From Chloroflexota bacterium (GTDB taxonomy: Bacteria > Chloroflexota > Anaerolineae > Aggregatilineales > Phototrophicaceae), in the NCBI GenBank assembly GCA_028873975.1, contig JAPPMO010000096.1, positions 51,410-115,409 on the forward strand: a stretch of 64,000 nucleotides of DNA, read 5' to 3'. Shown one piece after another: positions 1 through 64,000 of this stretch (positions within the stretch are counted from its first letter, which is position 1; each line of letters starts with the position of its first letter). Both the position numbers and the translations under genes were made by a program. Below the pieces are notes generated by a model that had not been told where the DNA came from, searched no databases, and saw nothing but the letters and a program-made list of their open reading frames with translations.

Positions 1-1
1 T

Positions 2-349
2 GAGGACGCGCTGGTACTGCTGGATGTGATGGGCGAGATCACGGGCGAGCCGGCGGAGATGTGGGGCGGCAGCATCGTCGGCTTTGGCAGCTACCATTAC
101 GTATACGAGAGCGGGCGCGAGGGCGACTGGTTCTTGACCGGTTTCGCGCCGCGCAAGGCTTCGATGACGCTGTATATCATGCCCGGCTTCGCGCATTACG
201 ACGATTTGCTGGCGCGGCTGGGCAAGCACAAGATCGGCCGCTCCTGCCTGTACATCAACAAGCTGGCGGATGTTGATATGGATGTATTGCGGGACCTGGT
301 TGCGGAATCGGTGGCGTATATGCGCCGGACGCAGGGCGCAACCGAATGA
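2..349 (+). CDS. DUF1801 (YdhG-like) domain protein, 5' end missing
   Basis: The frame is open from the first bases of the window, so the start codon lies upstream and only the C-terminal 115 residues are seen. The segment carries the conserved DUF1801 core: MWGGSIVGFGSYHY, then GDWFLTGFAPRK, then LYIMPGF, and SCLYINKLADVD near the end. The family (related to YdhG) is a small alpha/beta cytosolic fold of unproven biochemical role. The ATG at 29 sits inside the conserved domain and is unlikely to be the true start. The family assignment is firm; the function is not known. Confidence 0.85.
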   Translation, partial: EDALVLLDVMGEITGEPAEMWGGSIVGFGSYHYVYESGREGDWFLTGFAPRKASMTLYIMPGFAHYDDLLARLGKHKIGRSCLYINKLADVDMDVLRDLVAESVAYMRRTQGATE

Positions 350-400
350 GCGCCCTTCCGTAGTTATCAACACAGGGCATTCGCTTGCGGGCGAATCCTG

Positions 401-406
401 TATAAT
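401..406 (+). promoter_or_regulatory. Putative -10 box (TATAAT)
   Basis: A perfect TATAAT lies 52 bases before the start codon at 458, in the only gap between the DUF1801 gene and the next plus-strand gene. No convincing -35 hexamer is visible at 16-18 bases upstream, so this rests on the -10 match and its position. Confidence 0.4.
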
Positions 407-457
407 GAGGGCGAATTGGAAACTCGATTCATTTAATCAGACGCGGGATCAGGCGCG

Positions 458-991
458 ATGGATGGTCTGAAGTTGCTCGGGCAAATTGGCAAGGGCATTG
501 TCAAGACGGTGGAACTCGTCGGCAAGGGCATCGGTTTGACGGGCAGAGCGATCAGTGACGGTTCAGTTGCAGTGAGGACAGCCATGCCAGTGACAGAATT
601 GACCTCGGTGTTTAATACGACTGATGAGACGATCAGGTTTGTCAACCAGGAATCCCCGCGGGACAGCAAAGAGATCTTGCCGCAAAGCGCGGTGTCGCTG
701 AAAACCGAAAAGACGGCCGGCGCCTGGGTGCCCTGGTTTCATCCGCCGCGTTTTTCCCCTTTCAGCCGCAAGCGCATGGAGATCGTGGTGGACGATGTCG
801 CGGTGATATACATGTGGCAGCGCGACGATCACATCTATTGGTGTAATCGGCTGGATAGCCAGGGCAATCCGGCCAAAGCCTACGAGGTGCCGGGCATCTC
901 GCATGTGGGCGGCAAGCGGATGCTGGTGGTGCGCAATGACCCGGAAAACGGCTACAGCGCTTTTTTGAGCGAGAGCGTGGAGAATAAGTAG
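458..991 (+). CDS. Hypothetical protein, 177 aa
   Basis: I do not recognise a family. The first 35 residues are rich in Gly, Lys and Val and amphipathic (GKGIVKTVELVGKGIGLTGR), which could be a membrane-binding helix. The rest is beta-rich with many aromatic residues (WVPWFHPPRF, VIYMWQRDDHIYWCN), and the C-terminus reads as strands and turns. There is no classical signal peptide, and no cofactor or catalytic motif was seen. The ATG follows a possible promoter at 401. It stands alone between the DUF1801 gene and the VOC pair. The coding frame is supported by codon choice like that of its neighbours. Confidence 0.65.
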   Translation: MDGLKLLGQIGKGIVKTVELVGKGIGLTGRAISDGSVAVRTAMPVTELTSVFNTTDETIRFVNQESPRDSKEILPQSAVSLKTEKTAGAWVPWFHPPRFSPFSRKRMEIVVDDVAVIYMWQRDDHIYWCNRLDSQGNPAKAYEVPGISHVGGKRMLVVRNDPENGYSAFLSESVENK

Positions 992-1102
992 GGTATCAAT
1001 TGCGCCCGAGGCAGCCCCCGCCGACGAGAGAAGTAAAGCAAGTTTTGCTGTACGCCGCATCCTTTGCAAGCTCAACATAATGCAGGACCTTGGAGCGAGT
1101 TT

Positions 1103-1489
1103 ATGATCACCACAATCGCAACCGTTTCCGTTTTCGTCGAAGACCAGGACCGCGCCAAAGCCTTTTACACCGAGAAGCTGGGCATGAAGCTCATCAACGA
1201 TGCGGAGATGTTCCCGGGATCGGGCATACGCTGGATCACCGTCGCGCCGGAAGGCTGCCCGACCGAGTTGACGCTTTTCCCCATGGGCGAGCAGTGGGAG
1301 CATTACCGCCAGGCCATGGGCAAGCCACAGTGTTTCACCTTGCATTGCGATGATATCGACCAGACCTATCGCGAACTCACAGAACAGGGCGTGCGGTTCA
1401 GAGGTGAACCGCAGAAGCAGCAATGGGGCAGTTTCGCGATCCTGGTGGATTCCGAGGGCAACCAGATTGTTCTGGGCCAGCCGGCTTGA
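1103..1489 (+). CDS. VOC (glyoxalase-fold) family protein, first of a pair
   Basis: A 128-residue cytosolic protein of the vicinal oxygen chelate superfamily, which contains glyoxalases, extradiol dioxygenases and antibiotic-resistance proteins. Visible are the first beta-alpha-beta unit (TVSVFVEDQDRAKAFYTEKLGM), a central segment with LHCDDID and the closing strand FAILVDSEGNQIVLGQ, whose ending D-x-E-G-N is typical. The ATG at 1103 was chosen over a start at 1064 because GGAG lies seven bases upstream and the protein then begins like its neighbour at 1627. The two proteins share about half their residues and are probably a tandem duplication. The substrate cannot be read from the sequence. 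Confidence 0.88.
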   Translation: MITTIATVSVFVEDQDRAKAFYTEKLGMKLINDAEMFPGSGIRWITVAPEGCPTELTLFPMGEQWEHYRQAMGKPQCFTLHCDDIDQTYRELTEQGVRFRGEPQKQQWGSFAILVDSEGNQIVLGQPA

Positions 1490-1626
1490 GTAATCCTCGT
1501 CCGGTTTGACTGAAAACTCCCAAGACGCAACGAAGCGGCGCCCCTTGTTGCCCGGCACGACGTCGGCTATTGCGCATCGCCCCCGCTTCCTTATACTTTT
1601 GCAGCAAAGCGCATAGGAGACAGGCA

Positions 1627-2016
1627 ATGATTAGCAGAGTTGGGACCGTGTCAGTTTTTGTGGAAGATCAAGATCGCGCCAAAGCTTTCTACACGGAAAA
1701 GCTGGGTATGGAATGCACGGCGGATAACGAGATGTGGCCCGGCGCGGATGCGCGCTGGCTTAGCGTCGCGCCTGCCGGCGCCGAAACGCAGATCGTGCTG
1801 TACAAGTTTGATGAGAACTGGGAGCACTATCGCGAGACATTTGGCAAGTCGCAGTCGCTGACCTTGCAATGCGAGGATATCGACGAGACCTATCGCGTCT
1901 ACAAGGAACGCGGCGTTCAGTTCCTGGGCGAGCCGGAGACGCAGTTCTGGGGGCGCTTCGTGATGATGGTGGATTCCGAAGGGAATACGCTGATATTGGT
2001 ACAGGTCCCCCATTGA
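1627..2016 (+). CDS. VOC (glyoxalase-fold) family protein, second of a pair
   Basis: A 129-residue paralogue of the protein at 1103, with nearly the same N-terminal block (SVFVEDQDRAKAFYTEKLGM) and the same closing motif MMVDSEGNTLILVQ. GGAG at 1615-1618 supports the ATG at 1627 rather than the longer frame from 1570. Its stop codon overlaps the start codon of the pncC-like gene (TGATG at 2014-2018), so the two are probably translationally coupled. The family is clear from length and motifs; the specific reaction is unknown. Confidence 0.88.
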   Translation: MISRVGTVSVFVEDQDRAKAFYTEKLGMECTADNEMWPGADARWLSVAPAGAETQIVLYKFDENWEHYRETFGKSQSLTLQCEDIDETYRVYKERGVQFLGEPETQFWGRFVMMVDSEGNTLILVQVPH

Positions 2017-2498
2017 TGGATTTGCTGGGCTTGTCGCGGTGGGTCGGCACGGCCCTAAACCAGGGGGGCTTCACCGTTTGCACGGCCGAATCTTGCACGG
2101 GCGGGTTGATCCTCAGCGCCTTAACGGATGTTGCCGGCAGTTCCGCCTATGTTGAAGGCGGCATGGTCGCCTACTCCAACGAAGCAAAAATGAAAATGCT
2201 CGGCGTCCGCGAGCAGACGCTGATTGAGTACGGCGCCGTCAGCGCGGCGACGGCGGGAGAAATGGCTTGCGGCGTTCGCAGGCTGTTTGATACGGACTAT
2301 GCCTTGAGCGTGACAGGGATCGCGGGTCCGGGCGGGGAAACGGGCGAGAAGCCCCTTGGATTGACCTATATCGGGCTGGCCGGGCGCGAAGGACTGATAA
2401 GCGTCGAGCGGCGCATTTGGGATGGCGACCGGATTGCGAACAAGATGCTGAGCGTCGACGCGGCGCTGCAACTGCTGTTAAGGCAGTTGACCGCCTAA
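2016..2498 (+). CDS. pncC: CinA C-terminal domain protein, nicotinamide-nucleotide amidase
   Basis: A 160-residue stand-alone CinA-C/PncC domain. In characterised members it deamidates nicotinamide mononucleotide to nicotinic acid mononucleotide in NAD salvage. Motifs seen are TAESCTGGLI with the conserved Ser-Cys-Thr-Gly-Gly near the N-terminus, VEGGMVAYSNEAK, the GAVS segment, and SVTGIAGPGG followed by KPLGLTYIGL. The length matches single-domain members, which lack the N-terminal molybdopterin-like CinA domain. The start codon overlaps the stop of the VOC gene by one base. The 3' end converges with the Uma2 gene, overlapping by four bases. Confidence 0.93.
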   Translation: MDLLGLSRWVGTALNQGGFTVCTAESCTGGLILSALTDVAGSSAYVEGGMVAYSNEAKMKMLGVREQTLIEYGAVSAATAGEMACGVRRLFDTDYALSVTGIAGPGGETGEKPLGLTYIGLAGREGLISVERRIWDGDRIANKMLSVDAALQLLLRQLTA

Positions 2499-3076
2499 TC
2501 CGGCTGCGCTGCTTCAAAACGAATGCCGCGATAAACCTCGGCGAGCGGCAGTTCGCAGTTGAGTATTTCCAAAGGGATCACGTCGTCGGGATCGGTATAA
2601 ACTTGCAGCAGCCATCTGACGTCGGCGCGGGTATATAGTTCGGCGCAGACGCGATGCTGATCGATAACAAGGTAAGCTTGAATGGATGGAACCTCCCGGT
2701 AAAAGTCGCGCTTGGCAATACGGTCGCGCTCAATGGATGACAGCGAAGTAACCTCGACGACAAGAATGGGATTGAGAAGTGTGGTCTCGCTGTCGTCTTC
2801 AAACTGTTCTTTCCCGCAGACGGCGCTCAGGTCGGGGTAGACATAGCGCGTCTCGTCGACTTTGATCTTCATGTCGCTTGTATGGACTGCGCAGATAGAA
2901 CTTCCGAGTTGGCGACCTATTGCAATCGTCGCATTCGCCGCAAGGCGGCTATGCTTGCTTGTCCCGCCGGACATGGCGTAGACTTCGCCATCAATGTATT
3001 CGTGTTTGATCTCGTTTTCCGCCTCCCAAGCCAGATACTCTTGGACGGACAAGCGGGTTTTGATATTGGCAACCAT
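2495..3076 (-). CDS. Uma2 (DUF820) family restriction-endonuclease-fold protein
   Basis: A 193-residue member of the Uma2/DUF820 family, a PD-(D/E)xK nuclease-fold group very abundant in Cyanobacteria and Chloroflexota. Visible are the N-terminal SVQEYLAWEAE and KHEYIDGEVYAMSGG, the YVYPDLSAVC block holding the conserved Asp, PILVVEVTSLSS holding the Glu, then YLVIDQHR. The ATG at 3076 is preceded by GAGGAG at good spacing. Biological targets of this family are largely unknown. It is a single gene converging on pncC. Confidence 0.93.
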   Translation of the reverse strand: MVANIKTRLSVQEYLAWEAENEIKHEYIDGEVYAMSGGTSKHSRLAANATIAIGRQLGSSICAVHTSDMKIKVDETRYVYPDLSAVCGKEQFEDDSETTLLNPILVVEVTSLSSIERDRIAKRDFYREVPSIQAYLVIDQHRVCAELYTRADVRWLLQVYTDPDDVIPLEILNCELPLAEVYRGIRFEAAQPD

Positions 3077-3175
3077 AATGCTCCTCGCGATCTACGATGT
3101 TGATCCGATTATAACAATTGCCTCTGAAAACTGCAGTATTCATCAAGCTTAACAGGCAATCGGCGAGCCTCCGTT

Positions 3176-3649
3176 TCACCACAGATCCAACGTGCCGCGC
3201 AGGATGCCGAACTCGCCGATGTGATAGGAATTATGCGCGGCGACCACCAGGATCTCGCGCAGGATGCTGTGGCCCGGCTGACCGTGCGGAATCTGGGCGC
3301 AGAGGTCGCGCGCCGGGTCGTTTACGATGTTGATGAGCGATTGCAGATCAGTGCGAAACGCGGCGATCGTTTCATCCCAGCTTGCGGCCTCCGCTTCCAT
3401 GTTTAGATCGGGCCAATAGTCGTCGGGGAAGGAGCGATATTGGTACTTGGGATTTTCGATGTAGTCGAGGATGTCCCATTGGGCGATGCGAATGTGCTCG
3501 AGCAAGTGCCAAAACGAATAGGTCAGGTTTGCAGGGCGGGTATTGAAGTGTTCTTCAGGAAAGCCATCCACGACCTGGTCGAAGCGCTGATGCGCCTGTC
3601 GTTTGGCCAAGGCATTGACAAGTTGCTTGCGAAGGTGTTCGTCGTTCAT
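3176..3649 (-). CDS. DinB family protein
   Basis: A 157-residue four-helix-bundle protein of the DinB/YfiT-like superfamily, in which three histidines usually bind a metal. The first His cluster is in SFWHLLEHIRIAQWD near residue 46, and the last is HNSYHIGEFG close to the C-terminus, with ILREILVVAA just before it. Some members are thiol-dependent transferases, but the substrate here is unknown. It is a stand-alone gene with about 100 bases to its upstream-coordinate neighbour. It is not closely similar to the DinB pair near 43 kb. Confidence 0.88.
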   Translation of the reverse strand: MNDEHLRKQLVNALAKRQAHQRFDQVVDGFPEEHFNTRPANLTYSFWHLLEHIRIAQWDILDYIENPKYQYRSFPDDYWPDLNMEAEAASWDETIAAFRTDLQSLINIVNDPARDLCAQIPHGQPGHSILREILVVAAHNSYHIGEFGILRGTLDLW

Positions 3650-3929
3650 GGTCTGTTCTCCTCCAGGTAGACAGCGCTGTTCTAAAGAGTATAGCCGCTA
3701 ATAGTCATGCGGCTCCGGATCCAATGCTCGCGGCTGCTATGCGGCAGGGGCCAGGCAAGGCGATGGCTGATGGGGCAAAATATCCAAGTTTTCTGAGGAA
3801 ATCGCGCTGATCAGGATTATATGAGGATGAAGCTCAACATAGGTTAATCGTCGGATTCGTGGAGAAGTTTCTTGGCAATTCCAGCATAACTTGCGGTACA
3901 ATACTGGTAAATCGCAGGCGAGGATCGCT

Positions 3930-4427
3930 GTGTACGATAATTATCCGCAGCACGATGTACCGCAGAACAATGTGATTCAGCGCTTTTTCGCCCAGCGCTG
4001 GAGCGCGATTGTCATTGAGATTCTCATGACGATTGTGATTACCGTGGCGGCGGGGCGCGCCTTTGATGTCTTCGATCCCTTTGACAGTCCGGAAGATGCT
4101 ATAGCCTCTTTCCAGGTGGAGGGCATACTTCCGCCTGAACTCACGCGTCCCAGCGACGGGTTTGCGCTTCGGACGCTTGAGCGGAAAGCCAGGAAGTATA
4201 TTGAGGACGGGCAGTACGCCGAAGCCGTTGCGATGGTGGATCTGCTGTCCCTCGCCAAGCCGGAAGACACCGATCGCGCCTGGTATTTGGAGATTGCTCA
4301 GTTTTACGATACACTTGGCGAAAGTCGCAAAGCGTCGTTACACTATGAGCGATATTTTGAACTTGTTGGCAAAAACGCGGATCTTGTGGCACAATCAGAT
4401 TCAAGCCTCATGCGGGGCGCGGATTAG
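3930..4427 (+). CDS. Membrane-anchored protein with TPR-like helices, 165 aa
   Basis: The likely start is GTG at 3930, with GAGGA at 3920-3924; a longer TTG start at 3891 is less likely. The N-terminus (YPQHDVPQNNVIQRFFAQRWSA) parallels that of the next gene (QYPEYDIPKRSIKDRIFSQRPSA), showing that the two are related. One transmembrane helix spans about residues 25-42. The rest (about 75-150) is helical with the spacing of a tetratricopeptide pair (Y-x-E-A repeats, WYLEIAQFYDTLGE). It may be a partner or shortened paralogue of the larger TPR protein downstream, probably facing outward. Function unknown. Confidence 0.7.
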   Translation: MYDNYPQHDVPQNNVIQRFFAQRWSAIVIEILMTIVITVAAGRAFDVFDPFDSPEDAIASFQVEGILPPELTRPSDGFALRTLERKARKYIEDGQYAEAVAMVDLLSLAKPEDTDRAWYLEIAQFYDTLGESRKASLHYERYFELVGKNADLVAQSDSSLMRGAD

Positions 4428-4539
4428 CACGGCTTTGAACTGACGACGTAGCTTGACCGCTACCTAGTCAGATGTGTTATACTAAGGTTCAAGCGATTGA
4501 ACCGCCTTTGTCGGAAGCTGAAATTGCGAGGTACTTATT

Positions 4540-6270
4540 ATGACGAAACAGTATCCGGAATACGACATTCCCAAACGTTCCATAAAAGACCGCATCTTCA
4601 GCCAGCGCCCGAGCGCTCTAATCATAGAGGGTTTGTTGGTGCTGGTGGCCGTTGTTGTAACCATCGGCTTCTTGATGCCCGCGGCGCCAGTCGATGACAA
4701 CCGCGATGAATTGATTGCGGAGCTTCAAGCGATTGTCGCCGCTCAAGAAGCTGCCTTGTCGAATGCCGCCGAAGCAGTGCAATCCGCAGAAGCCGCTGCC
4801 CAGTCATCCGGTATGTTAAGCGCATCCGCGTTGAAGAATCTGGCTTGGTCGAATTTGTCGAACGAAGAGTATCGCGCGGCTATCGCCTTGTACAGCATTC
4901 TGATCGCCAAGGGCGAGTACGATTCCAACACTTTTGCGGCGCGCGGCTATGCCTACAGCATGGTTGATGAACATGCCTTGGCGGCGCAGGACTACAGCGT
5001 TGTGCTGGAGATGGAACCAGGCAACCTGATGGCTCTGAATAACCGCTGCTGGGCATTCAGTGAAATTGATCATTTCGAACAGGCGCTTGCGGACTGCAAC
5101 CAGTTGATGTCGCACGTGCCGGAGGCCGACTATCCCTTCCTGAATCGTGGCATTGTCTACGAAAAGATGGGCGATATGCAGCATGCGCTGCCGGACTATG
5201 TAGAGTGGATCAAGCGCATCAAGCAGCAGGTCGTCCGCAATGACAACCTGGTCTGGCAAGATAGTCTGGAAGTGCCGATGTCGGAAGGCGCCGTCTACTT
5301 CTTCCCCTTCACCGCGAGCGCGGGCCAAGATGTAGTCGTAACCGCCGTCAGCAGCCAACGCGACCTGGACGCCGATCCCTTGGTATTGATCCTGGATCCG
5401 CAGGGCCAGGCTTTTGACGCAAATGACGACACTGGCGAGTGGTGGGACAGTTACGTGAACTTCACCGCCCCGGCCAGCGGCGAATACGCAGTTGTCTTGA
5501 CCCATGCCGGCGGCAGCGCCGAAGGCATGATCGAGGTATCGCTGGACGTATCCGGCGAGATCACCTTGGGCAACGAAATTGCCGCCTACAAGAGTTTGGC
5601 CTACCGCGCGCTGATGTCCGACGACTATGCGACAGCCCTGGCCAACTTCCGCAGCGCCTTGAACCTCAACAGCCAGGATGCGGAAGCCATGAACTGGATG
5701 GGCGTGACCTACCGGTACATGGGCGAGTACGAGACTTCGCTGAACTACATCAGCATGGCGATGCGACTGGACGATGACTATGCGCTGCCCTATCTGTCGC
5801 GCGGCATCACCTACGAAATGATGGGCGAATCCTCCTCCAGCGCGGCGGACTATTACCACTACGCAATGCTCAACCGCAGCCGCAGCTTCTATCACAGCGA
5901 GTTGCAGGGCGACAGCCAGTTCCAGTTGCCCATGCGCGAAGGTTGGGTTTACAGCATTCCCTTCAACGCTGAAAAGGGTCAGACCGTTGACATTGATGTG
6001 GACACCGTGGAGCCGGGCTTTGTCGATCCCTTGATCGTACTGGTCGGACCGGGCAACCGCGCCCTGATCGGTGATGACGACATTTCTCGCAACGAGTATG
6101 ACGCCAGCATCGACGGGTTCAAACTGCCGGCCGATGGTCAATATGTTTTGATCGTCAGCCACGCCGAGGGTGGCGCCAACGGCAACATCAACATTGACCT
6201 CGAATTGAAGGATCCGGTCCCGATGAGCGCTTACGAATATGGTTTCGGTTGCTCGGGCGGCGGCCACTAA
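4540..6270 (+). CDS. TPR / pre-peptidase-like beta domain membrane protein, 576 aa
   Basis: A cytoplasmic stub (1-25) is followed by one transmembrane helix (26-46), a coiled coil rich in Ala and Glu (about 52-90), TPR repeats (about 97-225), a PPC-like beta domain (about 236-335, with DADPLVLILDPQGQAFDAND), a second TPR set (about 340-440) and a second PPC-like domain (about 455-565, with VDPLIVLVGPGNRALIGDDD). The TPR+PPC unit is thus internally duplicated. PPC-like domains are normally extracytoplasmic, so the bulk of the protein is probably exposed outside the membrane. It follows the shorter protein with a related N-terminus and ends at a strong terminator. Role unknown; a scaffold in the envelope is a guess. 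Confidence 0.85.
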   Translation: MTKQYPEYDIPKRSIKDRIFSQRPSALIIEGLLVLVAVVVTIGFLMPAAPVDDNRDELIAELQAIVAAQEAALSNAAEAVQSAEAAAQSSGMLSASALKNLAWSNLSNEEYRAAIALYSILIAKGEYDSNTFAARGYAYSMVDEHALAAQDYSVVLEMEPGNLMALNNRCWAFSEIDHFEQALADCNQLMSHVPEADYPFLNRGIVYEKMGDMQHALPDYVEWIKRIKQQVVRNDNLVWQDSLEVPMSEGAVYFFPFTASAGQDVVVTAVSSQRDLDADPLVLILDPQGQAFDANDDTGEWWDSYVNFTAPASGEYAVVLTHAGGSAEGMIEVSLDVSGEITLGNEIAAYKSLAYRALMSDDYATALANFRSALNLNSQDAEAMNWMGVTYRYMGEYETSLNYISMAMRLDDDYALPYLSRGITYEMMGESSSSAADYYHYAMLNRSRSFYHSELQGDSQFQLPMREGWVYSIPFNAEKGQTVDIDVDTVEPGFVDPLIVLVGPGNRALIGDDDISRNEYDASIDGFKLPADGQYVLIVSHAEGGANGNINIDLELKDPVPMSAYEYGFGCSGGGH

Positions 6271-6297
6271 TCCCGCAGAAGCATTCACATCCGGAAA

Positions 6298-6325
6298 GGG
6301 CAGGTCAGAGGACCTGCCCTTTTTT
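6298..6325 (+). terminator. Rho-independent terminator
   Basis: A nine-base stem (GGGCAGGTC, 6298-6306) pairs perfectly with GACCTGCCC (6311-6319) across a four-base loop and is followed by six T. It lies 27 bases after the TPR gene stop and touches the 3' end of the convergent aldo/keto reductase gene. Confidence 0.93.
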
Positions 6326-7262
6326 ATCCCCCAGTCGCGGAAACGACGTTCCGGAAGATGCGCTGCAGCCTTGCAGTGTGCTGCGGCGGCAAGGGCGGTC
6401 GCGCGAATGACGCCAGGTTTGCCGCCAGATGCTGCGGATTGCTGGTGCCGGACAGGACAACATGCACGCCGGGCTCATCGCGACAGAAGCGATAGGCAGC
6501 ATCGGTTGTATCCGGGTCCAGGCCATCTTCCCCCAAAAACCCCAAGGGACGATCCAGGTCGATTTCGCGCGCGTCAAGTTCGCCAGTTTCAATTAGCGAT
6601 TCAAGGGCCCGGCGCAACCGATCCGGACGGCTAAGCGCCAGCCGAACCGCGAACATGATGAGCGCTCCGATTTGTTTTTCGCTCGCTTGCGCCAGCACAG
6701 TTTCTCGCGCAGTTTGATTGAGCAAGTTGAAGCCGACCATAATCACGTCCCAGATGTCGTCTTGCAGCGCGCGCTGCAACATGTCGTGTCCGAGATCGCG
6801 GCTCCAGGATTCGGTCACCCCCAGAAAGCGAATCATTCCCCGCGCTTGCAGGTCTTGCATAAACGGAGCGATTTCGTTCAAGTAATAGTCATAATCTTCG
6901 GGGCGCAAGCCGTGCAAATGATAGATATCGACATAATCGGTCCGCAATCTGCGCAGGCTGTCTTCAAGCCCTGCGCGAAGCTCCGCCCTGGTGATGGCGC
7001 TCCCGCCAAGGCGCTTTTTGGTAGAAATGATGACAGAAGCGCGATCGCGCTGGGCTACCGCCTTGCCGACAATGTCTTCGGTACGGTAAGCCTCCGCCGT
7101 GTCGATGAAGTTGATACCGGCGTCCAGGGCTTGGAGTACGAGAGAGACGGATTCGGCTTCAGATTTGACCTCGTCCCGTTGACCGAGGCGGCTGGGTCCG
7201 CCGGCGCCGAGCCCCATGACGGATACTTCCAATCCGGTGCGTCCCAAGATGCGGGTTTCCAT
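6324..7262 (-). CDS. Aldo/keto reductase
   Basis: A 312-residue cytosolic NAD(P)H-dependent oxidoreductase with a TIM barrel. Catalytic residues are visible: Asp and Tyr in FIDTAEAYRTE, Lys in ISTKKRLGG and His in IYHLHGLRP. The N-terminal strand is RILGRTGLEVSVMGLGAGG, and the C-terminal nucleotide-binding region includes HVVLSGTSNPQHLAANL. The ATG at 7262 was chosen because AAGGA lies six bases upstream; longer starts at 7268 and 7316 lack this. The substrate, probably a carbonyl sugar or aldehyde, cannot be deduced. It is convergent with the TPR gene and stands alone. Confidence 0.93.
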   Translation of the reverse strand: METRILGRTGLEVSVMGLGAGGPSRLGQRDEVKSEAESVSLVLQALDAGINFIDTAEAYRTEDIVGKAVAQRDRASVIISTKKRLGGSAITRAELRAGLEDSLRRLRTDYVDIYHLHGLRPEDYDYYLNEIAPFMQDLQARGMIRFLGVTESWSRDLGHDMLQRALQDDIWDVIMVGFNLLNQTARETVLAQASEKQIGALIMFAVRLALSRPDRLRRALESLIETGELDAREIDLDRPLGFLGEDGLDPDTTDAAYRFCRDEPGVHVVLSGTSNPQHLAANLASFARPPLPPQHTARLQRIFRNVVSATGG

Positions 7263-7431
7263 GAGCATTCCTTGAATCGTGTCGGCGTAATAGTTGACAA
7301 AGGTATTGTGCCGCAAATGACAGGTTTTTTCGATGTTATGAAAGACTCGCTAGTGTATCGAAGTCGGTTGAAACAAATCACAACAACCGCCGGCTGCCCT
7401 CTACCGATATAATTTAAGTCTGAATGTGGTA

Positions 7432-7454
7432 GGGGCGACTCGGTGAGTCGCCCC
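7432..7454. repeat. Compact GC-rich palindrome (GGGGCGACTC / GAGTCGCCCC)
   Basis: A perfect ten-base inverted repeat with a three-base loop lies between the divergently transcribed reductase and glycosyltransferase genes. It is preceded by GTA, like the hairpin at 10978. Being between divergent promoters and lacking a T-run, it is not a normal terminator, and it looks like a dispersed palindromic repeat. Confidence 0.7.
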
Positions 7455-7517
7455 GGCCAGGCTTTCCGATACTGGGTCGACATTGATCAATGCGAATGTA
7501 AAGAAGGTGCTAATTTA

Positions 7518-8954
7518 ATGAATCGCTTTTGCGCTCGCCTATTGATTGTTCTCCTGGCGGGCGTACTGCAATTTCATCAACTGGGGCGCGATATCCGCTT
7601 CCATCCTGATGAAGCCAGTTTCATGACCTACGCGCGCAACGCCGCGGTCAACGGGGACTGGCTTTTGCCAGGCGCCTTGGACAAACCCCCGCTTTCCATT
7701 TACCTGGGCGCGATCAGCATGGTCGCGACAGGCTTGGTCGCCGATGACAAGGGTGTCTTGCGCCTGGACCCGCTCGCGGGCGAATTTGCGGCGCGCCTGC
7801 CCAATGTCATAATGGCGATTTTGCTTGTTGCACTGATGATGCGCCTGTCGCGGTCCGTGTTTAGCGACGAAGCTGCCGCGCTGGCAGCGGGGCTGTTGAC
7901 AGCGCTGTCACCCTATGTCCTGGCTTTTGGCGCCACCGCCTTCACAGATTTGGGCTTGCTGTTTTTCTCGACGCTGGCTTGGTACTGGCTGGAATGTCAA
8001 GGCTATAGAAAGGCTGGATTGGCGCTGGGACTGGCCTTTTGGTGCAAACAGCAAGCGCTATTGCTTCTGCCTTTGGTCCTATTGCTGCTCTGGACCAATG
8101 CTGCGAGACGGGCTGCGACCATCCGCCTCGCGCAACCGCTGGCGCTGCTAGCGCTGCTGCTCTTTGTATGGGATGCGGCGCGCCCGGCGACGAGCGTGTT
8201 CTTGCTGGGCTCAGTCAATAACCTGCCGGCGCAATGGATTGCCGATCCCGCGGAATGGCCAGGACGGCTGCTGGAGTGGGCGCGCTTGGGCATCTGGCTG
8301 CTTGGTCCGCCGGTCGTTACATTGTCCTTGATCGGACTGGCGGTTTTAAGTCGCTTCGCCAGGGGCGCCGCGCCCAGGCGGACGAGCCACTCGCAAGTTT
8401 ATCTGCTCTACGTCATTGCCTATGTTGCGCTGCATACGTTGCTGGCATTCAATCAATACGATCGTTATTTGTTGCCCCTCTTGCCGCCCATGATCCTTGT
8501 CGTCAGCAGTCATTTGCCGGCGTTGCCGCGAGGCCGCTTGTGGAAAAGCCTGTCTCTTTCTTTGGCAATTGCACTCGTATTAGCGGCTTTGTGGTCCTTA
8601 GGCAATGGACTGCCGATCGGAGGGGATCGCGGGCGGCATGATGGCATTGAGGACCTGGCGCGCTATCTCAACAGCAAGCCGGTGGCGACGGTGATTTACG
8701 ATCCCTGGCTGGGCTGGGAATTGGGATATTATCTGGGGCAATGGCACGACAAACGCCGCGTACACTATCCGACGGCGGAAACGCTGGCAGAAGGCGCTTT
8801 GGCGCTGGATGAGATCGGCGATCGCTATCTGGTAGCGCTCGTCGATCACGGGCATGAGGATTGGATTGCGGCTTTGAAAACCGCTGGCTTCGTATTGTCC
8901 CTTGATTATGAGCAAAATCGCTACATAGTATATCGTATCTCACGCCCTGGATAG
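7518..8954 (+). CDS. GT39/ArnT-like membrane glycosyltransferase
   Basis: A 478-residue polytopic protein of the PMT_2/ArnT type, which transfers sugars from polyprenyl-phosphate donors on the outer face of the membrane. The first extracytoplasmic loop has the Asp-Glu pair in FHPDEASF (residues 31-32) expected of GT-C enzymes, and the loop continues with DKPPLSIYLG, the usual D-K-P-P motif. About ten hydrophobic helices follow, then a soluble C-terminal part (from about residue 390) that includes WLGWELGYYLGQW. The ATG at 7518 has AAGGT upstream and removes 25 implausible N-terminal residues. The donor could be made by the GT2 enzyme at 30.3 kb (inference). Confidence 0.87.
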   Translation: MNRFCARLLIVLLAGVLQFHQLGRDIRFHPDEASFMTYARNAAVNGDWLLPGALDKPPLSIYLGAISMVATGLVADDKGVLRLDPLAGEFAARLPNVIMAILLVALMMRLSRSVFSDEAAALAAGLLTALSPYVLAFGATAFTDLGLLFFSTLAWYWLECQGYRKAGLALGLAFWCKQQALLLLPLVLLLLWTNAARRAATIRLAQPLALLALLLFVWDAARPATSVFLLGSVNNLPAQWIADPAEWPGRLLEWARLGIWLLGPPVVTLSLIGLAVLSRFARGAAPRRTSHSQVYLLYVIAYVALHTLLAFNQYDRYLLPLLPPMILVVSSHLPALPRGRLWKSLSLSLAIALVLAALWSLGNGLPIGGDRGRHDGIEDLARYLNSKPVATVIYDPWLGWELGYYLGQWHDKRRVHYPTAETLAEGALALDEIGDRYLVALVDHGHEDWIAALKTAGFVLSLDYEQNRYIVYRISRPG

Positions 8955-9044
8955 TTGATAACAGGTCAAGCCCCTCATTATTGGGGGCAGCAAGCGCCAT
9001 TTTCCGTTTTATACTGAATATAGACATATTTTGCGGAGGCAGTG

Positions 9045-9197
9045 ATGGGTTGTTTGGCGCTATTGATTCTGGCCTTTCTTTTCCGCGGGCTGATCTTCGC
9101 AGCGCTATCCGCGTTGCTTTCGCTGACACTTAAACTAGGTGTATTCGGCTTTATTCTCTTCGCGATAATCTTGATTATCGCCGCCCTGGCGGACTAA
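9045..9197 (+). CDS. Small hydrophobic membrane protein, 50 aa
   Basis: A 50-codon frame with a strong GGAGG (9035-9039) five bases before its ATG and a TATACT at 9010-9015. The product is almost entirely hydrophobic: a first helix at about residues 3-13, then FRGLIFAALSALLSL, then GVFGFILFAIILIIAA to the end, so one or two membrane spans. It ends ten bases before the NfeD-like gene and is probably the first cistron of that operon. No family recognised; the ribosome site and operon position make a real gene likely. Confidence 0.72.
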   Translation: MGCLALLILAFLFRGLIFAALSALLSLTLKLGVFGFILFAIILIIAALAD

Positions 9198-9207
9198 AGG
9201 ACGCATT

Positions 9208-9819
9208 ATGGAAATGCTTCAAGATCCCAACCTCATTTATTTGCTGCTGATGGCCGGGCTGTGGGTTAGCGCTACCGGCACCTATATTCCCGGCACGGGA
9301 CTTGCGGAATTTGCCGGTGCCGCTTTGATCCTCGGCACGCTGTATTTGTTGAGCGCGCTCGCCGTGAATTGGATTGCGGCGCTCGCGATTATTGTTGGCG
9401 CGGCGCTATTCTTCTTGCTGCCGCTGTTAAAGTCGGAGTGGGAGCCCTTTGCCATCGGCGGGCTGGCGGTTCAGGTTGTCGCGAGTTTTTTCCTTTTTGC
9501 CGACCGGTCGGTTTCGCCAGCGCTCATCGTCTTGGGCGTGGTCTTGGCCTGGCTCTATCACCGCGGCATATTGCGGGCGATTTTGCGGCAGCAGCGCGAG
9601 CTCTCTTCGACGCAGAAGGACGCATTTCTGGTGGGCGCGCGCGGGCGCGTGACGGGCGCGATGGAGGATCGGCTTACCGTGCGCGTCAACGGCGAATTGT
9701 GGACGGCGCGCAGCCGGTCGCGGCTGGAGAGCGGCGCTGAAGTGGTGGTAACGCAACAGGACGGGCTGGAACTGCAAGTGGAAAAAGTCAAACGGAGCGC
9801 TTCTGATGAAGGCGCGTGA
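9208..9819 (+). CDS. NfeD-like membrane protein
   Basis: A 203-residue protein with about four transmembrane helices in the first 130 residues, followed by a C-terminal OB-fold-like beta domain (about 137-195: FLVGARGRVTGAM, GELWTARSRSRLESGAEVVV). This is the layout of short NfeD proteins, which lack the N-terminal ClpP-like protease domain. NfeD genes normally sit next to stomatin/slipin genes, as here, and the pair is thought to organise membrane microdomains. AAGGA precedes the ATG at 9208; an in-frame ATG at 9214 is possible. Confidence 0.85.
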   Translation: MEMLQDPNLIYLLLMAGLWVSATGTYIPGTGLAEFAGAALILGTLYLLSALAVNWIAALAIIVGAALFFLLPLLKSEWEPFAIGGLAVQVVASFFLFADRSVSPALIVLGVVLAWLYHRGILRAILRQQRELSSTQKDAFLVGARGRVTGAMEDRLTVRVNGELWTARSRSRLESGAEVVVTQQDGLELQVEKVKRSASDEGA

Positions 9820-9865
9820 ATCATTGAGAGTGAATCGAAACAAGATTAGCCGAAGGAGCTAAGCA

Positions 9866-10864
9866 ATGAATGTTGACGGTTTAACACAAGCGCTGCAATC
9901 GGGCGGGCAAGCGATTATCCTGGTCGTCTTGCTCTTGGTCATATTTGGGATTTTGCGCGGCGCCATCCGCGCGGTCAAGGAATACGAGCGGCTGGTGATC
10001 TTTTTCATTGGCCGCTTCCGCACTGTGCGCGGTCCCGGCTTGACTTTTGTCATCCCTTTCGTCGAGCAGGCGATGAAAGTGGATATGCGCGAGCGGTTTT
10101 TCGATATCGAAAAACAGACCGCCATTACCAAGGACAATGCCTCGATTGGCATTGACTTCCTGGTTTACTTCCGGATTACTGATCCGGAGCTGTCGACCAC
10201 CAAGGTCAAGGATGTCGTTGATGCGACGACAAATATCGCCATTACCACCTTGCGCGCGGTCATCGGCGACATCGTGCTCGACGATGTCTTGTCGCGCCGC
10301 GAACAGATCAACGATGTGCTGCGCGTCAAACTGGACGAAACCACGGAGCGCTGGGGCATCAAGATCACCACGGTGGAAATCCGCGAGATTGATCCGCCCA
10401 GGGCGATCCAGGAATCGATGAACCGCCAGATGAGCGCCGAGCGCGATCGCCGCGCCGAGGTGATTCTGGCGGAGGGCGAGCGGCAGGCGGCTATTGAGCG
10501 CGCCGAGGGCAACAAGCAGTCGGCGATTTTGGAAGCGGAGGGCCAACAAAAATCACAGATTCTGCGCGCGGAAGGCGAGCGACAAGCGCAGCTCTTGCGG
10601 GCGGAGGGTTATGCCGCGGCTTTGCATGCCATTTACGAACAGGCGCGCGGTATCGATAACAAGACGATGGCGCTGCAATATATGGAAATGCTGCAAAATG
10701 TCGGCAGCAGCCCGTCTACCAAGTTCGTGCTGCCGATGGAATTAACCGGCATGGTGCAGAATATGATGGCGACGATGAGCGGGATGACGAGCGCCGAGGG
10801 CGGCGCGAACGGGTCCGATCAGGCATTGACGATGGCAGACAAGGTGGAAACTGTCGAAGCCTGA
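9866..10864 (+). CDS. Slipin/stomatin SPFH-domain protein
   Basis: A 332-residue membrane protein with an N-terminal hydrophobic hairpin or anchor (about 17-33), the SPFH/band-7 domain (about 35-190: EYERLVIFFIGRF, GPGLTFVIPFVE, RAVIGDIVLDDVLSRRE, WGIKITTVEIREIDPP), then an Ala/Glu-rich coiled coil with repeated AEGERQA-type heptads (about 195-265) and a flexible C-terminus. These proteins oligomerise into membrane microdomain scaffolds and work with NfeD, which is immediately upstream. The start has GGAG in CGAAGGAGCT nearby. Family certain; partners unknown. Confidence 0.95.
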   Translation: MNVDGLTQALQSGGQAIILVVLLLVIFGILRGAIRAVKEYERLVIFFIGRFRTVRGPGLTFVIPFVEQAMKVDMRERFFDIEKQTAITKDNASIGIDFLVYFRITDPELSTTKVKDVVDATTNIAITTLRAVIGDIVLDDVLSRREQINDVLRVKLDETTERWGIKITTVEIREIDPPRAIQESMNRQMSAERDRRAEVILAEGERQAAIERAEGNKQSAILEAEGQQKSQILRAEGERQAQLLRAEGYAAALHAIYEQARGIDNKTMALQYMEMLQNVGSSPSTKFVLPMELTGMVQNMMATMSGMTSAEGGANGSDQALTMADKVETVEA

Positions 10865-10977
10865 TCCGCGCCGTGGCTAAAGAGGGGGCGATTCGCTGGA
10901 ATCGCTCTCTTAGGTATTCAGCGAGTGCGACATATAAGTAAGTCCAACAAAGAAATGCAACAAATCGCAGGGTGATT

Positions 10978-11003
10978 GTAGGGGCGAGCCTTGGCTCGCC
11001 TAC
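10978..11003. repeat. Compact palindrome GTAGG..GGCGAGCC / GGCTCGCCTAC
   Basis: GGCGAGCC and GGCTCGCC form an eight-base stem with a TT loop, extended by outer GTA/TAC pairing. It lies in the 299-base stretch between the slipin gene and the convergent tail-like gene, in which I see no gene. A second imperfect hairpin (GCGATTC/GAATCGC, about 10888-10907) just after the slipin stop may be its terminator. It resembles the palindrome at 7432 in its GTAGGGGCGA start. Confidence 0.6.
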
Positions 11004-11163
11004 CGTTCCGGCTAAGTTTTTGCGGGGGGCCCTGCCCGATTCCGCGAACTGGGACATATACTCAGCTCTAAAACATCAAATCGATCTGTGAATGGGGGCT
11101 GCCCAGTTCGCCCTGTCACAAGTCCCTGCGCATGCCCCCAACCGATTTACGGTGAAGCGGCGA

Positions 11164-11601
11164 CTAGACCGCGCCCCAGGTCGGCGCTGCGCCCGTCGCC
11201 GGCTGCAAAGTCGCCGTGAACATCACCGCCCCGCCGGTCGTGATCTGCGGGCGGTAACTCGATACCAGGAACTCTCCGCTGTACTTGGGATCGTTCCTGG
11301 TCGGCGTTGCGTTGTCGCCCACCTGCACCTCCAGCGAGACTTGGCTCCCGGCCGCGAAGGCGCCCTGGATGACCGTGTGCGTGCCGCTGAGGCCGTCGGT
11401 CGTAAGATAGCCCTGAATCGTCACCGGCGCCCGCAACTGCCCGTTGATATATTGATGCGCCTCGTCGCCGAAGCCGGTGACATCGAACTGGTCGTAGGTC
11501 AGCCCCAGGTCGATGCTGCGGATGTCCCCATCCGCGAATGTCCGCAAGGTACCGCTGCTGTCGTCCATCTTTACGATGACGTGATCGCCTGACAATGCCA
11601 T
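11164..11601 (-). CDS. Phage tail-tube-like protein, 145 aa
   Basis: A beta-rich protein whose ending (SGEFLVSSYRPQ, TGGAVMFTATLQPA, TWGAV) resembles phage major tail proteins. Its N-terminus (LSGDHVIVKMDD, FDVTGFGDEAHQYINGQ) matches the first 70 residues of the next gene upstream (LSGDHVQVLVDG, FDITAFRDEARKFIPGQ), so the two share a domain. It is the last gene of a five-gene minus-strand cluster without capsid, portal or terminase genes. Tail-tube homology is inferred from pattern and context, not from a search; a beta-sandwich surface protein is an alternative. Confidence 0.6.
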   Translation of the reverse strand: MALSGDHVIVKMDDSSGTLRTFADGDIRSIDLGLTYDQFDVTGFGDEAHQYINGQLRAPVTIQGYLTTDGLSGTHTVIQGAFAAGSQVSLEVQVGDNATPTRNDPKYSGEFLVSSYRPQITTGGAVMFTATLQPATGAAPTWGAV

Positions 11602-11643
11602 GATTTCTTTCTCCTTTATGTGCTTTGGTTCTTGTACTGATTG

Positions 11644-13893
11644 CTAATCGTTAAATTGCGAACGCCGCGCTGTGGCGGAAGCGTAGTCCGACCAAGGTCC
11701 CCTGCCGCCCCGATTGACAGCTGCTACTCTGAATCTGTAGTCGCCAGAATTCGCGCCCGTCACAGTGTGAGATAGCGAGTTGATGTTCGGCAGATGAAGC
11801 TGCTTGTTTAGACCGTGGCGAACGTCGAGTTGATAGGTTGTGATCGGCGCCCCGCCTTGCGCGGGCGGGGTGATGGCGGCGGTAATTTCCCCGCTGCGAA
11901 CAGTCAGGGTTGGCGGCTGCGGTTTGGCGGGCGGCTCGATGACCTCCGGCTGGTTGCCCGCGGCGATCCAATGCTTGACTCGATTCGCCTGTCCGCTGTC
12001 GGCCGCCAGAACCCGGATCGCCGAAGCATACTCGATGCTTGTCGGGCGCGCTGTCGAAGCAAATCTCAAGCTCTCGCTATTGCTAAGAGCCTTGGACGAA
12101 ACGGGAAACTCATAGATCTGCTTGTCGCCGTACAAGTAGATATAGAACGAAGCGCTGGACAACAATGAAGGAATGACCTGCCATTCCTGCAGGGACGTCC
12201 CGCTGAACTCAAGCAAGGGCTCCGTTTTCCAATCCACGATTTGTACTTCGATGTCCGTATTCTGGCTGTTCGTCTTTGTCAAATTCAACCAGCGACTACC
12301 GCTGACTTGGTCGAAATTGCCCAACAGCTTGTTGCAGCTTGGATCACGCGATTTGAACTCAAAGTCAGTCAGCAGCCCTTGTGGCGGCGGCGGCAGCGTG
12401 ATCTTGCTGTAGTCCGACCATTCTCCCCTGCCAGCCCGATTGATGGCTGTCACTCGGAACTCGTAGGACGCGCCATTGGTCAAGCCCATCACTGTGTGAG
12501 ACAGCGCGTTGAGGTTTGGCACATGCCTGTGTGATCCGTTTGACCCGGACTCGCGATAGCTCAGTTCATAGGTTGTGATAGGCGATCCTCCTCGCGCAGG
12601 CGGGGTGATCGTCACGGCGGCTCGCTCGGCGCCGGCGACCAGGCTCGGCGGCTGTGGCTTGTCCGGCGGCGCTACAGTTTCGGGCTGGTTGCCCGCCGCG
12701 ATCCAGTTCTTGATTCGATTCGCCTGATTGCTATTCGCAACCAATAGGCGAATCTGCGAGCCGGCCACGATGCTTGCCGGACGCGGGCTTGAACTAAAAC
12801 CCATGGACCGAGCGCCAAGCGCTGGATCGGCGTTCATAGCAAACTCAAAGATTTCATTGCTGTTGGGCAGATGGATGTAGAATGAGGAGTTTGGCAGCAG
12901 CGAGGATAGAAGTTCCCATTCATGCTCTTCCCAACCGCCGAATTCAGCTTGACGATAGGGAAGAGGCGAGGCATCTGTACCCCATACCAGCGCCTCCAGG
13001 GAAATGTCTGTCTTCAAGCCATCCGTTCTGGTCAAATTTAACCAACGCGTGCCGGTATGGTTGCTGCTGCCATTCAACAGGTAGGGTGGCTCGCCTTCAT
13101 TCGGATCGAGCGCTGCGAACTTAAAGTCAGCCTGCAATCCTTGGGGGAAGGGAACCGGCTTGTGAATCCGAATCAGCGAAATTGCGATTTTGGCGCCATC
13201 CCGCGCGGCTGGGTCGGCTGTGGCCACCCAGCGCGCATAGCGAGGGATAATCCTGTTGATCTTGACCTGCTCGGAGCCAAGCGCCCTGCCATCCAGCGCG
13301 AAGGTCGCCAAGACGCTTTCTTCGCCGGCGAAGGCGCCGCTGTCCGATCCTTCAATGCTGAATGTATAGGCATCGCTGGCGGCGGCGTCAAGCACATGCA
13401 GACAAGCCAAGGCGCCTCCATCCGTAGCAGCGCCGTTGTCCAACGCGTCCCCGGCGGATGAGCCGATGACATGCTTCGGATTTGTCAAGGCTACTCCCCA
13501 GCCGCCGTTTTCATCCTGATTGGCGAAGACCGCCTGGAAGGGAATCATCCGGTTGAACTGGGGCAAGGCGCCATAACGCCCCTGTCGCGCCAGCATACTG
13601 AAGACCGGGTCGCCCGTCCTCGGTTCCGCGTTCTCCCGCACATAGACCGAGAACAGCCCGGCAAGATCCGCCCCTTTAAGCACCGGGTGCGATCCCGCTT
13701 CGCCGCTGTTCATGAAGCCGGCGTGCCGCACCGCCATCATGCGCTGCCCGGGGATGAATTTGCGCGCCTCGTCTCTAAAGGCGGTGATATCAAAGACATC
13801 GCGGTCCTCATTGATGCTGACGTGATTGCTGTCGCCGGTGATGTCATAGCCGTCAACCAGGACTTGTACATGATCGCCCGAAAGTTTCGACAT
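11644..13893 (-). CDS. Tail-tube-like / fibronectin type III chimera, 749 aa
   Basis: Residues 1-145 resemble the tail-tube-like protein at 11164. Residues about 150-245 form a beta-rich linker. Then a unit of about 250 residues occurs twice (about 250-500 and 505-745). Each has a domain of unknown type (RWLNLT, SFYI, LPNS or YGDK, ending QANR-K-WIAAGNQPE) followed by a fibronectin type III domain (PPARGGSPITTYELSY, FRVTAINRAGRGEWSDY; and PPAQGGAPITTYQLDV, FRVAAVNRGGRGPWSDY). FN3 domains on phage virions usually decorate tails and bind polysaccharide. No signal peptide. Nine bases separate it from the next gene, so co-transcription is likely. Particle assignment is inference. Confidence 0.65.
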   Translation of the reverse strand: MSKLSGDHVQVLVDGYDITGDSNHVSINEDRDVFDITAFRDEARKFIPGQRMMAVRHAGFMNSGEAGSHPVLKGADLAGLFSVYVRENAEPRTGDPVFSMLARQGRYGALPQFNRMIPFQAVFANQDENGGWGVALTNPKHVIGSSAGDALDNGAATDGGALACLHVLDAAASDAYTFSIEGSDSGAFAGEESVLATFALDGRALGSEQVKINRIIPRYARWVATADPAARDGAKIAISLIRIHKPVPFPQGLQADFKFAALDPNEGEPPYLLNGSSNHTGTRWLNLTRTDGLKTDISLEALVWGTDASPLPYRQAEFGGWEEHEWELLSSLLPNSSFYIHLPNSNEIFEFAMNADPALGARSMGFSSSPRPASIVAGSQIRLLVANSNQANRIKNWIAAGNQPETVAPPDKPQPPSLVAGAERAAVTITPPARGGSPITTYELSYRESGSNGSHRHVPNLNALSHTVMGLTNGASYEFRVTAINRAGRGEWSDYSKITLPPPPQGLLTDFEFKSRDPSCNKLLGNFDQVSGSRWLNLTKTNSQNTDIEVQIVDWKTEPLLEFSGTSLQEWQVIPSLLSSASFYIYLYGDKQIYEFPVSSKALSNSESLRFASTARPTSIEYASAIRVLAADSGQANRVKHWIAAGNQPEVIEPPAKPQPPTLTVRSGEITAAITPPAQGGAPITTYQLDVRHGLNKQLHLPNINSLSHTVTGANSGDYRFRVAAVNRGGRGPWSDYASATARRSQFND

Positions 13894-13902
13894 CGTCGCC
13901 TC

Positions 13903-14286
13903 CTAGATATGTTGATAGCGGTTGACATAACCGTGCAGGACGATGGTGTTGGCCGCGGCGGCGAAGGCGCGGACAAGCGCGCCATTCTGCAGGACATGCC
14001 CCGGGATGACTTCCGTGAAGCCGCTTTCCGCCGGAATCGTGACTTCGATAAGATCATCCGGGCTGTCCGTCCCGCCCCATTCGACTGTCAATTTGACCGA
14101 GGCGGCTGAGGTGTTGACCGCCTGAATGAAGATCTCATCCCATTCATTGGCGGCGATACTGCTCAGCGCCGTGTGGACCAGGGCGCCGGGGCTGCTGCCC
14201 GCCGCCACTTTGATGCCGCGCCCGTCCGCGCTGCCGCTCAGCTTGCGCTTCTGGTAATCGCGATAGTCGCGCATGTCATGTGGCAT
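13903..14286 (-). CDS. Phage-tail-like structural protein, 127 aa (hypothetical)
   Basis: A Met-Pro-His-Asp-Met N-terminus, a basic first helix (RDYRDYQKRKLSG), then a beta-sandwich-like body (IKVAAGSSPGALVHTALSS, EIFIQAVNTSAASVKLTVEWGG, VTIPAESGFTEVIPGHVLQNG, VLHGYVNRYQ). The pattern resembles small virion decoration proteins. It is the third gene from the cluster 3' end, nine bases from the chimera and 45 from the gene before it. No recognised family; the structural role is inferred from the neighbours. Confidence 0.6.
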   Translation of the reverse strand: MPHDMRDYRDYQKRKLSGSADGRGIKVAAGSSPGALVHTALSSIAANEWDEIFIQAVNTSAASVKLTVEWGGTDSPDDLIEVTIPAESGFTEVIPGHVLQNGALVRAFAAAANTIVLHGYVNRYQHI

Positions 14287-14331
14287 ATCACTTCTCCTTT
14301 CTTGCTCTTTGAGCAGGCTGATGGAGGGGGC

Positions 14332-14793
14332 CTAAATCTCCCGCACCCAGAATTGGGCGCCGGCGCGCAGAGTCGTATCGTTTTTCCCTTGGAGTTTGAA
14401 AGTATGGGATCCGGCGCTAAGGTTCTGCACCAAGCGGGTGAAGCTCAGCAATTCATTATTAGCGTTACCGCCGCCATACCGCAATCCATGATCGGCCTGG
14501 CCTTGTCGCGTTCCGTCAATGTCAACATCGATTTTGAAGTCGCTGGCTGTCACCACGCCATGAAAATGAACCAGAACATCTCCGCCCGCGGTGGTAATCG
14601 TCAGATTGAAGTGGCTATCGATATCGACGAATGTAGCGCTGTGCGGGATGCGTATATCAACTGTCGTCGCGTGGGCTGCAACCGTCTTTCGCACTCTGTC
14701 GAGTTCTGCCAGATTCTCGCTGACCGCGTTCAGATCGTCGGCGCTCACCAACTCTCCGGTCTCCCAATCCGTTTTGGGTGTTGTCCAAGCCAT
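14332..14793 (-). CDS. Phage baseplate/fibre-like protein, 153 aa
   Basis: The N-terminus MAWTTPKTDWETGELVSADD followed by LNAVSENLAEL is the helical 'TDW-tG-lv-A-dlN' pattern common at the start of phage baseplate and fibre proteins. The remainder is a beta domain that ends FKLQGKNDTTLRAGAQFWVREI. An intact paralogue-like reading of the same architecture lies just upstream at 15001-15446 but is frameshifted. A 72-base leader sequence before this gene is also repeated before the paralogue. Function inferred from the N-terminal pattern and context. Confidence 0.6.
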   Translation of the reverse strand: MAWTTPKTDWETGELVSADDLNAVSENLAELDRVRKTVAAHATTVDIRIPHSATFVDIDSHFNLTITTAGGDVLVHFHGVVTASDFKIDVDIDGTRQGQADHGLRYGGGNANNELLSFTRLVQNLSAGSHTFKLQGKNDTTLRAGAQFWVREI

Positions 14794-14846
14794 TGTATGT
14801 CCTCCTGTTTTCGACTTTTGTCATTTCTCGTGTATGCTGGATTTGT

Positions 14847-14918
14847 CCTGCCAAACATCAAGCGCTTTGTGAAACTGTACTGTGGACTTTGCCCTGTCAC
14901 AAACCAGTCCAAAAGACA
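14847..14918 (-). repeat. Direct repeat, downstream copy (72 bp leader)
   Basis: Begins CCTGCCAAACATCAAGCGCT on the plus strand and differs from the copy at 15499-15570 at about six of 72 positions. It lies about 55 bases before the start of the gene at 14793. The matching copy sits at the same distance before the frameshifted paralogue, so leader and gene were duplicated together. Confidence 0.88.
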
Positions 14919-15000
14919 CCCTCTCTACGCTAGGTACTTTGTCATCTCCCATTTCTTATTGCCTCATCTGCGCCACCTCCGTCTTATATTGGCTGATCCC

Positions 15001-15446
15001 TTAGATCTCGCGCGCCCAGAACTGCGCCCCGGGGCTGATCTGGATATCGCGATTTCGCGCACGCCATTGGAGCTTGAAAGTGTGGGTCCCGGGGCTCAAG
15101 TTCTGTATCAGGTAGGTATAAGTCGTGCCCACAATGTTGACTTCCTTGCTGTGCCAGTAACCTTGCTGCACACCGTCAACCTCAATGGCATAGTATGAGA
15201 AGGCTCTCGAGTCACTGTCATGATCTACGCTGCCAGCACATCTCCACCTGTTGTCGTAAGCGACAGATTGAAGTTGCTATGCACATCGATAAAGTCCGTC
15301 GAGCCTGTTTCCACCCTCGCTGGCAGGGCGCCGACGGCCGTCGGTGGATTCAGCAGCGCCGCTAGATTCTCGCCAATCGCATTCGAATGAGCAGCGGTAA
15401 CTAATTCACCGTCAGCCCAATCGGTCTTAGGTGTTGTCCTGGCCAT
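15001..15446 (-). pseudogene. Frameshifted paralogue of the baseplate/fibre-like gene
   Basis: The frame starts MARTTPKTDWADGELVTAAH, like the gene at 14793, and reads to GGDVLAA and a stop at about 15225. The other frame continues with VDHDSDSRAF, IEVDGVQQGYWHSKE and LIQNLSPGTHTFKL, and ends PGAQFWAREI with TAA at 15001-15003, matching the end of the intact paralogue (LSAGSHTFKL, RAGAQFWVREI). One missing base near 15232 accounts for the break. It is not in a homopolymer, so a real mutation is as likely as a sequencing error. Confidence 0.85.
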
Positions 15447-15498
15447 ACTTTTCTCCTTTCTCCGATCTTTCCCATCTTCTTGCATATAGTGGGCTTGC

Positions 15499-15570
15499 CC
15501 TGCCAAACATCAAGCGCTTTGTGAAACTGTCCTGTGGACTTCGCCCTGTCGCAAGCCAATCCACAAGACA
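15499..15570 (-). repeat. Direct repeat, upstream copy (72 bp leader)
   Basis: The partner of the repeat at 14847-14918, offset by 652 bases, about 92 percent identical by eye. It precedes the frameshifted paralogue by about 53 bases and may carry part of the cluster's 5' leader. Confidence 0.88.
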
Positions 15571-15664
15571 CAAGCGTGTCCCTCCGCAATTGAAATCAGT
15601 CCTCAGCAGTCTTTCGATAGTTTTCTCCTTTTTTCACTTCTAGTTTGATGATATGCGCCGATAA

Positions 15665-15680
15665 TAGCACATTTGTGCTA
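15665..15680. promoter_or_regulatory. Palindrome TAGCACA-TT-TGTGCTA, candidate operator
   Basis: A perfect seven-base inverted repeat around TT in an AT-rich stretch upstream of the minus-strand tail-like cluster. It is followed seven bases on by a second stem (GCGACT/AGTCGC at 15687-15702) with five T on the plus strand. The first has the geometry of a dimeric repressor site. The regulator is unknown and no gene for one is nearby. Confidence 0.4.
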
Positions 15681-16066
15681 ATAAGCGCGACTGTTTAGTC
15701 GCTTTTTGCAAATCGAACGGATTTCTTTCTATTTTCACACCTTTTGCGGATGATTTAGATCAGCCCTGCGCCCCTCCATTCAAGACCTCCCGGGCAACTG
15801 CCAAATCACTGCCCCGGAACGCATAGCAGGAAATCCGTGACCGCTAGGGGCGCTATGTTTGTTGGCCAGGAGCCGCCCAAAGCGCCTCTTTCCTTAGCGA
15901 GCGCGCGACAAGACATCCAGCGCAATTGCCGCTGATGACTTGACCCCGGTATCGGCCAAGCCTTGTGCTTTCGAATTCAGAATCCGTTATTTGTATTTTT
16001 TCGGGAGCGCGACATTCCCGGGGCTTATTCGCGGCTGACGCGCCGAGGGGCTGGAATACAAACAAC

Positions 16067-16080
16067 ACGCGGTAGCGCGT
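16067..16080 (-). terminator. Weak hairpin after the kinase gene
   Basis: ACGCG (16067-16071) and CGCGT (16076-16080) pair across GTAG, 22 bases past the kinase stop codon in its direction of transcription, followed by TGTTGTTTGT. The stem is short and the T tract broken. Confidence 0.35.
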
Positions 16081-16101
16081 CTTTTGTTTCTCGGGGGTTT
16101 C

Positions 16102-19100
16102 CTAAGCCAGGGTGATGCTCCAGGAAGACACGCCAAGTACGACCCCGCCGTCTTTGACGAAGATGACCGGCACCACTTCCGCGTCGGGCGCGACAAAGGG
16201 AATGCCCGCTCCAATCTGCGAATCATTGAAATAGGCGAAGATGATGCCCGTGAGGGGATCGCGGTCCAGGCGCAAGCGCGCGATCACGGCGTTGACCGAG
16301 CGTTGGCTGACGAAATCCGCTTGGTTATTGGCATAGAGCGCGAGGTTGATCACGTTGGGACCGATGGCTTGCACTTGGATCCCGGCGTTTTCTCCCCCGC
16401 TCGTGCTTTGAAACAGGATGCCAAAGTATACGTCTTCGCCGCTGACTACAGCCGGGTTGAAACTGCGCAGCGTCAGGTCGGCTTCTATGCGGCTGATCCG
16501 GCGTGGCGCTTGGTTGCCGTACTGGCTGTCGAGCAGATCTGGCGGCGGGAAATGGAAGGCGATTTCGCCGTCAGTCTGGCTAGTGATACCGAGCCGCCAG
16601 GACCCGTCTTGCGATGAGAAGCGTTCTTCGTTCCAAAAGGGCGCGGCGAGCGAGCGCTGGTATAAATCGAGCAGGTTTTGAGCCCCGCGCAGTCCTTCAG
16701 GCGGCAAGGCGGGCGTGGGAGTCGAGGTAGGCAAGGGCGTCTGCGTGGGCAGAGCAGTGGCGGTCGGCAGATCCGTCGCCGTGGGTTCTGGTGTGGCGGT
16801 GGGCTGCGGCGCCTCAGTTTTGGCGGGGGCGGCATCGTTCTGCTCCTCAAGGTTTTCGTCACTGCCCGGCGCCTCCTGTGGATCCGAAGCCGCCAGCGCC
16901 GCCCCTGTAACGGCGTCCGCTTCGTCTGATTCGCTTTTGTCGTCCCTATCTACCGCCGCTTGAGCGACGATGGTAACCGCCGGCACGGTTTTGCTTGGCA
17001 AAGCGGTCTCGGTAGCGTTCGGGGCTATGTCAGCCAGGAGACTTTCGAGATTGCCATCGGCGGAGAGCGAAATCAAGCCGCCGACAACGAGGACGACGCC
17101 GACAAGGGCGGCCATGTTGAAGAGCAGTCGGCTCATGCCGGCGCGCTTGCCATTGCTTATGGCGGCGGGCAGATCCGCGACAGCCGGTTCCGCCTCGGCG
17201 ATGGCTTCCGACGAAGCTCCATCATCCGCGTCCAGCAAGGACTCGGTCTCGGTTGCGGGCTCTTCCGGCAAGCTTTCGACCAGGCGATACCAGTGGCGGA
17301 AGAGAGCATAAGCCGGATTGCGTTCGATAAACAGCGCTTTGAACAATTCGTTCATGTCGTCGAGCTTTTGGCTGCGGCGCATGTTGCTGGTGTAGATTTC
17401 CAGGAATTGCTCGTAGGTATCGCGCCAAGACAGCATGGCTTGCGCATGTGGCTGCCCCAGCAACTCGTCTGTCAATTTCGCCTGGGTGTGGATTGCCTCT
17501 CGTATCGTCGCTTGCGGCTCGTCGGATTGGCGGTCTATATCTTGCAGCAAGCTACGTCGTTTGACGCTCAACTCCGCCAGCGCCTTCTGCAATTCCATCA
17601 TCCAGTCGCGATAGCCGGTTAGCGCAATGTTGGCGTTGGACTCGGTTTCGCTGATCGCGCGCAGCACAGCCTCAATCTTGCTGCCGGCCGCGCGGAACTC
17701 GGCGTTTGCCCAATCCTGCACCGCCGCTTCCAGCGTTCGCAGGCTGTGAACGCCGGGCGCCAGCAAACGCGCCTGCGGGTTTTCTTCAAGTTGTTTAACG
17801 ATCTCGTCGATTTGCTCCAGCGCTTGCTTGTCGTTTACGGAATCAAGCAGGCTCTGCGCCTCCAACAATGCTTGACGCCGCTCTATGTATTCATCCAGTT
17901 TGCGCAGCGCAGGTTGACGATCTTCCGCCTCGGGCAAGGCGCGGTCTGCCGCCGCCCGCCAGAAGCGCGCGTCTTCAATGATGCCATCATGGGCGTCCAG
18001 GGCGCCGCAAAGCACATATTGAGCGAAGAGTATGCGCAGCGACGCGGTGTTGCTATTGCCGAAAGCTTGTACGAGACCCTGGCCCATCGCTTTGAGATAG
18101 GTGTCTGTACTGGGCATTTGGCTGGCGAAGTCGCCAATGGCCAGGTCTTCTTCTTCCGTGTAGAGATGTTCGATATCCAGCAGCGCCTTTTGCGTGCGGC
18201 TTTCGCTTTCGACGCCGTTGCGTTCGACCCATTCACGCAGGATATGAGACAGTCTAAAAAGACGGTCGGCGATCGCTTGCTCGTTGTCGCTGCGCGCGAT
18301 TTCTACCGCTTGCTGGCCGAGCCGTTCCGCATCCGCCAACTGCCCATTGTCAAAAGCCGCCCATCCATCGGCCAGCGTCCGCCCCAGGTGACCCGGAACG
18401 GAATGGCGTTCCACATAGCTGGCGCCTTCTATCACGCTATAAAGCTGAGCAAACCATCTGGAGAGCGTCGGGCTGATGGTGGCGACCGATTTCTCGGCGC
18501 TGGACAAGACAACAAGCGCTTCGTTCCTGTTGCCAGCGACGATGACGTCTTGATATCTTTGCCAGGCTGCTTGGGCAGCCTGGATGTTTTCCAGCATTTC
18601 GCTCAGCATTTTGTCAAAGAGATGCGCGGAGAATGGCGCGAGTTCTGCCTGCTTTTCCTCCAACCAGTTGGACAAGTCGGAACCATCCACTGCCGGAACG
18701 AAGGTTTGACTGGTTTGAAGAATCTCGTAAAGGTGGCTGAGTGAATCCTCGATCTGGTCCCAGACCGGATTAGGCGGGTCAATGGCGCGGCTGGCATCGA
18801 GAGCGGTGAGCGCGTCGCGCGGGTTGTTCGCGGCTTGCTTGCCGATGACGTGCATATTGTCCGCGAGCGCCATAGCGGCGTTGAGCGCGCGCGTCAGCGC
18901 GTTAAGCGGCAGACGGCGTTCGGAGAATTCGTGCTGCAAGCTGAGCGTTTGCAACTTCGAGCTAAGCGAACTTATGCTCTCGACCACCTCGCCATAGATA
19001 TCGCGCAATTCAGCAGCGCCGGGTTTGTCCATTGCCTCGGTCTGGTCCAGGATGCCAACGATGACCTGTAATATGGCTCTTAGCTCCTCTACCGGGATGC

Positions 19101-20451
19101 CCTCGGCGCCCAGCTGACGAACAGCATTGTCCAGCCGACTGATATTGGGACGCAGCAGCAAGATTTCGGAAAAGCGCGCGGAAACGCGCTCTGCCATTTG
19201 CCACTGCAACTCGCGCGTGCTTATGGCCTCCGGGCGGTCGACCATCAATACATTGGCTGCTTTATCGGGCTTGTACTCGAAGAGCAGCATCGTGCTTTCC
19301 GGGATGGCGGCTGGAATCTCGTCCAGGTGTGTATCGATCAAAAGCATGCACCAGTCCAGCAGAAGGTGCACGATGCCGGAGGTCTTGGTTCCAGCGCGCT
19401 CGCGCATGTCGTTGAGCAACTCCGCCGCCCGGGACCAGTTGCCGTTGCCCATGTATATTTTTACGGCATCCAGATCGGCGGAAACCTCCAGATCGCGCAG
19501 GCGATCAACAATATCCGAGTGGGTGGAGCGGGCGACCGGATAGGCGGGGTTTTGACGAATCGCCGATTCCAGTTGGTTTTGCAGCGTAAGCAGTTCATTT
19601 CGGCTGAGATTAGGGGTCTTGAGCCTGGTAATGGTACGGGATACGATTGCGTTGCGAACGTGTTCCAAGGGAGTGCGGTAACGCGACAGGTCGGCGTTTA
19701 GCGCTTTCAACGACGTATAGCGAAAGCGAACGTTGGGATGTACTGCTTTGCTGACGATATCTTGCAGGCGTCGGTTGATATTCTGGGCGTCTTGATGAAA
19801 GTCCAGCCGGAAATCGTGCCCGGCATCGCGCGGGACATCTACCCGGTGCCCGCCGGACAAGACGAAATACAGTAATTCTCCGACTTGGTAAATGTCGGTC
19901 TGGCGGCTGATGCCTTGCGAAGTTGCTTCATCGCCCTCAAGGAAAACCGCATTGCCCCAATCAATTACCTTAAGCGTATAGTTTTCTCGATTCCAAAAGA
20001 GATGCTTGGCATCGACATCGTTATAGACGATGTCTTTATCATGCGCGGCTTGCAAGAGGTGGATGAGTCGGTCGACGATTTCCAGCATTTCCAGTTCTGG
20101 CAAGCGCTCGTTTTGCGCGGCAAGCCGGACGACTTCATCGGCGACGATAATGCCTTCCGCGCGTTCCATCACGATGTATTGGTGCGGGATGCCGCCAACG
20201 AAGAATTGCCCGCTGCCGACCAGTTCAGTTAAAGTTGGATGACCGGCGAGGCGGGATAGCGCTTCGCGTTCGTTGACGATGCTGACTTCTTGGCCCGCGC
20301 GGATTGGTGGCGCGTCGTTAGGCGCGGGGCGCTTGATGACTACGGGGCGGTCCTCAGTCGCTGTGTCCACCGCGCGCAAAGTCTCGCCGGAACGTCCGCG
20401 CGGATAAATAAAATTGTATCGGTAGCGGTTGTCGAATAGGCTGTCCGCCAT
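16102..20451 (-). CDS. Transmembrane Ser/Thr kinase-like receptor with large helical region, 1449 aa
   Basis: Residues 1-280 are a protein-kinase fold: Lys40 in VVIKRP, Glu61/63 as C-helix candidates, the catalytic loop with Asp145 and Asn154, and the metal motif as DWG (164-166) rather than DFG. The loop reads YNDVDAKHLFWN where HRDLKPxN is usual, so the His/Arg are replaced and activity is uncertain. Residues about 300-1080 are long helices, possibly TPR-like or coiled coil. One transmembrane helix lies at about 1105-1128, then a Pro/Thr-rich linker (about 1217-1255) and an outer C-terminal beta domain of about 190 residues resembling a concanavalin-like sandwich. A ligand-sensing membrane receptor with cytosolic kinase is the likely reading. 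It is monocistronic; no cognate effector is adjacent. Confidence 0.82.
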   Translation of the reverse strand: MADSLFDNRYRYNFIYPRGRSGETLRAVDTATEDRPVVIKRPAPNDAPPIRAGQEVSIVNEREALSRLAGHPTLTELVGSGQFFVGGIPHQYIVMERAEGIIVADEVVRLAAQNERLPELEMLEIVDRLIHLLQAAHDKDIVYNDVDAKHLFWNRENYTLKVIDWGNAVFLEGDEATSQGISRQTDIYQVGELLYFVLSGGHRVDVPRDAGHDFRLDFHQDAQNINRRLQDIVSKAVHPNVRFRYTSLKALNADLSRYRTPLEHVRNAIVSRTITRLKTPNLSRNELLTLQNQLESAIRQNPAYPVARSTHSDIVDRLRDLEVSADLDAVKIYMGNGNWSRAAELLNDMRERAGTKTSGIVHLLLDWCMLLIDTHLDEIPAAIPESTMLLFEYKPDKAANVLMVDRPEAISTRELQWQMAERVSARFSEILLLRPNISRLDNAVRQLGAEGIPVEELRAILQVIVGILDQTEAMDKPGAAELRDIYGEVVESISSLSSKLQTLSLQHEFSERRLPLNALTRALNAAMALADNMHVIGKQAANNPRDALTALDASRAIDPPNPVWDQIEDSLSHLYEILQTSQTFVPAVDGSDLSNWLEEKQAELAPFSAHLFDKMLSEMLENIQAAQAAWQRYQDVIVAGNRNEALVVLSSAEKSVATISPTLSRWFAQLYSVIEGASYVERHSVPGHLGRTLADGWAAFDNGQLADAERLGQQAVEIARSDNEQAIADRLFRLSHILREWVERNGVESESRTQKALLDIEHLYTEEEDLAIGDFASQMPSTDTYLKAMGQGLVQAFGNSNTASLRILFAQYVLCGALDAHDGIIEDARFWRAAADRALPEAEDRQPALRKLDEYIERRQALLEAQSLLDSVNDKQALEQIDEIVKQLEENPQARLLAPGVHSLRTLEAAVQDWANAEFRAAGSKIEAVLRAISETESNANIALTGYRDWMMELQKALAELSVKRRSLLQDIDRQSDEPQATIREAIHTQAKLTDELLGQPHAQAMLSWRDTYEQFLEIYTSNMRRSQKLDDMNELFKALFIERNPAYALFRHWYRLVESLPEEPATETESLLDADDGASSEAIAEAEPAVADLPAAISNGKRAGMSRLLFNMAALVGVVLVVGGLISLSADGNLESLLADIAPNATETALPSKTVPAVTIVAQAAVDRDDKSESDEADAVTGAALAASDPQEAPGSDENLEEQNDAAPAKTEAPQPTATPEPTATDLPTATALPTQTPLPTSTPTPALPPEGLRGAQNLLDLYQRSLAAPFWNEERFSSQDGSWRLGITSQTDGEIAFHFPPPDLLDSQYGNQAPRRISRIEADLTLRSFNPAVVSGEDVYFGILFQSTSGGENAGIQVQAIGPNVINLALYANNQADFVSQRSVNAVIARLRLDRDPLTGIIFAYFNDSQIGAGIPFVAPDAEVVPVIFVKDGGVVLGVSSWSITLA

Positions 20452-20680
20452 GGGTCTGTTCCAAACAATCGGGCTAATTCAGCCAGAAAAACGTTCAATG
20501 TCTCGGCTCTTGTTGCCTGTCGAGAAAAAACGAATTCCTGGGACGCGTTTCGCCGCAAAATCGCCTGCGGCAACAGGCCGAACGTCTTTCATTGTATGCC
20601 GATTCTGTAGGCGCGCAAGGGATATGCGCCCTGTTTTTTGGGATATAATGACAGAAACTTGGGATATCCCTGTGGCAATT
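20452..20680. other. Intergenic region with -10-like box upstream of the MITE
   Basis: The stretch between the divergent kinase and YfhO/flippase genes is 595 bases in all. This left part has no gene. It holds TATAAT at 20644-20649 in plus orientation without a clear -35. The inserted element (20681-20937) separates this box from the gene at 21047. Confidence 0.4.
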
Positions 20681-20937
20681 CAGAGCAATCGCTTCAAAAT
20701 GATAGCGGCTGAAATTGCGGGAATCTAAACTGAATTTTAACCACAGAGAACACAGAGGGCACAGAGAAAATCATAAAATTCTTATTTCAATTGTGTTTTC
20801 GAGTGAAAAATCACGATTCGCTTATCACTCTTTCTTATGCTTCGTCCCAGGTTTTAGAAGAAATGTCGTCTGAACACCAAGTAACTCTGAGCGCTCTGCG
20901 CTCTCTGTGTTGAAAAAAATTTGAGGCGATTGCCCTG
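20681..20937 (+). mobile_element. MITE-like element, copy A (257 bp)
   Basis: A non-coding element with near-perfect 12-base terminal inverted repeats (CAGAGCAATCGC at the left, GCGATTGCCCTG at the right; one mismatch). Inside are two outward-facing arrays of CACAGAG-type units (about 20741-20766 and about 20887-20910). TGTGGCAAT flanks it at 20671-20679 and 20938-20946, apart from one extra T at 20680, consistent with a 9-base target duplication. It is closely similar throughout to the inverted copy at 53809-54067. No transposase is present, so it would be mobilised in trans. Confidence 0.88.
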
Positions 20938-21046
20938 TGTGGCAATCCCTCTGGCTGGCGCATCTTAACGCGCCTGTGTATAACAAACAGTCGTTGCTTC
21001 AAGTGGAGCAGCGCAGCAGCTTAAGACGGAGTTCAGATTCTAGCCG

Positions 21047-24000
21047 ATGACAAGGGACCTGTGGCGCCGCATCCTTCCGGATCTGAGCCTGATCGTATTT
21101 TTGTTGGTATTTCCGCTCTTGATGTTCCATCAGCAAACTTTGGGCGGCCGTACGCTGCTGCCAACCGAGAATCTCTATCAGTTTTTGCCGCACGCCGCCT
21201 ACCGCGAAGTCGTCGGCGCGCCCGCCGTCCCGCAGAACCACTTGATCTCGGACATGGTGCTGCAGAATTACCAGTGGAAGTCATTCATCCGGGAGCAGAT
21301 CTCTCAAGGGGAAATCCCCCTTTGGAACCCGCATCTCTTTGCCGGTGTGCCTTTCTGGGCGGCGGGGCAGCACTCCGCTTTGTATCCACTCAGCATTATT
21401 TATTATGTACTGCCCTTGAGCAGCGCTTACGGCTGGTTCATCGTGCTTAGCCTCTGGATGGCTGGGATATTCATGGCGGGTTTCTTGCGGAGTTTGGGGG
21501 CCAATCGCTTCGGCGCGGCGCTGGCGGGCTTGGTCTATCAGTTGTCGGGTTTCCTGATCGCGAGCGCGCTCTTCCCCATGGTGGCGGCCGCCGCCGTCTG
21601 GCTGCCACTGGCGCTTTGGATGGTCGAGAACATCCTGCATGGCCGCACTTTGTGGATCTTCCGCGGGACCGCCATTCCCTGGGTTGTGATCGGGGCGGTT
21701 GCGATTGCCTGTAATATCCTCGCCGGGCACATTGAAGTTTCCATATATACGATGATGACCACGGTGGTCTATGCCGGCTTGCGTCTGCTCTATGAGCTTG
21801 CCCGGCGCTGGAAAACCGGTGGATCCCTTCCCTTGCGCTGGGCGGGCAAGAATGCGATCTGGTTGTTATTGATCGTGCTGCTGGGGACCGGTTTGGCCGG
21901 GCTGCAGCTGGCGCCCTTGGTCGAGTTCGCGGGGACCAATTGGCGCGCCGAGCGCGACAACCTCGCGGCGGTGTTGGATTATGCGTTGAAGCTGCGCGAC
22001 ATCTTGCAATTTCTGCTCCCCAACTTCTACGGCAACCCCACCCACCATAGTTATGTCGACGTATTCACGATGGAACGCGTCACCGACTTGCGGAACGCTG
22101 CCGGGCAATCCATTGATTACATCAATTGGAGCATCAAGAACTATGTGGAAAGCGCGCTTTACCTGGGTGTATTGCCCTTGATCCTTGCGGCTTACGCCTT
22201 ATTTGCCGGCATAAGACGCTGGCAATTCGCCGGGGTCGTCATCGCTTTGACACTGATCGCTTTGTCGGCGCTGTCTTTTATGTTTGGCGCGCCAACTTAC
22301 GCTTTTGTATTTAGCCTGCCGGGCATGAATCAGTTGAATTCGCCTTTTCGCTGGGTGTATGTGCTTACCATGGCGGTTGCGGCCATGTCGGGGCTTGGGC
22401 TTCATCTTTTAGCTGAGCGGCGCCGCAGCTTCTTCCCGGTCGGCGTCCTGGGGCTGCTGATCTTGGCGCTTGGCGGCGCTATTTTGGGTGGGGCGGTCTA
22501 CAGTTACAACAGCTTCGACCAATTGCAGTCGCTCTTTGACAGAATCGTCGCGGAATTGGCTGGGGCTGACCGGGCTTTTGCTGACGGACGCATGTTTTTC
22601 AGCTATCAGCTGCCGCAGTTCCTGGCTCTGGCGGTGATCTTGCTTGCCAGCGGGGTGATTTTTCTCTGGGCGGCACGTTGGCGATCGCGCGCCTGGATGG
22701 CGCTCGCCTTGGTAATAACCGCCATCGATTTGTTCATTGCCAGTTACGGTTTTAATCCTGCCAGCGACCCGCTGCTCCTGGAGTTCACGCCGCCGGCGAT
22801 AGAGTATTTGCAGGGCCAAGACGGGCGCTTTCGAATAACGAGCCTGGAAGCTGATCCGGAGCAGCCGCCCATTCTTAGTCCCAATGTGGGCATGAGCTAT
22901 GGACTGGATGATGTCCGCGGTTACGAAAGCATCATACCCGCCAGGTATGTGGCGACTATGCGCGCCCTGCAGCCGCAGCGTTTTCTGGATCACAATCAGA
23001 TCTCACCGGTCTATACCTTGCCGGACTGGAATCATGCCGGCGGATATGAAGCCGCGCTCGCTGCCGATCTCTTCAATTTGCTTAATATCCGCTATGTGTT
23101 GACCCCGCGCGACTGGCAAAGCCCCCCGACTGGCTGGAAGACCGTTTACGCCGACGAAGCAGTGACGATATGGGAGAACGAGTCTTTTATGCCGCGAGCC
23201 TTCGCAGTTGCCAAAGACGATTGGGATCCGCGTTGGCTGGCCGAGCCGGGCGGGGGCTTTAGATATGGCGAATTCGTCAATACCGGCGCCACCCTCCATA
23301 TCCCCAAATATCAGCCGGCATTAATCTCCCGCGATACCGCGCGTGAAAAATTCATTGATCTAAGCCTGGATGAACCGAGCTGGCTGGTGATCAGCGAGAG
23401 TTACGCCCCGGGCTGGCGCGCCTTCGCCCGCCCCTGGGGCAGCGCAGAATCGGCGGAGTTTGGATTGGCGCTGCGCCTGGTGCTGGCCAACTTCCAGGGA
23501 GTGGAATTGTCGGCGGGGCATTGGACGGTGAGGCTGGTATACAGCCCGGCCAGCGTGCATCTGGGCATGTTTGCCTCGACGATCTGCGTCGTTTTGACCG
23601 TGCTCTTGTTCGGCGCCTGGTTTTGGCGAGCTTATATTGGCATGAATACCGAGGGTTCGTCGAGCGTGGCAAAAGTCGCGCGCAACAGCCTGGCGCCAAT
23701 CATTCTCAACTTGTTCAATCGCGGTATCGATATGGCTTTTGCCATTGTGATGTACCGGTTGCTGCAACCGTTTGAGATTGGCATTTACAGTTTTGCGGTG
23801 GTTTTGTTCGTCTGGTTCGACATTTTTACCAATTTCGGCCTGGATCTGTTTCTGATCCGCGAAGCCTCTCAGCGCAAGAGCCGCGCCGGACATTATTTCT
23901 ACAATACGTCGTTCTTTCGTCTGTTTTTGAGTCTTGCCGGCGTGCCGATGTTGGCTGGCGCATTGCTGCTGTGGCAAAGCTCCGGAGTGGAAGCCATAAG

Positions 24001-25141
24001 CGCCGAGGGCTTGACCGCCATCGGCTTGCTCTACCTGGGTTTGTTCCCCGCCAGCTTGTCCAAGGGCATGACCTCGCTCTTTTATGCCAACGAACAAGCG
24101 GAAAAACCGGCCGCCATCGCTACCATTACAACCGTCAACAAGGCGATCTTTGGCGTTATCGCGCTCTTGCTGGGGCATGGCATCGTTGGCTTGGCGACAG
24201 TCAGCATCTTCAACAATATCTTGACGCTACTGGTTCTGGTATGGGCGGGACGGCGCTTGATTGGCAAAATCGCTCGGCGGCTGCCCGATCGCAAATTGAT
24301 CGGCGAAATGGCGGGCGAAAGCTTCCCCTTGATGCTCAATCACTTCCTGGCCACTATCTTTTTCCAGATCGATATCGTCATATTGCAAGCGATCAAAGGC
24401 GCGGAAACCGTCGCTCAATACAGCACAGCCTATAAGTGGCTGCTGGCGATCAACATCGTGCCGGCTTTTTTCACGCAGGCGCTCTTCCCAGTGATGTCGC
24501 GCCAGGCAAAAGAAAACCTCTCGGCATTAACGCGCAGTTGCGCCTTTGGCATCAAATTGCTATTCGCCATTACCTTGCCCTTGGCCATGATATTCACTGT
24601 ATTGGCTGAACCATTGACGCTGATCTTGGGCGGCGCCAGGTATGTGCCGGACGGCGCGATCGCATTGCAATTGATGATCTGGAGCATTCCTTTCGGCTGG
24701 ATGAACAGTTTGATGCAGTACGCGCTGGTCGCGCTGGGGCGGCAGCGACTGATCACGCGCGCCTTTGGGGGCGCGGTCATATTCAACATCGCCGCCAATA
24801 TGATATTCATCCCGCAATACGGCTTTCAGGCGGCGGCAATCGCTACCATCGCTTCCGAAGTGGTTCTGTTCCTGCCCTTCATTTATCTGCTGCGCGGATC
24901 GCTGCGGGGGCTGAGGGCGCTCAGTTTGTTATGGCGTCCCGTAGCCGCATTTGCGGTCATGTTCTTGGTGCTGGCGGTATTCGGTCAAAGCCTGCTCGTC
25001 CTGGTGATTGCCACGCTTGTGTACGCCTTGATACTCATCATCTTGCGCCCTTTGGATGCCGCGGAAGGCGCGGCGATGCTTGCGCTGATGCCGGAGGGCA
25101 TGCGCGGGTTCCGCTTGGCGCGCTGGCTTGGCGGGATATAA
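21047..25141 (+). CDS. YfhO-like membrane protein fused to polysaccharide flippase, 1364 aa
   Basis: Residues 1 to about 862 match the YfhO-type architecture: an N-terminal helix, a loop with the conserved ending PLWNPHLFAGVPF, about a dozen transmembrane helices, then a soluble beta domain near 590-840 (RGYESIIPARY, WLVISESYAPGWRAF). YfhO proteins are thought to be GT-C-like glycosylation enzymes. From about 870 the protein changes into a Wzx/MATE-like oligosaccharide flippase with some 12 helices (VARNSLAPIILNLFNRGIDM, YSTAYKWLLAINIVPAFFTQ, MQYALVALGRQRLITRAFGG). The two halves are in one uninterrupted frame with no start or ribosome site at the junction. A combined transfer-and-flip role in surface polymer assembly is inference. 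Confidence 0.85.
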   Translation: MTRDLWRRILPDLSLIVFLLVFPLLMFHQQTLGGRTLLPTENLYQFLPHAAYREVVGAPAVPQNHLISDMVLQNYQWKSFIREQISQGEIPLWNPHLFAGVPFWAAGQHSALYPLSIIYYVLPLSSAYGWFIVLSLWMAGIFMAGFLRSLGANRFGAALAGLVYQLSGFLIASALFPMVAAAAVWLPLALWMVENILHGRTLWIFRGTAIPWVVIGAVAIACNILAGHIEVSIYTMMTTVVYAGLRLLYELARRWKTGGSLPLRWAGKNAIWLLLIVLLGTGLAGLQLAPLVEFAGTNWRAERDNLAAVLDYALKLRDILQFLLPNFYGNPTHHSYVDVFTMERVTDLRNAAGQSIDYINWSIKNYVESALYLGVLPLILAAYALFAGIRRWQFAGVVIALTLIALSALSFMFGAPTYAFVFSLPGMNQLNSPFRWVYVLTMAVAAMSGLGLHLLAERRRSFFPVGVLGLLILALGGAILGGAVYSYNSFDQLQSLFDRIVAELAGADRAFADGRMFFSYQLPQFLALAVILLASGVIFLWAARWRSRAWMALALVITAIDLFIASYGFNPASDPLLLEFTPPAIEYLQGQDGRFRITSLEADPEQPPILSPNVGMSYGLDDVRGYESIIPARYVATMRALQPQRFLDHNQISPVYTLPDWNHAGGYEAALAADLFNLLNIRYVLTPRDWQSPPTGWKTVYADEAVTIWENESFMPRAFAVAKDDWDPRWLAEPGGGFRYGEFVNTGATLHIPKYQPALISRDTAREKFIDLSLDEPSWLVISESYAPGWRAFARPWGSAESAEFGLALRLVLANFQGVELSAGHWTVRLVYSPASVHLGMFASTICVVLTVLLFGAWFWRAYIGMNTEGSSSVAKVARNSLAPIILNLFNRGIDMAFAIVMYRLLQPFEIGIYSFAVVLFVWFDIFTNFGLDLFLIREASQRKSRAGHYFYNTSFFRLFLSLAGVPMLAGALLLWQSSGVEAISAEGLTAIGLLYLGLFPASLSKGMTSLFYANEQAEKPAAIATITTVNKAIFGVIALLLGHGIVGLATVSIFNNILTLLVLVWAGRRLIGKIARRLPDRKLIGEMAGESFPLMLNHFLATIFFQIDIVILQAIKGAETVAQYSTAYKWLLAINIVPAFFTQALFPVMSRQAKENLSALTRSCAFGIKLLFAITLPLAMIFTVLAEPLTLILGGARYVPDGAIALQLMIWSIPFGWMNSLMQYALVALGRQRLITRAFGGAVIFNIAANMIFIPQYGFQAAAIATIASEVVLFLPFIYLLRGSLRGLRALSLLWRPVAAFAVMFLVLAVFGQSLLVLVIATLVYALILIILRPLDAAEGAAMLALMPEGMRGFRLARWLGGI

Positions 25142-25163
25142 GCCCGGACAGAAGGCTCGGGCT
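25141..25163 (+). terminator. Possible hairpin after the YfhO/flippase gene
   Basis: AGCCCGGA and TCGGGCT pair around an eleven-base loop immediately after the stop codon. There is no T-run, so termination activity is doubtful. Confidence 0.25.
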
Positions 25164-25210
25164 ATCGCGATTCATTTGCTGTGGCGACTCATGTTGAGCC
25201 GGCGGGTTCT

Positions 25211-26101
25211 TCAGTCAGTCATCGCTTCATGATCCTGCGCGCCGGCGGCGCTCGCGGGGCGCGCCCAGAGTTTGCTAAAGACCAGATCGCCAACCGCTGT
25301 TGGCGCCGGGTCTTCATCCATGAGCATGTTCAAGATTGGAATAGACAACTGGATCATCTCGCCTGTGTCCAGTTCTAGGTGGAGATCAATGCTGGAGCCG
25401 GGTTTCAAGTCGGTCTTCAGTTGTCGCAGCATGATGTGCAAGCCGCCCGGGCGGAGCGCAAGCCTCTCGCCAGCGGGAATGAACAGGGTCTTGACAGCTT
25501 CCATGCGCGCTATGTCGTCGTCGACGACGCTGCGGTGAAACTCGACCTGATGGGCGGCGGCGGACTTGGCTGCGGCAATGACGACGGCTGAGGCGCCGCT
25601 GTTTTCGATTTGCATGTAGACAGCGCTGGATTCCCCTGTCATGGCGCTGCGCTCTGCGTCGTCCATCCGGTGGCTTTCCCCGCCGTTATGGTCCATGTTC
25701 GGCAGCTCGCGATCCCCGTCTGGATAGTGGATCTCGTAGCGGAAGCTTTCCGTATGCACTTCGCCCGAATCCAAGGTCAGGCTGGCTTCCAGGATCCAGT
25801 CGCCAGCCATGGTCCATTCAAATGGCAAGCTGAAAACGCCATTGACCGCTTCATTCGATTCGGCGAAGACCGGCGCCATGCCGGCGTGATCCATATCGCC
25901 ACGCAGGACAATCGCGCCCGGGTTTTCAATCGCATTGCCGCTTTTGTCGCGTACGCTGACGCTGATTTGGGACTGGCCCACCAGCAGGTCGTTGGCGGAG
26001 ATATCAAGACGGATGTCGCTGGAAGACAGACGCTGCTGTCGGCAGGCTGTCAAGAGCAGCGCGAAGATGAGGGCGCAGCCAATCTGTCGCAGGGATGTCA
26101 T
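25211..26101 (-). CDS. YtkA-like / PCu(A)C copper-chaperone lipoprotein
   Basis: A 296-residue lipoprotein: the lipobox LTAC puts the acylated Cys at residue 20. Residues 27-127 look like a YtkA/FixH-type beta domain (LRGDMDHAGMAPV, FEWTMAGDWILEASL). Residues 157-262 are a PCu(A)C domain whose copper motif is exact: His189, ten residues, Met200, twenty-one residues, His222, one residue, Met224. Such chaperones deliver Cu(I) to cytochrome oxidase assembly outside the membrane. The start at 26101 overlaps the upstream stop (TAATG), implying translational coupling to the polytopic membrane protein. The domain fusion is the notable point. Confidence 0.9.
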   Translation of the reverse strand: MTSLRQIGCALIFALLLTACRQQRLSSSDIRLDISANDLLVGQSQISVSVRDKSGNAIENPGAIVLRGDMDHAGMAPVFAESNEAVNGVFSLPFEWTMAGDWILEASLTLDSGEVHTESFRYEIHYPDGDRELPNMDHNGGESHRMDDAERSAMTGESSAVYMQIENSGASAVVIAAAKSAAAHQVEFHRSVVDDDIARMEAVKTLFIPAGERLALRPGGLHIMLRQLKTDLKPGSSIDLHLELDTGEMIQLSIPILNMLMDEDPAPTAVGDLVFSKLWARPASAAGAQDHEAMTD

Positions 26102-27204
26102 TAATGGGCTGGTTCCTGGGGTTGAAGGTCCGTTGGCCCCGCCGGCGGGTGAAAGAGCAAGCTGAGACCGTAGCCAAATGCGCCAGCCAGCGCCGGCCCG
26201 CCCAGCCACATGTGCACTTCCCACCAGAGCCCGCCTTTGTCCCAGGCGCCAGCGCCCAGGATTTGGATCACGAGCAGCCCGCCCAAACTAAAAACGACGG
26301 GGAGCAGAAAAGAAAACATCCGCAAACCCGGGAGCGATGCTGTGATATTGCGGCTGAGCAGCCAATCGCAAAGCAGGCCCGCGATAGCGGCGTTAATGAC
26401 CAGCAGGAAATCGGCGTTTGCGCGCAGGTGCATCCAGGTCATCAGCAGCGCATTAATCGTGAACATTAGCGTGAAGGCGCCAAATGGCAGGCGCCAGCGC
26501 CGGGCGCTGAACAGAACGACGCCCAGCAAGATATTGCTATGCACGACGAGCGCCAGCACGCCATAAACGTCGTACAGGTTATGATATTCGGGCCGAGGAC
26601 CGGTCATGATGTGCATCCGGCCGGTGACCGCGGCGAAGGCCGTGAAGAAGGTGAAGACCGAGGCGACCAGGGTCAAGGCAAGGATGGCTGGCAGCAAGCT
26701 GCCCCAGCTTTCTTCGCCTTGGCGCTGCCACAGCGCGCGGACGGGACCAGTGATAATCAGCAGACCGGATGCGGCTAAGAGCAAATGCGTCGGGCTGAGC
26801 AAAGCCTCTGTACCCTCTTCAATGCCGAATAGCCCGTGCCAGACCATATCTCCCAAGCCACCAGTAGCGAAAAGCAGGGCGCCCCCTAGCGCGGGCATAT
26901 AGCCGGCGGGCAAGGCGCGCCGCCAGTGAAAGCCCTTGCCGACATTGCGGAAGTGAACGGCGATTAGGCTTAACGCGGAAACGCCGTATGCGCTGTACAA
27001 GAGGGCGTGCCAAGGGGTGAAGAAGCTGTCGTCGACGCGATCGTGATTATGCGCCCAGCCATCGATAAAAAGACCGAAGATCATGAAGCAACTGACAATT
27101 GTCAGCCACCAGTCCAGCCTCGGGTTATCCGCGGGCTGCCCGCTTCGCGCGGTCGGCAATCCGCTTTCCATTGCGCGCGTCTTAACTGCCGGGATTGATG
27201 ACAT
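26101..27204 (-). CDS. Polytopic membrane protein linked to copper handling, 367 aa
   Basis: At least eight hydrophobic spans, with conserved-looking polar motifs at membrane edges: DGWAHNHDRVDDSFFTPWHA near the N-terminus, GLGDMVWHGLFGIEEGTEAL and SPTHLLLAASG. Clustered His and Asp residues suggest metal or haem binding. It is coupled by a one-base overlap to the copper lipoprotein, so a role in copper or respiratory metal transport is inferred. I do not recognise a named family. The ATG at 27204 was chosen; a TTG at 27234 and an ATG at 27171 are alternatives. Confidence 0.75.
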   Translation of the reverse strand: MSSIPAVKTRAMESGLPTARSGQPADNPRLDWWLTIVSCFMIFGLFIDGWAHNHDRVDDSFFTPWHALLYSAYGVSALSLIAVHFRNVGKGFHWRRALPAGYMPALGGALLFATGGLGDMVWHGLFGIEEGTEALLSPTHLLLAASGLLIITGPVRALWQRQGEESWGSLLPAILALTLVASVFTFFTAFAAVTGRMHIMTGPRPEYHNLYDVYGVLALVVHSNILLGVVLFSARRWRLPFGAFTLMFTINALLMTWMHLRANADFLLVINAAIAGLLCDWLLSRNITASLPGLRMFSFLLPVVFSLGGLLVIQILGAGAWDKGGLWWEVHMWLGGPALAGAFGYGLSLLFHPPAGPTDLQPQEPAH

Positions 27205-27384
27205 GGCTCTTGATCCCTTCACAATTCTAGGCAAAGAAGGGCGCTATGAGGTCTCTATGCGGAACTGTACACAACTATTATAGCACTGAAAAACACAGTT
27301 TGTCAGTCCAACGGCAGTCGCGTAGCGCGATTCGCATCTTGATGTAAAATCAGTTTAGTTGTTCGCTCGCGCGATGATTCTCGT

Positions 27385-29493
27385 ATGGCATTTGAATTGG
27401 AAGCTTTAGTCGGCCACCTTTATCTTATCGGGGGCCGACCGATCAATGTGAATCCGCCCGGCGCGCTGGTCGTAGTCGCGCCGCAAGATGCCGCCCGCGG
27501 CCGGGAGGGCGACACTTTTTTCACGCTGATTGTCCCCTCGGGGACGATCGCGCCAACCACCTTCTATGAGCAATTGGCTGTATTGGCGGCGGAACGCTAT
27601 TTCAATACCGGCGGCAGCGTCACGATTGCCATGCGAACGATGTTTCAAGCGCTCAACCGAAACCTTTACGAACATAATCAAGCGCATAGCGAGTATGAGC
27701 AGCAGCAATTTGAGGCCAGCGCCATCGTTGCCGTCTTGCATGGAGACGATATGTACGTCGCGCGCGTTGGTCCAGTCGTCTCGGTATTGCAGACGGTTGG
27801 CTTGACCCTCACTTTCCCCGATGATTTTACCCAGGAAGAATCGCTCTACAGTGCGCCTTTGGGCATCTCGCAGGAACCGGAAGTTGCTATGGTGCGTTAC
27901 GGCGTCGATGCGGGCAGCCGTCTGGTGCTGGCTGATGCCAACCTGTGCGAGCTCCCCGTCGCTCAGCTAACCAGCACATTGTTGGAAAACGACATTAAAC
28001 AGGTCTTGGACAGCCTGCGCAATGCGATCAAGGTACAGGGCCAATTGATGCTGGTGGAATTGCTGCCGCCGAACCTCGAGAGCCCGGTACCGGCTGCGCC
28101 AGGCGAATCTTCGCTTGAGGTAAGCGCGAAGTTGAACGAAGCTCGGCTGCAATTGGAAGGCGGCGGCTCGAGCGGGCCGGTACAGCGCAAGCGCGGATTG
28201 AGCGTCGTTTTGCGCTGGGGATTGGCGCGGCTGGCGCGGCGCGGGGCCGCCTTTTTGGCTGGGTTAAGCCGCTTGTTTCAACGATTTCTGCCCTTGCCGG
28301 AACCTGGCAGCGACCGCAATCCCGCTGCCGGTTCGATGGCTTTGGCTGTCCTTCTCATACCTTTGTTCATTGTTGCGGTTGTCGTATTCTCCTGGGTGTC
28401 CAATACCGGGGAATCCGAATTTGAACAGTGCCTGCAGCGATTGCAGGAGACAGCGGGCCTGGCGCGCTCGATGGACAACAGCAATCGCAGGAGTATCACC
28501 TCCGCCTGGAATGCGGCGCTGCAAGTCGCCGATGTTTGCGAGAATATGCGCCCTGGCGATCCCGTGATCGCAGCCATGCGTCAAGAAGCGCAGGATGTTG
28601 TTGATACGCTCAACAATGTGCAGCGCCGCATCGCTACTCCGCTGACGAATTTCCAGAATGCCAGCATCGCGCGCCTCAGGCTCAAGGGCACCGACATGTA
28701 TGCGCTGGATACCAAGAATCACCTGGTCTATCGCATCAAGATCTCGGACGATGGCACGGAGGCGGAGCGGCAGGAGCCCGTGCCCAACATGCGGCGCGGC
28801 GCCACGGTAGACGGATACAGCATCGGGCAAATCGTCGATATCGCCTTTGACGATGTTTCCAACGAACTGGCGATGATCGACGAAAATGGCACGCTGGTTC
28901 GTTGCCGGCCACAATTTATCATGATCTGCAACGCGCAGCGCGTTCTGGGCGTCGAGCAGTGGGAAAACCCGTCGGCGCTGACGGTTTGGGGACGCCGACT
29001 GTACATACTGGATAGCGAAGGCGGACAAATCTGGAAGTACGATCCCTCCGGCGCCAGTTATCCCAGCGCGCCTCGGGAGTATTTCACCAAAGACGCGCGT
29101 CCAAATCTGCGCAACGTCGTCGATTTCACCATTAGCCAGGCTGGCGATGTTTATGTCTTATACGATGACGGCGTTATGAAGAAATACAATGCCGGTGAAG
29201 AGCGGTCTTTCGCTTTTAGCGGCTTCAACGAGGGCAGTGAACTTTACACGACCATGACCGAGGGCTTTTATCTCAATGACAGTCCCTTTGCGCCGGCATT
29301 TTTCGTGATTAGCCGCGGCGCCCGCGCGGTATACGAGACAACGCTTGCGGGCACTTTTATGGACAGCTATCAAGCGGTGGAGCAAGACAAATTTGAATTG
29401 CTCTCCGCCATCGTCGCCTATCCGATCCACGATATCATTTATGTGGCTTCTGGAAACAGCGTATTCCGCTTGCACAAGAGTCCCAATACCTAG
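27385..29493 (+). CDS. PP2C-like domain / beta-propeller membrane protein, 702 aa
   Basis: Residues about 1-225 have the general PPM/PP2C fold pattern ([34 protein letters not shown]) but the metal-binding Asp-Gly motif expected early in the domain is not visible, so it may be a pseudophosphatase. One transmembrane helix lies at about 315-335 ([18 protein letters not shown]). The outer part has a helical stretch, then repeated four-stranded units ([32 protein letters not shown]) consistent with a beta-propeller from about 430 on. The topology mirrors that of the kinase-like receptor (cytosolic signalling domain, one span, outer sensor). Pairing is inference. Confidence 0.65.
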
Positions 29494-29618
29494 CGACGCT
29501 CCTCAGGCGCGGCTCACGTTCCCTATCCCGGCGGCGGGCGACAGGAAAATCATGTAAAATCCAGCCACGAGCCTCTATACTTGTGGCAAGTCAGCTATCG
29601 GTTGAAGGTGGAGCGAAC

Positions 29619-30275
29619 ATGAGCAAGAGAGTATTGATCGTTTATGGCGGCTGGGATGGTCACGATCCCAAAGAGACCTCACATTTATTCGCGGGCCTGA
29701 TGGCAGACGCGGGGCTGGAAGTGACGCTCTCGGAGTCCCTGGATAGCTTCCTTGACGCCGATCTGATGGGAGCTGTCGATATGGTCGTGCCGGTCTACAC
29801 CATGAGCGCGATTTCAGCGGAGCAAGAAGCGGGGCTGCTGAATGCGGTGCGCGAAGACGGCGTTCATGTCGCGGGATGGCATGGCGGCATGGCCGATGCC
29901 TTCCGCCAGAATACCGAGTATCAGTTCATGGTCGGCGGGCAGTGGGTGGCGCATCCCGGCAATATCATCGATTATCGCGTCAACATTCGGGATCAGGGAC
30001 ATCCGATCACAGCGGGCATCGCCGATTTTGATATGCATTCGGAGCAGTACTACATGCACACCGACCCGTCAAACCAGGTCCTGGCAACAACGACCTTCAG
30101 CGGCGAGCACGCCGAATGGATCGATGGCGCGGTGATGCCTGTGGTCTGGACGCGGCGCTATGGAAAGGGCAGGGTATTCTATTGCTCGCTGGGGCATGTC
30201 ATCGGCGATTTCGATGTCCCGGAAGCCCGCGAAATCGTGCGCCGCGGCTTGCTCTGGACGATTGATTGCCTATAG
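29619..30275 (+). CDS. ThuA-domain protein
   Basis: A 218-residue cytosolic protein of the ThuA family (class I glutamine-amidotransferase-like fold), members of which are linked to trehalose and other sugar utilisation. Motifs seen include [14 protein letters not shown], the central [25 protein letters not shown] and the C-terminal [26 protein letters not shown] before the ATG at 29619 fixes the start. The exact reaction of the family is unproven. It is a single gene, convergent with the GT2 gene. Confidence 0.92.
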
Positions 30276-30301
30276 CGTTGCGGCTTGGTTCACTTTGAAT
30301 G

Positions 30302-31069
30302 CTAGGGTGTCTGGCGGCGCTGCGCCGGGGATAAACCGCGGTGGCGGAACATGATCTGCAGGACGCGCAGCGCCGCTTCCGCAGCGATAGACGGCGACAT
30401 CTTGGATACGCCGCGCTCGCGGTCCGGAAAATGGATCGGGATCTCCTTGATCCTGTAACCGAGTTTATACATCACATAGATGACTTCTACTTGAAAGACA
30501 TAGCCGTTTGCCTTGATCCGGTCCGGGTCCAGGCCGATGAGGCAATTGCGGTGGAACAGCCGGAACCCGCCGGTGGCATCGCGCACAGGAATACGGAGGA
30601 TGCCCGGCGTATACAGCCGATTCGCCCACCAACTGAGCAGCTTCCGAATAGGACCCCAGCGCTCGTCTACGCTGCCGCCGGCGACGTAACGCGAGCCCAA
30701 CACGACGTCGTTTGTTCGCGCTTGTTCCAGCAATTGCGGGATATATTTGGGCTGATGCGAGAAATCGGCATCCATCTGAATGATCAATTGAGCCTCGATT
30801 TCCAAAGCGCGTTTGTAGCCCGCTATGTAGGCCGGTCCCAAGCCCTGCTTTTGCGGTCGATGCAAGACATTGACCTTGCCCCGGTATCTTTGGCTTTGGG
30901 CGATTTGCTCGGCAATTTCGCCCGTGCCGTCCGGGGAATTGTCATCGACGATCAGCAGATGGAAGTTCCTGATATCGAGCCTGAAAAGCGCGGAGACAAG
31001 TTCAGCTATGTTTTCCCGCTCATTGTAGGTCGGCAGGATGACCATCACTTTAGGGGACTCGGTGGACAT
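30302..31069 (-). CDS. Polyprenyl-phosphate mannosyltransferase-like GT2
   Basis: A 255-residue dolichyl-phosphate mannose synthase-like family-2 glycosyltransferase. Seen are VILPTYNERENI, the first Asp pair in LLIVDDNSPDGT, the metal-binding DADFSHQP, VLGSRYVAGG, the RDATGGFRLFHR segment and a C-terminal amphipathic region (IPIHFPDRERGVSKM). There is no transmembrane tail, as in single-domain bacterial Ppm1 enzymes. It would charge polyprenyl phosphate with a hexose at the inner membrane face, supplying GT39 enzymes such as that at 7.5 kb. Start at 31069 has GAG upstream. Confidence 0.93.
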   Translation of the reverse strand: MSTESPKVMVILPTYNERENIAELVSALFRLDIRNFHLLIVDDNSPDGTGEIAEQIAQSQRYRGKVNVLHRPQKQGLGPAYIAGYKRALEIEAQLIIQMDADFSHQPKYIPQLLEQARTNDVVLGSRYVAGGSVDERWGPIRKLLSWWANRLYTPGILRIPVRDATGGFRLFHRNCLIGLDPDRIKANGYVFQVEVIYVMYKLGYRIKEIPIHFPDRERGVSKMSPSIAAEAALRVLQIMFRHRGLSPAQRRQTP

Positions 31070-31234
31070 ATCGTTCTCGCCCCGGGTTCGCTCAAGCGCC
31101 TCGCCATGTGAAGCGGTCTCTGTCAAGATCATTCACCGCTGCCCATGCCGAGAGACTGAGCGCTATGCTACCCAGCCGTGAATATCCATTGCGCATTCGC
31201 CTCTGTTAGACCTGGATGGAATCCAGGAAGCTTG

Positions 31235-33235
31235 CTAGTCGTCGAGAAGCGAATTGACGGCTTCGGCAACATGCCCCGGTGTGAGACCAAGCTCTTCGTA
31301 GATTCTTGTGTAGGGCGAGCTGGCGCCGAAGCGGTCGATTCCCAAGGCGATCCCTTCCTCGCCGATGTAGCGTTCCCAACCGAGCGTGGCCCCCGCTTCA
31401 ATGCTGACGCGGCGACTTATGTCGGCGGGCAAGACGCTCTCGCGGTAGTCGTCGCCCTGCTCTTCAAAACGCTTCCAACAGGGCATCGAAACGACCCGCG
31501 CGCGGATATCCGACTCTTCGAGCAGTTCCGCGGCTGCCAGCGCGATGCTTACTTCGCTGCCGGTCGCCATAATGATCGCGTCAATGTCGCCTGACTTGTG
31601 TTCGGAAAGGACGTATGCGCCGCGGGAAACGCCATCGTGTATGCCTTGATCGTTGCCGGCGAGCACCGGGAGATCCTGCCGACTGAGCACGATAGCCGCC
31701 GGATGATCAAGCTCGGCGATAGCCGCCCAAGCGCCGACGGTCTCTGTGGCGTCGGCCGGCCGGAATACATAAAGATTGGGCATGGCGCGCAGCGCCATCA
31801 AATGTTCAATCGGTTGATGGGTGGGTCCGTCTTCGCCAAGGCCGATGCTGTCATGCGTGAAGACGTAGACGGTTGGGATATCCATCAGCGCGCCAAGGCG
31901 CATTGCCGGACGCATGTAGTCGCTGAAGGTGAAGAAGGTAGCGCTGTAGGGCTTGACGATGCCACCGTGCAGCGCCAGACCGTTGACGATAGCCCCCATC
32001 CCGTGTTCCCGGACGCCGAAGCGCAAGTTTCGTTCAGCCGCCCGTCCGGGACCGGTATCATCGGCGTCTTTGATCAAGGTCTTGGTACTGCCGGCCAAGT
32101 CGGCATCGCCGCCGATCATGGTCGGCGCATGGCGAGCCAGCGCATTCAGCGCCTCACCGCCGGCATTGCGCGTGGCCACCGCTTGACCGGCTTGCCAACT
32201 GGGCAATGCGTCCCGCCAGCCCTCGTTGAATTGACCAGCCTGGGCGCGATCCCACTCGCTTGCCAAATCGGGATATGCGCCGCGCCAAGCGTCAAAATCG
32301 CGATTCCATTCCGCTTCGGCAGCCGCGCCCGCATCAAGGGCGCCGCGGAAGTGCCGCAAAGCCTCGGCAGGGATGAAGAATTTGGCTTCCGGGTCCCAGC
32401 CGAGCGCTTCTTTCGCCAGCTTTACTTCCTCCGCGCCCAGCGGGCTGCCATGGGCGTCGCTGGTTCCCTGTTTGTTGGGGCTGCCGTGACCGATGATGGT
32501 GCGCGCCGCGATCAGGCTCGGTTTGTCCGTGACGGATTTCGCCGCCGTAATTGCTTGATCAATTGCCGCCACGTCCGTTCCATCGGGCACATGGCTGTAA
32601 TGCCAGCCCATCGCCCCGAAGCGCATGGCGATATCTTCGCTGAAGGTCATGTCGGCATCACCGTCCAATGTGACCTGATTGTCGTCGTACAGGAATGTCA
32701 GCTTGCCCAAGCCCCAATGACCGGCCAAAGCCGATGCTTCCAGGCAGACGCCTTCCATGAGGTCGCCGTCGCTGACCAGAACATAGGTGTAGTGGTCCAC
32801 AATCTGCTGGCTGTCGCGGTTGAAGCGCCTGGCGAGAAAGGCTTCCGCCAGCGCCAAGCCTACAGCCGTGGCCGCGCCTTGCCCCAGGGGGCCCGTTGTA
32901 GTCTCTACGCCGGGCGTATCGCCGTATTCCGGATGGCCCGGCGTGCTGCTGCCGAATTGACGGAAATTCTTTATTTCCTCAAGCGACAGGTCGTAACCCG
33001 TGAGATGCAAAAGCGAATAAAGCAGCATGGAACCGTGCCCGGCGCTTAATACGAAGCGATCGCGATTCGCCCAACTCGGGTTTTTCGGGTTATGGCGAAG
33101 ATGCTTCGTCCACAGCGTGTAGGCCAGCGGCGCCGCGCCCATCGGCAAGCCCGGATGGCCGCTGTTTGCCTTTTGCACCGCATCCATTGACAGGGTTCGG
33201 ATCGTATTGATCGCCAAAGTCGCTAATTCTGCCAC
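31235..33235 (-). CDS. tkt: Transketolase
   Basis: A full-length 666-residue thiamine-diphosphate enzyme of the pentose-phosphate pathway. Motifs: [20 protein letters not shown] with the usual SGHPG, the thiamine-binding [20 protein letters not shown] through YDDNQ, the pyrimidine-domain segment [20 protein letters not shown] and [19 protein letters not shown], and a C-terminal domain ending before AVNSLLDD. It interconverts xylulose 5-phosphate and ribose/erythrose 4-phosphate. The start is GTG at 33235, with GGGAG upstream. It is followed at a short distance by the GT2 gene but reads as its own transcript from a -10 box at 33277. Confidence 0.98.
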
Positions 33236-33276
33236 CGCATCGCTCCCATCTTGTGTCCTCTCATATTGCCCTGTGC

Positions 33277-33282
33277 ATTATA
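33277..33282 (-). promoter_or_regulatory. Putative -10 box for tkt
   Basis: TATAAT on the minus strand, about 42 bases before the GTG start of transketolase. No good -35 hexamer was found at standard spacing. Confidence 0.4.
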
Positions 33283-33468
33283 ACACCGGTTAATGGATGA
33301 TGGTTGAACAGGTTTTGCCGAAACGCCAGCGGGCAGCTTGAACCAGAAGCGGAGTCAAGCGCCAAGTTAGTTTACTTTGTCAGGCAATCGCAAGGGTGTG
33401 CTGCGCTTCGATCAGCATTGCGGGGGCGCGGTTGGTCAAGGAGGTTCGTTCAGGCGTCACCGTAAACG

Positions 33469-33495
33469 AAAAAGGTGAATACCGGTATTCACCTT
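33469..33495 (-). terminator. Rho-independent terminator after spoVS-like gene
   Basis: A perfect 24-base palindrome (AAGGTGAATACC / GGTATTCACCTT, 33472-33495) is followed by five T in the minus direction and lies 58 bases past the SpoVS stop codon. The remaining 317 bases between SpoVS and tkt hold no gene that I can support. Confidence 0.85.
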
Positions 33496-33552
33496 CTCGT
33501 CGATATTCGCTTAGTGGTTGGCAAGCGCCAACCAAGATGACCTATTGCTCAG

Positions 33553-33891
33553 TTACGGACGTGGTTCAACGCGGAAGCGAACCGCCGTGCGCTCTTGACC
33601 GTCGATATCGACCTCCGTGAAGTATGGCGTACTGACGATGTCGATTTCGTCCCGTTCCAGGTATCCCCTGGCGATCGCCAAGGCTTTCACGGCTTGATTA
33701 ACCGCGCCCGCGCCAATGGCTTGCACCTCGGCAAGGTTGTGTTGTCGCATCACGCCGGCAATGGCGCCCGCCACCGCGGTCGAACGCGAGCGAGCCGAGA
33801 CCTTGATTATATCCGGTTTGTCTTCCGAGTATTGTCCAACGTCTTCTAGGTAAGAATCGGTCAGGGGTACGTGGCTTTCGTATTCGGACAT
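33553..33891 (-). CDS. spoVS: SpoVS-type Alba-like protein
   Basis: A 112-residue protein with the family core at about residues 27-105: IIKVSARSRSTAVAGAIAGV, QAIGAGAVNQAVKALAIARG and the C-terminal strand VDIDGQERTAVRFRVE. SpoVS proteins adopt an Alba-like nucleic-acid-binding fold; in Bacillus they affect late sporulation, but they also occur in non-sporulating lineages such as Deinococcus and Chloroflexota, where the role is open. An N-terminal extension of about 25 acidic residues is unlike the 86-residue Bacillus form. It has its own terminator at 33469. Confidence 0.95.
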   Translation of the reverse strand: MSEYESHVPLTDSYLEDVGQYSEDKPDIIKVSARSRSTAVAGAIAGVMRQHNLAEVQAIGAGAVNQAVKALAIARGYLERDEIDIVSTPYFTEVDIDGQERTAVRFRVEPRP

Positions 33892-34424
33892 TCATCCCCC
33901 TTCTTGTCGGGAACAGCTTTCGCAATATGTACAATAACGCTAAAGCAATTTTACAACTTTTTGCGCCGCAAGTCCACTAAATATGATAAATTATGCAGAA
34001 ATCTATATCACTTACGATACTTTAACCTAAAAAAATCAAAAAGACATCTCATTTGCGGCAAACGAAACTATAAGAAAGGCGAGATCGATTTAGCCGGCTC
34101 ATCTGCGGAAGTCAGCGCGGCACATCATCGCTGGATGTGAACATACTAGAGCTGGCAGGCAATCTCAAGGATATCCCAGTTAATTAAAGTAAGTCCTGCA
34201 ACGAAAATCTAAACACAGAGGACACAGAGCGCGCGGAGAATAACCAACAGAATAATATAAATTGCGGGCGTTTCAGCGCGGCGCGGACAAATGCTGCCGC
34301 CGGCAGCGAGTCGCCGTCTGACAAATCGCTTTCGCGGTCACCCTGTAAAGCCACCGCGCTAGTCGTTACAATCGGCTTAGGCGCAAGAGCCCCCGACGCG
34401 TCATCAAGCGGAATTGGAACCGCC
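33892..34424. other. AT-rich intergenic region with CACAGAG tandem units
   Basis: This 533-base gap between the divergent SpoVS and VWA genes has no supportable gene. The left half (about 33930-34070) is strongly AT-rich and is probably the promoter area of spoVS. At 34213-34238 there is a CACAGAGGACACAGAG array, like the arrays inside the MITE, but without its inverted ends. A plus-strand open frame here (about 33871-34140) has the composition of non-coding sequence. Confidence 0.6.
34213..34238. repeat. CACAGAG-type tandem array
   Basis: ACACAGAGGACACAGAGCGCG followed by CGGAGA: three degenerate seven-to-nine-base units of the kind found in both MITE copies (20741 and 53840). Possibly a solo remnant. 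Confidence 0.6.
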
Positions 34425-37283
34425 ATGCAATTCACCACGCCATCTGCTGGACTGATATTGTTGATCGCTTTGCCAATAGTCTGGTATGCAGGTTTTCCGC
34501 GTCAGGCCTTCCGCCGCCGCCGCGATATCACCAGCCTGGCCTTGCGAACGGCGATTGTCGTGCTGCTTGTCCTGGCTCTGGCGGGATTACAGAGCGTGCA
34601 GGCGGTTGATCGGCTGGCGGTGGTCTTCCTGGTTGACGCTTCCGATAGTATGGGCGCCGCGGCCGAAGACGCGCAATTGCAGTACATTCGCGGGGCGATC
34701 GCCGGCAAGCAGCCCGACGACGAATGGGCGGTCGTCTTGTTTGGCGACAACGCGGTGCCGGAGAGCGATTTCAGCCGCGTGCAAGAGATTGCTGGTTTCT
34801 CGTCGCTGCCGGTCGCGACGCATACCGATATCGCTAATGCCATTCAAACGGCGCTATCAATGTTCCCGGCCGATGCTTCGCCCCGCATCGTTGTTCTTAG
34901 CGACGGACAGCCGACACAGGGCGACGCCCGCGCGCGCGCGCAACGCGCCGCGGCTTCGGGCGTCGAGATCAGCTATGTGCCGTTTTTCCGCGAGGCGCAG
35001 CCCGACGTCCGCATTACAGAATTGGACGCCCCAAGCCGCGTTGGTGAAAACCAGAGCTTTGATATCGCCGTCGGCATTCATGCGGAGGAAGCGACCTCGG
35101 CGACGCTCTTGATCTTCTCGGGCGGAAGCCTGATCCACGAAGAGGCGCTGAACTTACAGCGGGGCGACACGCGCTTTGCCCTTACGCAGACCAGCGAGAA
35201 GAGCGGGTTTCTTGACTTCACTGCGCAGTTGGTCGTACCGGGCGAGAGCGACAACTACAATCAGAATAATCAATTGGCGGCTTTCAGCCAAGTGATCGGG
35301 CCGGCGCGGGCCTTGCTCGTTCGCGCGAGCGAGGCGGAAGCGCAGAATCTATTGCCGGCCTTGGAGCAAGCCGGTCTGCTGGTAGACGCGGCGCCGCCAG
35401 AGGCTCTGCCGGTGAACATGGCTCAATTGGCCAATTACAAGAGCGTCATTTTGGTCAATGTTCCGGCTACCGAATTGAGCAATGCGCAGATGAATCTGCT
35501 GGATCAGTACGTCAGCGACATTGGCGGCGGCTTGGTAATGATTGGCGGGCCCGAAAGTTATGCGCCCGGCGGCTACTATCAGACGCCTCTGGAGCGTACC
35601 CTGCCAGTGGAGATGCAGATCAAAGACCAGCAGCGTTTGCCCAAATTGACGATTGCCTATTTGATTGATCGCTCCGGCAGTATGGGGCAGATCGGCCGCA
35701 GCGGTGTACCCAACCTGGAATTGGCGAAGCGGGCAATCGTGCTGTCGCTGGGTTTGCTGCAACCGAGCGACCGGGTGGCCATCGGCACTTTTGATACTGG
35801 CGGCGCTTGGGTGGCGCCGTTTCAGCAAGTCAACGACGCGCAGGCCCTGGTCGCCATGACCAATACCATTCGGTCGGGCGGCGGCACGGACATTTTGGCG
35901 GGTTTGCGCCTGGTGGAGCGAGACATCATCAACGAGCCATCGCAGTTGAAGCACCTGATCCTGCTGACCGATGGCGGCGCAAGCCCAACCGGATTGGTGG
36001 AATTGACCGGGTTGCTGCACGAGCAGTTTGACGTCAGCTTATCGTCTATTGCTATCGGTCGCAATCCGGCGGAGTTCCTCGAGCGAATGGCGGAAGCGGG
36101 CGCGGGCAATTATTATCAAGTGGCGGACGTAGCGCAGATTCCCTTGATCTTTGCCCAAGAGACGGTCTTGGCATCGCGCTCGTATATCGTCGAAGAAGAC
36201 TTCACCGCGCGTGTGACGGGCAGCAACGCGATTATCGACGGCATCGGCAGCTTCCCGCCCTTGCGTGGTTATGTGGCGACCACGCCGAAGACTGCCGCCC
36301 AGCGCATCCTCAGCGGACCCGAACCCTATTCCGATCCGATTTTGGCTTCGTGGCAATATGGCTTGGGCCGCGCCGTGGCCTGGACTTCGGACGCCAGCGC
36401 GCGCTGGGCAAACGAATGGGTGACATGGGATGACTTCTCGCGCTTTTGGAGCCAGGCGGTTAACTGGAGCATCAACGCAGGAGCTAACAACAACCTGGAG
36501 ACACGCATCGCCCTGGAAGACGAAAACGCGCGCATTGTGGTCGACGCCCGCGACGACGCGGGGCAGTTCCTGGACGGCTTGTTGTTGAGCGGCGCTGTAT
36601 TGAATCCCGCCGGCGACAGCCGTCGCATGCCCTTGCTGCAGACGGCGCCGGGCCGCTACGAAGCCACCTTCAAACCGCAGAACGAAGGGGCTTATTTCTT
36701 GACGATTAATGGCGGAGCGCAGCTTGATGATGGCGACAGGGCGCTAAGCGATCTCAATGGATGGGTTATGTCCTATTCTCCCGAGTACATCCCTCGCGAA
36801 CCGGATGACCGGCGCCTGGCTGAACTCGCTGAGCTAACTGGCGGCGCCAATCTGGCCCAGGATCCAGCCGATGTCTTCGCCCACAATTTGGGAGAGCGAC
36901 AAGCAGCGGTTGGTATTTGGCAGAACTTGATTTTGCTGGCGCTCATCTTGTTGCCATTCGATATCGCAGTCCGGCGCTTGATCATTACGCGGGGCGATTT
37001 GGCGCGCCTGCGCGCGACCTTGACCGGTCGCCAAAGCGAGGATCAACAGCGCACGCAACGCGTACAGGCTTTGCTCAACGCGCGCGGCCGCAGCCGAGAC
37101 GCGACCGGATACGGCGTGGCGCCGCGGATTGACCCCGATCCGGGTGGGGCGGGGCCCGCTCCGTCCGGGCAGACTGCGCCGGCGCGGTCGGCGAGCGATC
37201 CTCTCGAACATGCGCCGGCAGTGAATCTTGGCGCGAGGCTGCTGCGCAGCCGCGGCAGGCGCCGCTACGAGGTAGAAAATTAA
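34425..37283 (+). CDS. Double von Willebrand A / amidotransferase-like membrane protein, 952 aa
   Basis: Two N-terminal transmembrane helices (about 6-24 and 38-59), then a first VWA domain (about 66-200, MIDAS-like DASDSMG), a linker with beta domain, a region at about 290-395 with a class I glutamine-amidotransferase-like fold (GGGLVMIGGPESYAPGG), a second VWA domain with a better MIDAS motif DRSGSMG at about residue 412, further beta domains and a last transmembrane helix (about 832-855) before a disordered Pro/Arg-rich tail. Such proteins occur in BatA/BatB-type or surface-assembly settings. Orientation places the VWA domains outside. No other Bat gene is adjacent, so its partner is unknown. 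Confidence 0.88.
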   Translation: MQFTTPSAGLILLIALPIVWYAGFPRQAFRRRRDITSLALRTAIVVLLVLALAGLQSVQAVDRLAVVFLVDASDSMGAAAEDAQLQYIRGAIAGKQPDDEWAVVLFGDNAVPESDFSRVQEIAGFSSLPVATHTDIANAIQTALSMFPADASPRIVVLSDGQPTQGDARARAQRAAASGVEISYVPFFREAQPDVRITELDAPSRVGENQSFDIAVGIHAEEATSATLLIFSGGSLIHEEALNLQRGDTRFALTQTSEKSGFLDFTAQLVVPGESDNYNQNNQLAAFSQVIGPARALLVRASEAEAQNLLPALEQAGLLVDAAPPEALPVNMAQLANYKSVILVNVPATELSNAQMNLLDQYVSDIGGGLVMIGGPESYAPGGYYQTPLERTLPVEMQIKDQQRLPKLTIAYLIDRSGSMGQIGRSGVPNLELAKRAIVLSLGLLQPSDRVAIGTFDTGGAWVAPFQQVNDAQALVAMTNTIRSGGGTDILAGLRLVERDIINEPSQLKHLILLTDGGASPTGLVELTGLLHEQFDVSLSSIAIGRNPAEFLERMAEAGAGNYYQVADVAQIPLIFAQETVLASRSYIVEEDFTARVTGSNAIIDGIGSFPPLRGYVATTPKTAAQRILSGPEPYSDPILASWQYGLGRAVAWTSDASARWANEWVTWDDFSRFWSQAVNWSINAGANNNLETRIALEDENARIVVDARDDAGQFLDGLLLSGAVLNPAGDSRRMPLLQTAPGRYEATFKPQNEGAYFLTINGGAQLDDGDRALSDLNGWVMSYSPEYIPREPDDRRLAELAELTGGANLAQDPADVFAHNLGERQAAVGIWQNLILLALILLPFDIAVRRLIITRGDLARLRATLTGRQSEDQQRTQRVQALLNARGRSRDATGYGVAPRIDPDPGGAGPAPSGQTAPARSASDPLEHAPAVNLGARLLRSRGRRRYEVEN

Positions 37284-37296
37284 GCGGCGGCCGGCG

Positions 37297-38325
37297 TCAA
37301 TGATCGGCCTCGCAGCCAGCCCCCTCTTCAACGACGCTTTCGTCCACGTAAACAGATTGTTCCATGCTGTCGCTGATCTGGTTTTCGTGCAGATACGCGT
37401 ATGAGCCGTACAAGACGCTGAGACCGTTTAGCGCGCTGCCTGCGATCGTATTCCCTGACAAGAAGGCTTCGGAGTGATAGTCGACGGTGATGCCATTGCC
37501 ATTGCGGATACTTTGTGAATCAATATCGCTCACGGTATCGATAACGAGATTGTCGCATACCAGCGCCATGGACATATCCAGGACATTGATGCCGATACCG
37601 GTTGTGCCGGCGACGGTATTGCCCAACACATCAGCATGGGACATTTCTGTGACAGCGATGCCATATTCTCCATTTTGTCGCACGATGTTGTCATTAATGT
37701 GAATCATCGAAGTCATATTGGTATAAATCCCGCCATGAGCATTGCCGAAGACGATGTTCCCAGTGACGCGCGATTCCGGCCATTGCATGGTGTTGGTGAC
37801 ATGGATGCCGAATCCATAGGGCGCTTGCGCGTTGATAACCGAATTGTTCAATATGTCTGCCGCGCCGAGGCGTACTTTGATACCCGCCAGGCGGCTGCCC
37901 AGAACCGTGTTGCCTTGAATCTTGATCGCCCGGCTGTTTGTGACGAAGATGCCATATTCACCGCCAACGATCGTTAGTCCCTCGATGGAAACGGCATCGG
38001 TGTCACGGATAGCGACCACGGACCTATCATCACTTGGGGCGACCAGGGTCACTTGAGCGCGCTCTAGGGCGCGCAGCGTCAGCGGCCGTCCAATGATCAG
38101 GGCTTCGCGATAAGCGCCGGCGGCGATTTCGATGACAGCGTGATCGGGCGCGTCGGCGATTGCCGCGGCAATGCTCTCGTAATCTTCCGGCACGCGCAGC
38201 GTCACGACCATGCCCAAAGCGCTTGGCAATTGCGCCAGCAGCAGGAGGGCGCACAATGGAGCAAACAATGGCAAACCGGCGATTCTATTCGGTCTTGCCA
38301 GCGCGTCAAAAATCCCGCCAATCAT
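37297..38325 (-). CDS. Secreted right-handed beta-helix (NosD-like) protein
   Basis: A signal peptide or anchor (about 12-38) precedes a parallel beta-helix domain with many PbH1-type repeats (residues about 60-330: IQGNTVLGSRLAGIKVR, VTGNIVFGNAHGGIYTN, INDNIVRQNGEYGIAVTE). NosD-family proteins have been linked to copper insertion, but the same fold also occurs in polysaccharide lyases and epimerases. It is the last gene of the sugar ABC importer operon, seven bases after the MalG-type permease, so a role with the sugar substrate is the simpler reading. No catalytic residues could be named. Confidence 0.83.
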   Translation of the reverse strand: MIGGIFDALARPNRIAGLPLFAPLCALLLLAQLPSALGMVVTLRVPEDYESIAAAIADAPDHAVIEIAAGAYREALIIGRPLTLRALERAQVTLVAPSDDRSVVAIRDTDAVSIEGLTIVGGEYGIFVTNSRAIKIQGNTVLGSRLAGIKVRLGAADILNNSVINAQAPYGFGIHVTNTMQWPESRVTGNIVFGNAHGGIYTNMTSMIHINDNIVRQNGEYGIAVTEMSHADVLGNTVAGTTGIGINVLDMSMALVCDNLVIDTVSDIDSQSIRNGNGITVDYHSEAFLSGNTIAGSALNGLSVLYGSYAYLHENQISDSMEQSVYVDESVVEEGAGCEADH

Positions 38326-38332
38326 GTTTGAT

Positions 38333-39931
38333 TTATCCCTTGACGGCGCCGGCCGTGACGCCGCGAACGAAATAACGTTGCAGGCTGAAGAACACGAGCA
38401 AAGGTACGAGCATGGTAATGAAGGCGCCGGAAGCGAGGATATCCCACTCGTTGGCGTATTGGCCTACGAGTTGTCGAATGCCTACTGTTAGCGGGAACTT
38501 CTGTTGGTCAACCAGGAAGATCAGCGCGTTCATCAGGTCGTTCCATACCCAGACAAACTGAAAAATGGCCAGGGACGCGAGCGCGGGCAGCGAAAGCGGC
38601 AGGACAATGCGGAAGAACATGCCGAATTCTGAAGCGCCGTCGACGCGCGCGGCTTCAAAGAGTTCACCGGGCAGATCGCGGAAAAAGTTGTAAAGCAGAA
38701 AAATAGCGAAAGGCGTCCCGTAGGATGAATGCGCGATCCAGATGCCGGGCCAGGTGCCGATCAGATTGGCCGCATTTAGCATGCGCAGAACCGGGATCCA
38801 AGTGGTTTGCAGCGGCACGATCAACATGGCGATCGCCAGCAGATAGAAGACATTGCGATAGGGCAGGTCCAGCCAGGCGAAGGCGTAAGCCGCCATGGCC
38901 GCAATTGCGATCGGTATGATTGTGCTGGGAATTGTGATGATGAAACTGTTTTTGAAGAAGTTGAGAAATCCCGGCTCGGCCAACTGCTCCCGAGTGAATA
39001 CTTCCTCATAGTTCTCCAGCGTCAGTAGCGGATTCTGGATGCCGAGTTCCATCTCAACCGCACCGGCGAAGTCCGCGGCGGTTTTGAATTCAAAGCGACC
39101 GTCGGCGCTGACCTGAAGCGTCCCAGCCAGCGGCAGTTGCATCGACGCCCCAGCCTCGGCGGTTTGCAGCGGACCACCGGCGCGTTGCATTGCGTAGCTA
39201 ATTGTGAAAGGCGGGTTGGCAATGACACGCTGATCGATCGTCGCCTCGAAGACGCCGACAAAGCTCGCGCGCGGCTCGAATTCATAACTGCCGTCTGCGT
39301 TGACGATGATCTTGCCAGCGCGCGGCACACGCTCCGCCTCGCCGATTTCCTCAATGACCAGTTCGCCCTGAATAAATTCGAATCCTTGCAGCTGGAACTC
39401 GACCGCAAAGGGCGTTGTCGAGCTTTCGATTGTGGCCACGAAAGCGCCGGAGTAACCAGCCGCCGGCGCGAAGTCGTAGGAGCCGTCGGCATGAACAGTG
39501 ACCGTTCCCAGGCCCTCAAGCGCGATGGGCTGGTCAAATTCCTCGACCGCGAGCGTGCCGATGATCTGCTGGACGCGAACCCGGCCAATGGTGGCGGGGG
39601 GCAGGCCCTCAACCGCGTCAGTCAGTAAATTTCCGCTTAGGGTCTCGCCAGCGACGATGGTATTCTCGCCGCTTTCGCCTGCCGCAACGACTTCGATTTC
39701 CCAATGATTATCGGTAACGGTACGGGCGCCGCTGGCGATGGTCCACCAGCCGGAAGCTGAGATGTCGCCGCGTGTGCGAAAGGATGTGACAGCCAAGCCC
39801 ACCGAGGGAACAAGCCAAATGATGCCGATGATCAGCAAAATCGCGTGAACCGGACCCCGCCGAGTCAAGGCGACAAGCGCCTCGGTCAGGCTCGGGCGCC
39901 GCCCGCTGTAGCTTGCCGATTGCGCGTCCAA
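38333..39931 (-). CDS. MalG-type sugar ABC permease with large extracytoplasmic repeat insert
   Basis: The 532-residue protein is about 250 residues longer than usual MalG-type permeases. Transmembrane helix 1 is at 28-48. The segment from about 52 to 315 is an insert made of three related beta units (VTVHADGSYDFAPAAGYSGAF, IIVNADGSYEFEPRASFVGVF, LQVSADGRFEFKTAADFAGA), the tandem-95/cadherin-like pattern of surface proteins. From about 320 the normal permease core resumes with five helices and the EAA loop (ELFEAARVDGASEFGMFF). The insert would be in the first loop, outside the membrane, facing the binding protein. Its role may be to capture sugar or the binding protein (inference). Confidence 0.9.
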   Translation of the reverse strand: MDAQSASYSGRRPSLTEALVALTRRGPVHAILLIIGIIWLVPSVGLAVTSFRTRGDISASGWWTIASGARTVTDNHWEIEVVAAGESGENTIVAGETLSGNLLTDAVEGLPPATIGRVRVQQIIGTLAVEEFDQPIALEGLGTVTVHADGSYDFAPAAGYSGAFVATIESSTTPFAVEFQLQGFEFIQGELVIEEIGEAERVPRAGKIIVNADGSYEFEPRASFVGVFEATIDQRVIANPPFTISYAMQRAGGPLQTAEAGASMQLPLAGTLQVSADGRFEFKTAADFAGAVEMELGIQNPLLTLENYEEVFTREQLAEPGFLNFFKNSFIITIPSTIIPIAIAAMAAYAFAWLDLPYRNVFYLLAIAMLIVPLQTTWIPVLRMLNAANLIGTWPGIWIAHSSYGTPFAIFLLYNFFRDLPGELFEAARVDGASEFGMFFRIVLPLSLPALASLAIFQFVWVWNDLMNALIFLVDQQKFPLTVGIRQLVGQYANEWDILASGAFITMLVPLLVFFSLQRYFVRGVTAGAVKG

Positions 39932-39938
39932 AGCGTCC

Positions 39939-40844
39939 TCATATCTCGCGGCGAACTTGCCGCAACTGATAAATGATGAAGGGCAGGACGAGCAGCAGCA
40001 GAATCACCGCCACTGCGCTGCCATAACCGGTTCGATTGTTGTTGAAGGTCTCCCAAAATACGGTGTAGCCGATGATGCGGGTTGCGCCGCGTGGCGCGCC
40101 CTTTGTCATCACCAGCACCAGGTCGATCATTTTCAGCGCATTGATGATCATAGTGACGGCGACGAATGTCATCGGTCCGCTAAGCATTGGGGCGGAAACG
40201 CGCCAGAACAATTGCCAGGCATTGGCGCCGTCGATCTTTCCGGCGTCGTGTATCTCTTCGGGAATGGCTTTATAGGCGGCCGAAAGCACAACGACGGATA
40301 GACCGGTCCAAATCCAGACGCCGGCGAAAATCACCGCCAGGTTGGCGACTTCTACGCTGCCCAACCAGGCGGTCGGCTGGAAATCCGGGATGATTGACGC
40401 CAGAAAGGCGTTGAGGGAGCCGAGGTTGGGATTCTGGTTATAGAGGAGGCGAAAGATGACCGCAGCGGCGGTGGCGGAGATGGCCATCGGCATGAATACG
40501 ATAGATTTGATAATCGCTTCGTATTTGACCTTGTCGGATAGCACAGCGACCAAAAGTCCAATCAGGACGACGGCTGTCGGAAAAATGATGAGCCAGGCAA
40601 AGCTGTTGATCAGCGCGCCGCTGAAGGCTCCGTCTTCAAAACTCAAGAAAAAGCGATCTTCGGTCAATAGGATGCGATAGTTATCAAGCCCGACGAATTC
40701 TTTGGCCGGTGTTGTGATCGTGCCCCGGGTGAAACTCAGTATGATGGTGACGATCGTCGGGTAGACGTAAAAGAGCGCCATCGCGATCAGCGCCGGACCG
40801 GCGAAGAGCCAGGGAATCAATTTGCTGAATCTGCTCGATTGCAT
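39939..40844 (-). CDS. MalF-type sugar ABC permease
   Basis: A 301-residue permease with about six transmembrane helices and the cytoplasmic EAA loop (EEIHDAGKIDGANAWQLFWR), followed by the usual W-x-x-F-N-N-N end of the family (FWETFNNNRTGYG). N-terminal signature: LIPWLFAGPALIAMALFYVY. It pairs with the MalG-type permease seven bases downstream and the binding protein upstream. No ATPase gene is present in the window, so a shared MsmK-like ATPase from elsewhere must power the importer, as is common in this family. Confidence 0.94.
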   Translation of the reverse strand: MQSSRFSKLIPWLFAGPALIAMALFYVYPTIVTIILSFTRGTITTPAKEFVGLDNYRILLTEDRFFLSFEDGAFSGALINSFAWLIIFPTAVVLIGLLVAVLSDKVKYEAIIKSIVFMPMAISATAAAVIFRLLYNQNPNLGSLNAFLASIIPDFQPTAWLGSVEVANLAVIFAGVWIWTGLSVVVLSAAYKAIPEEIHDAGKIDGANAWQLFWRVSAPMLSGPMTFVAVTMIINALKMIDLVLVMTKGAPRGATRIIGYTVFWETFNNNRTGYGSAVAVILLLLVLPFIIYQLRQVRREI

Positions 40845-40905
40845 AAGATGCGTCGCAGCGCAAGCGCTTGTATTTCGCTCAAGGCGGCGGACAGAGGAAC
40901 AACAA

Positions 40906-40935
40906 GAGAGGACAGTCCGCGAGGACTGCCCTCTC
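40906..40935. repeat. Intercistronic hairpin between binding protein and permease
   Basis: A 13-base stem (GAGAGGACAGTCC with GGACTGCCCTCTC, one mismatch) around GCGA sits 20 bases past the binding-protein stop. In such operons a hairpin here usually protects the first mRNA segment and lowers downstream permease output. It lacks a strong T-run, so it is unlikely to be a full terminator. Confidence 0.7.
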
Positions 40936-40954
40936 GACGGAAGTTGCTTTTGGT

Positions 40955-42244
40955 CTATCCACCGTAGGCGGTATCGGCCACGTCCTCGATGAATTGGGCG
41001 ACCTCTTGTACTGCGTCGGGATTGGCGACCAGGTCTTGCAAGCCGGTGAACATGGCGTCGCCGCCGATCGCGCCGGGCGCCAGGTCGGAGCCGTCAAAGG
41101 CGACATAATTGGCGTTGGCGACCATGGCCGCCGCAGCGCCATCGCATGGCTCGGCGTAGACATCGGCGGAAACGTTGTAGTTGGCTGACAATTGCGGTCC
41201 CGTTTCCTGGATCGCTATCAATTCCTGGGCTTCGGCGCCAGCCATCCAGCGCATGTATTCGCGCACTTCGGGCCGGTCGTTGTACATCAGCCAGAAGTTG
41301 CCGCCAAGCACAACTGAGTTGGCGAACTCCTCGTTGATTGTGGGGAATTGGAAGTAGCCGAAATCATCGGGGCAGGTCTGGCCCGGGAAGTTTGCCATGG
41401 CGAAACTGCGCATGAAGCTGGCGAGCGGGAAGAGCCCGGCTTCACCGTTCATCACGGCGTCCATGGCGCCGATGAAACCGCGGGCAAGCGTCCCGTCCGC
41501 GCCGCCAGCCAGGCGCGTGTCGGTCGGCGATACCGCCTCGGCGAAATGTTCCAGCGCGCTGATGACGGTGGGATCGGTCCATTCAACTTCGTGCGTCACG
41601 AAGAGCTTGTGGTACATATCGGGACCGGCGATGTTGAGATAGAGGTTCTCGAAGAAGTCGGTCAGCGTCCAGCCATCCAAAGCGCCGAGCGCCAAAGGCG
41701 CTATGCCTTCTTCCACCAGAATATCAAGGTACTCAATGAACTCGTCCCAGGTTGTGGGCGCGTCTTCGCCGATATCTTCAAAGACATCGCTGCGGCGCCA
41801 GGCGAGGCTCTTGGAACTGACCGCGCTGATAACGCCGTAGAATTCGCCATCCACCGAACCCAGATCAATGAGCGCCTGACCGTAATTGGCCGCGACAAAC
41901 TCTGGCGTGAGCACCGGGTCGTCGCCGCTGGTCAAGGGTATGATCAAGCCTTCGCGCGCCAATTCAGCCATGACGCCGGGGCGCGGCATGCCGGATAGAT
42001 CGGGCGGGTTGCCGGCGCTGGCCATGATTTGCGGCAGCAGGTGGCAATCGCGATCGTCGATATGTTCAACTTCAATGCCCGTTTGTTCAGTGAATACCGC
42101 GTTGACGGCATTGAAGCCGATGCCTTCTGGACCGCCCCAACAGGTTACGACAGTGACTTTGGGCGCATCCTGCGCCAGCAACGTCGCCGGGATGAGCAAC
42201 AGCATGATGAGTAGCAGCAATCCTAAATTGAGAAGTCTTCGCAT
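40955..42244 (-). CDS. Sugar ABC transporter substrate-binding protein
   Basis: A 429-residue extracytoplasmic solute-binding protein of the family-1 (MalE-like) type. A signal peptide covers residues 1-24 (MRRLLNLGLLLLIMLLLIPA, cut near LAQDAP). Motifs: FTEQTGIEVEHIDD, the WDEFIEYLDILVEEG segment, and the PLASFMRSF stretch. The mature protein has no lipobox Cys, so it may be periplasmic, or held by another anchor in a monoderm-like cell. The start at 42244 has AAAGGA in front of it. It heads the operon binding protein-MalF-MalG-beta-helix. Sugar specificity is unknown. Confidence 0.94.
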   Translation of the reverse strand: MRRLLNLGLLLLIMLLLIPATLLAQDAPKVTVVTCWGGPEGIGFNAVNAVFTEQTGIEVEHIDDRDCHLLPQIMASAGNPPDLSGMPRPGVMAELAREGLIIPLTSGDDPVLTPEFVAANYGQALIDLGSVDGEFYGVISAVSSKSLAWRRSDVFEDIGEDAPTTWDEFIEYLDILVEEGIAPLALGALDGWTLTDFFENLYLNIAGPDMYHKLFVTHEVEWTDPTVISALEHFAEAVSPTDTRLAGGADGTLARGFIGAMDAVMNGEAGLFPLASFMRSFAMANFPGQTCPDDFGYFQFPTINEEFANSVVLGGNFWLMYNDRPEVREYMRWMAGAEAQELIAIQETGPQLSANYNVSADVYAEPCDGAAAAMVANANYVAFDGSDLAPGAIGGDAMFTGLQDLVANPDAVQEVAQFIEDVADTAYGG

Positions 42245-42430
42245 GATAAGCGTCCTTTCTTTACCTGCGACTATTCGTTGACAGATCGTATGGCGGGGCA
42301 CCAAGCCATTTCCAGTGGATCGGGCGCTGGTTTATGGGAACGCGTCCGCCGCGACCTCAACTATACTTTACCGCGCCTGCAATTGCGCCGCAAGAAATCT
42401 GACGCGAACGACGCCCAGCTTTCAACTGAG

Positions 42431-42919
42431 TCAACGCTGCGACAGAAACACCGTGAAATCGACATTCCCGGGCGAGTGACCGAAGCCCGTCAGTAGCGCC
42501 GCGCATTCGGCGCGATGCTGTGTGCCGTGATTGACGACATGCGCCAGGCAATGCCAGAGGACGCGCTGGCGCATTATGCCGCCTCCTTCATAACTGACTG
42601 TGCCAGCCAGATCATCGTCTGACAGGCTGTTCAGGTAATCCCAGAAGGCGGCGCGTTCCTCTGCCCAGCGCGCGCGAATTGCCGAAACATCGGCGAAGTC
42701 TTCCGGCTGCAGCCATTCGACGTGTTCGCTGGTTTTCAGGAGGATGCGCCAGGCGTACTCGGCTTCCATCAGATGGACCAGCGTCCCGCGCAGGCTGCCC
42801 CAGCCAAATTCCTTGGGCGCGGTCAACTGCTCAATCGAAACTTTCTTCGCCGTATCCAGGATGCGTTCATTTGCCCAATCGTTGTATTTGAAGAGCAGCT
42901 CAATTTCTTTGAACTTCAT
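42431..42919 (-). CDS. DinB family protein, downstream member of overlapping pair
   Basis: A 162-residue four-helix DinB protein. N-terminus KYNDWANERILDTAKK, first metal His in GTLVHLMEAEYAW, last His cluster in HVVNHGTQHRAECAALLTGF. It shares the same layout and much sequence with the next gene, including the identical block HRAECAALLTGFGHSPG. The ATG at 42919 has GGAGA before it and falls within the last 20 bases of the upstream DinB gene, indicating a tandem duplication under one transcript. Function of this DinB subgroup is unknown. Confidence 0.92.
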   Translation of the reverse strand: MKFKEIELLFKYNDWANERILDTAKKVSIEQLTAPKEFGWGSLRGTLVHLMEAEYAWRILLKTSEHVEWLQPEDFADVSAIRARWAEERAAFWDYLNSLSDDDLAGTVSYEGGGIMRQRVLWHCLAHVVNHGTQHRAECAALLTGFGHSPGNVDFTVFLSQR

Positions 42920-43433
42920 CAGTGTCTCCGTCTTGATGTTTGTGCCGGCTGCTGAGGAAAAGGGTGAAATCGACATCGCCCGGCGAATGCCCGAAACCGG
43001 TGAGCAGAGCGGCGCATTCGGCGCGGTGCTGCGTGCCGTGGTTGACCACATGCGTCAGGCATTGCCACAAGACCCAGCGATACTCGGTGTCGCCTCGTTG
43101 GCTGATTACCGGTCGGTAGAGGTCCGCGTCAGTCAGCGCATTCAGAAAGGTCCAGAGCGCTTGGTTTTCCAGCTCCCAGCGCTGGCGCAGCGCAGCCACA
43201 TCCTGGAAATCCTCGTCTCTCAACAGATCGCGCGAACCCGTTTCGTCGTTCAGGAACTTGCGCCAGCCAAATTCAGCGTCGAGGATGTGGACCAGCGCTC
43301 CGCGCAGGCTGCCCCAGCCGAGTTCGTTGGGCGTCCTCAATTGTTCTTGTGTCAGATTTTCGGCCGCCGCGAGAATGCGCTTGTTTGCCCAATCGTTGTA
43401 TTGGTAAAGCAGTTTGATGTCATCGGTCTTCAT
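42900..43433 (-). CDS. DinB family protein, upstream member of overlapping pair
   Basis: A 177-residue DinB protein with QYNDWANKRILAAAE, His in GALVHILDAEFGWR, and HVVNHGTQHRAECAALLTGF. It has a short charged C-terminal extension (HKHQDGDTDEVQRN) that overlaps the start of the second DinB gene by 20 bases in another frame. The start at 43433 (MKTDDIKLL) parallels MKFKEIELL in its sibling. Metal-binding His are kept in both, so both are probably active. Confidence 0.92.
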   Translation of the reverse strand: MKTDDIKLLYQYNDWANKRILAAAENLTQEQLRTPNELGWGSLRGALVHILDAEFGWRKFLNDETGSRDLLRDEDFQDVAALRQRWELENQALWTFLNALTDADLYRPVISQRGDTEYRWVLWQCLTHVVNHGTQHRAECAALLTGFGHSPGDVDFTLFLSSRHKHQDGDTDEVQRN

Positions 43434-43537
43434 GCTGGCTCCTGTCATTTGACGGTGTCGGCGTCTAATTGCGCGCGCTTCAATGTTATAATCTTATTGC
43501 TTGCGCGCGAGACTTATTCTACCGATGGTTCCATGCC

Positions 43538-43648
43538 ATGAGGACTGTGAATTTTGACCGGGCGGTAGCCCATTACGATGCGACGCTCGCCTTTCGATCC
43601 GGCGTCGCTCGGGCATTTGATTCACCTGCGAATCGGGGACGAACTTGA
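43538..43648 (+). pseudogene. N-terminal remnant of a SAM-dependent methyltransferase gene
   Basis: A 36-codon frame MRTVNFDRAVAHYDATLAFR followed by SGVARAF is the typical start of class I SAM methyltransferases (the F-D-R-x-A-x-x-Y-D-A-T-x-x-F pattern). It stops before any SAM-binding motif, overlapping the first codon of the exchanger gene. It may be the scar of a deleted gene, or could act as a short upstream frame. Confidence 0.5.
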
Positions 43649-44721
43649 TTGAGACACTGGCGAGCCTGGCATTAATCTTGGTATCGGTCTACCTGCTGTC
43701 GGTGATAACCGAAGGCTTTTTCATCGTTAGCCTGGATCAGATTTCACGGCGCTTGAATTTATCCGACGAAGTCGCGGGCGCTTCCTTAATGGCGATGGGT
43801 TCGTCAGCGCCGGAACTGGCGATTGCGCTGATAGCGCTATTCACCGGTGGCGGCGCCCATAGCGATGTCGGCATCGGCACGATTGTGGGCTCGGCTGTCT
43901 TCAACATTCTGGTCATCACGGGTGTGTCCGCGGTGGTGGCGGGCGGCTTGCGCATTCATCCCTTTGCCGTTCGGCGCGACACGCTCTATTACCTGCTGTC
44001 CATCGGCTATCTGGCTTTCATCTTTGTGGATGGCGAAGTGCTGCTATGGGAAGCGATTTTGGGATTGGCAGCCTATATCGCCTATGTGCTGCTGCTGGTC
44101 TTTTACAAAGATCCGTCCAAGACGGATCTAACCGCGGGCAGAGTCGACGACGCGGTCGAGGCCGAAGGCGCGAGCGGCGACGGCGCCAGGCATCAAATCG
44201 AGTCCGCTATAACGAAGCTGCTGCGTTTGATCACCGGCGCGCCAGAAAAGAACTACCTCTGGACATTCATAGTCGCCATCGCCTTGATCGTCGCCTTGAG
44301 TTATATCCTGGTCGAGGCCACCATCGTGTTTGCGGCCGGCATCGGGATTCCGCCGGTGATTGTAGCGCTGACCTTGTTGGCGGCGGGCACATCGGCGCCG
44401 GATCTAATCTCTTCGATTGATGTCGCGCGCGCTGGGCGCGGCGGTATGGCTGTGGCCAACGCCATCGGTTCCAATATCTTCGACATTTTCATCGGTTTGG
44501 GCTTTCCCTGGGTCTTGGCAATTCTTTTGGGGAGCATGGCGTCGATTCATGTGGGCGCAGATGGCTTGTGGATGTCGATCGGCATACTCGTCGCGACGAC
44601 GATAATCTTGTACGTGCTGTTGCAGAGCCAGCGCATGCTCAGTCGGCGCGAGGGCGTCGCTTTGCTGGCGCTCTACCTGGTTTATGTCCTCTACACGCTG
44701 CTTTCCCGCGCGGCGGTTTGA
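43645..44721 (+). CDS. Calcium/sodium exchanger-family membrane protein (CaxA/YrbG-like)
   Basis: A 358-residue protein with about ten transmembrane helices in two inverted halves. Each half holds an alpha-repeat: GASLMAMGSSAPELAIALI and LTLLAAGTSAPDLISSIDVA, with the acidic Glu and Asp used for cation binding in Na+/Ca2+ exchangers. A cytoplasmic loop of about 45 polar residues (near 165-205) joins the halves. The start is a TTG at 43645; no better start with a ribosome site is visible, so the N-terminus is uncertain by some residues. It would export Ca2+ in exchange for Na+ or H+ (family knowledge). Confidence 0.92.
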   Translation: MIETLASLALILVSVYLLSVITEGFFIVSLDQISRRLNLSDEVAGASLMAMGSSAPELAIALIALFTGGGAHSDVGIGTIVGSAVFNILVITGVSAVVAGGLRIHPFAVRRDTLYYLLSIGYLAFIFVDGEVLLWEAILGLAAYIAYVLLLVFYKDPSKTDLTAGRVDDAVEAEGASGDGARHQIESAITKLLRLITGAPEKNYLWTFIVAIALIVALSYILVEATIVFAAGIGIPPVIVALTLLAAGTSAPDLISSIDVARAGRGGMAVANAIGSNIFDIFIGLGFPWVLAILLGSMASIHVGADGLWMSIGILVATTIILYVLLQSQRMLSRREGVALLALYLVYVLYTLLSRAAV

Positions 44722-44734
44722 TAAAGGTCCTGTT

Positions 44735-46243
44735 ATGAATGAGCGCGAGAATGCGATTCACCATCGCCCCGCCTTAGGCATTGATGTGCTGCGGGCGCCG
44801 GTCGTCGGCCCGCTGCTGCGCGGACGCTATGGCCGGCTGGTCCTGCAGTCGGTCCTAGCTTTGATGGCGATTGCGCTGATCCTCGACGGCTTTACCGGAC
44901 CGCAGACCGCGGCGCGCAACCTGGCGACGGTGGGACCCTGGGTGCAGTTCCGAGGCATTGCGGTGCTGGTCCTGCTATTGGCGGGCAACCTGTTCTGCAT
45001 GGGCTGTCCCTTTACGCTGCCGCGCACGCTGGCGAAGCGGCTCTCGTTACGCGGACGGCGCTTTCCCCAGCAACTGCGCAATAAATGGATCTCGATATTT
45101 GGCTTGTTCCTGCTTTTTTTCGTCTACGAATACTTAAACCTCTGGTCCAGTCCCTGGCTGACGGCTTGGGTGATCGTCGCCTACTTCCTGGCCTCCTTCG
45201 TTTTGGAGGCGCTCTTCACCGAGTCGGCATTTTGCAAATATGTCTGTCCACTCGGCGCATTCAATTTCGTTTATTCGACCCTTTCGCCAACTCAGATCGC
45301 CGTGAAGTCCCATGATGTCTGCGCGACCTGCGTCGGCAAAGAATGCGTCAACGGCAGTTATGCGCCGCAGACCATGGTGCGTCTGGATGAGATCGCTAGC
45401 GCTGGCGCGGGCACAGATACAGCGCGCGCAGTCGAAGTTGAACATGGTCCGGGGGGTACGCTGGGCTGCGGTACCGAGCTCTTCGCGCCGCAGATTCGCG
45501 GCAATCTGGATTGTACGATGTGCCTCGACTGCGTACGCGCCTGCCCCCATGACAATGTCAGCCTGTTCACGCGCGCGCCGGGGCGGGAATTGAGCCGGGG
45601 CGACAGTTGGCCCCGGCGCTGGGACCTGTCCTTGCTCGTGATCGCGCTGGCTTTCATGGGCGTCTCCAACGCTTTTGGCATGGCGCCACCCTATTATGAC
45701 TTGCAGGAGTGGCTGGCGTTGAAACTGGGCATCTCTAGCGAACTCCTTGTGCTGCTGCTTGTCTTTGGCTTGAGCAATTTGCTCTTGCCGGTGGCGGTGG
45801 CGACAGGCGCGGCCTATCTCGGCAGGCTAGTCACGGGCTGCGCGCGCAGGGATTCGATACGCGATACGGTGGCTGCCTTTGCGCCCGCTTTTGTGCCGAT
45901 CGGCTTCGGCATCTGGTTCGCTCATTACAGTTTTCATCTGCTGACAGGACCGGGCTTGATCGTGCCCGTCATTCAAGAATTCCTGGGTGCCGTTGGCGAT
46001 TGGCAAAGCTGGAGCTTCAGCCTGGACCTTGCCCTTATCGGCATCGTTCAGTTCCTGGCGCTGATCGGCGGTTTTCTATGGAGTTTGCGCCTGGCGCAGA
46101 AGCGGGCGCTGCGCCTCTATCGCCGCAGAGCCTTGCCGGGCTTGTTGCCCTGGGCGCTGGTATTTCTGCTGCTGATGCTGGCCGCCTGGCAGATTTTCAG
46201 CCTGCCGATGGAGATGCGCGGCACGCTGGAGCTGTTTGGCTAG
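44735..46243 (+). CDS. NapH/FesM-like iron-sulfur membrane protein
   Basis: A 502-residue protein with about ten transmembrane helices and several Cys motifs: NLFCMGCPFTLPRTL, FCKYVCPLGAF, VCATCVGKEC and a classical ferredoxin site CTMCLDCVRACPHDN. This is the arrangement of NapH/CcoG-type electron-transfer proteins carrying two 4Fe-4S clusters in the cytosolic loop, with membrane Cys pairs. Start at 44735 has AAAGG before it and is 13 bases after the exchanger stop, so the two may be co-transcribed. It probably moves electrons from quinol to a periplasmic enzyme that is not in the window. Confidence 0.9.
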   Translation: MNERENAIHHRPALGIDVLRAPVVGPLLRGRYGRLVLQSVLALMAIALILDGFTGPQTAARNLATVGPWVQFRGIAVLVLLLAGNLFCMGCPFTLPRTLAKRLSLRGRRFPQQLRNKWISIFGLFLLFFVYEYLNLWSSPWLTAWVIVAYFLASFVLEALFTESAFCKYVCPLGAFNFVYSTLSPTQIAVKSHDVCATCVGKECVNGSYAPQTMVRLDEIASAGAGTDTARAVEVEHGPGGTLGCGTELFAPQIRGNLDCTMCLDCVRACPHDNVSLFTRAPGRELSRGDSWPRRWDLSLLVIALAFMGVSNAFGMAPPYYDLQEWLALKLGISSELLVLLLVFGLSNLLLPVAVATGAAYLGRLVTGCARRDSIRDTVAAFAPAFVPIGFGIWFAHYSFHLLTGPGLIVPVIQEFLGAVGDWQSWSFSLDLALIGIVQFLALIGGFLWSLRLAQKRALRLYRRRALPGLLPWALVFLLLMLAAWQIFSLPMEMRGTLELFG

Positions 46244-47001
46244 GTCGGCGCTCCCATCCATTCACCTTTTCGCAGCAAGGGCTCGGCGCGGCCCCACAAC
46301 TCGCTGCCATCGCGATTCATGATCGGTTCGGCGGAGTATTGCGCCAGGTAGCAACGGCGATACTTGTCTGTCATGTTGGGACCGCTGCGGTGGAAGGTGC
46401 GGCTGCTGAAAACGACGATGCTGCCGGCCGGCACGATGGCTGGATCACCGGGATCATCGCCCTTGTAGCCGACCTTGTCATTGCTCCGTTCTTCGACCTC
46501 ATGGTCAATGATCTCGTCAGTGGCGCCGCGTCCATCGCGGGAATAGGGCAGGATGAAGACAGTGCCGTTTTCGATTGACATGTCGTCCAGCGCGCACCAG
46601 CACGAGAGATAAGCGCGGTGGTAATGCCCGACATAGCCGGAATCTTGATGCCAGGCGAATTTGGAATCGGTATCCGCCGCTTTGACCACGTATTGTTCAT
46701 GGAACAGGTAAGCGGTATCGCCCAATGTGGCGCGGCAGATATCCGCCATCAGCTCACTGAATAGGAATTCGGTCATGATGGGGCTGTCGGCGCTGCGATT
46801 GGAAACGAAGTAGCGCTTCTTGTAATGATTGATGCCCTGTGTTTTGAGGCTCCTAGCTTCCATTTCCTTCTCATAAATATCGACATAACGCATGCACTCG
46901 GCGCGCAAGGCAGCGACGATCTCGACTGGAATGGCGGATTCTAGAATGAAGTACCCATCTCGATGATATTGCTGAGCTTGCTCAGTAGTCACAATTGGCA
47001 T
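46240..47001 (-). CDS. Phytanoyl-CoA dioxygenase-family protein
   Basis: A 253-residue Fe(II)/2-oxoglutarate dioxygenase of the PhyH group. The iron facial triad is visible: His118 and Asp120 in WHQDSGYVGHY and His204 in SRTFHRSGPN, with Arg215 in DKYRRCYLAQYS for 2-oxoglutarate. The usual N-terminal YHRDGYFILESAI is present. Bacterial members hydroxylate diverse small molecules. It converges with the iron-sulfur protein gene, overlapping by four bases, and is divergent from the sulfatase. Substrate unknown. Confidence 0.95.
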   Translation of the reverse strand: MPIVTTEQAQQYHRDGYFILESAIPVEIVAALRAECMRYVDIYEKEMEARSLKTQGINHYKKRYFVSNRSADSPIMTEFLFSELMADICRATLGDTAYLFHEQYVVKAADTDSKFAWHQDSGYVGHYHRAYLSCWCALDDMSIENGTVFILPYSRDGRGATDEIIDHEVEERSNDKVGYKGDDPGDPAIVPAGSIVVFSSRTFHRSGPNMTDKYRRCYLAQYSAEPIMNRDGSELWGRAEPLLRKGEWMGAPT

Positions 47002-47138
47002 TTGGCTAACCTCTGGTCACTCCGTTGCCAATAGCATAGCAAATAGCTCGCTGCGCTTGCAACATCTAAGGATAGCAATTGTGAGCGAGCGTCAATTACA
47101 CTTTGACGCGCAGCCCATCATATATCACGGAGTCCATG

Positions 47139-48530
47139 ATGATCGAAAGACCCAATATCGTATTATTCCTGACCGACGACCACGGCGCCTGGGCCAACGG
47201 CTGCTATGGCAATTGCGAGGCGCATACGCCGACTATTGACGCGCTGGCGGCGGCGGGTACGCGTTTTGCAAAAGCCTATACGCCGACGCCGGTCTGTTCG
47301 CCGGCCCGCGCTTGCCTGTTGACCGGCAAGACCGCCTCGCAGGTTGGGATTCATGACTGGCTGGAAGAGGCGATGCCCGAGATCGGCGAGCGGGATTGGC
47401 TGGGCGGGACAAGGACGCTTTTCGATTACTTGTCGGGCGCGGGCTATCACACCGGTTTGAGCGGCAAATGGCACCTGGGTCAATCGCATTTGACGCCGAC
47501 GGGCGCGGACTATTATTTCGGTTTGCCGGGCTGGCAAGGCGCGCACAACGGTGCCTATACGTATATCCGCAATGACGAAATGGTCGAGCTGACCGGAAAC
47601 AAATCGCGCTTCATCACTGATCAGGCCATCGAATTCCTGGATACAGTTCCCGAAGGCAAGCCGTTTTTCCTCAACATCGGCTATATCGCCACACATTCTC
47701 CCTATCGCCAGCAAGCGCATGATCCCCTGCAAACGGCGCGCTATCAAGATTGCTCCTTCGCCGAGATCCCGCCTTGGGACCCGCACCCATGGGTCAAGAA
47801 CGAAGGCGGAGGCAACGAACTCAACGAAGGAGAGCTGCGCGACCGATACATCGGCTATTACGCGTCAGTGACCGAGATCGACGACAATGTCGCCCGCGTT
47901 GTGGATGCGCTGAAAGAGCGGGGACACTGGGAAAACACGGTAATCATCTATACCTCCGATCACGGCTGCGCGCTTGGGCATAATGGCTTTTTCGGCAAGG
48001 GAAACAGCACGCGCCCGCTAAACATGTACGAGGTTTCGCTGCAAGTGCCCCTTGTCATCTCGGGCGCCGGCGTCCGGGCAGGGGTATTGGAAAACTATGT
48101 CGACCACTATGACAGTTTCCTTACGATCTGCGAGCTGGCCCGCGTCCAGGCGCCGATATCCGAGGTCAATACCGGCCAATCTTACGCGCCGCTGTTGCGA
48201 GGAGAAACGATCAACTGGGACAATACGCGCGTCGGCGAATACGGCGATCTGCGCATGATCCGCGACGAACGCTGGAAGCTGGTCTATCGTTATCCGGCCG
48301 GACCGCAGGATCTGTTCGATCTGGAGGCAGATCCGCTGGAACGGCGCAATCTCTACGAGGCTCGTCCAGAGATCGTGGCTGAATTAAAGCGGCGAATGGA
48401 CGCCTTTTATGCCCAGCGCGAAGTTGCCGAGCTTTCCGGCTTGCGGGTCAAGGAGCAGCCGGCGCACAACGGACGCAGCGAAGCCTGGCGCGACGGGGTG
48501 CGAGAGGCGCGGGGTCTGCAAATTTATTAG
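47139..48530 (+). CDS. Arylsulfatase-type sulfatase
   Basis: A 463-residue alkaline-phosphatase-superfamily sulfatase. N-terminal metal Asp pair in LFLTDDHGAW, the maturation site CSPAR at residues 53-57 whose Cys becomes formylglycine, GKWHLGQ, IYTSDHG for the second metal Asp-His, and the C-terminal WKLVYRYPAGPQDLFDLEAD. Being Cys-type it can be matured by FGE or by anSME radical-SAM enzymes, one of which is encoded at 58.6 kb. No signal peptide is seen, so it may act in the cytosol on imported sulfated sugars. ATG at 47139 is six bases from GGAG. Confidence 0.95.
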   Translation: MIERPNIVLFLTDDHGAWANGCYGNCEAHTPTIDALAAAGTRFAKAYTPTPVCSPARACLLTGKTASQVGIHDWLEEAMPEIGERDWLGGTRTLFDYLSGAGYHTGLSGKWHLGQSHLTPTGADYYFGLPGWQGAHNGAYTYIRNDEMVELTGNKSRFITDQAIEFLDTVPEGKPFFLNIGYIATHSPYRQQAHDPLQTARYQDCSFAEIPPWDPHPWVKNEGGGNELNEGELRDRYIGYYASVTEIDDNVARVVDALKERGHWENTVIIYTSDHGCALGHNGFFGKGNSTRPLNMYEVSLQVPLVISGAGVRAGVLENYVDHYDSFLTICELARVQAPISEVNTGQSYAPLLRGETINWDNTRVGEYGDLRMIRDERWKLVYRYPAGPQDLFDLEADPLERRNLYEARPEIVAELKRRMDAFYAQREVAELSGLRVKEQPAHNGRSEAWRDGVREARGLQIY

Positions 48531-48553
48531 ACGATATGAAGCGGGACCGGACA

Positions 48554-48570
48554 GGCGAGCTTGGCTTGCC
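48554..48570. repeat. Imperfect palindrome GGCGAGC / GCTTGCC
   Basis: A seven-base stem with one wobble pair and a three-base loop lies between the convergent sulfatase and Ig-repeat genes. It resembles the hairpin at 10978 and may serve as a weak bidirectional terminator. Confidence 0.4.
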
Positions 48571-48598
48571 CAGCTGCCCGTTTCGTGTTTCCCCTATC

Positions 48599-51139
48599 TC
48601 ATTGCCGCTCAAGCGAGACGGCCAGCGAAATCCTGTCGTCGAAGCCGAATTTCTCCAGGGCGACGACCACCTGGCCGCTCGTGGGCATGACAAATGCCAA
48701 AGGCAGTCGATCCGGTACGCCCATGGCGCTGTAGGACATCACTTCCATACCGGCGACCGTGGCGCTGACAAAGAGATCTTCGACCGCTCCCGATAGCACC
48801 TCCAGATTGAGGATCAGCGATTCCCCTTCCGCCGCGTGGAAGACGACCAGATCGCGAATGACCTTGTCGCTAAGGGTGATGATGACTTCGCCATCTTCAA
48901 GCGCGCGCGCCGGATTGCGGCTCACGGTTATCGTGCCGCTGCCCATGGCCAACTCGCCAAATGTCGAAACTGCCAAGACGTAAGTATCGTCGCGATCGAA
49001 AATCAAATTGCTGATTTCGGCCTCAAAGCCGGGACCGCTGTCATCGTCGAAAGCCAATTCAATGCCATCGGACGAGAGTACCTGCAATGTGCTGTCCAGG
49101 TTGCCGTTGCTGTCGACGGCCAGCGTGAGGCTGTCGCCTGTTTTCACCGACAATTCATAATATGCCGCCGGCATACTGGCGCTGAGCGAGAATGGCACGG
49201 CATCGACGTCTTCGATGCTGGCGACGCCTACCGGATCAATGCTCAGGACAAAGTCGCCTTGGATGCCCGCTAGATCCGCGAGGGAGGGAGAAGGGAATAT
49301 CTCCAAAATATAGGCGCCGCTGTAGGGCATCCGCAGCGGGCCGATGACCGCTGACTTGCGTCCGCGGCTGTCGTCATTAAAGGCGATCTCGCCCTCATCG
49401 CGATCGAATAGGGCGGCCGCGGGGTCAAAATCGTCGGATCGGACCGCGATCCTCATGTATTGCCCGCCCTCGCCCTCGAACTTGATCGCGGCGCGGCCCT
49501 CGACCAGACTGCCTTCGATCACGTCTCCCGCTCCCATTGACACGATGGTTGCCGGGGCTGGGGCTTCTCCCGCGGTTGCGGTCAAAACCACCGTCGGCTG
49601 ATTTCCCGCTTCACGCATAGCGGTGATCAGATAATCGCCCGGGGCGTCCCCCGCGTCGGTAAGCAGTTCCAGCCGAACCATGCCCGCTGCGTCCGCTGTT
49701 TTATTGCTCGTGTAGACGGATTTGCCAGCGAAGGTCACATCAAAGTTTACCCGCTCGCCCGGCGTCAAGTTGCTCACCAAGATCACATGGCTCGAGCCTA
49801 TGACAGCGGATTGCGGTTCAATCGTGGCGAGGGCGTCGCTCCCGCCTTCGTCCGCGTCCGCGTCAAAGCTGATTTCGAGCGCCGCGCTTGCCAACAGGAC
49901 CTCACCGGCATCATCACGGATTTCGACCGTATAAAAGCCGATGTCATCTTCGGGCGTACTGCTGATTCTCAAGTTGAACGCGCCCGCCGCATCGGCAGTG
50001 CGCGCGGTAGCGTATTCCTCGGCACCATCCGGATCGAGGATCTTCAACCTGTAGTCCTGGCCCGGCTGCAATCCGCTGACCTCAATCAAATGCTCCGAAC
50101 CGATGGCTGCGCTCGGCGGCGTGACAGAAACGACGGCGGCTAGAGCCAATTCGGTATCCGCGAGCTCGCCAATCGTCAAGGTGGCGGTCGCGACCTGGTC
50201 GCCCTCCGCGAGGACTTCAATGTCATAGCGGCCTTCTGCCATGTCCTCGGGACCTGTAAAGCTCAGGTTGACCTCGCCATCCCGCGAGGCCCGCGCCATG
50301 ACGGCGTCGATCAGCACGCCGTCGTCCGATTTGACTTGGGCGCTAACGCTATCGAAGGCCGAAAGCCCGCTGACGCTGATTTCGACCGAGCTCCCCGCTT
50401 CGGTTATGGCTGGCGTAACGATGACGGCAACGTCCCGCTCCGGCGGCGCGTTGATGGTGAATTCGCCTTCGGCAATCGTTTTGCCTTCCGAGTCGTAAAT
50501 GGCGATCGCTTGCTGGCCGGGACTATCGCCTTCTTCCGCGAAGACTTCAATCTCGATGATGCCGTCCATGTCGCTGAAGCGCGCGCGGCGATAGGCAACC
50601 CGCTGCGATTCGCTGGCGGTGATCTCTACCGTATAGCGCCTTTGCGCGTCGAGTTCGGCGATCTTGATGGCGTGCAATGTGCCTATGGGGCCGGAGGACG
50701 GCGTCACAGTGACCTCGCCCGGCAGTTCTATGACGGCTTCTTTCGCTGTCAATTCGAAGTCCGCGCTGGCGAGCGCTGCGCCGTCTTGTACCACCTGAAC
50801 AGTATAAATGCCTGGAAGATCGCCTTCGGTGCTGCCAGCCGGGAAAGTGATACGGCCTTGATCATCGCTCGTTTCTTCGCTGCTGAAAACGATCTCGCCG
50901 TCAAAAAGGAACTCTATCGAGTAAGCGGCGTTCGGCTGCAATCCTTCGATTAGAATCATGAGCAGCGCGCTTTCGACGGGACCCGAGTCCGGCGTGATTG
51001 TCACGGTCGGCGCGTCTTGCGCCGGCGCGGTCATGGCGAACGCGATGAAAAACAAAGACAGGATAAGGAGTCGCAGACCCGAGCGCGGACGAAGCCGCGG
51101 GTTCAGACGCGTTTCAAACAGCGAAATTGAAGATGGCAT
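48599..51139 (-). CDS. Secreted Ig-like repeat protein with PPC-like domains, 846 aa
   Basis: A signal peptide (about 20-45, ILSLFFIAFAMTAPAQ) precedes five Ig-like repeats of about 95-100 residues that start with a common pattern (VTITPDSGPVESA, VTVTPSSGPIGT, VIVTPAITEAGSS, VSVTPPSAAIGSEH, ATIEPQSAVIGSSH). After residue about 540 come PPC-like beta domains (YMRIAVRSDDFDPAAALFDR, SLTLAVDSNGNLDSTLQVL) with calcium-type Asp-rich loops. It has no catalytic motif and is likely a surface or S-layer-type adhesin. The start at 51139 has GGAGGG seven bases upstream. It faces holB across a divergent promoter region. Confidence 0.85.
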   Translation of the reverse strand: MPSSISLFETRLNPRLRPRSGLRLLILSLFFIAFAMTAPAQDAPTVTITPDSGPVESALLMILIEGLQPNAAYSIEFLFDGEIVFSSEETSDDQGRITFPAGSTEGDLPGIYTVQVVQDGAALASADFELTAKEAVIELPGEVTVTPSSGPIGTLHAIKIAELDAQRRYTVEITASESQRVAYRRARFSDMDGIIEIEVFAEEGDSPGQQAIAIYDSEGKTIAEGEFTINAPPERDVAVIVTPAITEAGSSVEISVSGLSAFDSVSAQVKSDDGVLIDAVMARASRDGEVNLSFTGPEDMAEGRYDIEVLAEGDQVATATLTIGELADTELALAAVVSVTPPSAAIGSEHLIEVSGLQPGQDYRLKILDPDGAEEYATARTADAAGAFNLRISSTPEDDIGFYTVEIRDDAGEVLLASAALEISFDADADEGGSDALATIEPQSAVIGSSHVILVSNLTPGERVNFDVTFAGKSVYTSNKTADAAGMVRLELLTDAGDAPGDYLITAMREAGNQPTVVLTATAGEAPAPATIVSMGAGDVIEGSLVEGRAAIKFEGEGGQYMRIAVRSDDFDPAAALFDRDEGEIAFNDDSRGRKSAVIGPLRMPYSGAYILEIFPSPSLADLAGIQGDFVLSIDPVGVASIEDVDAVPFSLSASMPAAYYELSVKTGDSLTLAVDSNGNLDSTLQVLSSDGIELAFDDDSGPGFEAEISNLIFDRDDTYVLAVSTFGELAMGSGTITVSRNPARALEDGEVIITLSDKVIRDLVVFHAAEGESLILNLEVLSGAVEDLFVSATVAGMEVMSYSAMGVPDRLPLAFVMPTSGQVVVALEKFGFDDRISLAVSLERQ

Positions 51140-51311
51140 TTTAAGACCCTCCGCCCGGACCATGCGGATAGCAGACGGTACCGTAGCGCCATTTTATTCA
51201 GTGGCTATGAACAATTATAGGGTGAGCGGCCGCCTGAGTCTTGAATCGGGACGAGTAAATAACGGACTGGACGCAGACAATGCCACATTTCGCAATCATA
51301 TTCCGCAAGGG

Positions 51312-51317
51312 TATAAT
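51312..51317 (+). promoter_or_regulatory. -10 box placed for leaderless holB transcript
   Basis: TATAAT ends six bases before the ATG at 51324, where transcription from this box would begin at or next to the start codon, and no ribosome-binding site is visible. The same geometry occurs before the anSME gene. Confidence 0.45.
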
Positions 51318-51323
51318 TGGCGC

Positions 51324-52343
51324 ATGGATGGGACTATTGACAGTAATCACAACTGGAACATCGTCGGGCACGAGCGGGCGGTGGAGTTTCTGCGGCGCGG
51401 CCTGCTGAACGGGCGCAGCCGCCATGCCTATCTGTTCACGGGCAGTTCCTCGGTGGGCAAGATGACCCTGGCTCAGACCTTCGCTATGGCGCTCAATTGT
51501 GAATCGGAAGATATCGCGGGACGCCCTTGCGGCAACTGCCGATCCTGCCGCGGCATTGTCAAAGGCAGCGATCCTGATCTGATCCTGGCGCGCGCGGATG
51601 AAAGCGGTCGCTTGAAAATCGACGTCATTCGTGATGTGATGCGCCTGTTGGCGCTGAAGCCTTATGGCTCGCGCTATCGCGTGGCGATGCTGGAAGACTT
51701 TGACCTGGTGCTGCCACAAGCGCAGGACGCTCTGCTCAAGACCTTGGAAGAACCGGCGGAACATGCGGTTCTTTTGCTGCTGGCGACATCGACGGAACGC
51801 ATTCTTTCCACCATCCGCAGCCGTACCCAGATTATACCTTTGCGCCCCTTGCCATTGGCGCTTGTTAAGGATCATTTGCTCGGTCGCGGCGCGGAAGCGG
51901 ATCGCGCCGAACTGATCGCCCGGCTGAGCAGCGGACGCATCGGCTGGGCGCTGGCCGCGCTGGACGATGAAACACTGCTTGAATCCAGGGCGACGTACCT
52001 GGAACTTCTTCGGGACGTCCTGCGCGGCGGCCGGGTGGATCGCCTAAGAATTGCCGAGGAGCTCAGCCGCAAACTGGCACGGGACAAAAACCAGTTGCGC
52101 GCGACCCTGGACATCTGGCAAACGTACTGGCGCGACTTGCTGCTAGAGTGCTACGAGACGCCGGTGAAGCCCTGCAACAGCGACCGCAAGGATGAGATAC
52201 GCGCGCTGGCGATGCGAGTGAATCCGGCGCAATCATTGCATGCGCTCAATGCCACGCGCCGGGCCGCGCGCGCTTTGGAAACCAATGCCAATGTCCGGCT
52301 GGCGCTGGATGTTTTGTTTCTGGAGTATCCGGGTTTGGATTGA
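51324..52343 (+). CDS. holB: DNA polymerase III delta' subunit-like clamp-loader ATPase
   Basis: A 339-residue AAA+ clamp-loader protein. Seen are the domain start NIVGHERAVEFLRRGLLNGR, HAYLFTGSSSVGKMTLAQTF (P-loop-like, with Met where Ser/Thr is usual), a zinc motif (NCESED, then CGNCRSC), VAMLEDFDLVLPQAQDALLKTLEEP and SRTQIIPLRPL, where SRC is usual. Length and the lack of a C-terminal tau domain favour delta' over DnaX. A longer frame from 50958 has a poor N-terminus and overlaps the Ig-repeat gene by over 100 bases, so ATG 51324 was preferred. Confidence 0.88.
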   Translation: MDGTIDSNHNWNIVGHERAVEFLRRGLLNGRSRHAYLFTGSSSVGKMTLAQTFAMALNCESEDIAGRPCGNCRSCRGIVKGSDPDLILARADESGRLKIDVIRDVMRLLALKPYGSRYRVAMLEDFDLVLPQAQDALLKTLEEPAEHAVLLLLATSTERILSTIRSRTQIIPLRPLPLALVKDHLLGRGAEADRAELIARLSSGRIGWALAALDDETLLESRATYLELLRDVLRGGRVDRLRIAEELSRKLARDKNQLRATLDIWQTYWRDLLLECYETPVKPCNSDRKDEIRALAMRVNPAQSLHALNATRRAARALETNANVRLALDVLFLEYPGLD

Positions 52344-52349
52344 GCCCGG

Positions 52350-53387
52350 TCAGTCGATCGGTATCCAACTGGCCGGTTTCTTCGCCGCTTCCAAGACCGA
52401 ATCGGGCGTCAGAACGATCTTGCCGAAGCCGGGCTTCTTTTCCATTTTTTCGTGGGCTTTGCGCGCCTGGCTGAGGGGCAGCGTCTCGTCGATGGCGGGT
52501 TGATATTTGCCTTTGGCGAAATCCAGGAGAATTGATTCGAAATCCCTGGTCCGCAGCGAGTCGTAGGAACCCAGGATGCTGAGGTTCTTCAAGTAGATGT
52601 CCATTAAATTGATTCGAGAGTCGCGGACTTGCGCAGGCGCTGCCAGGACCAGTCTTCCCTTGTAGTCGAGCATATCAATAGATTGCGCCAGCGCATCTGT
52701 ATTCGAGCTATGCAGGACAAGCGTCGCGCCCAATTCGCCAGTGGCAACCTTAACTTGCCGCACGAGATCGCTGCCGGCCTCATCCAGGACGATATGCGCG
52801 CCGATCTCTCGCAATTGCGCCGCGACGTCGCTGCCGCTGATAGCGATAACTTGCGCTCCTTTGGCGCTGGCGATTTGCACAGCGGCGATACCAAGCGGGC
52901 TCGCCGCGCTCTGGATCACCACGCGATCGGCCTTCTTGATCTTGCCATTGCCGACCAGCGCTGTCCAGGCATTGGCAAAAGAAGCGCCGGCCGCAACCGC
53001 GACTTGAAAGTCTAGGGAGACGGGCATTTTGACCAATTGATCGGCTGGCACGGCGCAGTACTCCGCGTAACTGCCGTCGCGCTCGCGCCCGAGCCCCTCG
53101 TAGCAGGCGGCGACGCGCTCGCCCGGCTCCCATTCGCTGACATCTTCCCCGACAGCGGCAATTTCTCCCGCGAGATCATTGCCCAGGATATGCGGCAAGG
53201 GCTTGCGGATGATGAAGCGCCCATTTCGAAAGAGCAGATCACCGGGATTGGCGGATGCGGCGTGAATCTTGACCAGCGCTTCGTCAGGGGCGAGCGTCGG
53301 CATCGGGCATCGTTCGTACTTGAGCGCGCGCGGTTTGCCGATTCGAGCGATGCGCGCCGCCATCATCGATTCGCCAAGCTCTGTCAT
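52350..53387 (-). CDS. Quinone-oxidoreductase-like medium-chain dehydrogenase
   Basis: A 345-residue MDR-superfamily NAD(P)H-dependent oxidoreductase. Visible are HAASANPGDLLFRNGR, LGNDLAGEIAAVGEDV, the YAEYCAVPADQLVKMP segment, and the nucleotide-binding region VVIQSAASPLGIAAVQIASA. The structural zinc Cys loop is absent, which suggests a QOR-type enzyme. Possible starts are 53387 and 53366. It converges with holB, six bases apart. Substrate unknown. Confidence 0.9.
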   Translation of the reverse strand: MTELGESMMAARIARIGKPRALKYERCPMPTLAPDEALVKIHAASANPGDLLFRNGRFIIRKPLPHILGNDLAGEIAAVGEDVSEWEPGERVAACYEGLGRERDGSYAEYCAVPADQLVKMPVSLDFQVAVAAGASFANAWTALVGNGKIKKADRVVIQSAASPLGIAAVQIASAKGAQVIAISGSDVAAQLREIGAHIVLDEAGSDLVRQVKVATGELGATLVLHSSNTDALAQSIDMLDYKGRLVLAAPAQVRDSRINLMDIYLKNLSILGSYDSLRTRDFESILLDFAKGKYQPAIDETLPLSQARKAHEKMEKKPGFGKIVLTPDSVLEAAKKPASWIPID

Positions 53388-53456
53388 GGGGAAGCCTCTG
53401 GCGACATTTGAAGATTTGGGGACAGTCTAAACGACGGCGCCAAGGCTGTAAACAGC

Positions 53457-53729
53457 TTATGAGACGCCGAAGCGTTTGGCATTGCGTTCCCGCGCTTTGG
53501 CGATTTCCGCCGCGCGGTCGCGGGGCGGGGCGCTCGTTTGCAAGCCGTTCAGCAGCGCCGCGGTCGCGGACGCGATCTCGGCGACTGCGCGTTCAAAAGC
53601 CGCTTTGTTGACGGCCGCGGGCTTGCGGAAGCCGCTGACCTTGCGCACATATTGCCGGGCGGCGGCTTCGATATCGTCGACCGTGCTGGGCGGATCGTAA
53701 TTGTAGAGCGTTCTTATGTTGCGACACAT
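53457..53729 (-). CDS. DUF2277 family protein
   Basis: A 90-residue protein with the family's hallmark MCRNIRTLYNYDPPST and AAARQYVRKVSGFRKP. The C-terminal half is helical (AFERAVAEIASATAALL, then a charged PPRDRAAEIAKARERNAKR). DUF2277 proteins are small, conserved and of unknown function, often found near DNA or RNA metabolism genes. It lies in the same orientation as the dehydrogenase but 69 bases away. Confidence 0.95.
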   Translation of the reverse strand: MCRNIRTLYNYDPPSTVDDIEAAARQYVRKVSGFRKPAAVNKAAFERAVAEIASATAALLNGLQTSAPPRDRAAEIAKARERNAKRFGVS

Positions 53730-53808
53730 TGTAGTTCCTCAAAACTTTGTCCACCGGCAGATATTCTAGCAGGTCCTGAAGGCTCAGTCGCGGTGGAGGG
53801 GTCCGTTC

Positions 53809-54067
53809 CAGGCCAATCGCATCAAATTATTTTTCAACACAGAGCGCGCAGAGCGCACAGAGTTACTTGGTGTTCAGACGACATTTTTTCTAAAATCCGA
53901 GACTAAGCATAAGAAAGAGTGATAAGCGAAACGTGATTTTTCACTCGAAAACACAGTTGAAATAAGACATTTTATGTTTTTCTCTGTGCCCTCTGTGTTC
54001 TCTGTAGTTAATATTCAGTTTAGATTCCCACCATTTCAGCCGCTATCATTTTGAAGCGATTGCCCTG
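53809..54067 (-). mobile_element. MITE-like element, copy B (259 bp), inverted
   Basis: Terminal inverted repeats are CAGGCCAATCGC (53809-53820) and GCGATTGCCCTG (54056-54067). The element is flanked by an exact 9-base direct repeat GGTCCGTTC (53800-53808, 54068-54076). Its interior matches copy A closely in inverse orientation. The right end supplies the last codons and the stop of the metallophosphoesterase gene. The rest of the 316-base gap between DUF2277 and that gene holds nothing else that I can support. Confidence 0.92.
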
Positions 54068-54933
54068 GGTCCGTTCAGGTTGCGATATGCGGGGGGCATA
54101 TACTCGCCGACGTCGTCCAAGTCAAGAAAGGCGCGCAGAAGTTCGAAATCGTCCGGACGATCAGCAAAATGCTTTAATTTCCAAAGGACAAAGGGATGCA
54201 CTTGAAGACGGGCGCTGCGGAATTCTTCGATTACCAGACGCGCTGTCACGCCGCCGCGTTCGACAAAGTTCTGCCGCTCAAATTCACGGTAGAGCGGATC
54301 GTAGTCGAAAGGAACGCGGCGATGCGCGGCCAGCTCCCAGCCCTTTGCATGACCATCGAGGATCATGTAGCTGGCGCTGAATTTGCCATCAAGCGGGACG
54401 CCGACGGAACCAGGATTAAAGATCTGCCAGCGGCCGACCTGCCGTTCCATTGGGATGTGGCTATGCGCGCAGATGACCGTGCCTTCCCGGATGCCGCGCA
54501 GCCAGTCCGCGACTTTGTCCTTAGCTGAATTGGGGAAGATCGCCTGCCAGGGATTGTCGGGCAAGCCATGGAACACGCGCAAGGGCGGCGCGTCCATAAA
54601 GCGCAGGGAGAGCGAATCGGGCAGGCAGCTAATCGCATTGAGCCAGTCGCCGCCCAGTTGCTCGCGCAGAATCGGCGGCAAGCTGAAACGCGCCCAGTGA
54701 TCCGGCGCGCGAGTGGTATTGTAATCCAGCGCGTAAAAGGCGTTGTTGCCGCGGATGAGCGCCCAGCGCCGCCGAAAGATCAGCTCCAGCACTTGGCGCG
54801 AGAAGGGTCCCCAATTGACGCTGTCGCCAGCCACGACGACCTGGTCTACATTGAATTGGCGCATGTCGTCGATGACAGCATGCAGAGCGGGCAGGTTGCC
54901 ATGAATATCGGCGAGGGCCGCGAGTCGGGTCAT
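54046..54933 (-). CDS. Metallophosphoesterase (calcineurin-like), C-terminus rewritten by MITE
   Basis: A 295-residue calcineurin-like phosphoesterase. All metal motifs are visible: ALADIHGN (Asp9, His11), VVAGDSVNWG, IRGNNAFYA, FHGLPDNP and CAHSHIPMER. The family hydrolyses phosphate mono- or diesters with a dinuclear metal centre. The last codons (N-G-P-R-A-I-A-S-K) and the stop come from inserted copy B. Removing the element and one direct repeat gives N-G-P-L-H-R-D and a stop at 53784-53786. The core is intact, so activity is probably unaffected. Confidence 0.9.
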   Translation of the reverse strand: MTRLAALADIHGNLPALHAVIDDMRQFNVDQVVVAGDSVNWGPFSRQVLELIFRRRWALIRGNNAFYALDYNTTRAPDHWARFSLPPILREQLGGDWLNAISCLPDSLSLRFMDAPPLRVFHGLPDNPWQAIFPNSAKDKVADWLRGIREGTVICAHSHIPMERQVGRWQIFNPGSVGVPLDGKFSASYMILDGHAKGWELAAHRRVPFDYDPLYREFERQNFVERGGVTARLVIEEFRSARLQVHPFVLWKLKHFADRPDDFELLRAFLDLDDVGEYMPPAYRNLNGPRAIASK

Positions 54934-54986
54934 ATCAATCTCTCCTTTGGTCGAGAATGATACAAGCTCGCTTTATCTTTTCATCA

Positions 54987-55976
54987 CTAGGCTTGGTAAC
55001 CGTGGGGATGGCGGCGATGCCAGTTCCAGGCTGTTTGGATGATCGTCTCGAGGTTGTTGTATTGCGTTTCCCAACCGAGTTCGCGCCCGATTTTGTCGCT
55101 ATCGGCGACCAGCACGGGCAGATCGCCGGCGCGGCGCGGCGCTTCGTTCACGGGGATGGCCTGTCCGGTAACCTGTCGCGCGCTCTCGATGACCTCGCGC
55201 ACGGAATAACCGCTGCCGCTGCCCAGGTTATAGACCGTACTGGCGCCGTCTTCCAAAGCCTCCAGCGCCAGAATATGCGCTCGCGCCAGATCAAGCACGT
55301 GTACGTAGTCGCGGACGCAGGTGCCGTCGGGCGTATCGTAATCGGTCCCGTAAATATCAATGGCGTCGCGCTGCCCCAGCGCCACTTGCAGCACCAGCGG
55401 TATAAGATGCGATTCCGGATCGTGCGCCTCGCCGATATGTCCGTCGGGATGGGCGCCGCAGGCGTTAAAATAGCGCAGGCAACAGTATTTGATGCCGTAA
55501 AGCCGGTCCATCCAGGCTAGCAGCCGCTCGGCTATATACTTCGTTTCGCCGTAGACGCTGCCGGGGACAAGCGCTTCCTGCTCGCCAATGGGGATGCGCG
55601 CGGGATTGTCAAAGAGATTGGCGGTCGACGAGAGGATGAAGCGCTTGACCTGGCGCAGGCTGGCGCACTCCAATACATTGACGATGGTGTAGAGGTTGTC
55701 GCGCAAGTACATGAAGGGTTTCTTCATGCTTTCGCTGACCAGGATTTGCGAGGCAAAATGCAGGATCCCCTCAAACTGATGGGCGGCGAAAACTGCTTGC
55801 AGCGCCTCGAGATCGTGAAGGTCGCCCCGGACCAACTTGGCATCCGGGTGAACAGCCTGCCGGTTGCCTGTGCTCAGGTTGTCGTAGACCACGACGTCGT
55901 AGCCCATTTCGATCAACATCTGGACGACGTGGCTGCCAATATAACCGGCTCCGCCGGTCACCAAGACTTGCACCAT
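54987..55976 (-). CDS. galE: UDP-glucose 4-epimerase
   Basis: A 329-residue short-chain dehydrogenase-type NAD-dependent epimerase close to the 338 residues of GalE. Seen are [20 protein letters not shown], the [11 protein letters not shown] loop, the catalytic [12 protein letters not shown] (Tyr-x-x-x-Lys), [36 protein letters not shown], and [14 protein letters not shown]. It converts UDP-glucose and UDP-galactose, feeding surface polymer synthesis. Start at 55976. It is on the same strand as the metallophosphoesterase but 54 bases separate them. Confidence 0.96.
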
Positions 55977-56139
55977 GCTTTGCCTTCCTGCTGAGGTGCA
56001 ATAGCCGCTATTATAGCGGCTCGGCGCCCGCAAACAAAACCGCGCCGCGGCAACGGGCAGCGCGCTGCATTGACAAGCGCCGCCGCTACAGGTCTAATCG
56101 TGATCGCGACGTCTTTGCGGCTGGATACGTAAGGCAGTT

Positions 56140-56283
56140 ATGGGCGACAAGCGGTCGGGTTGGAGCAAAGCCGAGAAAGCGGACTTGATCAGGCTGTTGC
56201 GGATGGCGCTGATTCTATTGCTGGCGATTGCGGTTGCCGGCACCATAGCCGCGCTGCTGAGTTCCTCCGCGAGCCTGTCTTGA
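56140..56283 (+). CDS. Small single-span membrane protein, 47 aa
   Basis: A 48-codon frame with AAGG shortly before its ATG. A charged N-terminus (MGDKRSGWSKAEKADLIRLL) is followed by one hydrophobic helix (LILLLAIAVAGTIAALL) and a Ser-rich end. It precedes the pseudouridine synthase gene by 35 bases and may share its transcript. No family recognised. Confidence 0.55.
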   Translation: MGDKRSGWSKAEKADLIRLLRMALILLLAIAVAGTIAALLSSSASLS

Positions 56284-56318
56284 AGCGGACGCGCCGAGAA
56301 TCGAAGTAAAGAACTCAC

Positions 56319-57254
56319 ATGGGTGAAGATCAGGGCGAGCGAAAATTCCACCTGATTACGGAGACAAGCAAACAGCGACTTGACCTCTTTGTGCTGGAGC
56401 GTCTGGAAGGCTTGTCGCGCGCGCAGGCGCAAAAGCTAATCCGCGCCGGGCGCGTGCTGGTGAATGGCAAGGTCGAGAAAGCGGGCTTCCGTTTCAAAGG
56501 CGGCGAGCGCGTTGAGATCGCTATGCCCCTTGGCGAAGAGGTTTCAGTCGAGCCTGAAGACATTGAGCTGGAGATCGTCTACGAAGATGACGATCTGGCG
56601 GTGATCAACAAAGCGGCCGGCATGGTTGTGCATCCTGGCGCGGGCAACAGGGGCGGCACCCTGGTCAATGCGCTGCTGGCGCGCTATCCGGAGCTGGCTG
56701 AGATGATGGACGATCCTGAGACGGGGGAGCGTCTGGGCATCGTCCATCGCCTCGACCGCGGCACCAGCGGTTTGCTGGTGGCCGCGCGCAAGAAAACCAG
56801 CTTGCTGGCGCTGATGCGGCAATTCCAGGAACGCAGCGTGGACAAGCGCTACCTGGCGCTGTTGGAGAAGCGGCCAGAAAGCGACAAGGGACTGGTGGAT
56901 GCGCCCATCGCCCGCCATCCGCGACAGCGAAAGCGCATGACGGTAAGGCGGGATGGCAGGTCGGCGCAGACCGAATTCAGGGTGCTGGATGATGATTTTC
57001 AGGGCGACCGGGCGTTGGTGGAGCTGCGGTTATTGACCGGGCGGACGCATCAGATCCGCGCGCACATGGCTTTCATCGGCTGTCCCGTGGTGGGGGACGC
57101 GGTATACGGCTATCGCAAGCAGCGTGTGAAGTTGAAGCGGCAGTTTTTGCACGCCAGCGAACTGGCATTTGATCATCCGGCGAGCGGGGAGCGGATGCGC
57201 TTTGAGAGCGAGCTGCCGGTGGGCTTGAGGAATGTGATGGCGAAGTTGCGTTGA
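56319..57254 (+). CDS. rluD: RluD-type 23S rRNA pseudouridine synthase
   Basis: A 311-residue RluA-family enzyme: an N-terminal S4 RNA-binding domain (about 17-75, RLDLFVLERLEGLSRAQAQK) and the catalytic domain with the conserved Asp in HRLDRGTSGLLVAARKK, the KRYLALLEKRP segment, LLTGRTHQIRAHM and GDAVYGYRKQ. S4 plus RluA architecture fits RluD, which modifies helix 69 of 23S rRNA; RluC/RluA specificity cannot be excluded. Alone in its orientation with the small membrane protein. Confidence 0.93.
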   Translation: MGEDQGERKFHLITETSKQRLDLFVLERLEGLSRAQAQKLIRAGRVLVNGKVEKAGFRFKGGERVEIAMPLGEEVSVEPEDIELEIVYEDDDLAVINKAAGMVVHPGAGNRGGTLVNALLARYPELAEMMDDPETGERLGIVHRLDRGTSGLLVAARKKTSLLALMRQFQERSVDKRYLALLEKRPESDKGLVDAPIARHPRQRKRMTVRRDGRSAQTEFRVLDDDFQGDRALVELRLLTGRTHQIRAHMAFIGCPVVGDAVYGYRKQRVKLKRQFLHASELAFDHPASGERMRFESELPVGLRNVMAKLR

Positions 57255-57261
57255 TTTTGCT

Positions 57262-57282
57262 ACAGAGGCGCAGAGGGCGCAG
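57262..57282 (+). repeat. 21-bp inverted repeat, left arm
   Basis: ACAGAGGCGCAGAGGGCGCA plus G, exactly inverted at 58521-58541. The two arms enclose the HsdR-N-like gene. The units are of the CACAGAG type that also occurs inside the MITE. Confidence 0.85.
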
Positions 57283-57289
57283 AGAAAAT

Positions 57290-58285
57290 CTACGTGTACT
57301 TAGCAGCGAGATGCTGACGCAGGTCACCCCCACTCTGGACATCTTCGTAGATGACCTTAATGGGCTGATTCTCTCCAGTAATAGGATGATTGAATTGCCA
57401 GAATAGCCAAGCGGACTTCCCCGTTTTTCTTTGTGGACTGACAATATGAAGGGCATTTAGCGTGGCACGGGTGCAACTCATGCGATTGCCCTGAAACCTG
57501 ATGTACACAGGTTTCTTATGCCAGTTCATGACTTCATCGACCAACAGCGTCGCCTCAAATTCATGTCCTCTGTGTGTTGCAAATACAGGCACTTCTATGA
57601 CGCCATCGTGACTGATCGGACCATTGTCCTCGTTTGGGGTTTCTTGGTTTACAAATTCATCAATCGCCCGCTTGACCAGCGGACGATACTCGTCAATGAC
57701 AGTCTTCAATACCGCGCCAGCATGCACTTGCTTGGCAAAATGCTTGACGAATTCGTTAGATGGATGATTGAGTTCCCGCTCCACAAGACCAAACAGCTTG
57801 AAATCGCGGACTGATTTCTCAGCGTCAAATCGCGTCTTGGTAAAGCCTGCTAATACGTCAACCTTTTGCTTGTCGAGATTTAACAGGTCAATCTCCAGAA
57901 ACGGCTCCTTGTCCATGAGGCCGGACTTCTTCATGTCGGCAAAGAAACGATATGCGATTCCATTGGTGAGAATACCAACGTGTGCTTCGGCCGCATTAAA
58001 ATACTGAAATAGTTGCTTCCAGTGTTTGCTATTCAGCGCTTCGCTTGCTTTTTTCGCTTCCAATACCATGATTGGCTTGCCTTCTTGCAGGATAGCGAAG
58101 TCGGCGGCATCGCCCAAGATGGCGTATTGTTCACGAATTTCATCAGGATTATGCGTATCGTAGCCAAGTTTTTGCAAGAACGGCTTAACGGAGACCTGTG
58201 CTGTAGTGGCCTCGCTGCTGTTCATCTTATCTCTATGTTGATTCACATCCTCGGCAAGCTTGTTCAAGGCGTCAAAAAAGCTCAT
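57290..58285 (-). CDS. Orphan HsdR N-terminal-like nuclease-domain protein
   Basis: A 331-residue protein with an N-terminal restriction-type domain (about 20-180): SSEATTAQVSVKPFLQKLGY, AADFAILQEGKPIMVLEAKK (the Asp...Glu-x-Lys of a PD-(D/E)xK nuclease), then QLFQYFNAAEAHVGILTNG and RFFADMKKSGLMDKEPFLEI. The helicase motor and specificity subunits of a type I system are not encoded nearby. The C-terminal part (about 225-331) is unassigned beta-rich sequence. Such orphans occur beside defence islands or as prophage cargo. It is bounded by inverted repeats at 57262 and 58521. Confidence 0.85.
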   Translation of the reverse strand: MSFFDALNKLAEDVNQHRDKMNSSEATTAQVSVKPFLQKLGYDTHNPDEIREQYAILGDAADFAILQEGKPIMVLEAKKASEALNSKHWKQLFQYFNAAEAHVGILTNGIAYRFFADMKKSGLMDKEPFLEIDLLNLDKQKVDVLAGFTKTRFDAEKSVRDFKLFGLVERELNHPSNEFVKHFAKQVHAGAVLKTVIDEYRPLVKRAIDEFVNQETPNEDNGPISHDGVIEVPVFATHRGHEFEATLLVDEVMNWHKKPVYIRFQGNRMSCTRATLNALHIVSPQRKTGKSAWLFWQFNHPITGENQPIKVIYEDVQSGGDLRQHLAAKYT

Positions 58286-58520
58286 CGTCTCTTATCCCCA
58301 AAAATGCTACGAATATGATTAGTATCTTAACATATCGCAACACCCTTAACAAAACCCTCTGCGCCCGGTAGCGTATCCTTTTCGGTTGAAACAGGAAATC
58401 TTAAACACCGAGGATACCGAGAATTGTTTGCGAAATAGACGTTTTCTTTGTGTCCTTCGTGTCTTTGTGGTGAAACTATATTTGGCTGATTTGAGCATCA
58501 AGCGAAAGGGATGCACTACC

Positions 58521-58541
58521 CTGCGCCCTCTGCGCCTCTGT
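58521..58541 (-). repeat. 21-bp inverted repeat, right arm
   Basis: The exact inverse of 57262-57282. Together the arms bracket the orphan nuclease gene and its upstream repeats, a span of about 1.28 kb. Confidence 0.85.
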
Positions 58542-58561
58542 GGCGAATTATTGAACTATGC

Positions 58562-58567
58562 TATACT
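58562..58567 (+). promoter_or_regulatory. -10 box TATACT before the anSME-type gene
   Basis: TATACT ends seven bases before the ATG at 58575, with no ribosome-binding site between. This geometry fits a leaderless transcript like that proposed for holB. Confidence 0.4.
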
Positions 58568-58574
58568 CCCTGCC

Positions 58575-59873
58575 ATGCAAACCGCCACCTACCAACCCAC
58601 AGCCTTCCACCTGATGACCAAGCCGCGAGGCGCCATCTGCAACCTCGATTGCAAGTACTGCTACTTCCTCTCCAAAGAGAGGCTGTATCCGGGCAGCGAC
58701 TTCCGCATGTCGGACAACCTGCTCGAGGAATACATCCGCCAGTACATCGAGGCTCAGCAAGTGGATGACATCAATTTCGCCTGGCAAGGCGGCGAACCGA
58801 CCCTGATGGGCGTCGAATTCTTCCGAGGGGCGGTCCGCTATCAGCAGAAACACAAGCGTCCCGGCATGCGTATCACGAACGCGCTGCAGACCAATGCCGT
58901 GACCCTCGACGACGAATGGTGCCAGTTCTTCGCCGAAAATGATTTCTTGCTCGGCGTCAGCCTCGATGGACCGGCCGACCTGCACGATTTCTACCGGGTC
59001 GACAAAGGCGGCAAGCCCACCTTCCACCGCGTCATGGCGGGCATCGAATTGCTGCAAAAGCATGGCGCCGAATACAATATCTTGACCACCGCGCACGCCG
59101 CCAACGAAGGCCAGGGCGAGCGCGTTTACAAATTCTTGCGCGACGAAGTCGGCGCCAGGTTCATGCAGTTCATCCCCATCGTCGAGCGCGACAACGAGAC
59201 TGGCTATCAAGAAGGCGACCGGGTCACGGAGCGCTCGATCAGCGCCGCCGGCTACGGCCAGTTCCTGATCGACATGTACGAGGAATGGGTGCGGCGGGAT
59301 GTCGGGCGCGTCTTCGTGCAGATCTTCGATATCGCGCTGGCGGCCTGGACGGGTGCGCCGCCCGGCTTGTGCATCTTCGACGAGACCTGTGGGCTGGCGC
59401 TGGCGATGGAGCATAATGGCGATGTTTATTCCTGCGATCACTATGTCGAGCCGGACTACAAGCTGGGCAATATCATGGATATCCCGCTCCAAGAAATCGT
59501 GGTGATGGACGAGCAGCGCGACTTCGGTTTGGCCAAGCGCGATACCTTGCCGCAGTATTGCCTCGACTGCGAGGTCAAGTTCGTCTGCAACGGCGGCTGC
59601 CCCAAGAATCGTTTCATCAACACCCCCGACGGCGAAAGCGGCTTGAACTACCTCTGCGCCGGCTATCGCGCCTTTTTCAATCACGTCGGTCCCACGATGA
59701 GCTTCATGGCGCGCGAGTTGACGCAGCGGCGCCCGCCGGCCAATGTCATGATGATGATGGCGCGGCACGATGCCGAGATGGGGGCGGCTTTCGCCAAAGC
59801 CGGGCGCAACGATCCTTGTCCTTGCGGCAGCGGGCTGAAGTTCAAGCGCTGCCATGGCCGGCGGCGAAAGTAG
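58575..59873 (+). CDS. Anaerobic sulfatase maturase (anSME-type radical SAM), SEC-C tail
   Basis: A 432-residue radical-SAM enzyme. The cluster motif CNLDCKYC puts Cys22, Cys26 and Cys29 on the catalytic 4Fe-4S centre, and the SPASM region has CGLALAMEHNGDVYSCDHYV, then CLDCEVKFVCNGGCPKNRF for two auxiliary clusters. FAWQGGEPTLMG is the usual GGEP motif. The C-terminus carries a SEC-C motif ([17 protein letters not shown]). It would convert the active-site Cys of sulfatases, such as that at 47139, to formylglycine. The start at ATG 58575 excludes 63 untranslatable-looking upstream codons. Confidence 0.96.
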   Translation: MQTATYQPTAFHLMTKPRGAICNLDCKYCYFLSKERLYPGSDFRMSDNLLEEYIRQYIEAQQVDDINFAWQGGEPTLMGVEFFRGAVRYQQKHKRPGMRITNALQTNAVTLDDEWCQFFAENDFLLGVSLDGPADLHDFYRVDKGGKPTFHRVMAGIELLQKHGAEYNILTTAHAANEGQGERVYKFLRDEVGARFMQFIPIVERDNETGYQEGDRVTERSISAAGYGQFLIDMYEEWVRRDVGRVFVQIFDIALAAWTGAPPGLCIFDETCGLALAMEHNGDVYSCDHYVEPDYKLGNIMDIPLQEIVVMDEQRDFGLAKRDTLPQYCLDCEVKFVCNGGCPKNRFINTPDGESGLNYLCAGYRAFFNHVGPTMSFMARELTQRRPPANVMMMMARHDAEMGAAFAKAGRNDPCPCGSGLKFKRCHGRRRK

Positions 59874-60021
59874 CTGCCGACGATGAGGAACATAATCAGT
59901 TACAATGAAGAAGTCCTAGCGAGGGTGGAATGGACATGGAAGAGCCGACAAAGGAACTGCAAGTACCAGCCTCGATTTATGAGCGGGCTGAAGCCATCGC
60001 TGGCGATAGCGGTCGTTCGGC
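59800..60021 (+). repeat. Duplicated 222-bp segment, copy 1
   Basis: Covers the SEC-C-coding end of the maturase gene, the short spacer and the first 31 codons of the small gene at 59930. Copy 2 at 60781-61002 is identical except for one base (59851 G, 60832 A). The offset is 981 bases, the period of the module. Confidence 0.96.
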
Positions 60022-60340
60022 GGAAACTTTAATGTTGGACGCGCTGTCGCTTCATTTTTGCGAACTGTCGGCAATGGGGTCGGAGCCGGAGGCGCTGCAG
60101 ACACTGGCAGACGAGCAACTCTGGGCGCTGGTGCATCGGCGGCTCACGCCGAAACAAGACGCTCGCCTGCGCGACTTGCTTGATCTTGGCAATCAGGGAC
60201 GGATTCACAGCCAGGATGAGGGCGAATTGGCGCAGTTGGCAGCAATGGTGGATCAGCAGATGGTGCTGCGATCGAAGGCGCTTGTCCTTTTGCAGCGGCG
60301 GGGGCATGATATCGACCAGTACTTTGAATCCGCGGTATAG
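59930..60340 (+). CDS. Small partner protein of HNH nuclease, copy 1 (136 aa)
   Basis: A 136-residue helical protein with a LQVPASIYERAEAIAGDSGR segment that recalls the start of ribbon-helix-helix or CopG-like proteins, then charged helices ending LLQRRGHDIDQYFESAV. No defined family recognised. It precedes the HNH gene by three bases, so the two are surely co-translated. The second copy at 60911 has the same first 32 residues and a diverged rest. An antitoxin, or a nuclease-targeting partner, is a hypothesis. Confidence 0.75.
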   Translation: MDMEEPTKELQVPASIYERAEAIAGDSGRSAETLMLDALSLHFCELSAMGSEPEALQTLADEQLWALVHRRLTPKQDARLRDLLDLGNQGRIHSQDEGELAQLAAMVDQQMVLRSKALVLLQRRGHDIDQYFESAV

Positions 60341-60343
60341 CGG

Positions 60344-60769
60344 ATGGCGCGCGTAACCGATGACATCCGTCAGCAGGTCTACGAGCGCGCCAGGAGACAG
60401 TGCGAGTATTGTCAGACACAGAAAAAGCTCGTCGTAACTATGCAGATCGACCATATTATTCCGCTGGCGGCCGACGGCGCAACAGCGCTGGACAATCTCT
60501 GTCTATCATGTGTGAGCTGCAATAGCAACAAGCGCGACTTTCAGTTTGGGATTGACCCGGCCACCGGCTTGGATGCGCGTCTCTTTCATCCGCGTACGCA
60601 GCGCTGGGCGACCCACTTTCGCTGGAGCGACGATGGCCTGCGCATTATTGGCTTAACCGCGACCGGGCGGGCGACGGTTAACCGGCTGAGAATGAACGGT
60701 ACGGCAATGGTCGAATCGCGCGGCGAATGGGTTGCGATGGGTAAACATCCGCCAATTCATGGAAGCTGA
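60344..60769 (+). CDS. HNH endonuclease, copy 1 (141 aa)
   Basis: A compact HNH nuclease: N-terminal basic helix ([18 protein letters not shown], first Cys pair), the catalytic [20 protein letters not shown], second Cys pair [12 protein letters not shown]. The C-terminal beta part ([19 protein letters not shown], ending PPIHGS) is shared with the second copy. The His in the DHI segment and the four Cys support a metal-dependent DNA nuclease. Start at 60344 is three bases after the partner's stop. Target unknown. Confidence 0.9.
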
Positions 60770-60780
60770 TGTTGCGCTTG

Positions 60781-61002
60781 CCGGGCGCAACGATCCTTGT
60801 CCTTGCGGCAGCGGGCTGAAGTTCAAGCGCTACCATGGCCGGCGGCGAAAGTAGCTGCCGACGATGAGGAACATAATCAGTTACAATGAAGAAGTCCTAG
60901 CGAGGGTGGAATGGACATGGAAGAGCCGACAAAGGAACTGCAAGTACCAGCCTCGATTTATGAGCGGGCTGAAGCCATCGCTGGCGATAGCGGTCGTTCG
61001 GC
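60781..61002 (+). repeat. Duplicated 222-bp segment, copy 2
   Basis: A second copy of 59800-60021 with one mismatch. Here the SEC-C-coding part is a gene fragment without an upstream enzyme, which shows that the copy moved out of the maturase gene region by duplication. A third, shorter match follows at 61754-61797. Confidence 0.96.
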
Positions 61003-61321
61003 AGAGTCTGTAATCGTGGATGGTCTGTCTCTGCTGTTTGGAGAGTTGACTGATATGGAGCTAGAGCCGGAGGCGCTGAAAGATTTTGCCGACGAGCAAT
61101 TATTAGCTGTCGTGCATCAGCGCTTGGCTTGGCCGCACGACACGCGCCTGCGCGAACTTATGCAGCTTGGGCAATTGGGACAGGTCACTGAGGAAGAGAT
61201 CGTCGAAATGGAGGACTTGGTCGCCAAGTTTGATCGTCAGGTGCTGCTGCGCTCAGAGGCTTTGCTGCAGTTGAAAAGGCGCGGGCACGATATCGCCAAA
61301 CTGCTCAAACCCGGGGCATAG
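60911..61321 (+). CDS. Small partner protein of HNH nuclease, copy 2 (136 aa)
   Basis: The same length as copy 1 and identical over residues 1-32, but roughly half-identical afterwards (ESVIVDGLSLLFGELTDMEL; end LKRRGHDIAKLLKPGA). The abrupt change from identical to diverged fits recombination between an older duplicate and a recent one rather than simple drift. Three bases separate its stop from the second HNH frame. Confidence 0.75.
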   Translation: MDMEEPTKELQVPASIYERAEAIAGDSGRSAESVIVDGLSLLFGELTDMELEPEALKDFADEQLLAVVHQRLAWPHDTRLRELMQLGQLGQVTEEEIVEMEDLVAKFDRQVLLRSEALLQLKRRGHDIAKLLKPGA

Positions 61322-61324
61322 CGC

Positions 61325-61749
61325 GTGGCATGGATCCCAGCCCGCCTGCGACAACAGGTAAATGAACGAGCGCGAGGACAATGCGAATATTGCCAGACGC
61401 AAGAATCTATCACAATAGAGATGGTCATTGACCACATTATTCCTTTGACCCGCAAAGGCGAAACTTCACTAAGCAATTTGAGTCTTTCTTGCGTGGGATG
61501 CAACATGTTCAAGCGAGATTTTGTGGCTGCCATTGATCCTGAAACCGGGGCTGAAACCACCTTGTTTAATCCTAGAATCCAAAACTGGAATGATACTTTA
61601 GCTGGGACGACGAGAAGACGCGACTGGTCGGTCTCACCGCGGTGGGCAGGGCGACAGTGTCGCGCTTGCGGATGAACCGCCGCGGCGCAGTCCGCGCGAG
61701 ACAGCGTTGGGTGGACGCAGGATTGCATCCGCCGATTCATGGAAGCTGA
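61325..61749 (+). pseudogene. HNH endonuclease, copy 2, frameshifted
   Basis: The GTG-started frame gives [38 protein letters not shown] and SCVGCNMFKRDF, so the nuclease core is complete, then a shift near 61597-61599 leads to an early stop at 61675. In the other frame FSWDDEKTRLVGLTAVGRAT, VSRLRMN and the shared ending PPIHGS continue to TGA at 61747-61749. One missing T in a T-run explains it and restores a 141-residue protein. It could be a real mutation or a homopolymer error. Confidence 0.85.
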
Positions 61750-61753
61750 TGTT

Positions 61754-61797
61754 GCGGCAGCGGGCTGAAATTCAAGCGCTGTCATGGCCGGCGGCGA
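61754..61797 (+). repeat. Third, partial SEC-C-coding fragment
   Basis: Matches about 44 bases of the maturase 3' end (59824-59867) with a few differences, directly after the second HNH frame. Each duplicated module is thus bounded by a SEC-C fragment, and each is preceded by GGAAGCTGATGTTGCG. Confidence 0.85.
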
Positions 61798-61802
61798 ATG
61801 AA

Positions 61803-63878
61803 TTATGCGCATTCTCCTTCATCATCGACATCATCGACATAATCGGCGCTGACCCATCCCCGTTGTCCGTGATAATCGACCTCGATCCATCCTGGCGTCC
61901 GATTCAGCGCCGTTAGCGTGTCCCCAGCGGGCAGCATGCCTATTATCTCGCCGCCCGGCGTCCGGCGTAAGTTGAGGATATTCCGCAGCGTCACCATGCA
62001 GCTGACGACGGCCTGCTTGGGCGCCGCATCCACAGCCGGCGTCGGCAATCCTGCTGGCGTCGAGTGAAGCAGCACCACCGAACCCGAGCCGGGAATTGTC
62101 GTGCAAGTCATCCCGTTGATTCGCTGGAGCTGCAACAGGCTGACGGTGCGCGGCGCATAAGCCGCATCCAGGAAGACCATCACGGAACCGCTGGCTTGGA
62201 AGCAGACCGATGTGTCCTGCGCAACCCAGCTCCAGACATCCACCGCATCCACCAAGCCGCCCGCCAGCACATCCGCTTTGCCGACCCCGATATTGTCAAT
62301 CCGCTGGCACTGGGTGGATCCAGTCAAATCGGCGACGATGATCTCCGGCTCCAGCTCGGGGCAAGTGCGCAACTTTTTTCTTGATGTTTCTGAGGGGGCG
62401 GATGCGCTTTTGCTTCGCCTCGTCTCCGCGCTTTTGGGTCCAGGCGGGTCGGGCGTATCGGGCTCAGCCGGGTCGGGAGCGCCGATATCATCCGGATTTT
62501 CACATGGACCTGTGTTGTTGTCAGTCAGGTAGCTGCCGCCGTCGATGATATCGGCGGGGCTGTTGTTCTCCAGCGTCAGGCAGCCTTCGAGGTTGAGGCT
62601 GGGCGAGTCTCCGAAAGCATTGGCGACGCCGACATAGATGGCGCTCTGGCCGCCGCTGTTGTCACTAACAACCGCGTTGCGGATTGTCACCGCGCTGCCA
62701 TGAAGGATGCGCAGGACGGAAGCCCGGCTTGCTGTCGCGGCGCCTGCATAAACGTTGCTTTCAAACCGCGCATTTTCAAGTGTGGCGCTTTGGTCCGCTA
62801 GGACAATGGGCGATCCGTTTTCGCGGAATGTGACGCGCTCTGCCCGCAGTTGATTGCGATGCAGACCAAAAATAGGTCGGCCGCCAACATTGCTCAACAC
62901 CATATTGCGAATGGTCAGATCTGCGGCTGTGGCCAACATTGTGCCGCTGTCGCGGGAGATGGCATGCCCATTGCCATCGATTGTGACAGTCGCTCCATTC
63001 ACCAAAAAAAGCGTGCCGCTCATCTCGCAGTCGGCGCTGAGCGTATAGCTGGCGTCCGATTCGACAAACCCGCTCAAGGGCATCCCGCAGGCTGAGGCTG
63101 TGGCTGGCGGATATTGGCGCTCGGCCGTCCCGCCGTTGCCGATGCTGCCGCTGCATTCTCCGGTAATTCCGGAGGTATCGACACTCCCATAAAACGCTTG
63201 GGGCCAGACGCCGTCGGCGGTGAAGCAGCCGGTCATGGTGATGCTCGCCCCGCCATTGGGGATTATACCGAGAGCCGCATTGCCGCCCGTCGCGTTGCGA
63301 ACCACCATGTTGTTGATGGTGAAAGCTGCGTTGTGGTGCGCTGCAACTGCCATACCCGTTTCGCCATAGTGAAAATAAATGCCTTGGACATCCTCTACCA
63401 GGATATTTGTCAGAGTGTAGCTTTCGTTGCTTTCGCTGCCACCCGTGCTGGCAGTAATCGCGTTTCTGTAGGCATCGCGAAAGGTCGTATTGCTAATGGT
63501 CGCGCTGCCGGCCAAGTGCAGCGCCGCCGCGGATGTTCGTCCGCCGCCGATGAAAGTGATGTTGTTCACAATTAATTCGGCCCCCGGGAAAGAAAAAATG
63601 ATGGATTTGCTGGTTCTTAAAGCGCTGGCGTCCACCGAGTAGCCGCCGCCATTGATCGTGACCACCGTGTCGCTTCCCGTCATCTGCATCATGTCCGTGA
63701 CTTTGCAGTTCCCGGTCAGGGTATATGTCGCGCTGGCGGAAATGAGGGCATCTACGGGCCAGGGACAATCAGGCAAAGTCTGCGCTTCGCTGCGCGGCGC
63801 GGGGGCAAGCGGCGATGTCAAGACGAGTAGAAGCGGCAGCAAGAAAAGCGCGCCGCGCCTTAACATTGTCTGACACAC
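61803..63878 (-). CDS. Secreted beta-helix protein with C-terminal SH3-like domain, 691 aa
   Basis: A signal peptide (about 8-32, FLLPLLLVLTSPLA) precedes two beta-helix-like blocks that each start with similar words (ASATYTLTGNCKVTD; SDASYTLSADCEMSG) and run through repeated strands of the VTINGGGYSVDA type. A Pro/Ser-rich linker lies near 465-505. Residues about 640-685 form a bacterial SH3-like domain (LRNILNLRRTPGGEIIGML, GWIEVDYHGQRGWVSADYV), usually a peptidoglycan or cell-wall binder. The first Met at 63878 or that at 63866 could be the start. The 5' side is close to the contig edge, so upstream DNA is lacking. Confidence 0.82.
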   Translation of the reverse strand: MCQTMLRRGALFLLPLLLVLTSPLAPAPRSEAQTLPDCPWPVDALISASATYTLTGNCKVTDMMQMTGSDTVVTINGGGYSVDASALRTSKSIIFSFPGAELIVNNITFIGGGRTSAAALHLAGSATISNTTFRDAYRNAITASTGGSESNESYTLTNILVEDVQGIYFHYGETGMAVAAHHNAAFTINNMVVRNATGGNAALGIIPNGGASITMTGCFTADGVWPQAFYGSVDTSGITGECSGSIGNGGTAERQYPPATASACGMPLSGFVESDASYTLSADCEMSGTLFLVNGATVTIDGNGHAISRDSGTMLATAADLTIRNMVLSNVGGRPIFGLHRNQLRAERVTFRENGSPIVLADQSATLENARFESNVYAGAATASRASVLRILHGSAVTIRNAVVSDNSGGQSAIYVGVANAFGDSPSLNLEGCLTLENNSPADIIDGGSYLTDNNTGPCENPDDIGAPDPAEPDTPDPPGPKSAETRRSKSASAPSETSRKKLRTCPELEPEIIVADLTGSTQCQRIDNIGVGKADVLAGGLVDAVDVWSWVAQDTSVCFQASGSVMVFLDAAYAPRTVSLLQLQRINGMTCTTIPGSGSVVLLHSTPAGLPTPAVDAAPKQAVVSCMVTLRNILNLRRTPGGEIIGMLPAGDTLTALNRTPGWIEVDYHGQRGWVSADYVDDVDDEGECA

Positions 63879-64000
63879 GCTGCGGGGGGGGGGGGGGGAT
63901 TTTTTTTTGGATGGTTTTATTTTTTAAAAAACCCCCACCTTAAATTTACCCCCGGTTTTAGGCCAAAAGAACCAACAATTACAAAAGCATTTACGGGGGG
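63879..64000. other. Low-quality contig end
   Basis: After 63879 the sequence is dominated by long single-base runs (14 G, then 9 T, C-runs and A-runs) unlike anything else in the window. I see no gene in it and treat it as assembly or read-end noise. Confidence 0.8.

Follow-up and report, generated by a model that had tools for sequence, protein, structure and literature searches.

Among the short non-autonomous elements described in bacteria, RU-1 (ERIC/IRU) of enterobacteria is reported to abolish the stop codon of a conserved gene and to supply a C-terminus past the conserved domain; in the available part of that report, removal of the stop of an amidase gene lengthens the product from 461 to 496 aa (PMC2759123). 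The QMITE1 and QMITE2 elements of Coxiella burnetii have terminal repeats, QMITE2 with 7-9 bp duplications, and many of them are listed as overlapping the last 1-50 bp of functional genes; the accessible part of the account does not link these gene overlaps to a downstream promoter (PMC5896051). Correia elements, RUP, RPE and other bacterial MITEs are small and dispersed, some with stops in all six frames and some in in-frame gene fusions, and the review that covers them treats MITE-gene fusions, in its available sections, as a class (PMC2229807). The Anabaena genome is described, in the excerpt of the study at hand, as carrying an ISAs1 element and 147 MITEs, the MITEs being dissimilar to that genome's IS ends (PMC3542288). 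An ISAs1 partner located in another genome does not bar an element from being a MITE.

In view of RU-1, the QMITE elements and the review of fusions as a class, a C-terminus rewritten by a MITE is a kind already known, and the locus described here, from a window of 64,000 nucleotides of Chloroflexota DNA, is a well-resolved further case. The last codons and the stop of a metallophosphoesterase gene are read from an element, and the element-free orthologues end otherwise. The element belongs to a different family from RU-1, which is 127 bp long and adds about 35 residues (PMC2759123), whereas here 6 residues replace 4 and a sister species matches the old ending to the letter. It differs from the QMITE elements in host and in repeats (PMC5896051), and the Correia elements, RUP, RPE and the other MITEs are unrelated to it in sequence. 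No earlier report of this element or repeat was found in the open-access literature on repeats and ISAs1 MITEs. What may be new is the constant spacing at which the displaced codons precede a conserved -10 box of the downstream gene, DUF2277, together with the possibility that they double as that gene's -35 box. The locus is a clean example of a functional protein whose end has been written by a mobile element, the altered protein being predicted from the gene.

A 259-bp element with ISAs1-type ends

The element, copy B, spans 259 bp (53809 to 54067) and is bounded by 18-bp terminal inverted repeats, CAGGCCAATCGCATCAAA on the left (53809 to 53826, forward strand) and CAGGGCAATCGCTTCAAA on the right (54050 to 54067, reverse strand), which pair with 2 mismatches. 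As proposed in the initial annotation, it is flanked by an exact 9-bp target-site duplication, GGTCCGTTC, at 53800 to 53808 and again at 54068 to 54076; neither the element nor its duplications are assigned a strand. The ORF list holds no reading frame of at least 60 aa lying wholly within copy B. Another member of the same subfamily, copy A (20681 to 20937, no strand assigned), is intergenic and oriented opposite to copy B; it has TGTGGCAAT on both sides, with one extra T between the left repeat and the element, and similar slack is present in a few other copies. Inside copy B, runs of CACAGAG/CTCTGTG (or CACCGAG) occur at 53836 to 53853 and 53982 to 53999. Other repeats of these genomes contain runs of this type too, as do sites beside genes in related families (L070, L253, L267).

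When up to 3 mismatches are allowed, the 18-bp end has four matches in the window where 0.12 would be expected; at up to 1 mismatch it has 316 in the whole 4.46-Mb genome, where the reversed pattern gives 0. It is present at least once in all 34 of 34 genus genomes. A blast search with copy B returned 335 first-look candidates in the same genome, the best 40 of which were scored, and between 22 and 40 further full-length relatives were scored there in all. For 36 subfamily copies gathered from part of the genome, end duplications were sought with up to 3 bases of slack: 23 copies have one of 8-11 bp, 2 have one of 7 bp and 11 have none, while the same search was positive for 14 of 20,000 random site pairs. 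In a genus-wide search, in which 22 candidates were scored per genome for most genomes, the copies listed in this genome are at least 92% identical and the best listed elsewhere reaches 80% (G004), a difference which suggests a recent burst of the element in this lineage. The phage and plasmid collections that were searched gave zero matches to the element.

The ends of the element resemble those of ISAs1 insertion sequences (NF033564), with which it shares the 18-bp end CAGGGCAATCGCATCAAA and a duplication size seen at 9-10 bp in two intact elements. One of these, in a genome of the same genus (L111), is 1245 bp long with a perfect 18/18 repeat pair and a 10-bp duplication, and encodes a 399-aa ISAs1 transposase scoring 409.8 bits to NF033564 (cut-off 70); the other, in a genome of the same order (L091), is 1211 bp long with a 9-bp duplication. 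Each end of copy B differs by 1 mismatch from the perfect repeat of the 1245-bp element. The likeness is confined to the ends: only the last 18-20 bp of the MITE match autonomous ISAs1 elements, and the MITE is without a transposase. ISAs1 target duplications range from 8 to 10 bp; for RU-1, the motif is TA. By its end match, its duplication size, its lack of a transposase and its many copies, copy B is identified as a MITE of ISAs1 type.

A search of this genome, a 95.8% complete assembly, for ISAs1 transposases (NF033564) gave no match at E <= 0.001, so the partner is missing or unassembled here. Matches were obtained in 10 of the 41 genomes searched, 7 of them above the cut-off, and mobilisation is accordingly argued from related genomes; the mover of the element was likely an ISAs1-family transposase. 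One further candidate for an autonomous element, in L084, was rejected: what lies between its terminal repeats, 1238 bp apart, is the start of an ordinary gene, with no transposase.

Replacement of the phosphoesterase C-terminus

The gene affected encodes a calcineurin-like metallophosphoesterase of 295 aa (54046 to 54933, reverse strand; Pfam PF12850, 50.7 bits, and PF00149, 45.9 bits, both above cut-off), whose reading frame now ends NLNGPRAIASK. The initial annotation had ascribed the last coding bases to the element, which holds for R-A-I-A-S-K and the TGA stop (54046 to 54066, reverse strand), all encoded by the right end; N-G-P is contributed by the flank and the duplication, with the element's first C supplying the final base of the P codon, and the stop codon (54046 to 54048) lies just inside from the 18-bp terminal repeat and outside the repeat itself. 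When the frame is read by eye across the other flank, it continues P-L-H-R-D to a stop at 53784 to 53786. This relic of the original tail, CTC CAC CGC GAC TGA (53784 to 53798, reverse strand), is noncoding today and persists, with its stop codon, beyond the element and 3' of the new stop. Removal of the element and one duplication restores the ending NGPLHRD that had been reconstructed from this genome, the five codons then counted past the junction including the stop. The insertion point is four sense codons before the original gene end, and the remainder of the enzyme's frame is unaltered; the motifs DIHGN, GDSVN, GNN and HSHIPM, which we take to be catalytic, lie intact far upstream of the tail.

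The comparison with orthologues that had been proposed as a check covered 61 genomes and yielded a clear orthologue in 30 of the 33 other same-genus genomes (one of the 30 is split over two contigs; G022, G027 and G033 gave weak phosphoesterase matches only). The gene ends LYRD at 13 of these loci, LHRD at 11 and LRRD at 1, so that LxRD followed by a stop is found at 25 of 30. The others end LYRA (2), LHRG (1) and LFRDSIVIT (1), and the ending in L048 is unreadable owing to a run of N. All five closest sisters (87-91% identity) lack the element and end LHRD, and one of them, L163, ends NLNGPLHRD, identical to the reconstruction. Element-free orthologues ending in RAIASK had been named as the observation that would count against an insertion; none of the 30 loci has that ending. 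Since element-free related species keep the old ending, the exchange of the enzyme's final residues through insertion of the element is taken to be a real event, and the ending predicted from a single genome is the one found in a sister species.

Other genes that end in the element family were sought in a sample of 1,860,867 bases (41.7% of the genome), in which genes were called with a simple codon-usage script and 178 element ends were located at up to 2 mismatches. Although 81% of the sample is called coding, only 8 of the 178 ends fall at least 30 bp within a called gene. Four called genes end inside an element: right-type ends account for 3 (of 39), left-type ends for 1 (of 73) and the others for none (of 66). 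A gene named amidohydrolase-like by resemblance ends ELPPLPGQSHQNDSG before its stop; with its flanks joined across the element it would end ELPPLRR, and its orthologues end RR in 7 of 10 cases, the other 3 differing. By this comparison it is judged to have been rewritten in the same way as the phosphoesterase. In another species (L233), an element end starts two bases past the stop codon of the amidohydrolase-like gene that is rewritten here. A third gene (C23) ends QVMAGSGQSHQNDSG, its own stop codon lost at the junction with a copy that has no target duplication; in 12 of 12 orthologues the stop comes no more than about two residues past the VM-x-x position. A fourth apparent case, a histidine kinase gene (C77:106417-107727), was set aside as ambiguous: 4 of 5 close relatives stop in a sequence that could be either a decayed end of this type or a chance likeness. 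A fifth candidate (C116), seen with short pieces, was not recovered on whole-contig gene calling.

The downstream gene and alternative readings

Downstream of the phosphoesterase lies a DUF2277 gene (PF10041) of 90 aa (53457 to 53729, reverse strand), and copy B is 79 bp before it. An extended -10 sequence, TGCTAGAAT (53763 to 53771, reverse strand), is found 42 nt before the DUF2277 start. The same box (TGNTANAAT and close variants) occurs 42-45 nt before DUF2277 at 22 of 30 loci, this one included, against 0.3 in mononucleotide shuffles. The eight loci without it have a very short gap (L041, L046, L047, L052), other sequence (L050, L057, L058) or Ns (L048); in L044 there is no DUF2277 start inside the stretch read. 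Among the 21 relatives that have the box, 20 have the phosphoesterase stop exactly 12 nt before the TG. The spacer letters between stop and TG are near-random (0.02-0.68 bits per column), and the columns of CGMGACTGA hold 1.0-1.7 bits each. GAC serves as the terminal Asp codon in 19 of 20 cases, compared with 339 of 583 Asp codons in gene bodies, although these are related species and do not amount to 20 independent trials. Other repeat-like sequence is present in the gap between phosphoesterase and DUF2277 in L044, L050, L057 and L058; in L057 it lengthens the phosphoesterase tail to LFRDSIVIT.

By its position 17 nt before the -10, GCGACT in the relic tail (53786 to 53791, reverse strand) falls at the place of a -35 box; as a candidate box it matches TTGACA at 3 of 6 positions, and a consensus scan for sigma-70-type promoters from 53600 to 54200 found none. 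The window retains everything from CTCCACCGCGACTGA to the -10, so that the insertion would have left the putative promoter whole. It is possible, at somewhat under even chances in our estimation, that the R-D-stop codons (CGMGACTGA) double as the DUF2277 -35 box, that the MITE split the two jobs and that its copies genome-wide outline promoters. The MITE may then have supplied the enzyme with a different ending while the old one stayed behind as pure promoter DNA. The coding and promoter signals are not cleanly separable, as one relative (L053) keeps the -10 with a tail of HRG and two others (L047, L052) keep RD with no -10. Among same-order relatives, 0 of 7 tails end in RD, and a pattern search of the stretches read gave no DUF2277 start; this absence fits a genus-level link of tail and promoter, and is confounded by distance.

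Taken as a whole, the locus is very probably explained by insertion of an ISAs1-type MITE that replaced L-H-R-D with R-A-I-A-S-K and was tolerated between codons and promoter. An ISAs1-family transposase acting in trans would have moved a copy into GGTCCGTTC, where a staggered cut would have produced the 9-bp duplication. Translation, as the frame is read, would extend 19 nt into the right end before stopping, and the relic tail DNA may carry the -35 box of DUF2277. The insertion was presumably tolerated because it landed between the enzyme's last needed codon and the first needed base of the DUF2277 promoter. This suggests a route of survival for such elements, namely insertion into the small gap between a last needed codon and the next promoter.

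That the RAIASK ending is ancestral, the sisters having changed and the element-like sequence being native, has no finding in its favour and is hardly credible when 25 of 30 relatives share an LxRD ending, none has RAIASK, and RAIASK itself is part of a repeat that is dispersed in the genome and bounded by a target duplication. An assembly artefact is conceivable in a metagenome-assembled genome of 119 contigs, where a number of contigs end about 20-250 bp or less from element ends of this kind and the element repeats evidently do trouble assembly. A repeat falsely joined between two genes would not, however, yield an exact 9-bp duplication, and the order of phosphoesterase then DUF2277 on the two flanks is that of the relatives, which makes such a join very improbable here. 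A different question is whether the conserved LxRD tail matters to the enzyme, in which case the insertion damaged it. A 13-sequence alignment shows the tail residues L, R and D to be nearly invariant where adjacent ones vary, and RD is kept at the two loci that have no -10 box, but the tails of the seven same-order relatives do without RD and the catalytic motifs are far removed from the insertion; we regard damage to the enzyme as rather unlikely.

The element could also have been retained as a useful portable stop, terminator or regulatory RNA, with the new tail or hairpin under selection. The initial annotation had described it as a portable stop codon, a description that suits the right end and fails for the left: the first stops in the three frames end 22, 32 and 48 nt into the right end and 85, 98 and 114 nt into the left. 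Within 60 nt of the right end, a stop is reached in the three frames in 34, 35 and 36 of 36 copies, respectively, and within 60 nt of the left end in 4, 4 and 3. The quickness of the right end is nevertheless near chance and requires no special design, since 11.9% of dinucleotide shuffles stop all three frames as early; the open left end, equalled by 1.1% of shuffles, is the rarer feature. The transcript strand of the element folds well (z -5.76, single sequence) and the gene tails sampled above fall more often at right-type than at left-type or other ends, but terminal inverted repeats give hairpins anyway, terminator-like matches are weakly in excess (2 vs 0.7 expected), and with 3 both-side changes vs 39 broken pair cells among 1533 in 35 copies, covariation lends no support. 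Retention for such a use is therefore considered improbable. An RNA role for the element was likewise rejected for want of covariation, the only Rfam match (MIR398, E 0.96) being at chance level.

Placement of copies relative to genes

If an insertion at the phosphoesterase survived because it spared both codons and promoter, the placement of other copies is of interest. The sample contains 53 paired insertions. Divergent genes flank 26 of them (12.4 expected by length), tandem genes 23 (31.0) and convergent genes 3 (8.6), and 1 is at an edge. For 44 single intergenic insertions in 1.86 Mb, with 65 flanking start codons, the distances to starts number 2 at 0-30 bp, 4 at 30-60 bp, 21 at 60-90 bp and 14 at 90-120 bp; random placement of each copy in its own interval would give 9.3, 9.5, 9.4 and 8.5, respectively. 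Under uniform intergenic placement, the counts at 0-30 bp (2 vs 3.9) and 30-60 bp (4 vs 3.6) show no significant deficit, and the excess at 60-90 bp (21 vs 3.1) is significant. Copies may avoid the 60 bp before starts and collect at 60-90 bp, just upstream of the place of the -35 box, as the wider part of the proposal that tail codons double as promoter would have it. On that proposal, a dense MITE family could be read as a natural map of promoter starts in uncultured bacteria, which are not yet open to direct testing. Gene 3' ends, too, have an excess of copies 60-90 bp away (8 vs 2.4, P 0.003), one that a promoter-based reading does not by itself predict.
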